A stretch of 30,065 nucleotides of DNA from a virus (IMGVR_UViG_3300021379_000754:1-30065); one strand, 5' to 3'; counted from the first letter of the stretch, positions 1-30,065 are shown. Made by a program: numbers and translations. Notes: generated from the sequence alone by a model not told the origin.

Positions 1-1
1 T

Positions 2-1000
2 GAGAGATTATTCATTCCTACCTTGAAAAAACATGTACAACCAGGTGATGTGCTAGTGCAAGTAGGTGACACGTTTGATAACAGACAATCTATTAACATT
101 AAAGTCTTAAACTATGCAGTTGACCTATTCGAAAGATTGGGTCAAATACTGCCATGTTATGTAATCTGTGGTAACCATGATATTTGGGCTAAGAAGTCAA
201 ATGATATTTCATCGATCGACAGTTTAAAATGGATTCCAAATGTACAGGTCTATAAAGAACCTGAATTATTAAATTGGAATGGCAGAAATGTTTTACTAAT
301 GCCATGGAGAAGAGATGCAGAACACGAAGCAGAAACTCTAGCAGACTTTCCACAAACAGATATTGTATTTTGTCACTCAGAAGTTAGAGGTATTTACTTA
401 AATTCAAAAGTAAAGAACGAGCACGGAACTGAGACTAATATCTACGACAAATATACAAGAGTTTATTCTGGACATATTCACTTTAGACAAGAGAAGAATA
501 AACTACTAATGGTCGGTGTACCATACCAACTTACTAGATCGGATAGAGATAATCCAAAAGGGTTTGACTTAGTTAACTTGGAAGATATGCAAGAAACTTT
601 CTTTGAGAATCATATCTCCCCTAAATTCTTAAGATATAACATTAAAGCGTTATATGATATGCCTCTTGGTCAATTTAAGGAGCAGATAGAAAATAACTTT
701 GTAGATCTATTCGTACCATCGCAAATCGCTACAACCAATGCATTGAGCCAACTGGTTAACGAGATACAACATATTTCAAGAAAATTAGAACCGAATATCT
801 ATGAGGAAGACTCATATATCGACAAAGATTTTTATGACATTAACGAAATTGAAGAAATGTACAAGAACTATAATATACTTAACTTGTGTAATATGTTCGT
901 GGATGGTATGAAACAAGACGATGATTTGGCTCTAAGACTAAAGAGTAAGTTAAAGCAATTGTATACGCAATGTGCATACAATTATGACACCGACAAATAA
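2..1000 (+). CDS. 47: Recombination endonuclease subunit gp47 (SbcD/Mre11-like), 5' end outside window
   Basis: This is the nuclease subunit of the phage Mre11/Rad50-type complex, which resects DNA ends for recombination-dependent replication. Calcineurin-like phosphoesterase motifs are visible: GDTFDNR (from base 65), GNHD (bases 170-181), an LLMPW segment like the LIDLIPW region of T4 gp47, and GHIH (bases 470-481). The frame is open to the first base of the window and the usual N-terminal DxHLG metal-binding motif is missing, so the gene begins upstream. The TTG at base 23 is only an artefactual in-window start. The stop overlaps the ATG of gene 46 as TAATG, so the two subunits are probably co-translated. 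Family assignment is firm; the N-terminus cannot be seen. Confidence 0.93.
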   Translation, partial: ERLFIPTLKKHVQPGDVLVQVGDTFDNRQSINIKVLNYAVDLFERLGQILPCYVICGNHDIWAKKSNDISSIDSLKWIPNVQVYKEPELLNWNGRNVLLMPWRRDAEHEAETLADFPQTDIVFCHSEVRGIYLNSKVKNEHGTETNIYDKYTRVYSGHIHFRQEKNKLLMVGVPYQLTRSDRDNPKGFDLVNLEDMQETFFENHISPKFLRYNIKALYDMPLGQFKEQIENNFVDLFVPSQIATTNALSQLVNEIQHISRKLEPNIYEEDSYIDKDFYDINEIEEMYKNYNILNLCNMFVDGMKQDDDLALRLKSKLKQLYTQCAYNYDTDK

Positions 1001-2670
1001 TGAGGATAGACTATATTGAATTTAAGAACTTTGCTTCATACGGAAACCAAAAGCAGAGAATAGATTTTTTAAAAGAAGGTTCTGAGTTATTTCTAACACT
1101 GGGTAAAAATGGTGACGGAAAGACAACAATCGCCAACGCAATTATCTATGGTCTATACGGTAAAGTAGAGGGTGTTAAATTAGCAGATCTACCTAATCGT
1201 ATTAATAAAGAACTTTATGTAAAAATAGGACTACAATGTGGTACTATGTTTATTGAGATTGAAAGAGGTATCTCACCAAATAGGTTTAATGTTTTAATCA
1301 ATGGTGTTGAGTTTGATAAAGCAGGTAAGAAATCTGTACAAGAGTATTTAGAAGATGAAGTATATGGTATACCTTATCACGTATTTAAAAACATTATCAT
1401 TCTATCAGTTAACGATTTTAAGTCGTTCTTAACGATGTCTAACCAAGACAAGAAGCAGATTATTGATAGAATGTTTGGCTTCTCTATTCTTAATGATATG
1501 CAGCGTCAAATCAAGGAAGAGCGTAGAGATATTAAGATGGATATTGATTCTTTTGACGCTGAGTTAAATCAGATCTTAGACTCTATTGCTTCGGTCAGAG
1601 GTAAATTAAATACCCTACTAGAAGAATCTAAGAGTGCAAACAAATCTAAAATACAAGAGTTAAAAGATCAATTAGTTACTCTACATGAGACTGTATTGGA
1701 TATGGAAGCTAATCGCAAGAAAGAAGAAGATGCGATGAATACCTTCAATAAAGAATATAATGAAAAGAGAACGGAAGCTGGTGATTTAAAGCGAGAAATC
1801 GATTATCTTAATAAGAAGTTAGAATTATATGAGAGTGGGCACTGTCCAACTTGTGAAACTAAGTTGACTTCTGATTGGCACGTAAAACAAAAAGATCAAT
1901 TCAGCGAAAAGATAGAGTCTACTACAGACGACATTAAATCTATTAAGGCTCAGATGGATGCATTACAGGATAAAGTTAGTGATGCTAGAGATGCTAAGCT
2001 AGATCTAGAAGGTCAAATTAGAGAGAACAAATTTACAATGAATCAACTTAAATCGGAGTTGATAAAATTAAAAGATACTCCAGAAGGAGCAGACTTCGAC
2101 CACTTAAGAAATCTAATTACAGAGTTTGAAGAGAAAGAGGCCGAAAAATCTGCAAACAAAGACCAGTTAAATGGTGACTATAACTTTATGGAAATCGTTG
2201 AACAGATTTTAGGTGAAGATGGTGTGAAGAATTTGGCAGTTAAAACTATTCTACCAGGACTTAATACTAACATCGCGGCGATGGCTCAAACGATGCACCT
2301 ACAGTTCCATATTAGATTTGATGAAAAGTTTAATTGTATTATTAATCACTTAGGTGAAGATATTAATCCACTTACACTTTCAACTGGTGAGAGAAAGAAA
2401 GCAGACTTTATCGTGATTGTTGCTATTATTAAAATCTTGAAGTTGAGATTCCCACAACTAAATCTTCTATTCTTAGATGAGCTTCTATCTTCTGTAGACC
2501 ATGATGGCGTCTACAATATTCTTAAGATACTTAACCAAGTTATCAAAGAACATAAGATAAATACTTTTGTAATCAATCACTCTGTGTTACCACATGAGAT
2601 CTTTGATAAAAAGATTCAAATCTATCGTGAGAACGGATTCTCTAAGTTTACGATCGAAAGCATAGATTAA
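1000..2670 (+). CDS. 46: Recombination endonuclease subunit gp46 (SbcC/Rad50-like ATPase)
   Basis: This is the ATPase partner of gp47. The 556 residues match T4 gp46 (about 560). In order: Walker A GKNGDGKTT at residues 35-43; a long coiled coil broken by a zinc hook CPTC at 282-285; the ABC signature LSTGE at 460-464; and Walker B LLFLDE at 489-494. The ATG shares its A with the preceding TAA (TAATG), typical of translational coupling, and no Shine-Dalgarno sequence precedes it. Motif content and the neighbouring gene 47 make the call secure. Confidence 0.96.
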   Translation: MRIDYIEFKNFASYGNQKQRIDFLKEGSELFLTLGKNGDGKTTIANAIIYGLYGKVEGVKLADLPNRINKELYVKIGLQCGTMFIEIERGISPNRFNVLINGVEFDKAGKKSVQEYLEDEVYGIPYHVFKNIIILSVNDFKSFLTMSNQDKKQIIDRMFGFSILNDMQRQIKEERRDIKMDIDSFDAELNQILDSIASVRGKLNTLLEESKSANKSKIQELKDQLVTLHETVLDMEANRKKEEDAMNTFNKEYNEKRTEAGDLKREIDYLNKKLELYESGHCPTCETKLTSDWHVKQKDQFSEKIESTTDDIKSIKAQMDALQDKVSDARDAKLDLEGQIRENKFTMNQLKSELIKLKDTPEGADFDHLRNLITEFEEKEAEKSANKDQLNGDYNFMEIVEQILGEDGVKNLAVKTILPGLNTNIAAMAQTMHLQFHIRFDEKFNCIINHLGEDINPLTLSTGERKKADFIVIVAIIKILKLRFPQLNLLFLDELLSSVDHDGVYNILKILNQVIKEHKINTFVINHSVLPHEIFDKKIQIYRENGFSKFTIESID

Positions 2671-2674
2671 AGAA

Positions 2675-2685
2675 GATATATAATA
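2675..2685 (+). promoter_or_regulatory. Candidate late promoter box
   Basis: GATATATAATA lies 28 bases (counted from the end of TATATAA) before the ATG at 2712. It is one of the best copies of the repeated box in this window and resembles the T4 late element TATAAATA read by gp55-type sigma factors. No -35 element is evident. Confidence 0.7.
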
Positions 2686-2711
2686 AAAATACAAAACATA
2701 TTTAATTAACT

Positions 2712-3497
2712 ATGGCTAACTCAGACTCAAGAAAATTCGGAGTTCAATTTACAGGAGCGGATAACGGACCACTTGTTGGATTTCAACAATATGGTGCTGA
2801 CAATGTACTATATGTTGCCAATAATATTGGCACCTATGGCGGCTCAACACACAATACTAATTTAGCTAACGTAAAATGGCACAATGGTGTTGATGAAGTG
2901 AGAATATCGAAATACGTCGCATTTGTAGTCGTAGACGCATCAGGTACTCCTCAGGTAATAACAACAGAAGGTATTCAGCCAGAAGTACCACCACAGGTTT
3001 CTCCCTTGGCTATCGGTACAGAAAACGATACTTACCTTAGATTTAAACATGTAACTGACAACGCAACGTTTGAAGAAGCTATTTATCAAATTATCGCATT
3101 AAACGATGCAGCAGGTGCAAGTTTTTCCGAAGCACCTCCAATAGAAGGCCAGGCGACAACTGCTCAAGTTAAGACATGGGCAGAAGCAAACCTGAACATC
3201 TACACTAATTATACAGTAGGCGCGACAACTACAACTGAAGCTCCAACACCTACGTATGCTGGTAGAATTTGGCAAGTAACCAACGAAGGTGGCATAGACT
3301 TTACAATTCACTATTACCCACTACAGCAAGATGATATTAACAATCCAGTATCAGCAATGGATGGTTCACCTCTTGGGGGCGGACAGTCGAGAAATATATG
3401 TTCTTTAGCTTCTTCTGAAACAGAAGCAGATGTTACACCGTTTGCCACTGAGGGAATCATATCAACAACAGAGACTGGTGAGGTATGTCCTACATAG
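2712..3497 (+). CDS. Unrecognised protein, probable late virion component
   Basis: I do not recognise this 261-residue protein. It has no signal peptide or membrane segment and looks beta-rich. A Thr/Pro linker (GATTTTEAPTPT, near residues 170-181) separates a larger N-terminal part from a C-terminal region of about 80 residues with two cysteines (NICS and the terminal GEVCPT). Such linkers join exposed modules in some virion proteins, so a surface decoration or fibre-associated role is possible but unproven. A strong late-type box precedes it and a terminator follows, so it is probably a single-gene late transcript. The start ATGGCT resembles that of other late genes here. Confidence 0.8.
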   Translation: MANSDSRKFGVQFTGADNGPLVGFQQYGADNVLYVANNIGTYGGSTHNTNLANVKWHNGVDEVRISKYVAFVVVDASGTPQVITTEGIQPEVPPQVSPLAIGTENDTYLRFKHVTDNATFEEAIYQIIALNDAAGASFSEAPPIEGQATTAQVKTWAEANLNIYTNYTVGATTTTEAPTPTYAGRIWQVTNEGGIDFTIHYYPLQQDDINNPVSAMDGSPLGGGQSRNICSLASSETEADVTPFATEGIISTTETGEVCPT

Positions 3498-3516
3498 AAT
3501 TTAACCTATAAAAAGC

Positions 3517-3547
3517 AAAATGGCCAATAGAAATATTGGCCATTTTT
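3517..3547 (+). terminator. Rho-independent terminator after the 2712-3497 gene
   Basis: A perfect 12-bp inverted repeat (3517-3528 with 3535-3546, core TGGCCAAT/ATTGGCCA) with a 6-base loop ends in a run of T. The A/T flanks could let it work on either strand. Confidence 0.88.
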
Positions 3548-3563
3548 GTTACCAGTAAAGGGT

Positions 3564-3573
3564 GATATATACT
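3564..3573 (+). promoter_or_regulatory. Variant late promoter box just before the gp15-like gene
   Basis: GATATATACT resembles the repeated late box but ends only 2 bases before the ATG at 3576. If it works with normal -10 to +1 spacing, the transcript would be leaderless or start inside the start codon, so its role is uncertain. Confidence 0.4.
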
Positions 3574-3575
3574 CT

Positions 3576-4634
3576 ATGGCTACATACAATTTAAAATTTA
3601 ACAAAGACGACTCAGTTATCAGACATATTATTATTGGTCTCTTAGCAGATCTAAATAGTAAACTGAGTTTTTGGAGACAGATTAGCAACGATGAGCGTGT
3701 TGAGGTGGATGTACCTTTCTTCTACGCAGTCTCTGGTGATGAGAATTTCCTAAAAGATAATTTCTTATTCTCTAATGTCAATGGACTAGGCTGTGACCCT
3801 GATGGTGATTTCGCAGACGGTAACTATGACAAAGTGCCAAGAGGTATTGTTAATCTAACTTCTTTCGCAGTCGACCCTGGTAAACTGGTTAACAAGAGAA
3901 ACATGGGACAATACTCTATGATGAACGAACAAGGCTTAATGGAAGGCTTCGTCGCTGAGTTTGAGATGATACCATGTGTAATTGGCGTTGATATTGAAAT
4001 TCTAGTATCTAGTCAGTTAGATCTATTTAAAGTCACTGAGGCGATTGTGAAGAAAATGTACAAGGCCAATTTCTATCATGTAGATGCAGGTCATTTAGAA
4101 GACGGTACTTATAGAATCTCATCTGAGTATATGATGCCAGAAGATTATACACAAGAACGTCCAATCGAATATTCTTTCGACGATAAAGCAAATCATAAAG
4201 TTACATTCTCATTAGAGATCAACTCCTTTATTCCTTCATTCGACTTCGAAGAGGACACTTACAGAAAATTCACTAGGACTATGTATGCCAACGCTACTTG
4301 TGGCGACTATGGCGATCCAAATGGTTTCATGGATCCAGGTTTTATACCTAATGTTTATTATGATAGCTATGAGCCAGCTAAATGGGAATCAAACGGTACA
4401 GAGTGGATTAAAGTTGAAGATGGTTTAAGCTGCTCAGATCCAGCAGTTGCAGCCACTCTAGGTAATCTACAGAACACGGAGACTCAGATTAAGAGAGTGT
4501 CTAGACGTAGAAAACAGGCAAACAGAATGTTTACAATCGGGAACAGTAATTTAGTTGTTCCACCTAAGGATGATGTCAACTCTGCGCTACACGGAGACAA
4601 CTGGACAGTGAAGGCAAATTTGGATGATATATAA
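3576..4634 (+). CDS. 15: Tail terminator / sheath stabiliser, gp15-like
   Basis: This 352-residue protein probably caps the tail tube and sheath and forms the head-joining surface, as T4 gp15 (272 aa) does. The match is by pattern, not strong identity: an N-terminal helix ending in an RHII.GLLADL segment, a VDVPFFY strand where gp15 has RVPITY, a central GIVNLTSFAVDP stretch, then an IPCVIGVDIEILVSSQLD strand-helix and VTEAIVKKMY, like the YELSIFTRYEDDMFQIVEQIL block of gp15. The C-terminal ~100 residues are extra. I chose ATG 3576 (ATGGCT, as in other late genes) over a TTG at 3546 that lies inside the terminator. The gene is far from the gp14-like gene at 19780, unlike T4, where 14 and 15 are adjacent. 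Confidence 0.62.
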   Translation: MATYNLKFNKDDSVIRHIIIGLLADLNSKLSFWRQISNDERVEVDVPFFYAVSGDENFLKDNFLFSNVNGLGCDPDGDFADGNYDKVPRGIVNLTSFAVDPGKLVNKRNMGQYSMMNEQGLMEGFVAEFEMIPCVIGVDIEILVSSQLDLFKVTEAIVKKMYKANFYHVDAGHLEDGTYRISSEYMMPEDYTQERPIEYSFDDKANHKVTFSLEINSFIPSFDFEEDTYRKFTRTMYANATCGDYGDPNGFMDPGFIPNVYYDSYEPAKWESNGTEWIKVEDGLSCSDPAVAATLGNLQNTETQIKRVSRRRKQANRMFTIGNSNLVVPPKDDVNSALHGDNWTVKANLDDI

Positions 4635-4636
4635 TA
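4626..4636 (+). promoter_or_regulatory. Candidate late promoter box overlapping a stop codon
   Basis: GATATATAATA includes the last two codons and TAA stop of the gp15-like gene (GAT ATA TAA). TATATAA ends 25 bases before the ATG at 4660, the spacing seen at most other late genes here. Confidence 0.68.
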
Positions 4637-4659
4637 CAAGAAAACAAAAATAATTTGAA

Positions 4660-5850
4660 ATGACAAATTCAATAAACAAAGAAGTAGTATCTCCCGTTTT
4701 AGAGCAGGGACAAGGTTTCCTATTCCACGCTGCAGGTGCTAACTTTAAAATTACAGGTAATCATATTGAGAAGGTTAACGAGACCAATGATTTATTCAAC
4801 AGTCTAGTTGCTGCTAGTAAATCTTTAGAAATCACTAACGAAGGTATTTCTTTTCTATATGACTACAATAGAAAACAAGTTTTATCTAAAGTAGAAGAAG
4901 GTGCTACTGAAGCATTTGATACTCTAACAGAGCTAAACGAAAAGGAGACTTTTCTACAGGCTCAAGCTAAAGAGTTAAGATTATCAGGCTTAAAGGGACC
5001 AGCTCTAACTGAGGTAACTAAAGAATTAGTTGATACTCAAGCTAAAATCGAAGAGTCTAAATCAAACTCAATCGCTATCAACTTTAGATATAATAAAGAA
5101 TCAGGTAAATTCTTTGCAGGTAACATTGAAGTGACAATGGGCTCTGAGGAGAGATTATCAGAGAGATTCTTCAACGTAGGCTATATTAAATATCAGGATA
5201 AGGCTGTCTTAGAGATGTTCCAATTGGCTGCTGAAAACTTTGACGCATTTAAAGTATTAGATTTCGTAACTGAGTCTAAGTCTGGTCAAGTTACAGTTCT
5301 AGCAATGAGAGCTGAGAATAAAGCCTATGTCTACAGAATAAACGAAGATACTAAATTAGATAAATTCCAACAACTATTAGCAGACGCTGCTGTTGAGTAT
5401 GTCGCAACCGAGACTGGTGCAGACGTAACAGAACAGTTTTCCGACTTATTAGAGGCTGCCTCTAACATCACTAAAATTAAGCAAGAGAAGATTGAGCTTT
5501 ACAAAGAGATGTTATCATTCTTATACGATCAAAGAGGTAGACTAGCAGAGGCTGACAGAACATTACCAGATATTAAAGCTGCAGATAATTTAATTGAAAC
5601 AGAAATCAAGAAAATTAGAGAAGATTTAGCGGTTCTAGAAGAGGAAGAAGGTTTAGGTATTGAGGATGGTTATGTAAATGCATCTTTAAAAGGTGAGGTT
5701 GACGGTTTACCAGAAGACGCAGAGGTTAAAGTTGACGCTGTCGAATTTAATCAAGCAGGTAAGAATGATATTCTAACTGTATTTGTAGAAAACAAACCAT
5801 TCAGAGTAGAAAAGTACAAGATTAACATTTCACAAGAAGACAACGTATAA
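4660..5850 (+). CDS. Unrecognised coiled-coil protein, probable late virion or assembly protein
   Basis: This 396-residue protein is rich in Glu and Lys, with helical heptad-like stretches at about residues 80-135 and 255-325. A more beta-like region lies between them (SIAINFRYNKESGKFFAG onward) and another at the C-terminus. It has no cysteines, signal peptide or membrane segment, and I see no catalytic motif. It sits between a gp15-like gene and the late sigma gene, with its own late-type box and a strong terminator, so it is probably made late as its own transcript. A structural or assembly role is inferred from position and promoter only. Confidence 0.78.
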   Translation: MTNSINKEVVSPVLEQGQGFLFHAAGANFKITGNHIEKVNETNDLFNSLVAASKSLEITNEGISFLYDYNRKQVLSKVEEGATEAFDTLTELNEKETFLQAQAKELRLSGLKGPALTEVTKELVDTQAKIEESKSNSIAINFRYNKESGKFFAGNIEVTMGSEERLSERFFNVGYIKYQDKAVLEMFQLAAENFDAFKVLDFVTESKSGQVTVLAMRAENKAYVYRINEDTKLDKFQQLLADAAVEYVATETGADVTEQFSDLLEAASNITKIKQEKIELYKEMLSFLYDQRGRLAEADRTLPDIKAADNLIETEIKKIREDLAVLEEEEGLGIEDGYVNASLKGEVDGLPEDAEVKVDAVEFNQAGKNDILTVFVENKPFRVEKYKINISQEDNV

Positions 5851-5878
5851 ACGTTTTAAATTTTTATTTTAAATTTAG

Positions 5879-5911
5879 AAAAGCCCATTTCGAAACAAAT
5901 GGGCTTTTTTT
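5879..5911 (+). terminator. Rho-independent terminator upstream of gp55
   Basis: A 10-bp perfect stem AAGCCCATTT/AAATGGGCTT (5881-5890 and 5897-5906, extendable by flanking A/T pairs) with loop CGAAAC is followed by a run of eight T. It ends the late transcript before the sigma gene. Confidence 0.93.
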
Positions 5912-5916
5912 CATAT

Positions 5917-5931
5917 AATTGATAATCAATT
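5917..5931 (+). promoter_or_regulatory. Dyad-symmetric site before gp55 (possible operator)
   Basis: AATTGA-taa-TCAATT is a perfect 6-bp inverted repeat with a 3-base spacer, 11 bases before the gp55 start. Size and position fit a repressor operator or a weak mRNA hairpin at the start site. Function is inferred. Confidence 0.35.
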
Positions 5932-5942
5932 AGAAATTAACA

Positions 5943-6320
5943 GTGCCAAGAAAAAAGAACTATTTAAACAACCGCGATCTCTACGATCAGATCGTGCTCT
6001 CGTTAGAGGCTGACAAGCTGACGCCCGACGCAGAGAAAATGTTAATACTTCTGGCAGAGAGAGCAATAAATAGATTAGTTTATTTAAACCAAGACGATAA
6101 ACACGATTGTTTGCAATTTGCTATATTAGATCTGCTGAAGTATTGGAGAAATTTTAATCCAAAATACACCAATGCATTCGCCTATTTTACGGAGATAGCA
6201 AAACGTGGTTATGCTAAAGGGTGGAATAAACTACATCCTCAAAAGTATAAAAATACAATGTCCATGGATCGTATTAACACTAGAAATGGTGATGGTGATT
6301 CTGGTATGTTTAACATCTAA
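5943..6320 (+). CDS. 55: Late-transcription sigma factor, gp55-like
   Basis: This is the sigma factor that directs host RNA polymerase to TATA-type late promoters with the sliding clamp gp45. The 125 residues are shorter than T4 gp55 (185). Visible matches are YLNNRDLYDQI (T4 YVNNKELLQAI) at the N-terminus, and the conserved block WRNFNPKYTNAFAYFTEIAKRGYAKGW, equivalent to the T4 segment around [21 protein letters not shown], which acts like sigma region 2. The start is GTG, the only in-frame choice that keeps the YLNN block. The T4 C-terminal clamp-binding tail (DFLYE) is not recognisable; the chain ends GDGDSGMFNI, which may be a reduced equivalent. Gene 4 follows with a TAATG overlap. Confidence 0.88.
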   Translation: MPRKKNYLNNRDLYDQIVLSLEADKLTPDAEKMLILLAERAINRLVYLNQDDKHDCLQFAILDLLKYWRNFNPKYTNAFAYFTEIAKRGYAKGWNKLHPQKYKNTMSMDRINTRNGDGDSGMFNI

Positions 6321-6793
6321 TGTCGATTAAGAACTTAAAACCCAGTGGTAACTCAGGATTCGTACAAGGCTATTTCAACCCAGAAAATCCTGACAGATAT
6401 ATCGGACCAACTCCGATCATTTATCGTTCCTCTTGGGAAAGAAAGTTTATGATTATGTGTGATACTAAAGATAATGTATTAAAGTGGTCCAGCGAACCAG
6501 TTACAATTAAGTACTGGTCTACAATGGACAAGAAAGAACATAAGTATTACCCAGACTTCTATATGAAGACCAAGGGCGACGAAGGCCCTGTTGAGTGGTT
6601 AGTCGAAATAAAACCATCGGCTCAAATCAAAAAACCACTTCCTCCAAAAACAAAATCTAAGAAAGCACTTAACTCATATAAATTTTTAGCAGAACAATAT
6701 GTTAAAAACAGAGACAAGTATGCCTATGCAAATGCATGGTGTGAAGAGAGAGGTTGGAGGTTTATTGTCCTAACTGAAAAAACACTTAAGTAA
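6320..6793 (+). CDS. 4: Head completion protein gp4 (TnsA-like nuclease fold)
   Basis: T4 gp4 (also called gp50/gp65) is needed to finish DNA-filled heads before tail joining. This 157-residue protein has the family hallmarks: FNPENPDRYIG near the N-terminus, IIYRSSWERKFM, KWSSEPVTIKYWS, and YYPDFYMK followed by WLVEIKPSAQ, the PDF...EIK metal-nuclease core of the TnsA-like fold. Length is normal for the family. The start codon overlaps the gp55 stop and its own stop overlaps the next ATG (TAATG both times), tying it to gp55 in one transcript. Confidence 0.92.
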   Translation: MSIKNLKPSGNSGFVQGYFNPENPDRYIGPTPIIYRSSWERKFMIMCDTKDNVLKWSSEPVTIKYWSTMDKKEHKYYPDFYMKTKGDEGPVEWLVEIKPSAQIKKPLPPKTKSKKALNSYKFLAEQYVKNRDKYAYANAWCEERGWRFIVLTEKTLK

Positions 6794-7389
6794 TGGGACA
6801 GGTCAAAACTGATATAAGAACTTTAAGCAGAGAAGCGGGCGGCAAGAGAAGGGCTGCAGCTAACGCCGAGGAATGGTTTACAACTACAAGTAAAGCAGTT
6901 AGAGAAAAGGCTGTACAGAGAACAGCTGCTAGATTCCAACCCGGTAAAATTTATGTGTTTAGATATGAAAATCCAATCTCAGCTTTCTGGTGGGACAGTA
7001 ATCCAGTAGTGTTAGCACTTAACACAGCTGATTCTGGGAATGATATGGGTATTAATCTAAACATGTTACCAGTACCCCTTAAAGAAGATTTACTAGATTT
7101 TGTGTACGAACAATACCAGCAATATATTAGTGGTCAAACTAGAGGTGCTAAGAAAGAGAACGCTAGAGCGCAGGCTCCACTCTCATTGAGTTACGAGGGA
7201 GCAAAACAATTTTTAAAGAGATACGGCTTTGATTTTGCGATTAGACAGTATAAAGCCAGTCGCAAATCTCAGCAGCAGGTGGTATCATACGAACACTGGG
7301 CCAGAATCGCGCTCTGTGACTTTATCGAGCTAAATAACTCAACGGTAGGTCAGATTAGAGCCCTGTTCGCAAAGCACCTGAGAAAATAA
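6793..7389 (+). CDS. Conserved phage protein of unknown function
   Basis: This 198-residue, basic protein has no role I can assign. The N-terminal ~45 residues are charged and helical. Next comes a beta-like block, GKIYVFRYENPISAFWWDSNPVVLAL, and then GINLNMLPVPLKEDLLDFVY. Phage structural clusters often carry a small protein with a G.iY.F.Y...D..P.vl...GiNLh.LP pattern, which this resembles. The C-terminal half is helical and basic. In T4 the gene after 4 is baseplate gene 53, but I see no gp53 similarity. It is coupled to gene 4 by TAATG and followed at once by a late-type box. Confidence 0.82.
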   Translation: MGQVKTDIRTLSREAGGKRRAAANAEEWFTTTSKAVREKAVQRTAARFQPGKIYVFRYENPISAFWWDSNPVVLALNTADSGNDMGINLNMLPVPLKEDLLDFVYEQYQQYISGQTRGAKKENARAQAPLSLSYEGAKQFLKRYGFDFAIRQYKASRKSQQQVVSYEHWARIALCDFIELNNSTVGQIRALFAKHLRK

Positions 7390-7400
7390 GATATATAAAA
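7390..7400 (+). promoter_or_regulatory. Candidate late promoter box for the portal gene
   Basis: GATATATAAAA starts at the base after the upstream stop codon; TATATAA ends 20 bases before the ATG at 7419. Confidence 0.68.
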
Positions 7401-7418
7401 CAGAAATAATACTATATT

Positions 7419-9014
7419 ATGGCAGGATTTACAGAAAAACGAAACGGACCATTTAGTTCTAACTCAAGACCGTTCAGTCTCTCCAATGCATTGAAGACGC
7501 TGAGTTCTTTTGGTATGCGTTATGACGACCTAGTCCTACGTCAATCCCAAGCTATTGGTCCAATGGAAGACCAATTCGGCTATAGGGAGATGAATCCATT
7601 TGGTTTAGACAACGATGACATCTACGGTGCGTTTGCAGCACTATCGATGGGTGACATCAACATGAAGAAGAATGTACCTTTCTTCGACATTGACTATCCA
7701 GGTAAGAGAGATGAGTTGAGAAAGTTCTCAATGAACGATGAGGTTGAAGACATCCTAGACATTCTTTGTGATGAGGCAGTGGTATATGACGACAAGAACT
7801 TCTTCTGTCAGCCAGAAATTATGGGACTTGATGTCTCAGATCAGGTTAATAAAGACCTTAACAAATACTTTAGACAGATCTATCACTACTTTGGATTCAA
7901 CGGTGAACAATCAGCTTGGTATTTCTTTAGAAAATTCTTAGTAGATGGTTACTTATCATTTGAGATAATTTATTCCCCAGACCAAAAAGAGATTATCGGT
8001 TTTAAAGAGATCGATCCAATTACTCTAATGCCAGGTTACAATAAAGACGACGGTAAGAAAGTTTGGATTCAATATAAAGACGATCCGGTTAAGGAGAGAA
8101 TACTCTATGATTCTCAAATTATTTACATTTCATATTCTTCCCTTTCAACTGCTTCAAGAGTTAGTTACGTTGAGAGACTAGTAAGATCTTTTAACTTACT
8201 AAGAATTATGGAACACACCAGAGTGGTATGGGCAGTGACGAACGCTTCATTCAGAATGAAGTTTATTATCCCTGTTGGTGGTAAATCTAAAACAAGAGCA
8301 AAACAATCATTGGCACAGCTGATGAATAACTATAAAGAAGTCGTTGACTTTGACTTCGAGTCTGGTACACTGGCTACAGACGGTAAACCAATGTTACAGT
8401 TTAGTAAAGAGTATTGGTTACCTTCGAAAGACGGTGAGCAACCAGAAATTGAAACCCTTGGTGGTGAAGGTCCAGATCTATCGGACACTGAAGCACTTAA
8501 ATACTTCTCAGATAAATTAAAAGAGGTTTCAAAAATTCCTTACAACAGATTCTTATATGAAGATGACGGTGGCGACTACGCCCTAGCTGGTGATGGTATG
8601 GTAAGAGATGAGATTAAGTTTGGTAAATTTATCAAGCGTCTAAGATCAGTCTTCCAAGAGATACTAGTAAAACCACTCTACATTCAGATGTGTCTTAAGT
8701 ACCCAGAGTTTGTGGACGATCCACAGTTTAAAACTCAGGTAGCACTAAGATATAATGAAGAGAATGTCTTCGCAGAGTTAAAAGAGCAGGAAATCATGCA
8801 ATTAAGATTAGACTTTATCTCAAGCATGAGAGACTCTCTGATGACAACCAACCCAGAAACTATGGAAGAAGAATACTATTTCGACCAAGAATATCTAGTA
8901 ACTAAATACTTGAAATTAACTGACGACGAGATTAGAGCCAACAAAGCCTATAAGGCAAAAGAGGCTAAAGATAACGCAGAGGAGCCTGAACAGGAAGACC
9001 CAAACGCACTCTAA
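7419..9014 (+). CDS. 20: Portal vertex protein gp20
   Basis: This forms the dodecameric ring through which DNA is packaged and to which the neck attaches. Its 531 residues match T4 gp20 (524). Family features are the MNDEVEDILDILCDEAVVYD block, the FKEIDPITLMPG strand, KEVSKIPYNRFLYEDDGGDY and the C-terminal DEIKFGKFIKRLRSVFQEILVKPL helix, equivalent to the T4 DEIKFGKF segment. The extreme C-terminus is a long charged helix ending in an acidic tail. A late-type box precedes it, and gp67-like, gp21/22 and gp23 genes follow in T4 head-gene order. Confidence 0.95.
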   Translation: MAGFTEKRNGPFSSNSRPFSLSNALKTLSSFGMRYDDLVLRQSQAIGPMEDQFGYREMNPFGLDNDDIYGAFAALSMGDINMKKNVPFFDIDYPGKRDELRKFSMNDEVEDILDILCDEAVVYDDKNFFCQPEIMGLDVSDQVNKDLNKYFRQIYHYFGFNGEQSAWYFFRKFLVDGYLSFEIIYSPDQKEIIGFKEIDPITLMPGYNKDDGKKVWIQYKDDPVKERILYDSQIIYISYSSLSTASRVSYVERLVRSFNLLRIMEHTRVVWAVTNASFRMKFIIPVGGKSKTRAKQSLAQLMNNYKEVVDFDFESGTLATDGKPMLQFSKEYWLPSKDGEQPEIETLGGEGPDLSDTEALKYFSDKLKEVSKIPYNRFLYEDDGGDYALAGDGMVRDEIKFGKFIKRLRSVFQEILVKPLYIQMCLKYPEFVDDPQFKTQVALRYNEENVFAELKEQEIMQLRLDFISSMRDSLMTTNPETMEEEYYFDQEYLVTKYLKLTDDEIRANKAYKAKEAKDNAEEPEQEDPNAL

Positions 9015-9035
9015 CCTAGATTCGACAGAAAAAGA

Positions 9036-9045
9036 GATATATAAT
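9036..9045 (+). promoter_or_regulatory. Late promoter box almost abutting the next start codon
   Basis: GATATATAAT has TATATAA ending only 3 bases before the ATG at 9048. With normal -10 spacing, transcription would begin at or within the start codon and give a leaderless mRNA. Confidence 0.6.
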
Positions 9046-9047
9046 TT

Positions 9048-9404
9048 ATGAAAAACGATTTTAAAATAATTAGAACCTTCGAGGAGTTCGTAGCAGAGGA
9101 CGCCATGAAGGCAGGCGAAGACTCTAAAATTTACGTCGAAGACCTAAAATTAGACTCTGGCGCTACAATTAAATCAGCTGAAATATTAGGAGTTATTACT
9201 TCTTCTAAAACAGAGGGCGAATTCAAAGAGTACTTCTATAGAGAGTATGGAGTGGACTCTTTCGCTGAAGGTGAGATGGACATACTAGTAGCCTATTATT
9301 TAGATAAATCGGCAGAAGACGCTGAACAAGAGAAGGAAGAAGAGAAAGAAGCTGGAGCAGATGCTGGTGGCGGAGAAGAAGAAGATCCTTTAGCAGGCGT
9401 TTAA
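9048..9404 (+). CDS. Small acidic prohead core protein (gp67/gp68 position) with capsid-targeting-like N-terminus
   Basis: This 118-residue acidic protein lies between portal and protease, where T4 has core genes 67 and 68. Near the N-terminus is RTFEEFVAEDAM, close to the T4 capsid-targeting sequence MKTYQEFIAEA that sends internal proteins into the prohead, where gp21 cleaves after Glu. The C-terminal third is almost entirely Glu/Asp/Ala/Gly and ends EEEDPLAGV. Length and composition fit a scaffold-core protein, but residue similarity to T4 gp67 is too low to prove orthology. Its late box is unusually close to the ATG. Confidence 0.72.
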   Translation: MKNDFKIIRTFEEFVAEDAMKAGEDSKIYVEDLKLDSGATIKSAEILGVITSSKTEGEFKEYFYREYGVDSFAEGEMDILVAYYLDKSAEDAEQEKEEEKEAGADAGGGEEEDPLAGV

Positions 9405-9434
9405 AGATATTAAGATAATTACATAATACAAGTA

Positions 9435-9445
9435 GATATATAATA
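9435..9445 (+). promoter_or_regulatory. Candidate late promoter box for the protease-scaffold gene
   Basis: GATATATAATA matches the best copies of the box exactly; TATATAA ends 22 bases before the ATG at 9466. Confidence 0.7.
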
Positions 9446-9465
9446 AAAATAGATAAACCATAGAT

Positions 9466-11961
9466 ATGGCAAACTTAAACGACTTATTGATCGTCGAAAT
9501 GTCTTCATCTCAATTGAGTGTAGCTCAATCTGAGAATAAAGATTACATATTAGAAGGTATCTTTGGAGAAATTGACTCCAAGAATAAAAATAATCGTATT
9601 TATACTGAAGACGAGTATGTACCTCAGATTCAGCAATTACAGGATAAGATTAAATCTTCCAAACTGTTAGGTGAATTAGATCACCCACAGCAGTTTGATG
9701 TATCTTTAAAGAATGTTTCACACATTATTGAAGAATTATACTACGATAAAGAAAACAAACAAGTAAAGGGTAAGATCAGACTTTTAGATACTGACGCTGG
9801 TAGACAAGCTAAAGCTCTTGTTGATGCAGGTGTACCTTTACAAATCTCTTCTAGAGCAGCTGGTGCTGTTGAATCTAACGGTAAAGTAAAAATCAAGCAA
9901 TTATTTACTTATGACCTAGTAGCAGACCCTGGCTTTGCTAACGCCGAATTAAAGAGAGTAAACGAGTCTTATGGCTTTGACAATGAGTCAGGTCTATGGA
10001 TCTACGAGATGAACGGCGAGGGCGCAGAAGCTCCTGAAGTAGCACAAGAAATTACAGAAACCAATATTGAAACAAATAATAATAAAAACATGGCAGAATT
10101 TGTAAAGGCTGAAGATTTCCATAAGTATTCTGAGTACTTAGCTAACGAAATTAAAGGCATTAAAGAGTCTATCGGAGCTACAAGCGAAGATAACACGTTA
10201 GAGAACGTAAAGTCTCATAACGATCATATCGTCGAGCGCGTTAATACTCTCTCAGAATACGTAGAGTATTTAGCCGGCAAATTAGACGAGTCAATCCAGT
10301 ATTCAGAGCACGTTGCTGAGAAAGCAGATCAAGGTATTTCTTACAGCGAATCTATTGCTGAAAAATTAGATCAAGGTATTCAATACTCTGAGCATTTAGC
10401 TGAGGCTGTTGGTAAAGTTAAAGACTTTGCTAACTATTTAGCTGAACAACACAATGAAGGTACTGAAACTTCTAAGAATCTTTTATCATACGTTGAGTAT
10501 TTAAAAGAGAACTTACAGTCAGTATCTGAATATGCTGAGTATATTGCTACTCAAATAAATGAAAACTTAGTAACTGAAGAAGAAGTTGAAGAAACTGAAG
10601 AAGTTGCTGAAGAAGAAGTTGAAGAAACAGAAGCTACTGAAGAAGGAGCACACGAAGAAGGTGAAGTTGAAGAAACTGAAGAAGTTGCTGAAGAAGACGA
10701 AGCTGGCGAAGGTGCTGAAGAAGTAGTTGAGGATGACGAGGTTGAAGAGCCTGGTGCTGAAAAAGAAGAAGCAGAAGGTGGCGAAGAAGCTGGCGATAAT
10801 TCAAAAGAAGGTGATGTAGAACCAGGTGATTCTGGTGAGCCTGCTGAAGAGTTAGAAGACGAAACTGTAAAATCTGACGCTGAAGTTGAAGATAAAGTTG
10901 AAGATGAGTCTGACGAATTAGAAGACGAATTAGTAGACGGCGAAGAAGGTGCTAAAGAAGTTGCTGACGAAGTTGATGAAACTGAAGAAGTTGAAGAGAC
11001 TGAAGAAGTTGCTGAAGAAGACGAAGCTGGCGAAGGTGCTGAAGAAGTAGTTGAAGACGAAGTTAGTGAAGAAGAAGCTGACGAAAACGCTGCTGCTGCA
11101 TTAGCTGCTATCGAATTAGCTGACAAGTTAAAAGATGAAGAAGCTGACGAATCTGAAGAAGTTGCTGAAGAAGACGAAGTTGAAGAAGGCAATGCATTTG
11201 GTGCTGCAAGAGCAGAAGCTATCGCTAAAGGTGAAGATAAATTCAAAGTAGGCGAAGAAGAGTATGATGTTGAAGGTGTTGACGCTGACGACAAAGAAAA
11301 TGCTGAAGAATACGCTGAAGAAGAAGGTATCAAAACTGAAAACGAAGAAGTTACTGAAGAAGACGAAGCTGGCGAAGGTGCTGAAGAGGTAGTTGATGAA
11401 GAAGAGCACGAAGAAGTTGAAGAATCTACTTTAGATACTTACAAAAAAGAAATTTCATCTAAGTTAGACGCTCTAGTTGAAGCTGCACAAGCTAAAGAAA
11501 ATGAAAATCCATCATTCTTTAAGATTGTATCTGGCTCAACTCAAGAGAAATATAACGCTCTAAACGAAGATGCTAAAACTGAAGTTAGACAAAGAGTTGC
11601 TAAAAGAGGTTTTATGACTGAAGGCGAAATCAACGCAATCGTTGAATCTGCTGAAGCAGTTGTAGAAGCTAGAACAGCTGAACCATTCTTTATCACTGCA
11701 GCTCCTGCAGAGTATAAAGAGAAGTTCGAAGCTCTAACTGAAGCAAAACAAAATCAAATCAAAGCTCAAGCTAAATACCATACTCTAAAAACTGAGTATC
11801 AAGTTAGAAACTTCTGGGAAACTAGAGATCTAAGAGAGGTAAAAGTTGACCTAGAAAAGTTAGCGGCAGTTAACGAATCAGCAGTTGCTGAGAAGAAGAA
11901 CGAGCCACTTTACGATGTGTCTAACTACGCTGAGAGCTTAAAGAAAAGATTTAAAAAGTAA
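9466..11961 (+). CDS. 21: Prohead protease fused to scaffold (gp21-gp22 fusion)
   Basis: Residues 1 to about 180 are a T4 gp21-type prohead protease: a GEIDSKNKNNRIY strand, LLGELDHP with probable catalytic His73, LQISSRAAG with probable nucleophile Ser128 or Ser129, and YDLVADPGFANAEL closing the domain. T4 gp21 is about 212 residues; this ORF has 831. After a Glu/Thr/Asn-rich linker, residues ~210-365 carry repeated helical units of SEYLA/EYVEYLA/YSEHLAE type. Residues ~370-655 are an extremely acidic repeat region. The last ~170 residues are a helical, less acidic domain ending SLKKRFKK, as a scaffold's capsid-binding end would. No separate gp22 gene lies before gp23, so protease and scaffold appear fused. 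An in-frame ATG at 10090 could give scaffold alone. Confidence 0.9.
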   Translation: MANLNDLLIVEMSSSQLSVAQSENKDYILEGIFGEIDSKNKNNRIYTEDEYVPQIQQLQDKIKSSKLLGELDHPQQFDVSLKNVSHIIEELYYDKENKQVKGKIRLLDTDAGRQAKALVDAGVPLQISSRAAGAVESNGKVKIKQLFTYDLVADPGFANAELKRVNESYGFDNESGLWIYEMNGEGAEAPEVAQEITETNIETNNNKNMAEFVKAEDFHKYSEYLANEIKGIKESIGATSEDNTLENVKSHNDHIVERVNTLSEYVEYLAGKLDESIQYSEHVAEKADQGISYSESIAEKLDQGIQYSEHLAEAVGKVKDFANYLAEQHNEGTETSKNLLSYVEYLKENLQSVSEYAEYIATQINENLVTEEEVEETEEVAEEEVEETEATEEGAHEEGEVEETEEVAEEDEAGEGAEEVVEDDEVEEPGAEKEEAEGGEEAGDNSKEGDVEPGDSGEPAEELEDETVKSDAEVEDKVEDESDELEDELVDGEEGAKEVADEVDETEEVEETEEVAEEDEAGEGAEEVVEDEVSEEEADENAAAALAAIELADKLKDEEADESEEVAEEDEVEEGNAFGAARAEAIAKGEDKFKVGEEEYDVEGVDADDKENAEEYAEEEGIKTENEEVTEEDEAGEGAEEVVDEEEHEEVEESTLDTYKKEISSKLDALVEAAQAKENENPSFFKIVSGSTQEKYNALNEDAKTEVRQRVAKRGFMTEGEINAIVESAEAVVEARTAEPFFITAAPAEYKEKFEALTEAKQNQIKAQAKYHTLKTEYQVRNFWETRDLREVKVDLEKLAAVNESAVAEKKNEPLYDVSNYAESLKKRFKK
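10090..11961 (+). CDS. Possible internal-start product: scaffold alone (gp22-like)
   Basis: ATG at 10090 is codon 209 of the fusion and starts MAEFVKAEDF, directly before the repeated helical scaffold region. The preceding bases (AATAATAATAAAAAC) look like the A-rich leaders before real starts in this window, and ATGGCA is the favoured start context here. Phage lambda makes its scaffold Nu3 from an in-frame internal start in protease gene C, so the arrangement has a precedent. Translation from this site is inferred; the product would be 623 residues. Confidence 0.42.
   Translation: MAEFVKAEDFHKYSEYLANEIKGIKESIGATSEDNTLENVKSHNDHIVERVNTLSEYVEYLAGKLDESIQYSEHVAEKADQGISYSESIAEKLDQGIQYSEHLAEAVGKVKDFANYLAEQHNEGTETSKNLLSYVEYLKENLQSVSEYAEYIATQINENLVTEEEVEETEEVAEEEVEETEATEEGAHEEGEVEETEEVAEEDEAGEGAEEVVEDDEVEEPGAEKEEAEGGEEAGDNSKEGDVEPGDSGEPAEELEDETVKSDAEVEDKVEDESDELEDELVDGEEGAKEVADEVDETEEVEETEEVAEEDEAGEGAEEVVEDEVSEEEADENAAAALAAIELADKLKDEEADESEEVAEEDEVEEGNAFGAARAEAIAKGEDKFKVGEEEYDVEGVDADDKENAEEYAEEEGIKTENEEVTEEDEAGEGAEEVVDEEEHEEVEESTLDTYKKEISSKLDALVEAAQAKENENPSFFKIVSGSTQEKYNALNEDAKTEVRQRVAKRGFMTEGEINAIVESAEAVVEARTAEPFFITAAPAEYKEKFEALTEAKQNQIKAQAKYHTLKTEYQVRNFWETRDLREVKVDLEKLAAVNESAVAEKKNEPLYDVSNYAESLKKRFKK
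10663..11396 (+). repeat. Direct repeats in the acidic scaffold region
   Basis: A 68-bp unit at 10663-10730 recurs at 10987-11054 with one mismatch, and a 53-bp part of it recurs at 11344-11396 with two mismatches. They encode the peptide core TEEVAEEDEAGEGAEEVV. All copies keep the reading frame, so the acidic region probably grew by in-frame duplication. Shorter GAAGAAGTTG-type repeats lie between them. Confidence 0.92.
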
Positions 11962-11962
11962 A

Positions 11963-11974
11963 GAATATATAATT
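11963..11974 (+). promoter_or_regulatory. Candidate late promoter box for the capsid gene
   Basis: GAATATATAATT begins just after the stop of the fusion gene. TATATAA ends 96 bases before the capsid ATG, giving a much longer leader than at other late genes. Confidence 0.58.
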
Positions 11975-11987
11975 AATCGACGATAAA

Positions 11988-12008
11988 GGAGTAAGAAGCA
12001 GAAACTCC
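11988..12008 (+). other. Small stem-loop in the capsid mRNA leader
   Basis: GGAGT (11988-11992) can pair with ACTCC (12004-12008) across an 11-base loop, a few bases after the expected transcript start. The AAGGAG here is 78 bases from the ATG and cannot serve as its ribosome site. A role in mRNA stability is possible; the stem is short. Confidence 0.25.
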
Positions 12009-12068
12009 AAGCAAGTCGAGTTCAGAAATGAACGCTTAAACACAACCATTAAAAAAATAACTGAAAAA

Positions 12069-13436
12069 ATGGCAAATTTAATTAACGAAGCTGAAATCAG
12101 AAACACATGGTCTCCAATCATTGAAGAGGCTACTGGTATCAACGAAGCTTCAAAGCTAGCTTGGATGTCGGAATACTGCCACAATCACAAGCTTTATGAA
12201 GATGCAAACATCATGTCTTTAGGGACTGCTGGTAACATCTTTGGTATGGGCCCTACTAGCCTTCCATCAGCAACTTCTCAAGGTGCTGCAAATGGTGCTC
12301 AAGGCTCAGGTGATAAAGCTCCAACTTTATTACCATTAGCAATGCAAGTTGCTGCACAAACAATTGGTTTAGACCTAGTACCTGTTGTTCCTATGGCTGG
12401 TCCTATGGGATTACTATCTTACCTAGACTTCGTATACGAAGGTGGTAAAGTTGCTGGTTCTGAAACTCCAACTTACATCAAGTATGGTGACGAAAATTCT
12501 GATAAAGTAGGTAACGACGTAAGAGTTGGTTTCTCAAGAATCGACGGTAAAGCGATCATCAGAATCGTTGACGCACTAGATGCTAACGGTGGTGAAACTG
12601 TAATCACTGACAGATATGCTGGTGCTGAATTAGTTGCTGCACTAGAAGACCACATTCCTGGTTTCTCTGGTTCTAACGATGCTGGCGATCCTTTCTCAAG
12701 AGGAGCTGGTGAGCAAACTCCAGACAAAGTAATGGGCTTAAGCTTATTCTCTAAATCAGTTGAAGCTAAGACTTTCCAAGTTGCAGCTGCAGTTACTAGA
12801 GAGCAAGTACAAGACCTTAAACAATTCGGTGTTGACGCTGTTGCTCAAGTAGAAGCAGTTTTAACTAACGAATTAACTCAGTCTATCAACAACCACATCT
12901 TATCTTCGATGAGAGCATTAGCTGGTGACGGTATCGCTGCATTAGATCACACTGGTAATTTATCTGGTGGTGAGACTAAAGCTGACAGACACAGAGAGAT
13001 CTTAACTTCAATCCTTGCTGCTGCGAACTTAATCGCACAAAGAGGTAGAAGAGGTGCAGGTAACTTTGCTGTTGTAGGTGGTGCAATTGCATCTGCTCTA
13101 CAATCTGTTGCAGGTTTCGTAGCATACCCAATGGCTAACACTGTTAACCAAGTTGCAGGTTCAATCTATCCTTTAGGTTCTGTAGCAGGTATCAACATCT
13201 ATACTGATCCATCAATCGCATTCACATCAACTGAAGTATTAGTTGGTAGAAAAGGTGATGGTAACGGTCCAGGTCTTGTATTCATGCCTTACTTAATGGC
13301 TGAATCAGTACAAGCTATCGTTGAAGGTACAATGGCTCCAAAAGTAGCTGTTAAATCTAGATACGCATTAGTTGAAGCTGGTTTCCACGCGAAAACTCAA
13401 TATGAGTCATTCAGCGTAAACGGTTTCGCACTATAA
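12069..13436 (+). CDS. 23: Major capsid protein gp23
   Basis: This HK97-fold subunit builds the head. The 455 residues are shorter than T4 gp23 (521). Matches include the N-terminal INEAEIRNTWSPIIEE (T4 KAELLNKWKPLLE), the central VEAKTFQVAAAVTREQVQDLKQ segment (T4 IEAKSRQLKAAYSIELAQDL), GRRGAGNFAVVGGAIASAL (T4 GRGEGNFIIASRNVVNVL), YPLGSVAGINIYTDP, and a C-terminal LVFMPYLMAESVQA...APKVAVKSRYALV block. As in T4, the N-terminal segment is probably removed by the protease encoded just upstream, but I cannot place the site. It stands between its own late box and a strong terminator, suiting high expression. Confidence 0.95.
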   Translation: MANLINEAEIRNTWSPIIEEATGINEASKLAWMSEYCHNHKLYEDANIMSLGTAGNIFGMGPTSLPSATSQGAANGAQGSGDKAPTLLPLAMQVAAQTIGLDLVPVVPMAGPMGLLSYLDFVYEGGKVAGSETPTYIKYGDENSDKVGNDVRVGFSRIDGKAIIRIVDALDANGGETVITDRYAGAELVAALEDHIPGFSGSNDAGDPFSRGAGEQTPDKVMGLSLFSKSVEAKTFQVAAAVTREQVQDLKQFGVDAVAQVEAVLTNELTQSINNHILSSMRALAGDGIAALDHTGNLSGGETKADRHREILTSILAAANLIAQRGRRGAGNFAVVGGAIASALQSVAGFVAYPMANTVNQVAGSIYPLGSVAGINIYTDPSIAFTSTEVLVGRKGDGNGPGLVFMPYLMAESVQAIVEGTMAPKVAVKSRYALVEAGFHAKTQYESFSVNGFAL

Positions 13437-13461
13437 TCTATAGATTTATAGAAACTATATT

Positions 13462-13489
13462 AAAAGGCCCTCATCCGAGGGCCTTTTTT
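13462..13489 (+). terminator. Rho-independent terminator after the capsid gene
   Basis: An 11-bp perfect stem, AAAAGGCCCTC (13462-13472) with GAGGGCCTTTT (13477-13487), closes a 4-base loop ATCC and is followed by T residues. Confidence 0.95.
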
Positions 13490-13498
13490 ATTTGGTAA

Positions 13499-13512
13499 AA
13501 TTACCGGTAATT
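13499..13512. promoter_or_regulatory. Perfect 14-bp palindrome (possible operator)
   Basis: AATTACCGGTAATT is perfectly self-complementary and lies between the capsid terminator and the next late box (13518). It overlaps a second dyad, GGTAA-aa-TTACC (13494-13505). The position suits a protein-binding site controlling the 13554 gene. Confidence 0.38.
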
Positions 13513-13517
13513 AACTA

Positions 13518-13528
13518 GATATATAAAC
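13518..13528 (+). promoter_or_regulatory. Candidate late promoter box for the 13554 gene
   Basis: GATATATAAAC; TATATAA ends 27 bases before the ATG at 13554. Confidence 0.65.
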
Positions 13529-13553
13529 TATAGTTACAAACATAAAAATCGAT

Positions 13554-15650
13554 ATGATTAATACTAACAAAGTCAAATTATTCGAAGAGTTTGCTGCTGG
13601 TGAAATTTCTAATCCTGAACAAAACGTAACACCAGTAGGTAATGTAGACACAGCATCTACTATTGCAGTAGATAAAACATCTATGTCTGGAGAGCAGGTT
13701 AGAGCAGAAATCATTAAGGATGTAGATGCTATTCTAACCAATCTAGAAACATTATCAAAGCGAATTACAGAGAGCGTCGACAAAGATTTTTTTTTTGAAG
13801 GACCAGTAAACGAGTCCCTTGGCGGAATTATTGATTTCGTAAAGAAACAGGCCAACTGGGCAAAGGGGATGGCACTGATTAATGGAGACTGGAAGAAACT
13901 TAAGGAAGAAGGCAACGCTGATATTATTGCAGCAAAAGAACACGACGCTATTAAAAAGATCGATGCACAGATCGATAAGATGAAGCGCGCTAGGGACGAG
14001 GCTAAGGGTCCTAAAGCAGACGCCATCAAGCAGAAGGCAATCGCGACAATTGCAAAATTAAAAGACAATAAGGCAGACATTGACTCTAAATTTGAAGAGG
14101 CAAAAGAGGCTGCACGTCAAGCTCTAGAAGAAGTTGAAGAGAAGATAAAGAAGTATGAGGATAATATGCCTGGAGGCACTGAAGGAGAGCTTTATACTAA
14201 TACTAAGAGAAAGATCGGTAATGGTATTAAAATGGATGGTCTTAAAGAAAAGGCCCGCGTTGCTAAAGAGAAGGGTAAAGCCGACGCTGCAAAAGAGGCT
14301 GCCGATGAGTTAAAGAAAATTGGTGCTAGATCTAAAGAGACTGAGGAAGCTTTAAAAGAACTTTCAGCAGATGTCGATCCAAAACTAGAAGAGCAGATTA
14401 AGAAAATTCAAAAAGAGATTGACAGAGAGAAAGATGAAGATCTTGCTAAACTTCAAGCTGAGATAAAATCACAGAAAGACAAATTATCTAAGGGAGAGCT
14501 AGAAGGCGAAGAAAAAGTTAAAGCCGAAGCGCAGCTAGAAAAACTAAAAGATCAAGAAGATAAAACTCTAGAAGGTATTTACTATCTAGAAGATTATCTA
14601 GAAGAGTTAAAAGCTCAAAGAGCTGCACTGAAAGGTGAAGACTATGATAAAGCAGAGTCTAAAGTAGGTAGCACTGAAGACGGTGGAAATAAAGAGAAAG
14701 AAGGTCTAGGTTTAATGGATGAACCTAAGAAAGCCGGTAGAAAACCTGATAGTGAAACTGTACAGAAGGCAAAAGCTGCAGTAAAACAGGCCAAAGCAGA
14801 GCTTAAGAACGACCAAGAAGAATTAGCTGAAATACCTCAAGAAATTAAAGACACTGAGGAAGATCTTAAAAAAGCAAAAGACGCCGCGGCAACTGCTAAC
14901 CCACCCAACGCAGAAGAGCTTAAGAAAATGGATGATAAGATTGAAAAAGCAGAAAAAAATCTGAAAGAGCTAAAGAAAAATAAAGATGCTGATCCTAAAA
15001 AGGTTAAATTTGCTGAGCAAAACCTTTTGGCAAATAAAATGCAAAAAGAAAAAGCTTTAGGTGAAACTAAAAAAGCTGATGAGTTACAAAAAGAAATAGA
15101 TAAAATTGGTAAGGAATTAGGTCAGATGGCAGCTGCTGCAACGAATAAATCAGCAGAAGATACGATAGCAGATATAAAAAAGTCCAATGCAGATAATTTG
15201 AAAAAGCAAACAAAGAAGATGAAGGATCTAATTTCAAATCCTAAAAAGAAGGAGAAAGAAGAAGTCGAAGAGGCTAAATCTTCTGACCAAGAAGCTGCAG
15301 CAAAAGTTGCAAAAGATGATATTAAAGAGCTGGAAAAGGAAATTAAAGCACTTAAAGGTAGAGAGAAGGAATTAAAAGACGATGAAATTCCACAAGATCA
15401 AACTAATCTAAAAGATGCAGAAGCAGAATTAAAAGCAGCTCAGTCAAAAGATAAAAAAGACAGATCTGAAATGGGAGGCACTGTCGATGACATCAAGAAA
15501 AGACAAAAAGACAAGTTGAAGTCTACAAAAGAATCTAAAGAATTAACATGGGAGTCTTTAAAAGAAGACCTAGGGTTAAATCAGAAAGTTGAGAAAGTAC
15601 ATGAGTCCTTCTCAATCGCTGATAAAATGAGATTAATTCTAAAGAGATAA
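13554..15650 (+). CDS. Large coiled-coil protein, probable internal head protein
   Basis: This 698-residue protein is dominated by Lys, Glu, Ala and Asp in long heptad-like helices from about residue 125 to 650, with no cysteine. The N-terminus, VKLFEEFAAGE, matches the pattern of the T4 capsid-targeting sequence (YQEFIAEA) and resembles the N-terminus of the 9048 core protein. With its place right after the capsid gene and its late-type box, this suggests a protein carried into the prohead, either core/scaffold or packaged internal protein. A run of ten T (13787-13796) encodes Phe-Phe-Phe and is slippage-prone, but the frame continues intact. Function is inferred; a cytoplasmic assembly factor is the alternative. 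Confidence 0.82.
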   Translation: MINTNKVKLFEEFAAGEISNPEQNVTPVGNVDTASTIAVDKTSMSGEQVRAEIIKDVDAILTNLETLSKRITESVDKDFFFEGPVNESLGGIIDFVKKQANWAKGMALINGDWKKLKEEGNADIIAAKEHDAIKKIDAQIDKMKRARDEAKGPKADAIKQKAIATIAKLKDNKADIDSKFEEAKEAARQALEEVEEKIKKYEDNMPGGTEGELYTNTKRKIGNGIKMDGLKEKARVAKEKGKADAAKEAADELKKIGARSKETEEALKELSADVDPKLEEQIKKIQKEIDREKDEDLAKLQAEIKSQKDKLSKGELEGEEKVKAEAQLEKLKDQEDKTLEGIYYLEDYLEELKAQRAALKGEDYDKAESKVGSTEDGGNKEKEGLGLMDEPKKAGRKPDSETVQKAKAAVKQAKAELKNDQEELAEIPQEIKDTEEDLKKAKDAAATANPPNAEELKKMDDKIEKAEKNLKELKKNKDADPKKVKFAEQNLLANKMQKEKALGETKKADELQKEIDKIGKELGQMAAAATNKSAEDTIADIKKSNADNLKKQTKKMKDLISNPKKKEKEEVEEAKSSDQEAAAKVAKDDIKELEKEIKALKGREKELKDDEIPQDQTNLKDAEAELKAAQSKDKKDRSEMGGTVDDIKKRQKDKLKSTKESKELTWESLKEDLGLNQKVEKVHESFSIADKMRLILKR

Positions 15651-16133
15651 ATTAGACTTAGCGTTCTTTTTAGCAAGTAATAGAAACTCCTCTCGTTGTT
15701 CGAGCAGGAGTTTTTTACATTTTTTACGAAAGTCAATTGAGGATTTAAGTATACGACTATCCACCATCGGCGCATCTAAGACATCATGATATTCTGGATG
15801 TACAAAATTTTGTAAATCAAAATTCATAAACTTAGCCCTAATAGGTTTAAGCGAGATGGCACAATACCAATCAATAGTATTATACGAACGTTCTAGTCCC
15901 TTTTCAGTTAGGGCCCTATCATTCGCCATATCCCAATAAATCTTGGTATTAATCCTAGAGTTTGGTCTCTGCATTCTGACAATACACTCCATAAACTGGT
16001 CATCATCCTGCCATTTAGCCAAGTTTCTGTGAGTGATTAGAAACTTTCTTAAGAATCTTGGTAAATGCTTTAGAATAATACCGTATCGGTTTGCTGGCCA
16101 AGGGCCACCTGTCTTCTCAATTCGTATACTCAT
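15639..16133 (-). CDS. Unrecognised protein, only minus-strand gene in the window
   Basis: I do not recognise this 164-residue basic protein. Visible features are an N-terminal TGGPWPANRYG, a helical LPRFLRKFLITHRNLAKW segment, IDWYCAI in the middle, and a C-terminal Lys/Leu/Glu-rich helix. There is no membrane segment. It is convergent with the 13554 gene, the two overlapping by 12 bases at their ends, and divergent from gp44. A box GATAAATATA lies just before its ATG on the minus strand. The frame is open over the whole length with a plausible start and promoter, so I accept it as real. The strong plus-strand terminator at 15684-15716 lies inside its coding sequence. Confidence 0.78.
   Translation of the reverse strand: MSIRIEKTGGPWPANRYGIILKHLPRFLRKFLITHRNLAKWQDDDQFMECIVRMQRPNSRINTKIYWDMANDRALTEKGLERSYNTIDWYCAISLKPIRAKFMNFDLQNFVHPEYHDVLDAPMVDSRILKSSIDFRKKCKKLLLEQREEFLLLAKKNAKSNLSL
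15684..15716 (+). terminator. Terminator for the 13554 gene, inside an opposing coding region
   Basis: AAACTCCT (15684-15691) pairs with AGGAGTTT (15706-15713); an inner CTCG/CGAG stem extends it around loop TTGTT, with one bulged C. Six T follow the stem on the plus strand. It begins 33 bases after the stop of the 13554 gene. Confidence 0.88.
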
Positions 16134-16135
16134 AT

Positions 16136-16147
16136 AGTATATTTATC
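16136..16147 (-). promoter_or_regulatory. Minus-strand late-type box
   Basis: Read on the minus strand this is GATAAATATACT, containing ATAAATA as in the T4 late consensus TATAAATA. It ends 2 bases before the minus-strand ATG, another near-leaderless arrangement. Confidence 0.42.
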
Positions 16148-16197
16148 TATGAAACATTTTAGCCATCTGATACTATAATAACTAAACTCAAAGTTGT

Positions 16198-17154
16198 ATG
16201 CAATCAATAAATCAACTCTTTACCGAGAAGTATCGGCCAAAAAATTTAGATGAACTTATTCTGCCAGATGCAGTTATGAATAAGTTCAAAGACGGACTAG
16301 TCCAGAATATGCTGTTTGCGGGCTCACCAGGAACAGGTAAGACCTCTACTGCAAAAGCCGTTGTCAACCAGTTTGGATTGCCTTATTTGTACATCAACGC
16401 GTCCACAGACACATCTGTAGACGTGATTAGAACTAGAATTACAGATTTCTGTTCTACAGTCTCAATTATGGACGAGCCTGGTATGTTCAAGGTAGTTATC
16501 CTAGATGAGGTTGACGGTGTATCAGACCAGTTCTTTAAGGCACTTCGTGCTACCATGGAGCAATTCGCTTCTAATTCCAGGTTCATAGCAACTTGTAATT
16601 ATATTAATAAATTACCAGATCCAATCCTCTCAAGGTTTGAAGTCATTAACTTTGACTTTGATAAAGAAGAGGAGACCGAGCTTACAAAGAAGTATATTCG
16701 TAGAGTATATGATATTTGTAAGCAGGAAGAAATGACAATTGAGAAAGATGCTCTCGTAGAATTTGTTAGGCGTAACTTCCCTGATCTAAGATCGACGCTT
16801 AACAAGCTACAAGGGTTTAAAACTCAAGGGACAAATAACATCACAGTTGGTGACGTAAAGAGATTTAACTCAGTCTATAAAGACGTATTCGAGTTGGTCT
16901 TTAATGAGTCAGATCCAGCTAAAAACTATCAGCTCTTAGTTAGTAATTATTCCAATAGAGTCGATGATATTCTACAATCGTTAGGCGAAGAGTTTGTCGA
17001 ATATATACAACAAGAACAATTGCAATCGGTTAAGCATATCCCACAGATCATTATTTCTGTAGCTAAACACCAACAGCAGAGAGTTCATGTAATAGATCCC
17101 GTAATCACAATGTTAAGTTGTGTTTATGAGATACAAGGTATAATTAAAGGCTAA
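16198..17154 (+). CDS. 44: Sliding-clamp loader ATPase, gp44-like
   Basis: This AAA+ subunit loads the phage sliding clamp onto primed DNA for replication and, with gp55, for late transcription. The 318 residues match T4 gp44 (319). Features in order: EKYRPKNLDEL at residues 10-20, Walker A GSPGTGKTS at 42-50, Walker B VVILDEVD at 99-106, sensor-1 TCN at 132-134, and the arginine-finger motif LSRF at 144-147, where T4 has SRC. The C-terminal collar domain is helical. It starts the replication island and is divergent from the minus-strand gene. I see no late-type box before it, in line with early or middle expression. Confidence 0.95.
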   Translation: MQSINQLFTEKYRPKNLDELILPDAVMNKFKDGLVQNMLFAGSPGTGKTSTAKAVVNQFGLPYLYINASTDTSVDVIRTRITDFCSTVSIMDEPGMFKVVILDEVDGVSDQFFKALRATMEQFASNSRFIATCNYINKLPDPILSRFEVINFDFDKEEETELTKKYIRRVYDICKQEEMTIEKDALVEFVRRNFPDLRSTLNKLQGFKTQGTNNITVGDVKRFNSVYKDVFELVFNESDPAKNYQLLVSNYSNRVDDILQSLGEEFVEYIQQEQLQSVKHIPQIIISVAKHQQQRVHVIDPVITMLSCVYEIQGIIKG

Positions 17155-17193
17155 AAAAGTGTTAAATAATTTTTCTATGTCAGATATTTTTAT

Positions 17194-17201
17194 TATATTT
17201 G
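17194..17201 (+). promoter_or_regulatory. Host-type (Bacteroidota) promoter -7 element candidate
   Basis: TATATTTG fits the Bacteroidota -7 consensus TAnnTTTG and lies 26 bases before the RNase H start, in a 73-base gap. The -33 region is only T-rich, without a clear TTG. It could be read by the host primary sigma factor. Confidence 0.45.
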
Positions 17202-17227
17202 TATAGGAAGCATAAGAAATCAAAGAT

Positions 17228-18496
17228 ATGAAAGTGGGAAAACATACACTATTAATCGACGGCAATTACTTTGTCTTTAGTAGATTATTCGTCTTACCTA
17301 AACCTAAACAGGGTAAACTACTAGAAGATGATAAACAACGCGCACAGTTTATGCGTAAGTTGGCCATTGACTTTGCATCAGAGATGCGAAAGTTAAAAAT
17401 GTTTGTAGACGACGTAGTCTTAGCAGTAGACTCTAAATCATGGAGAAAGGATCTATTCCCTGCGTCAGACTATAAAGGTACAAGAAAACAAAATCAAACC
17501 GTAGACTGGCCATCAGTATATGCAGTCTATGAAGAATTCCAAAAAGTTGTAGCAAGTAAAGGTGTTACTGTACACCAGATCCAAGGTGCAGAAGCAGACG
17601 ACGTTATCTTCGGTTGGTCTACGATGCTAAACGCTAGAGGTAAATCATGTATTGTCTGGTCAGGTGACAGAGACCTAATTCAGTTAGTCAACTACTCAGA
17701 TACAAATGATTCACATACACTTTGGTACTACAACACTAAGAAAACTCTTTATGCATATAAAGGTTTCGAAAAGGATATGAACACATCTGCAACTGCAGAA
17801 ATATCTAATGACGACATGTTATTCAACATGGGCGGCTCAGCTATGTCTAGAGACACATATCAAAATGACATCCTAGACTGGGTAAAAGCTAACAAGATTA
17901 AAACAGAGGAGATCGACTGTGATGAGTTTATCTTTAAGAAAATACTTGTCGGTGATAAATCAGATAATATTCAGTCAGTTGTGACATGGCAGAAAGAGAT
18001 GAAGAATGGTAAGCTTAGAAACTATTCTATCACAGATAAAACTGCAGAGACTATCTGGAAGCAATACATTAAAGAGTATAATAACTTTACAATTGACTTC
18101 TTGTTCTCATCAGAGGCAAAAGATATTCTATCAGATATTATCTACAGAGTTGTAGGTCAAACCAATACAACACTGATTAAAACTAATCTGACTACCAACA
18201 TAGCTCTTATGTTATTGCACAATAAGACTATTCCAGATCCAATTCAAAAAGCTATCTATGAAGCAATTGAGCGAGACTGGGAAGGTGCAATCGAATCAAA
18301 AGAATCTATCATGGAGATGGATAAAATCTTGGAAGGTACTGACTGGTTAGAAGGAGCTAAGAAAGCTAACTTTGCACCAGACCCATTCGCAGGTATGGAT
18401 ATTCCAAAGGAAGAGCCCAAATCTCCTATGAAACTTGTAGGTAAGAAGACTAAAAAAGCCCCAGTAAAAAAAGATCCAACTAAAAAGTTATTCTAA
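17228..18496 (+). CDS. rnh: RNase H / 5'-3' exonuclease (FEN family), T4 rnh-like
   Basis: This enzyme removes RNA primers and flaps during lagging-strand synthesis. Metal-binding motifs of the FEN/5'-exonuclease family are present: LLIDGNY with Asp11, VVLAVDSKSWRK, GAEADDVI (Glu122, Asp124, Asp125), SGDRDL (Asp147, Asp149) and GDKSDN (Asp243, Asp246). The YKGTRK segment between them matches the family arch. T4 rnh has 305 residues; this has 422, the surplus lying mainly after the GDKSDN motif and in a Lys/Pro-rich C-terminal tail ending DPTKKLF. It is next to gp44, and its stop overlaps the ATG of the small ORF as TAATG. Confidence 0.9.
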   Translation: MKVGKHTLLIDGNYFVFSRLFVLPKPKQGKLLEDDKQRAQFMRKLAIDFASEMRKLKMFVDDVVLAVDSKSWRKDLFPASDYKGTRKQNQTVDWPSVYAVYEEFQKVVASKGVTVHQIQGAEADDVIFGWSTMLNARGKSCIVWSGDRDLIQLVNYSDTNDSHTLWYYNTKKTLYAYKGFEKDMNTSATAEISNDDMLFNMGGSAMSRDTYQNDILDWVKANKIKTEEIDCDEFIFKKILVGDKSDNIQSVVTWQKEMKNGKLRNYSITDKTAETIWKQYIKEYNNFTIDFLFSSEAKDILSDIIYRVVGQTNTTLIKTNLTTNIALMLLHNKTIPDPIQKAIYEAIERDWEGAIESKESIMEMDKILEGTDWLEGAKKANFAPDPFAGMDIPKEEPKSPMKLVGKKTKKAPVKKDPTKKLF

Positions 18497-18654
18497 TGAC
18501 ACTAGACGACCATTTACAGATTGAGGAGATTCTAGCAGAAGCAAATGCGTTTGGTCTTAAGTCGGAAGTAATCCATACTGCTGCCAAATTAGCTGCAGCA
18601 GGTTATTCATCCCTAGATGCACATGCATTAGCTTTTAGCGAGTGGTGTAAGTAA
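18496..18654 (+). CDS. Small ORF of 52 residues, coupled to RNase H
   Basis: Translation from the ATG that shares its A with the rnh stop (TAATG) gives a 52-residue helical protein: an N-terminal QIEEILAEANAFGLKSEVI, then AAKLAAAGYSSLDAHALAF, ending SEWCK. The YSS-DAHALAF-EW ending resembles short conserved proteins found near replication genes of marine T4-like phages, a recollection I cannot check here. The TAATG coupling, a stop shortly before the next gene and intact coding composition support it. Function unknown; a small helical accessory or adaptor protein is one possibility. Confidence 0.66.
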   Translation: MTLDDHLQIEEILAEANAFGLKSEVIHTAAKLAAAGYSSLDAHALAFSEWCK

Positions 18655-18683
18655 ACTTTACCACTTATTAACATATAATAAAC

Positions 18684-19115
18684 ATGTTAGACGAAACGAA
18701 ATTATTCGACTTTGTGAAAATAATGTTCACAAAGCCAGCTATCTATAAAAACTTAAAACAACACTCTAAGAAGAGGCATCATTTTATGATTAATAGATTT
18801 ATGTCTATTAAATATCCTAGTAATGCAAACCTCTTCAACATCAACGGTATTAACGGCGCTAATGTTGTTGAAAGTTGGTCTATGGTTGCTTCTAGGTTTA
18901 AATCAGTGCCTGGTTGGTTTTATACAAAAACAAAAAAAGCAAAGAAAAATGTGGCTGATAAATATAATCCCAGTGAAAGGGCTTTGCAAATTTATATGGA
19001 TAAAAACCAGATCGGCGCAAGAGAGATTGTAGAATTAAAGCAATTTGCAAAAGAGTCTTTCTATACTGATTTAAAAAAAATAGAAGAACAGATCGACGTT
19101 TATGCAAAAAATTGA
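18684..19115 (+). CDS. 62: Probable clamp-loader small subunit, gp62-like
   Basis: This 143-residue basic protein has a pattern I associate with gp62 of non-enteric T4-like phages: HHFMINRFMSIKYP near the start, a central FKSVPGWFYTK followed by Lys-rich KTKKAKK, then YNPSERALQIYMDKNQI and a final helix. gp62 partners gp44 in the clamp loader, and gp44 lies in the same island with RNase H between them. Similarity to T4 gp62 itself (187 residues) is not obvious, and the protein is shorter, so the call rests on a recalled family pattern plus context. It overlaps the next gene by 14 bases. Confidence 0.55.
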   Translation: MLDETKLFDFVKIMFTKPAIYKNLKQHSKKRHHFMINRFMSIKYPSNANLFNINGINGANVVESWSMVASRFKSVPGWFYTKTKKAKKNVADKYNPSERALQIYMDKNQIGAREIVELKQFAKESFYTDLKKIEEQIDVYAKN

Positions 19116-19749
19116 CGATTTTTTTACAGAGGTCATAGATATTACTCTATACAAGTATAACTCCATAGATCTTAAACTCTGGGGTATATTAAGTAGAGAC
19201 TCTGAGGCAAAAAACGCTAACGATGAAAGTATTGTCGTTAGTAAAGATAGAATGCGCCAATATTTAGAACTAGGTTTTAGAAAAGACGTTAATAGATTTC
19301 ACGCTGTTAGTAATATTAATATACACAAAGAGGCTACATCAGTCTATTTTATCTGGCAGATTTTTGATACTATGCCAAATTTAAAGTATATTAAGGTTAA
19401 TCTGAATAAAAATTCAAGCTATAATAGAGTCGTAAATGTAGATCAGGTTAAAACAATCAAATACGATATTAAAACTTTAAGAGGAAGTGTGCGTATGTTT
19501 GATATGTTTAATCCACATGAGTTAGCCATGGCTAATGCTATTTTAGTTAAAGCTGGACTCTTAAAACAAAAACAAAAATTTAGTGTTTTTAAGTTAAAAT
19601 CTTTCTTAGAATCTTTAGACTTATTTCAATCTGAGAATAATACAGTAGAAGTTTTAGGTGTAACTAATGCATTTATTCATACATTGGAGCACCATGAGTC
19701 AGATAATCCTGAAATGCTCTTAATCACCGACTGGGACTCAGATATATAA
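19102..19749 (+). CDS. Unrecognised protein at the end of the replication island
   Basis: This 215-residue protein has no motif I can name. It is mixed alpha/beta, with DFFTEVIDITLYKY at the N-terminus, a VYFIWQIFDTMPNLKYIKVNL stretch in the middle and an acidic C-terminus ending TDWDSDI. It starts inside the gp62-like gene (14-base overlap), so it is probably translated with it. The final codons GAT ATA TAA form part of the late-type box for the next gene. A replication-related role is suggested only by position. Confidence 0.8.
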   Translation: MQKIDDFFTEVIDITLYKYNSIDLKLWGILSRDSEAKNANDESIVVSKDRMRQYLELGFRKDVNRFHAVSNINIHKEATSVYFIWQIFDTMPNLKYIKVNLNKNSSYNRVVNVDQVKTIKYDIKTLRGSVRMFDMFNPHELAMANAILVKAGLLKQKQKFSVFKLKSFLESLDLFQSENNTVEVLGVTNAFIHTLEHHESDNPEMLLITDWDSDI

Positions 19750-19751
19750 TA
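19741..19751 (+). promoter_or_regulatory. Candidate late promoter box overlapping a stop codon
   Basis: GATATATAATA contains the last codons and stop (GAT ATA TAA) of the preceding gene; TATATAA ends 30 bases before the ATG at 19780. This is the same device as at 4626-4636. Confidence 0.7.
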
Positions 19752-19779
19752 AAAATAGTAGAGTTCATACTCTTTTAAT

Positions 19780-21750
19780 ATGGCGGTAACAAATTTTACA
19801 GCGAACGCAATAGGAGACTACTTCTTTGCTAAATTACAAGAACCTTACACTAGTGTTACTAGAGTGACAGGCTACAATATATTAGTTGGTGTTAATTCAC
19901 CAAATAGTGTAGGTACTCTGGAAGTATCACAGGGCAGTTCTGAGTTAATTGGCACAGGCGTGAACTATAATCTTTCACCGGGTAATCATATCATCGTTGG
20001 TTCTCAAACTTTTGAGGTGGCATCTGTTGATGGTAATATCATAAACACCGTTGAACAGGCTACATTTTCAGCAAACGCAGCAAAATGGTATGAAACACCA
20101 GACGCTGATAACTATTTTACATACGAGTTTAGATGGTCACAAGAATCTATTGGTTCAGACGGTGGTCAAATGTCAGAATTAAGACCCCTTAATAACGGTA
20201 TTGGTCCAAGAGATCTATTAGGTCTACAATTTGATTCTACAAAACCTCTTTGGATTGACGTAAAAGCAGAAGTTTATCGTTTAGCAAGTTTACATAGTCT
20301 AAGTTTGCTTTCAATTACGTTTGAGTTAGAAACTGCAGATGGTACAATCCAATCATGCCCTCAATTATGTACAGACTGTGACGATCCCTATTTAGCAGGA
20401 TGTACTAATATTGTAATCGATTGTTCAGATCCTATTTACGATCCATATAATTTAAGTAAACCTACTGCAATTTACTCAGAGATAAGTGAACTAGGAGCTA
20501 AAATGTGGGGTCATGACACCCAATATTTTAGAGTAGAACCAGATCAAAGATCGAGAGATGTAGTCTTAATGGAATACTCTCTTTACAATGTAAAAGAACA
20601 GGGTAATCTGAAGATTATGGTGCCGGATAACGCAATGCCGACCAGAGAGTTTACATACGATATTTTTGGTATGGGCTTCGAAGACTTTGAGATCCATATT
20701 ACAAAAGGTCAGATGGAACAGGCGTTCGGTGCAGGTATTCATCCAAGACCAAGAGACTATATGTACATTCCGATTATGAACAGAATGTATGAAGTTTCTT
20801 CAGTAAGTCTAGCTGATGAATTTAATCAGACAATGACTTATTGGAGAGTCATGTTAAGAAAATACGAAGAGCGTACGTCAAGTATTGTAGATGAAAATAC
20901 AGCAGAAGGCCAAGCAATCGAACAACAATTAGACGATCTATATACTGGAGTTGAAGAAGTATTCGGCGAAGAGATTAAAGATGAGTATAACAAGATTGGA
21001 AAGCCAGAACAATATCAAACTATATTCTCTGAAGTAGGTGATGGTATTAGAGATAGAATCCACAATAGTCTATCTATTTCAGATAAAGAAATTAGAAATA
21101 AATGGACAATTATTGCTAAAAATCATTATGACCTAGAGTCTGTAGGAGATTTAGGTATTGAGTGTCTACTTTATAGAAAATATTCACAGTTATCTAACTC
21201 AGACAATTTAGCTTTTACTGCTTGGTTTAAACCTAACTTAATATCTGCTACTGCAGAGCAAACAATATTTGATGGCTATCAATCAAATAAAGGCTTAAAA
21301 TTGACAGTAAATCAAACACACATTAAAGCATATATTAACGATCTAGTTTTAGAATATCCATTCTTAACAGGTATGTCTCCTGTAAATGGAAACTGGTATG
21401 GTTTAGTATTTAACTTAAACAATAAGTATTTAAACACTTCAACGAACGTATATGCTCTAAACCCAGATAGTAATAAATTAACTTCTATGCCAGTATCAGA
21501 TACTTTATCAGAAGTTGTAAATAGTAAATTTGAATTATCTAGCGGCCAGGGATGGGTTTCTAAGAAACAATGGTCACTAATGCCCGGAAAATTAGCTATA
21601 ACAAATATCAGACTATTTAATAAAACAATAGGTAAAGACCAGCATACAAATATATTACAGCAATATATTGTAAGAGATAATCACTTATCTGATATTATTG
21701 ACAACGCGGTTCCTTCAATCCAATTAAGAAGATACAATCAAAATAGGTAA
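19780..21750 (+). CDS. 14: Neck protein gp14-like, with a cysteine cluster and a LamG-like C-terminus
   Basis: Residues ~225-370 resemble T4 gp14, the neck protein joining head and tail: SELGAKMWGHDTQYFRVE, IFGMGFEDFEIHITKGQ, PRPRDYMYIPIMNRMYEV (T4 GDLIYFPMDNSLFEI) and the following YWRVMLRKYEE. T4 gp14 has 256 residues; this has 656. An N-terminal beta-rich insertion (~35-190) leads into a cluster of five cysteines (C193, C197, C200, C208, C215), a possible metal site. Residues ~440-645 look like a concanavalin/LamG-type jelly roll (AFTAWFKPNLIS, HIKAYINDLVLEYPF, NWYGLVFNLNN, AITNIRLFNKTIG). Its position just before gp16 supports the neck assignment. The C-terminal domain may bind a ligand or carry a collar appendage. 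Confidence 0.62.
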   Translation: MAVTNFTANAIGDYFFAKLQEPYTSVTRVTGYNILVGVNSPNSVGTLEVSQGSSELIGTGVNYNLSPGNHIIVGSQTFEVASVDGNIINTVEQATFSANAAKWYETPDADNYFTYEFRWSQESIGSDGGQMSELRPLNNGIGPRDLLGLQFDSTKPLWIDVKAEVYRLASLHSLSLLSITFELETADGTIQSCPQLCTDCDDPYLAGCTNIVIDCSDPIYDPYNLSKPTAIYSEISELGAKMWGHDTQYFRVEPDQRSRDVVLMEYSLYNVKEQGNLKIMVPDNAMPTREFTYDIFGMGFEDFEIHITKGQMEQAFGAGIHPRPRDYMYIPIMNRMYEVSSVSLADEFNQTMTYWRVMLRKYEERTSSIVDENTAEGQAIEQQLDDLYTGVEEVFGEEIKDEYNKIGKPEQYQTIFSEVGDGIRDRIHNSLSISDKEIRNKWTIIAKNHYDLESVGDLGIECLLYRKYSQLSNSDNLAFTAWFKPNLISATAEQTIFDGYQSNKGLKLTVNQTHIKAYINDLVLEYPFLTGMSPVNGNWYGLVFNLNNKYLNTSTNVYALNPDSNKLTSMPVSDTLSEVVNSKFELSSGQGWVSKKQWSLMPGKLAITNIRLFNKTIGKDQHTNILQQYIVRDNHLSDIIDNAVPSIQLRRYNQNR

Positions 21751-21773
21751 CAAAAGTTGACTAAATTTGTTAC
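21747..21773 (+). other. Inverted repeat at the end of the gp14-like gene
   Basis: GTAACAAA (21747-21754) and TTTGTTAC (21766-21773) form a perfect 8-bp stem with an 11-base loop, covering the stop codon. A weak T-rich stretch follows. It may be an inefficient terminator or a binding site; the loop and right arm contain TAAATTTG (21762-21769), which fits TAnnTTTG. Confidence 0.4.
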
Positions 21774-21785
21774 AAGTATTTTCTA

Positions 21786-21796
21786 GATATATAGAA
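21786..21796 (+). promoter_or_regulatory. Candidate late promoter box for the terminase genes
   Basis: GATATATAGAA ends about 16 bases before the ATG at 21811 and deviates at one core position. A second A/T-rich TATAATA follows at 21797-21803. Confidence 0.52.
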
Positions 21797-21810
21797 TATA
21801 ATATCATATT

Positions 21811-22464
21811 ATGAGTGAAAAGAAAAAAACAATAGCAGAACAAGCAGATGATATTAGGAAAGAACTAGATGACCTGATTGGAGATGCTCCACTAGATGTA
21901 GATAACGATCCTAAAGACCTGCCTATTCAGGCTAAACCAACAGCGTTAGCGCCGGCGGTAAATTATACAGAATTAAAGTCAGGGGCAACTAAGAAAGCTC
22001 AAAGAACTATTACTAGCTTGATGAAATTCTATCTGGATGCAGATATTATTGAACAAGACGAATATATTAAAGCTAAAAAGCAGATGGATGAAATGACTAT
22101 GTCGTCTCTAATCTATCAGCTACAAGCTGGTGAAAAAGCACTTACAACTCTATTAGAAACAATTGACTCAGGTGAATTAGCACCTAGAATGTTTGAAGTA
22201 CTAGCAACTCTACAGAAGTCAATGTTAGATATTATCAAATCTCAGACCATGTATCTAATGGCTGCAGAAGAAGGTACTAAAAGAATTGCTAGAGATATAG
22301 AGATCTATCAACAAAGACAGAATCAAGCCGAGATCGAAGGAGCAGGTGGAGATTCTAGTAATAAAAATATCCAAAGAGGTACAAAAGACTTAATGGCCGC
22401 AATTCGTGCAGGTATCGATGGTGCGAATGAGGATATTGAAGACGTTGAACCAACAGAAGAATAA
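21811..22464 (+). CDS. 16: Terminase small subunit, gp16-like
   Basis: gp16 helps recognise concatemeric DNA and stimulates the gp17 ATPase. The diagnostic part is the central helical hairpin: SGELAPRMFEVLATLQKSMLDI parallels T4 ADSPRHMEVFATLMGQM, followed by a helix rich in Ile, Met and charged residues. The N-terminal ~60 residues are acidic and poorly ordered. The C-terminus ends in an acidic tail (DANED-like, EDVEPTEE). It has 217 residues against 164 in T4. The stop overlaps the gp17 ATG as TAATG, and the adjacent gp17 makes the assignment secure. Confidence 0.88.
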   Translation: MSEKKKTIAEQADDIRKELDDLIGDAPLDVDNDPKDLPIQAKPTALAPAVNYTELKSGATKKAQRTITSLMKFYLDADIIEQDEYIKAKKQMDEMTMSSLIYQLQAGEKALTTLLETIDSGELAPRMFEVLATLQKSMLDIIKSQTMYLMAAEEGTKRIARDIEIYQQRQNQAEIEGAGGDSSNKNIQRGTKDLMAAIRAGIDGANEDIEDVEPTEE

Positions 22465-24296
22465 TGTCAGACTACGTAGGAGATAATAAATGGATTCCGA
22501 AAGAGGAAGGGCCACAGGCAGCCTCGGAAAGAATTGTTTGGTCTACCAAGCAAATCAATGACTTATTGGTTGCTATGGACCAGGGTTATCGTCCTAAGAT
22601 TAAGTTACCATTCTACGAGGGTAGACAATTTCTAAAGAAGGGTAATATAGTATTTGAATATACTGATGAGGAAATAGCTGAGTTAGCTAGATGTGCCAAT
22701 GATATTGTCTATTTTGCAGAGAAGTATGCAGTAGTAATGACGGATAATGGTATTCAACAAGTAAAGCTGAGAGACTATCAGGTAGAGATGTTACAGAATC
22801 TACAGAATGAAAGATTTAACATTGTACTAGCTTCTCGTCAGATGGGTAAAACAGTAACCGCATCCATTTTCAATGCTTGGTATTTGACATTTAACATGGA
22901 CAAGAACACTCTGTTACTTGCCAACAAATCTGACTCAACGAAAGAAATTATTGACAAAGCCAAGACGGTTATTGAAAATCTTCCATTCTTCATGAAGCCT
23001 GGTATTATCAAATACGACGTTATGAATGTAAGATGTGATAATGGTTGTCGTATTATTGGTCAATCAACCACAGCAAAATCTGGTATTGGTTTTACAATTC
23101 ATAACTTATACTTGGATGAGTTTGCCCACGTCCATCCATCGATAGCAGACTCTTTCTATGAGAACGTATATCCTACACTATCCTCGTCGAAAGTCTCAAG
23201 AATAACAATTACATCAACACCAAATGGATTTAACAAATTCTACCAAATATACGCCGCAGCAGATCGTAAAGATAATGAATATCATCCTATGCGTATCGAC
23301 TGGTGGCAACATCCTGACAGAGACGAAGCATGGTACGAAAGAGAACTTAAAAACTTAGGTTCAATTGAAGCATTCAATAAACAGTATGGTAATGAGTTCG
23401 TTAGCTCATCTAATCTACTACTCGATCCAGTCGATATGAAGAAGATGAGAAAGCGCATGAAGCCTTATGTCTATCATGACTTCGATGAGTTCGACTATAT
23501 CTCTATTGACACGAAAGGTTTCTTAGAGTGGGATCCAGACTTTGATATTGATACATGTAAAGATTCTGAAAACTTCTGGCTATTCTCTGTAGATATTGCA
23601 GAGGGTAACGGTGGTGACGCATCGGTGATTAATGTTTTCCAGGTTAGTCCAATGAATTCTGAAGAAATCAAGAATGTCATTAATCCTGGTGCGATGTACG
23701 ACTTCTTTAAATTTAACCAAGTTTGTAGATTCAGATCGAACGAACATGTTATTGAAGATTTTGCAAAAGTACTATATACTCTATCGGTAGATATATTCTA
23801 CTCAGAGAACGTAAAGATGATTGTGGAATATAACACTTATGGTACTGTATTATTCCAATACCTAAGAAGTATTTTTCCACAGAGAAATGATTTTGACGAT
23901 GAGATGGTGGTGAAATTCAAACACAGACACGACGGAAGAGCATTAAAACCAGGTATTAAACTGAAATCTGACAATAAAGCTATCTTTTGTCAGAATTTCG
24001 CGAAATTATATAAGATAAATAGATTAGATTTAACTGATGAAGTTACAGTAACAGAGGCATCTCTATTTGGTACACTACCAAATGGAAGCTACGGAGCCCA
24101 AATGGGTAATGATGATGTGATAATGACTTGTATTACTGCGACCGAATTTTTTAACACAACAGACTATGCAGACTTCGTAGAAGAGTTACTAGATTTCATA
24201 GACCCAGAACTCCATGATGAGATGGAAGCTATTCTTTTTAGAGATAGTGACCAGCAAGGGGATCTTCAATATGATATTTATGACCTTTTGAAATAA
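22464..24296 (+). CDS. 17: Terminase large subunit gp17
   Basis: This is the packaging motor ATPase and headful nuclease. Its 610 residues equal T4 gp17 in length. Motifs: an adenine-binding LRDYQVEML, Walker A SRQMGKT at residues 124-130 (T4 SRQLGKT), Walker B LYLDE at 215-219, the coupling motif TITSTPNG, then the RNase H-like nuclease with FSVDIAEGNGGDAS (Asp377), KMIVEYNTYG and a C-terminal GNDDVIMTC. It docks on the gp20 portal. It is translated directly after gp16 and followed by a late-type box for the sheath gene. Confidence 0.97.
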   Translation: MSDYVGDNKWIPKEEGPQAASERIVWSTKQINDLLVAMDQGYRPKIKLPFYEGRQFLKKGNIVFEYTDEEIAELARCANDIVYFAEKYAVVMTDNGIQQVKLRDYQVEMLQNLQNERFNIVLASRQMGKTVTASIFNAWYLTFNMDKNTLLLANKSDSTKEIIDKAKTVIENLPFFMKPGIIKYDVMNVRCDNGCRIIGQSTTAKSGIGFTIHNLYLDEFAHVHPSIADSFYENVYPTLSSSKVSRITITSTPNGFNKFYQIYAAADRKDNEYHPMRIDWWQHPDRDEAWYERELKNLGSIEAFNKQYGNEFVSSSNLLLDPVDMKKMRKRMKPYVYHDFDEFDYISIDTKGFLEWDPDFDIDTCKDSENFWLFSVDIAEGNGGDASVINVFQVSPMNSEEIKNVINPGAMYDFFKFNQVCRFRSNEHVIEDFAKVLYTLSVDIFYSENVKMIVEYNTYGTVLFQYLRSIFPQRNDFDDEMVVKFKHRHDGRALKPGIKLKSDNKAIFCQNFAKLYKINRLDLTDEVTVTEASLFGTLPNGSYGAQMGNDDVIMTCITATEFFNTTDYADFVEELLDFIDPELHDEMEAILFRDSDQQGDLQYDIYDLLK

Positions 24297-24313
24297 ATTT
24301 GCAGAAAGACACG

Positions 24314-24324
24314 GATATATAATA
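24314..24324 (+). promoter_or_regulatory. Candidate late promoter box for the sheath gene
   Basis: GATATATAATA; TATATAA ends 30 bases before the ATG at 24353. It matches the best copies exactly. Confidence 0.7.
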
Positions 24325-24352
24325 AAAGAATTAAAAATAATAACGAACAATT

Positions 24353-27196
24353 ATGGCATTAAGTCCTCAATTACTACAGTTCAAAAGCTCAGGCGTATAT
24401 CGTCTAGAGTTTGACAAGTCTCAGACTGTTAACATCCCTGCAGAAACTATCAGACTAGTTGTAGGTAGATCTAAAAAAGGTCCTTACAATACTCCAGTTC
24501 TAGTAGAAGACGTAGAGCAATTCAAGCAAGTTTTCGGTGGTGTAGACAAGTCCTTAGAAAAGAAAAATATGTTCTTCCACAGATCAGCTATTGAAGCTTT
24601 ATCTAGAGGTCCTATTTTAGCGTTAAACCTAACTGCTGCAGATGCTGCTGACAGAGTATCAATTTTCTCACCAGCAACTAACTCTTCAGAACAAGGTTTA
24701 TCAGCTAATTCATTACAAGCATCACATGTATCTTCAAATCAGTTTAATGCTGTATTTGATACAGATAAGTTTTGGAATCCTTCAGATGAGAAATTATTAG
24801 CTGCAGCTGCAGAAGATCAAAATCATGCAATCTCATTTGTTAACATCAAACAAGATCCAATCACAGTTATCATTAGACAAGCTGCAGATACAAGAGGTTT
24901 TGAGTTAACAGCGAGAGAGTGGTACGGTGAAGCTAACATTCCAGAAGGAGTTGAAGCTGACGAGTACGTATCAGACTACTTAGTGGATGTATTTGTATTC
25001 AAAGGCAAATTTGACGCTGCTGAATTAAATAACGATCCAAACTACGGAGACTACTTCGACCAAGATGGTCTATTAAAAGATCAATTCGCAAAATTTGCTG
25101 GTCTAAGAGAAGTAACTCTATTAGCACAATATAATGGTGTATCATTAATTCCTGAATTTATTGATGCAGAAGGTAACCAAATGTATATCGAGACTCTAAT
25201 TAACATGGAGGCTAGAAGAACAGGTTTATTCTGTGCAGTACAAGAAGATGCACTTCCACAAATCGACCTAATCGGTAATGATTTTGATATTTACCAAGAC
25301 TACGAGGTGCTTTCACATAAAGTAAAGCAGGTTGCTTCTGAAACTATTGCAGATTTAACAAATCAAGGTGGTATTGTAAGCGTAAACGGTTCACAGTTAA
25401 TAATTAACGGTGGAGCTGGTAACACTGCTACTAACTTAGCATCAGCACACTCAATCAATACTTCTAAATACTTAGAGTCTTATACTCCAGGTGAGTATGT
25501 AAAAATCGATTCAATCGACGACACTGGCGCTGGTCAAGTAACAATTACCGCTGCCGGTGCAATCTCTAAGAAATATGAAGAGTTCGCAGCATCTGCTGCT
25601 GGAGCTGCCACATGGTTAGCACCAGCTGCAATCACGGTAACTTCAGATGGTAACTTATCAATTGATAGTGCTCCTCAATCATATAATTCACTAGCTTATG
25701 GTAATTACTTAGAGTCTGCAACAGACGGAGAGTATGTAATGATTTCAGATGTAACACTTGATAACGGTATTTTAACTGTATCTTGTGCTGGAGGTGAATC
25801 ATTCAATGCAGATTACGCGGGTAATACAACGGAACTACTTGCTTTCGATCATGTAATTTCAACATCATTCGACGTGTGGACATTAACTCCAAACGCTAGA
25901 GCGGAAATGTTCCCAACATTATCTCAAGGTTGGTCATTTACTCCAAACGGCGCAGGTATCTTTACTTACTCTGCTCCAGAAGGCACTGCTAACTGGAATG
26001 CAGACATTAAAGTAGGTATGTATGTACCAGGTGATGGTGGTAAACTATCTAGAATTAAGAAGATTGAGAAATCTGTTGCTGCAGGTGTTGTTTACTACAG
26101 ATTTGAATCTCATAGAGTAGTTTCTGTAAGACCATCATACGCTCTTAAGAGATATGAGGATGCAAGTGGATTCTATAAGACATTCCCACTAGAAGGAGCA
26201 ACTCAAACTGACAAATTAATTGCAGAATTATTAGCAGCTATCAAACCAGGTACTGGTATTGGTAACGCTTTAGTTGATAAAGACAACATTACATTCAGAT
26301 ATGTTGTTGATACATTCGGTTCATTAGAGAACGGTGGAATCTTAAACAAGGAAGAATTATCATTCCTATGTAAAGAAAGACAAAATGCTTCAGCAATTCT
26401 TAACGCACCAATGGTGAAAGAATTCAAAGCTGCGACTAACCCATCATTCTTAAATGCTATCACTGGTGCATTTGACGTGAATAACGTTGCAACAGGAGGT
26501 AACTTAGAGTTAAACCCAACAGCTCTTTACACATTACCATCGATCAATGAAGGTGCAAACTATGCATTCTACTACGGTCCTGGTCTTAATGTAATTGAGA
26601 ACGGTAGAACTAAAGTTATTCCACCAGCAGCTTACGTATCAAATAACTATATTGACAAATATTTAGATGCATTACCATGGTCAATCATCGCAGGCCCAAG
26701 AAGAGGTGTTGTAGGTGGAACAGGTGTTCAGTCTCTAGAATTTGCATTCGACAAGAATGACAGAGACGTACTTGAGCCATTCGGTTACAACCCAATCGTA
26801 TTCGAAAGAGGCGTTGGTTTAACGATCAAAGGTAATAAAACTGCACAGCAAGGCATTCAGTCTGCTCTATCTTCAGCTCACGTAAGAGAGGTATTAATCT
26901 ACATTGAAGATGGTTTAGCTGAGATCCTTAAGAACTACTTGTTCGAGTTTAACAATGCTCAAACTAGATTAGAAATCAAAACTTTAGCTGATAACTTTAT
27001 GGAATCAGTGAAGAAAGATGGTGGTGTATACGACTACAAGAACATCATGGACACTTCTAACAACACAACTGAGGTGATCGATAACAACATGGGTATTCTT
27101 GATACATTCGTTGAACCAGTTAAAGGTCTTGAGATTCTAGTATCTAGGGTGACTGTACTAAATACAGGTGAGATCGCAACAGGTAACTTTGCATAA
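24353..27196 (+). CDS. 18: Tail sheath protein gp18, enlarged by an inserted duplicated domain
   Basis: This is the contractile sheath subunit. The N-terminus LLQFKSSGVYRLEFDKSQ fits the family SPGV..kEiD opening, and the C-terminal ~250 residues carry the conserved core: PWSIIAGPRRGVV, a GYNPIVFERGVGLTIKGNKTAQ segment, and AHVREVLIYIEDGLAEILKNYLFEFNN. It has 947 residues against 659 in T4. Much of the surplus is in the middle, where two related units occur (about residues 339-405 and 425-490), each containing YLES...GEYV.I. Such sheath insertions lie on the tail surface in known structures. It sits between gp17 and gp19 as in T4. Confidence 0.94.
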   Translation: MALSPQLLQFKSSGVYRLEFDKSQTVNIPAETIRLVVGRSKKGPYNTPVLVEDVEQFKQVFGGVDKSLEKKNMFFHRSAIEALSRGPILALNLTAADAADRVSIFSPATNSSEQGLSANSLQASHVSSNQFNAVFDTDKFWNPSDEKLLAAAAEDQNHAISFVNIKQDPITVIIRQAADTRGFELTAREWYGEANIPEGVEADEYVSDYLVDVFVFKGKFDAAELNNDPNYGDYFDQDGLLKDQFAKFAGLREVTLLAQYNGVSLIPEFIDAEGNQMYIETLINMEARRTGLFCAVQEDALPQIDLIGNDFDIYQDYEVLSHKVKQVASETIADLTNQGGIVSVNGSQLIINGGAGNTATNLASAHSINTSKYLESYTPGEYVKIDSIDDTGAGQVTITAAGAISKKYEEFAASAAGAATWLAPAAITVTSDGNLSIDSAPQSYNSLAYGNYLESATDGEYVMISDVTLDNGILTVSCAGGESFNADYAGNTTELLAFDHVISTSFDVWTLTPNARAEMFPTLSQGWSFTPNGAGIFTYSAPEGTANWNADIKVGMYVPGDGGKLSRIKKIEKSVAAGVVYYRFESHRVVSVRPSYALKRYEDASGFYKTFPLEGATQTDKLIAELLAAIKPGTGIGNALVDKDNITFRYVVDTFGSLENGGILNKEELSFLCKERQNASAILNAPMVKEFKAATNPSFLNAITGAFDVNNVATGGNLELNPTALYTLPSINEGANYAFYYGPGLNVIENGRTKVIPPAAYVSNNYIDKYLDALPWSIIAGPRRGVVGGTGVQSLEFAFDKNDRDVLEPFGYNPIVFERGVGLTIKGNKTAQQGIQSALSSAHVREVLIYIEDGLAEILKNYLFEFNNAQTRLEIKTLADNFMESVKKDGGVYDYKNIMDTSNNTTEVIDNNMGILDTFVEPVKGLEILVSRVTVLNTGEIATGNFA
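25367..25822 (+). repeat. Degenerate tandem duplication inside the sheath gene
   Basis: Two protein units of about 65 residues share an opening like IVSVNGSQLII / ITVTSDGNLSI and the motif YLESYTPGEYVKI / YLESATDGEYVMI, 79 residues apart (Tyr373 and Tyr452). DNA identity is partial, so the duplication is old. Boundaries are approximate. Confidence 0.62.
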
Positions 27197-27205
27197 GAAA
27201 AGAAC

Positions 27206-27217
27206 GATATATAAATA
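27206..27217 (+). promoter_or_regulatory. Candidate late promoter box for the tail tube gene
   Basis: GATATATAAATA contains TATAAATA (27210-27217), exactly the T4 late consensus. TATATAA ends 21 bases before the ATG at 27236. Confidence 0.74.
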
Positions 27218-27235
27218 AAATAACAAATAAAAGAT

Positions 27236-27793
27236 ATGGCTTTACCACATTATTCAGAGGACCAAACTCAAAAGAAGGGTAGAAATTTTGAGCCAGTACA
27301 AGGCAACCTATTCGAGGTAACTATTTTACCTCCAGCCGGTGTATCTGGACAAGAGCTCTTACTTCAGCAAGTTACAAACGTTGGAGGTTTAGCAGGACTT
27401 TCTCCTGACATAGGACCACAGACGCAAAAATATAAGTTTGCTGATAGAAACTTTGCAGGCATGCCTGACGCTACGTCAATTGACCTGACAATCGGTTTTA
27501 CCCTGAACTTGAATGACTCTAACCAGGCATATACATATAAAACATTAAGACAATGGTACAGAGCAGCGTATAACCCTGAAACTGGCGAAATGGGTCTTAA
27601 GAAGAATTATGTAGGTACTATTGTTATCGTACAATTCAATAGAGCGGGTGACATTTTTAGAAAAGTTACTTTAGACGACTGTTTCATCGTAGGTGGAATG
27701 GGCTTCACAGATGCATTAGACTATTCTGCTGCTGAACCAGCTTCAATGGAAGTAACATGGAAATGTGATGTTTACTCAGAAGAATTAGCGTAA
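27236..27793 (+). CDS. 19: Tail tube protein gp19
   Basis: This subunit forms the hollow inner tube. The 185 residues are slightly longer than T4 gp19 (163). Supporting features are the beta-rich start FEVTILPP, QVTNVGGL, the ADRNFAGMPDATSIDLTI strand pair, TLRQWYRAAYNPETGEMGLKKNYVGTI, and the closing LDYSAAEPASMEVTWKCDVY, as in the gp19 and VI-secretion tube (Hcp-like) fold. It follows gp18 as in T4, with its own late-type box and a terminator, so it can be made in excess. Confidence 0.94.
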   Translation: MALPHYSEDQTQKKGRNFEPVQGNLFEVTILPPAGVSGQELLLQQVTNVGGLAGLSPDIGPQTQKYKFADRNFAGMPDATSIDLTIGFTLNLNDSNQAYTYKTLRQWYRAAYNPETGEMGLKKNYVGTIVIVQFNRAGDIFRKVTLDDCFIVGGMGFTDALDYSAAEPASMEVTWKCDVYSEELA

Positions 27794-27815
27794 TTTAATA
27801 GAATTAAATTTAAAG

Positions 27816-27847
27816 AAGAAGGTGTCTAAACAACGCCTTCTTTTTTT
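27816..27847 (+). terminator. Rho-independent terminator after the tail tube gene
   Basis: AAGAAGGTGT (27816-27825) pairs with ACGCCTTCTT (27833-27842), with one G-U pair and a 7-base loop, followed by T residues to 27847. Confidence 0.9.
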
Positions 27848-27863
27848 AGGCGCAGAAAACATA

Positions 27864-27871
27864 ATATAATA
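27864..27871 (+). promoter_or_regulatory. Weak late-type box before the 27890 gene
   Basis: ATATAATA, with TATAATA at 27865-27871, lies 18 bases before the ATG at 27890 and just after the terminator. It lacks the GATATATAA core, so it may be a weaker or different class of promoter. Confidence 0.35.
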
Positions 27872-27889
27872 TCCTAATAATAAGAGATT

Positions 27890-28108
27890 ATGAGTGATAA
27901 ACTAACTAAAAAACTACAAGTATTACTGACGGAAGACGAAGTTCGTGAAGTTAATCGAGTTATCTTAAATGATGCACTCGAGCAAGAGCAACGTCCAATC
28001 TCAGTGAGCGCGTTTATCAGAAATTTAATTAAAGATGAACTTAGTAAAAGATCTGTAGAGCAAAGATCCTACATTAAACAAAATCTTAAAAACTTAAAAT
28101 CAAAATAA
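27890..28108 (+). CDS. Small ribbon-helix-helix-like DNA-binding protein
   Basis: This 72-residue basic protein has the layout of the Arc/CopG/MetJ fold: a short strand KKLQVLLTED, a first helix EVREVNRVILNDALEQEQ, a turn with PISVSAFIRNLI, and a second helix running to the Lys-rich end. Such proteins bind operator DNA as dimers or higher forms. It lies between tube and chaperone genes, with one base separating its stop from the next ATG, so it shares that transcript. Targets are unknown; the palindromes at 13499-13512 and 5917-5931 are candidates. A purely structural role cannot be excluded. Confidence 0.6.
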   Translation: MSDKLTKKLQVLLTEDEVREVNRVILNDALEQEQRPISVSAFIRNLIKDELSKRSVEQRSYIKQNLKNLKSK

Positions 28109-28109
28109 T

Positions 28110-29114
28110 ATGAGCGAAGACAAAAACAAATTGACTCCGGAAGAGGAAAAGATGGCAAAGGCACTAGAAGCCAAAGACGCTATTAATAATCCTCGAGTAG
28201 AATCTACAGACGCAGAAGCAACTGAGCTAGAAGCAGCAGTATCTTCATCTGGCTTAGGTAAAGTTAATATGGCTAATTTTGGACCAGACAGAGCGCAGTC
28301 ATCTGACAACGCATTAGGTTGGCATGTATTAGATCTAGAGACATTACCATCTAAAGGTAAATTTTACCCTGAAGGATGTGTTATTAAAATCAGATCAGCT
28401 AAAGCCGCAGAGATTAGACACTTCTCTACCATGGATGAGAATAACTACATCGATATGGAAGAGAAACTTAACTCTATCGTAGAAGGATGTGCACAAGTAA
28501 CATCTGGTAAATCTAGAATGTCGTATAAAGATATTTTAGAAGAAGATAGAATTATTTTACTACTTAGCATTAGAGACTTGACTTTCCCAGAACCTGAAAA
28601 TAAATTAATATTAAAGGGTAAAACTCAGAAAACCAAGAAGACTGTAGATATTGAGTTATCGGTTAAAAACTTAATACCAACTGAAATCGATGAAGAGATC
28701 GAGAGGTATTATGACTCAAAAAAGAGAACTTATGTAATTAAGACTCGTTCTGCTGGAGAAGTTTCAATGAGACCTCCTACTATTGGTGTAATGCAAGAGA
28801 TAACTCAATATCTTAAAGATAGACAAGAGAAAGATGTTGAAATTGATAAAGCATTTATTCAGGTATTACCATACCTACAACCAGACTGGAGATCTTTATC
28901 TTTAACTAAGATTTTCCAACTAGAGGTTGATTACAAAGCGTGGGATGAGAAAAAGTTCATGGTAATTTACAGATTAGCTGAAAGAATGAGAATCGGTGTA
29001 TCAACCGAATTAGAAACTACCTTTGATGGCGAGACGGTGAAAGCCCCTCTTGACTTCCCAGGTGGCATCAAAAGTCTTTTCATTATTTCAGATCTCGCTG
29101 GAGAATTACTTTAA
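28110..29114 (+). CDS. gp26-type baseplate hub / tail assembly chaperone protein
   Basis: The 334-residue product has a disordered acidic N-terminus (~70 residues), then LETLPSKGKFYPEGCVIKIRSAKAAEIRHFSTMDENN, the opening of the T4 gp26-type baseplate family, followed by LNSIVEGCAQ and DILEEDRIILLLSIRDLTF. In many myophages this gene sits between tube and tape measure, where the tail assembly chaperone is found. The last 74 bases overlap a second open frame that continues to 29361 with a chaperone-like sequence, so a frameshifted longer product is likely. The N-terminal low-complexity part is unusual. A hub-assembly role and a chaperone role are both compatible. Confidence 0.75.
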   Translation: MSEDKNKLTPEEEKMAKALEAKDAINNPRVESTDAEATELEAAVSSSGLGKVNMANFGPDRAQSSDNALGWHVLDLETLPSKGKFYPEGCVIKIRSAKAAEIRHFSTMDENNYIDMEEKLNSIVEGCAQVTSGKSRMSYKDILEEDRIILLLSIRDLTFPEPENKLILKGKTQKTKKTVDIELSVKNLIPTEIDEEIERYYDSKKRTYVIKTRSAGEVSMRPPTIGVMQEITQYLKDRQEKDVEIDKAFIQVLPYLQPDWRSLSLTKIFQLEVDYKAWDEKKFMVIYRLAERMRIGVSTELETTFDGETVKAPLDFPGGIKSLFIISDLAGELL

Positions 29115-29361
29115 GACTAAGTTCTACCTGGGTATTCACCTCAGGATGCAACCTTCTGAGATCGAGAACATGTACTACTATGAGTATTGGTACTACGTGA
29201 AAAATCTCTCAGAGTACATCAAAGAGAAGAATAAACAACAACAGGCACAGCAAGAACAACAAGAGTCTCAATCTAGCGCTATGAGAAAGCAATATAAGAC
29301 TCCGACGATGCCAAAAGTGCCAAGTATCAAACAACCTTCGTTTAAGATGCCGAAGTTGTAA
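29050..29361 (+). CDS. Second frame of the tail-chaperone gene, probably reached by ribosomal frameshift
   Basis: This frame (open from 29041) overlaps the end of the 28110 gene and is shifted by +1 (equivalently -2). It has no good start in the overlap (only TTG 29050 and GTG 29062); the first ATG, 29146, would lose the conserved-looking ENYFKTKFYLGIHL. The core YLGIHLRMQPSEIENMYYYEYWYYVKNL fits the short downstream ORF of phage tail chaperone pairs (lambda G/T type). The C-terminus is Gln-rich, then basic with repeated KxPxxxxP spacing (TMPKVPSIKQPSFKMPKL). A separately initiated protein is the alternative. Confidence 0.6.
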   Translation: MTSQVASKVFSLFQISLENYFKTKFYLGIHLRMQPSEIENMYYYEYWYYVKNLSEYIKEKNKQQQAQQEQQESQSSAMRKQYKTPTMPKVPSIKQPSFKMPKL

Positions 29362-29362
29362 A

Positions 29363-29373
29363 GATATATAAAG
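29363..29373 (+). promoter_or_regulatory. Candidate late promoter box for the tape measure gene
   Basis: GATATATAAAG starts just after the stop at 29361; TATATAA (29365-29371) is 67 bases from the ATG at 29439. The expected transcript start lies at the foot of the 29380 hairpin. Confidence 0.64.
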
Positions 29374-29379
29374 TAGTAT

Positions 29380-29407
29380 AGGGGGTATGTTCCCAAGCAT
29401 ACCCCTT
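29380..29407 (+). other. Hairpin at the expected 5' end of the tape measure mRNA
   Basis: GGGGTATG (29382-29389) pairs with CATACCCC (29398-29405), extended by a G-U and an A-T pair, around an 8-base loop. Only a loose T-rich stretch follows, so it is a poor terminator. Being directly downstream of the late box, it may cap the mRNA 5' end. Confidence 0.55.
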
Positions 29408-29438
29408 ACTTTTAAAAATATAGCGGAGTTTATACTTA

Positions 29439-30065
29439 ATGTCAGTTTCTAAAGCATTTATGAATGCCTTTGACCGTATGGGTTCACAGGGCAGCCAGTT
29501 GACTTTAATCGAAGAGCATACTAGAGGCACCAAAGAGTCGGTAGCTGTTGGTGGTGCTTTGTACGAAAAGCTTAATGAACTAACCACTGCTATCGTCGAC
29601 ATCAAAGAAGGTGGCAAAGGTGGTGTAAAAGGTGCTCTTGGTGGTGCTGCTAATGCACTGGCAATTGCTGTTGTAGCTCCCGCTATGGAACCTATTGCTA
29701 AAGGTTTCCAACTACTTGTTGATGCAGTAAATGCACTTGAAAGCACTGGTGATGAGACTAAAGCTAAAATGGAAGGTTTAGTCAGCGGTCTAGTTCTACT
29801 AGGCGATGTTGGTAAATCTATTCTAGCTTTTGCAGGCTATATGTTCTTAGCCACACCTCTACTAGCTGTTGTAGCAGTAATGTCACCTCTGATTGGAATC
29901 GCACTGTTCGCGACAATAGGTGCGATACAACTCGCGACAAAATTCCTAGACGAAAAGAAATTAGAGAAAGTTAAAATGTTAAAAGATGTAGGTCTAGGTA
30001 TTCTAGCATTTACAGCGTCATTAGCAATTTCATCTCTATTTATTCAACCCGCAATTAAAGGTGCA
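29439..30065 (+). CDS. Probable tail tape measure protein, 5' part only
   Basis: The frame opens at ATG 29439 and stays open for 209 codons to the last base of the window, so the gene is truncated by the window end. The N-terminus MSVSKAFMNAFDRMGSQ leads into an amphipathic, Gly/Ala-rich region and then hydrophobic helices (LAFAGYMFLATPLLAVVAVM with LIGIALFATIGA, and LGILAFTASLAISSLF). Long proteins with hydrophobic helices directly downstream of the tail chaperone are typical tape measure proteins, which set tail length and help DNA cross the host membrane. Full length is not visible. A different membrane-active tail protein is the alternative. Confidence 0.66.
   Translation, partial: MSVSKAFMNAFDRMGSQGSQLTLIEEHTRGTKESVAVGGALYEKLNELTTAIVDIKEGGKGGVKGALGGAANALAIAVVAPAMEPIAKGFQLLVDAVNALESTGDETKAKMEGLVSGLVLLGDVGKSILAFAGYMFLATPLLAVVAVMSPLIGIALFATIGAIQLATKFLDEKKLEKVKMLKDVGLGILAFTASLAISSLFIQPAIKGA

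Follow-up and report, generated by a model that had tools for sequence, protein, structure and literature searches.

A fused prohead protease-scaffold gene with a conserved, putative internal start in the T4-like head module of marine and huge phages

The head-gene region and the fused gene

The window (the whole stretch of viral DNA analysed here, 30,065 nucleotides) carries a head module in which the portal gene, a 118-aa core-like ORF, a fused gene and gp23 follow one another, corresponding to the T4 order 20-(67/68)-[21+22]-23 (Table 1). The fused gene is a single, unbroken frame of 831 codons (831 aa), and no further forward ORF lies between its end at 11961 and the start of gp23 at 12069; that is, no separate gp22 gene precedes gp23, as originally predicted. 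The 118-aa ORF was present at 80 of 80 loci of the window's clade and had no significant family match in Pfam or PHROG. A 698-aa, Lys/Glu-rich coiled-coil ORF located 3' of gp23 (13554-15650) was considered as the true scaffold and rejected, since it was found at 27 of 43 window-clade loci and at none of the nine loci of the other clades (G2/G3, see below) that reach that far; it is possibly a clade-specific internal head protein. The N-termini of the 118-aa ORF (MKNDFKIIRTFEEFVAED) and of the 698-aa ORF (MINTNKVKLFEEFAAGE) both resemble the T4 capsid-targeting sequence, which suggests that the two products are core or internal head proteins.

Table 1. Features of the head-gene region discussed in the text (positions are those of the window)
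Feature	Position	Strand	Basis or remark
Portal protein (gp20)	7419..9014	+	PF07230, E 2e-72
118-aa acidic ORF, possible core protein	9048..9404	+	gp67/gp68 position
ATATATAAT, candidate late-promoter element of the fused gene	9436..9444	+	
Fused prohead protease-scaffold gene	9466..11961	+	intact ORF; essentially all complete homologues fused; T4 21+22 slot
S77 / T4 gp21-type protease domain	9466..9990	+	aa 1-175; PF03420, 5jbl, residue alignment
Catalytic residues	His73 codon 9682-9684; Ser128 codon 9847-9849	+	aligned to T4-type gp21
Variable linker	9991..10089	+	contains IYE (10000-10008)
A-rich leader (putative translation initiation region)	10072..10089	+	synonymous constraint, A/T content, weak RNA structure
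Nested scaffold reading frame	10090..11961	+	623 aa, from codon 209; putative product
Helical scaffold region	10108..10569	+	aa 215-368; repeated Y-x-E-(Y/H)-(L/I/V)-A-E motifs
Acidic low-complexity region, variable length	10570..11427	+	about aa 369-654; sequence
C-terminal helical domain	11428..11958	+	aa 655-831; pLDDT 75
ATATATAAT, candidate late-promoter element of the capsid gene	11965..11973	+	no other copy between 9436 and this one (+)
Major capsid protein (gp23)	12069..13436	+	PF07068, E 4e-46

The N-terminal ~175 aa of the fused protein match Peptidase_S77 (PF03420; E 4e-12, 46.6 bits against a gathering score of 27), PHROG 207 ("head maturation protease") and, by sequence, the T4 gp21 structure 5jbl (phmmer E 2.5e-4). 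The same structure was the best fold match of the protease model (Foldseek E 2.5e-8, TM 0.69 on the T4 chain), and the varicella-zoster protease was a weak fifth. Across an alignment of 53 sequences neither His73 nor Ser128 varies, and the two correspond to residues 85 and 140 in a T4-type gp21; the original prediction had thus named the right histidine, and of the two serines it offered (Ser128/129) the catalytic one is Ser128, not Ser129. By family score, catalytic residues and modelled fold, this part belongs to the S77 prohead protease family.

Downstream of the protease, the frame continues through a linker into a region that sequence and models predict to be helical, acidic and scaffold-like, as had been proposed. 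The linker contains a conserved motif of a hydrophobic, an aromatic and an acidic residue (IYE/FYE in 110 of 142 homologues), and AlphaFold places a strand over it (177-181). This motif may mark either a site of cleavage during maturation or the final strand of the protease domain; some homologues have D in place of E, and the model shows a strand there. The helices of residues 215-368 are predicted at low pLDDT, and the C-terminal helical domain is common to the fused proteins of the huge phages and of phages PTm1 and pT24. Both the slot adjoining gp23 and the helical/acidic make-up match what would be expected of gp22, and it is from this position and make-up that a scaffold role is proposed for the C-terminal part. 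At the level of family membership, the scaffold part (10090-11958) gave no match to PF25623 (T4_CASP), and its profile comparison with gp22 was not significant (hhalign 0.2%); by eye, a short segment and the tail resemble gp22. Hence, our proposal is that this part is gp22-like in how it works, not that it belongs to the gp22 family.

A gp22 homologue elsewhere in the genome, which the original prediction had named as evidence against its reading, was not found. Specifically, PF25623 had no match in the window (a 30-kb genome fragment) or in the longer contigs of its relatives, in five huge-phage genomes of 462-735 kb, or in phages PTm1, pT24, PAU, Paride and Lak, while the same search recovered gp22 above the cut-off in five T4-type genomes and below the cut-off in a sixth. 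On the basis of this PF25623 search and its controls, we reject the idea that gp22 has been displaced to another site.

Spread of the fusion among relatives

We collected ~240 homologues from viral contigs and from the huge-phage records LR756500-504 and LR745206, and assigned them to three groups. G1 is the marine clade to which the window belongs, G2 is an intermediate group that includes a 462-kb phage, and G3 is a mahaphage-type clade that includes phages of 634-735 kb. The fusion is found in essentially all complete homologues of this set, including those of the 462-735 kb huge phages; over all loci there were 221 complete ORFs, and homologue lengths were mostly 567-834 aa. Short ORFs were limited to PAU and Paride, whose genes are separate, to one reading of Lak (which requires a recoded stop) and to two early stops. 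The homologues L087 and L099 end early (453 and 346 aa, respectively), within the scaffold part and past the internal Met, and may reflect sequencing errors or real truncations. With the fusion seen again in ~240 contigs and in five large genomes, we reject an assembly or frame artefact, and the original reading of one intact 831-residue protease-scaffold ORF is confirmed. No close relative was found in which the gene is split at the internal Met (a "Rosetta" case).

The protease tree splits into two clades (100/99 each): one holds all fused proteins together with PAU, the other the T4-type proteases encoded by separate genes. G1-G3 group together (94/90); the order of pT24, PAU and PTm1 is unsure because of long branches. 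The proteases of PAU, Paride, RAS14 and XacN1 are separate as well, and lie in other branches. As had been stated for T4, the T4-type phages keep 21 and 22 apart: in the same slot, Mosigvirus F31, P-SSM2, Campylobacter CP39, Sinorhizobium phiM19, Vibrio D482 and Methylophilales Melnitz all have a protease gene of ~210-222 aa followed by a separate scaffold gene or ORF of 248-392 aa. Judged from these sequences, the fusion is an old, clade-wide trait and not the oddity of one phage.

The fusion is spread more widely than the internal start described below. PTm1 and pT24 (cultured Tenacibaculum phages; L009 and L260) are fused without a Met at the linker, and fusion alone can apparently suffice. 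These two and Lak have long fused "prohead protease" ORFs (589, 527 and ~584 aa, respectively), and ORF151 of Chryseobacterium phage MA9V-1, also a "prohead protease", is a fused ORF of 4044 nt (PMC10537231). All of them share the protease with the window's gene, and PTm1 and pT24 share the C-terminal domain as well; such fused proteins sit in databases as "prohead protease", i.e., under a plain protease/scaffold annotation. Two side observations concern individual loci. The PTm1 gene probably begins 75 nt upstream of its annotated start (locus 6082), and in the 462-kb phage (L002) the head-gene region is interrupted by two similar large ORFs (4427-6040 and 12667-14466) that look like homing endonucleases.

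The internal ATG and its leader

The ATG at 10090 (codon 209) is in frame with the protease and is preceded by the leader AAACAAATAATAATAAAAAC. It shares its ATGGC context with the real starts at 2712, 7419, 9466, 12069, 19780, 24353 and 27236, so that both the A-rich leader and the start-like context originally described are borne out. Among 142 non-redundant homologues, 141 have a Met at most 17 residues before the anchor Val in the N-terminal motif of the scaffold (distance 3 to 17 residues, most often 4 or 6); averaged over these proteins, a Met stands among the 8 preceding residues at only ~10% of positions. The linker itself varies in length and sequence across these homologues and the Met stays; that is, the ATG and its leader are kept across the ~240 relatives, more so than the linker, and the lack of conservation that would have spoken against an internal start was not observed. 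The sole exception among the 142 is PTm1, and pT24, viewed separately, also lacks the Met. Of the two traits that the original prediction had asked about, the fusion and the Met209 context, these two phages keep the fusion only. Lak has Mets near the linker and no recognisable motif, in a linker that is hard to align.

Several features of the nucleotide sequence resemble those of gene starts. The 18 nt upstream of the internal ATG are 59% A and 82% A+T, compared with 61% and 85% at the genes' own starts and 38% and 66% at other in-frame ATGs. All 36 non-redundant G1 sequences are identical at the final two codons of the leader, at the ATG and at the Glu codon two positions later, and there are two leader peptide types (TNNNNKN and EIKENKN) of equal A-rich character. 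Synonymous divergence of the leader falls to 0.02 of expectation in G1, the lowest window in codons 1-390, and to 0.41 in G2, again the lowest there, while in G3 the minimum is not at the ATG and divergence is low around -13 codons; these ratios carry no formal probability because pairs of related sequences were counted. All three clades show a surplus of A at third codon positions (95 vs. 57.8, 197 vs. 127.5 and 137 vs. 82.3). Folding energy over 50 nt is -2.1 kcal/mol at the internal ATG, close to that of gene starts (-1.8) and unlike the rest of the gene (-6.2); in G1 and G2 the dip coincides with the ATG or lies just before it, and in G3 it surrounds the ATG. In Flavobacterium, A at positions -3, -6, -12 and -13, together with low structure, promotes initiation without a Shine-Dalgarno (SD) sequence (PMC6847099), and the window's internal ATG has A at -3, -6 and -12.

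When scored with a start matrix built from neighbouring genes, the internal ATG exceeds most ATGs of the gene but falls short of typical real starts: its mean percentile is 21, 28 and 14 for the three clades, and it comes first in only 28 of 139 genes. The lower score fits a weaker start, or a leader in which no in-frame stop codons are allowed, and is in part due to the latter. As far as sequence comparison can tell, a conserved in-frame start with initiation signals is present at the border of the two domains.

From the hosts of relatives (Prevotella for Lak, Tenacibaculum for PTm1 and pT24) and from the SD-less, A-rich starts, we infer a Bacteroidota host for the window's phage. Genes for bS21 were seen in three relatives (L261-L263; LR756501 at 542936 and the contigs of L054 and L064) and not in the 30-kb window. 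The presence of bS21 near head genes is known in Bacteroidota phages (PMC9723584), and the protein could be relevant to SD-independent initiation.

Proposed use of the internal start, alternatives and known systems

We consider it very likely, based on the sequence comparisons above, that the locus is a nested protease/scaffold gene comparable to lambda C/Nu3 or herpesvirus UL26/UL26.5, in which the scaffold is also translated separately. Under this hypothesis, translation from 9466 would give the 831-aa protease-scaffold fusion and translation from 10090 would give the 623-aa scaffold alone from the same mRNA, with initiation at 10090 relying on an A-rich, unstructured, SD-independent region of the kind found in Bacteroidota. 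The free scaffold would be in excess, and the fusion, having the scaffold part in common with it, would co-assemble as a minor component into a core consisting mostly of free scaffold; its small share would in turn control the number of proteases inside the prohead. After closure of the shell, the protease would cleave the scaffold and the propeptides of the capsid proteins. We infer the use of the internal start, the scaffold excess, the role of the C-terminal part as scaffold, and autocleavage. The proposal in the original prediction that a nested-gene solution has arisen in a T4-like head module is thus supported by the conserved internal start and the absence of gp22, with both products being putative.

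Alternatively, the gene might make a single polypeptide, as P2 gpO does, with protease and scaffold at 1:1, the whole fusion serving as scaffold and the Met being incidental. The strongest argument for this alternative is that PTm1 and pT24 are fused, with a related C-terminal domain and no linker Met, and there is a precedent for a one-gene protease/scaffold in P2 (PMC8508860). However, it leaves unexplained why 141 of 142 homologues have a Met in an otherwise variable linker, as well as the synonymous constraint, the start-like A/T content and the weak structure. A pure 1:1 fusion would also be unlike T4, in which the prohead holds ~580 copies of gp22 and only ~55-100 of gp21 (PMC9958956, PMC5694885). 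We regard the single polypeptide as unlikely.

A second alternative is that the scaffold alone is made from a separate mRNA, driven by an internal promoter as for UL26.5, with the ATG starting that frame. Conservation of the ATG and its leader would be equally expected in this case, herpesviruses offer a precedent of overlapping genes (PMC12474303), and the low synonymous divergence around -13 codons in the mahaphage-type clade could be read in the same way. The promoter-like element of the window bears on this alternative. ATATATAAT occurs as seven exact copies in the window, all on the forward strand, at or just past gene ends and before structural genes, with no exact copy on the reverse strand; this placement suggests that it is the phage late promoter. 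The broader form ATATATAA(T/A), with a G before it in nearly all cases, is found on the forward strand at 2676, 4627, 7391, 9037, 9436, 11965, 13519, 19742, 24315, 27207 and 29364, also at or just past gene ends and ahead of forward-strand structural genes; for comparison, the T4 late promoter element is TATAAATA. On the forward strand inside the fused gene, ATATATAAT is absent from the window and from 25 of 25 window-clade genes, which counts against an internal promoter of the ATATATAAT type only, and three copies occur within genes of G2/G3. If ATATATAAT is indeed the late promoter, both products would come from one mRNA. We find an internal promoter very unlikely.

It is also highly improbable, in our assessment, that the Met is conserved for the sake of the protein, as a cleavage site used in maturation or as the opening turn of the scaffold domain. 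The MAE/MEE of the window's clade loosely fits a hydrophobic-X-Glu pattern, and N(E/D)LFN before the Met is also conserved in the mahaphage-type clade. Yet, the surroundings of the Met differ by clade (MAE, MEE, MEN, MDK, MNK, MSE), its distance to the domain ranges from 3 to 17 residues, and a protein function would leave unexplained the constraint that two clades show at synonymous positions. Finally, a -1 frameshift or slippage site in the A-rich stretch that releases the protease alone is barely credible: A AAA AAN lies near the ATG in 9 of 25 and 23 of 56 homologues of two clades and the shifted frames soon reach stops, but the motif occurs in only 1 of 58 homologues of the third clade, the window's heptamer (T AAA AAC) is not a canonical slippery site, and the conservation of the Met would be left unexplained.

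The nested arrangement favored here shares elements with several known systems and is identical to none of them. T4 21/22 has the same protease family, fold, catalytic residues and position (between the portal/core genes and gp23), but as two separate genes; here a single frame contains a nested start, and there is no scaffold of the PF25623 family. Lambda C/Nu3 has the scaffold in frame within the 3' part of the protease gene and an internal start, as here, but its protease is of an unrelated family and its host uses SD sites, in contrast to the A-rich, SD-less leader of the present gene. P2 gpO joins protease and scaffold in one product, also with an unrelated protease, and we know of no nested scaffold start in P2. 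Lambda C/Nu3 and P2 gpO each combine protease and scaffold in a single gene (PMC8508860). The herpesvirus UL26/UL26.5 pair (assemblin/pre-VP22a) likewise has an N-terminal protease and a C-terminal scaffold, and the scaffold made separately from UL26.5 is identical to the C-terminal part of UL26 (PMC12474303); the protease-derived form amounts to ~10% of the scaffold, with the remainder coming from UL26.5 (PMC12474303). UL26 and UL26.5 are separate overlapping genes, however, whereas the evidence here favors one transcript with two translation starts.

To our knowledge, based on the open-licence literature, a nested scaffold in the T4/S77 lineage has not been reported. We think it probable that, in a Bacteroidota-type phage clade that includes the largest phages, one SD-less nested gene replaces 21 and 22 as the S77 counterpart of UL26/UL26.5, which would explain the missing gp22. 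This model provides a testable answer to how giant phages without a recognizable gp22 build the head core and dose the protease. Under the same model, the T4 (S77) lineage would join lambda and the herpesviruses as users of nested protease/scaffold genes, suggesting convergent or ancient use of one way to control stoichiometry. It would also mean that gene callers have overlooked a conserved second, putative product in hundreds of genomes, and the relatives collected here may offer naturally occurring examples of SD-independent internal initiation in Bacteroidota phages.
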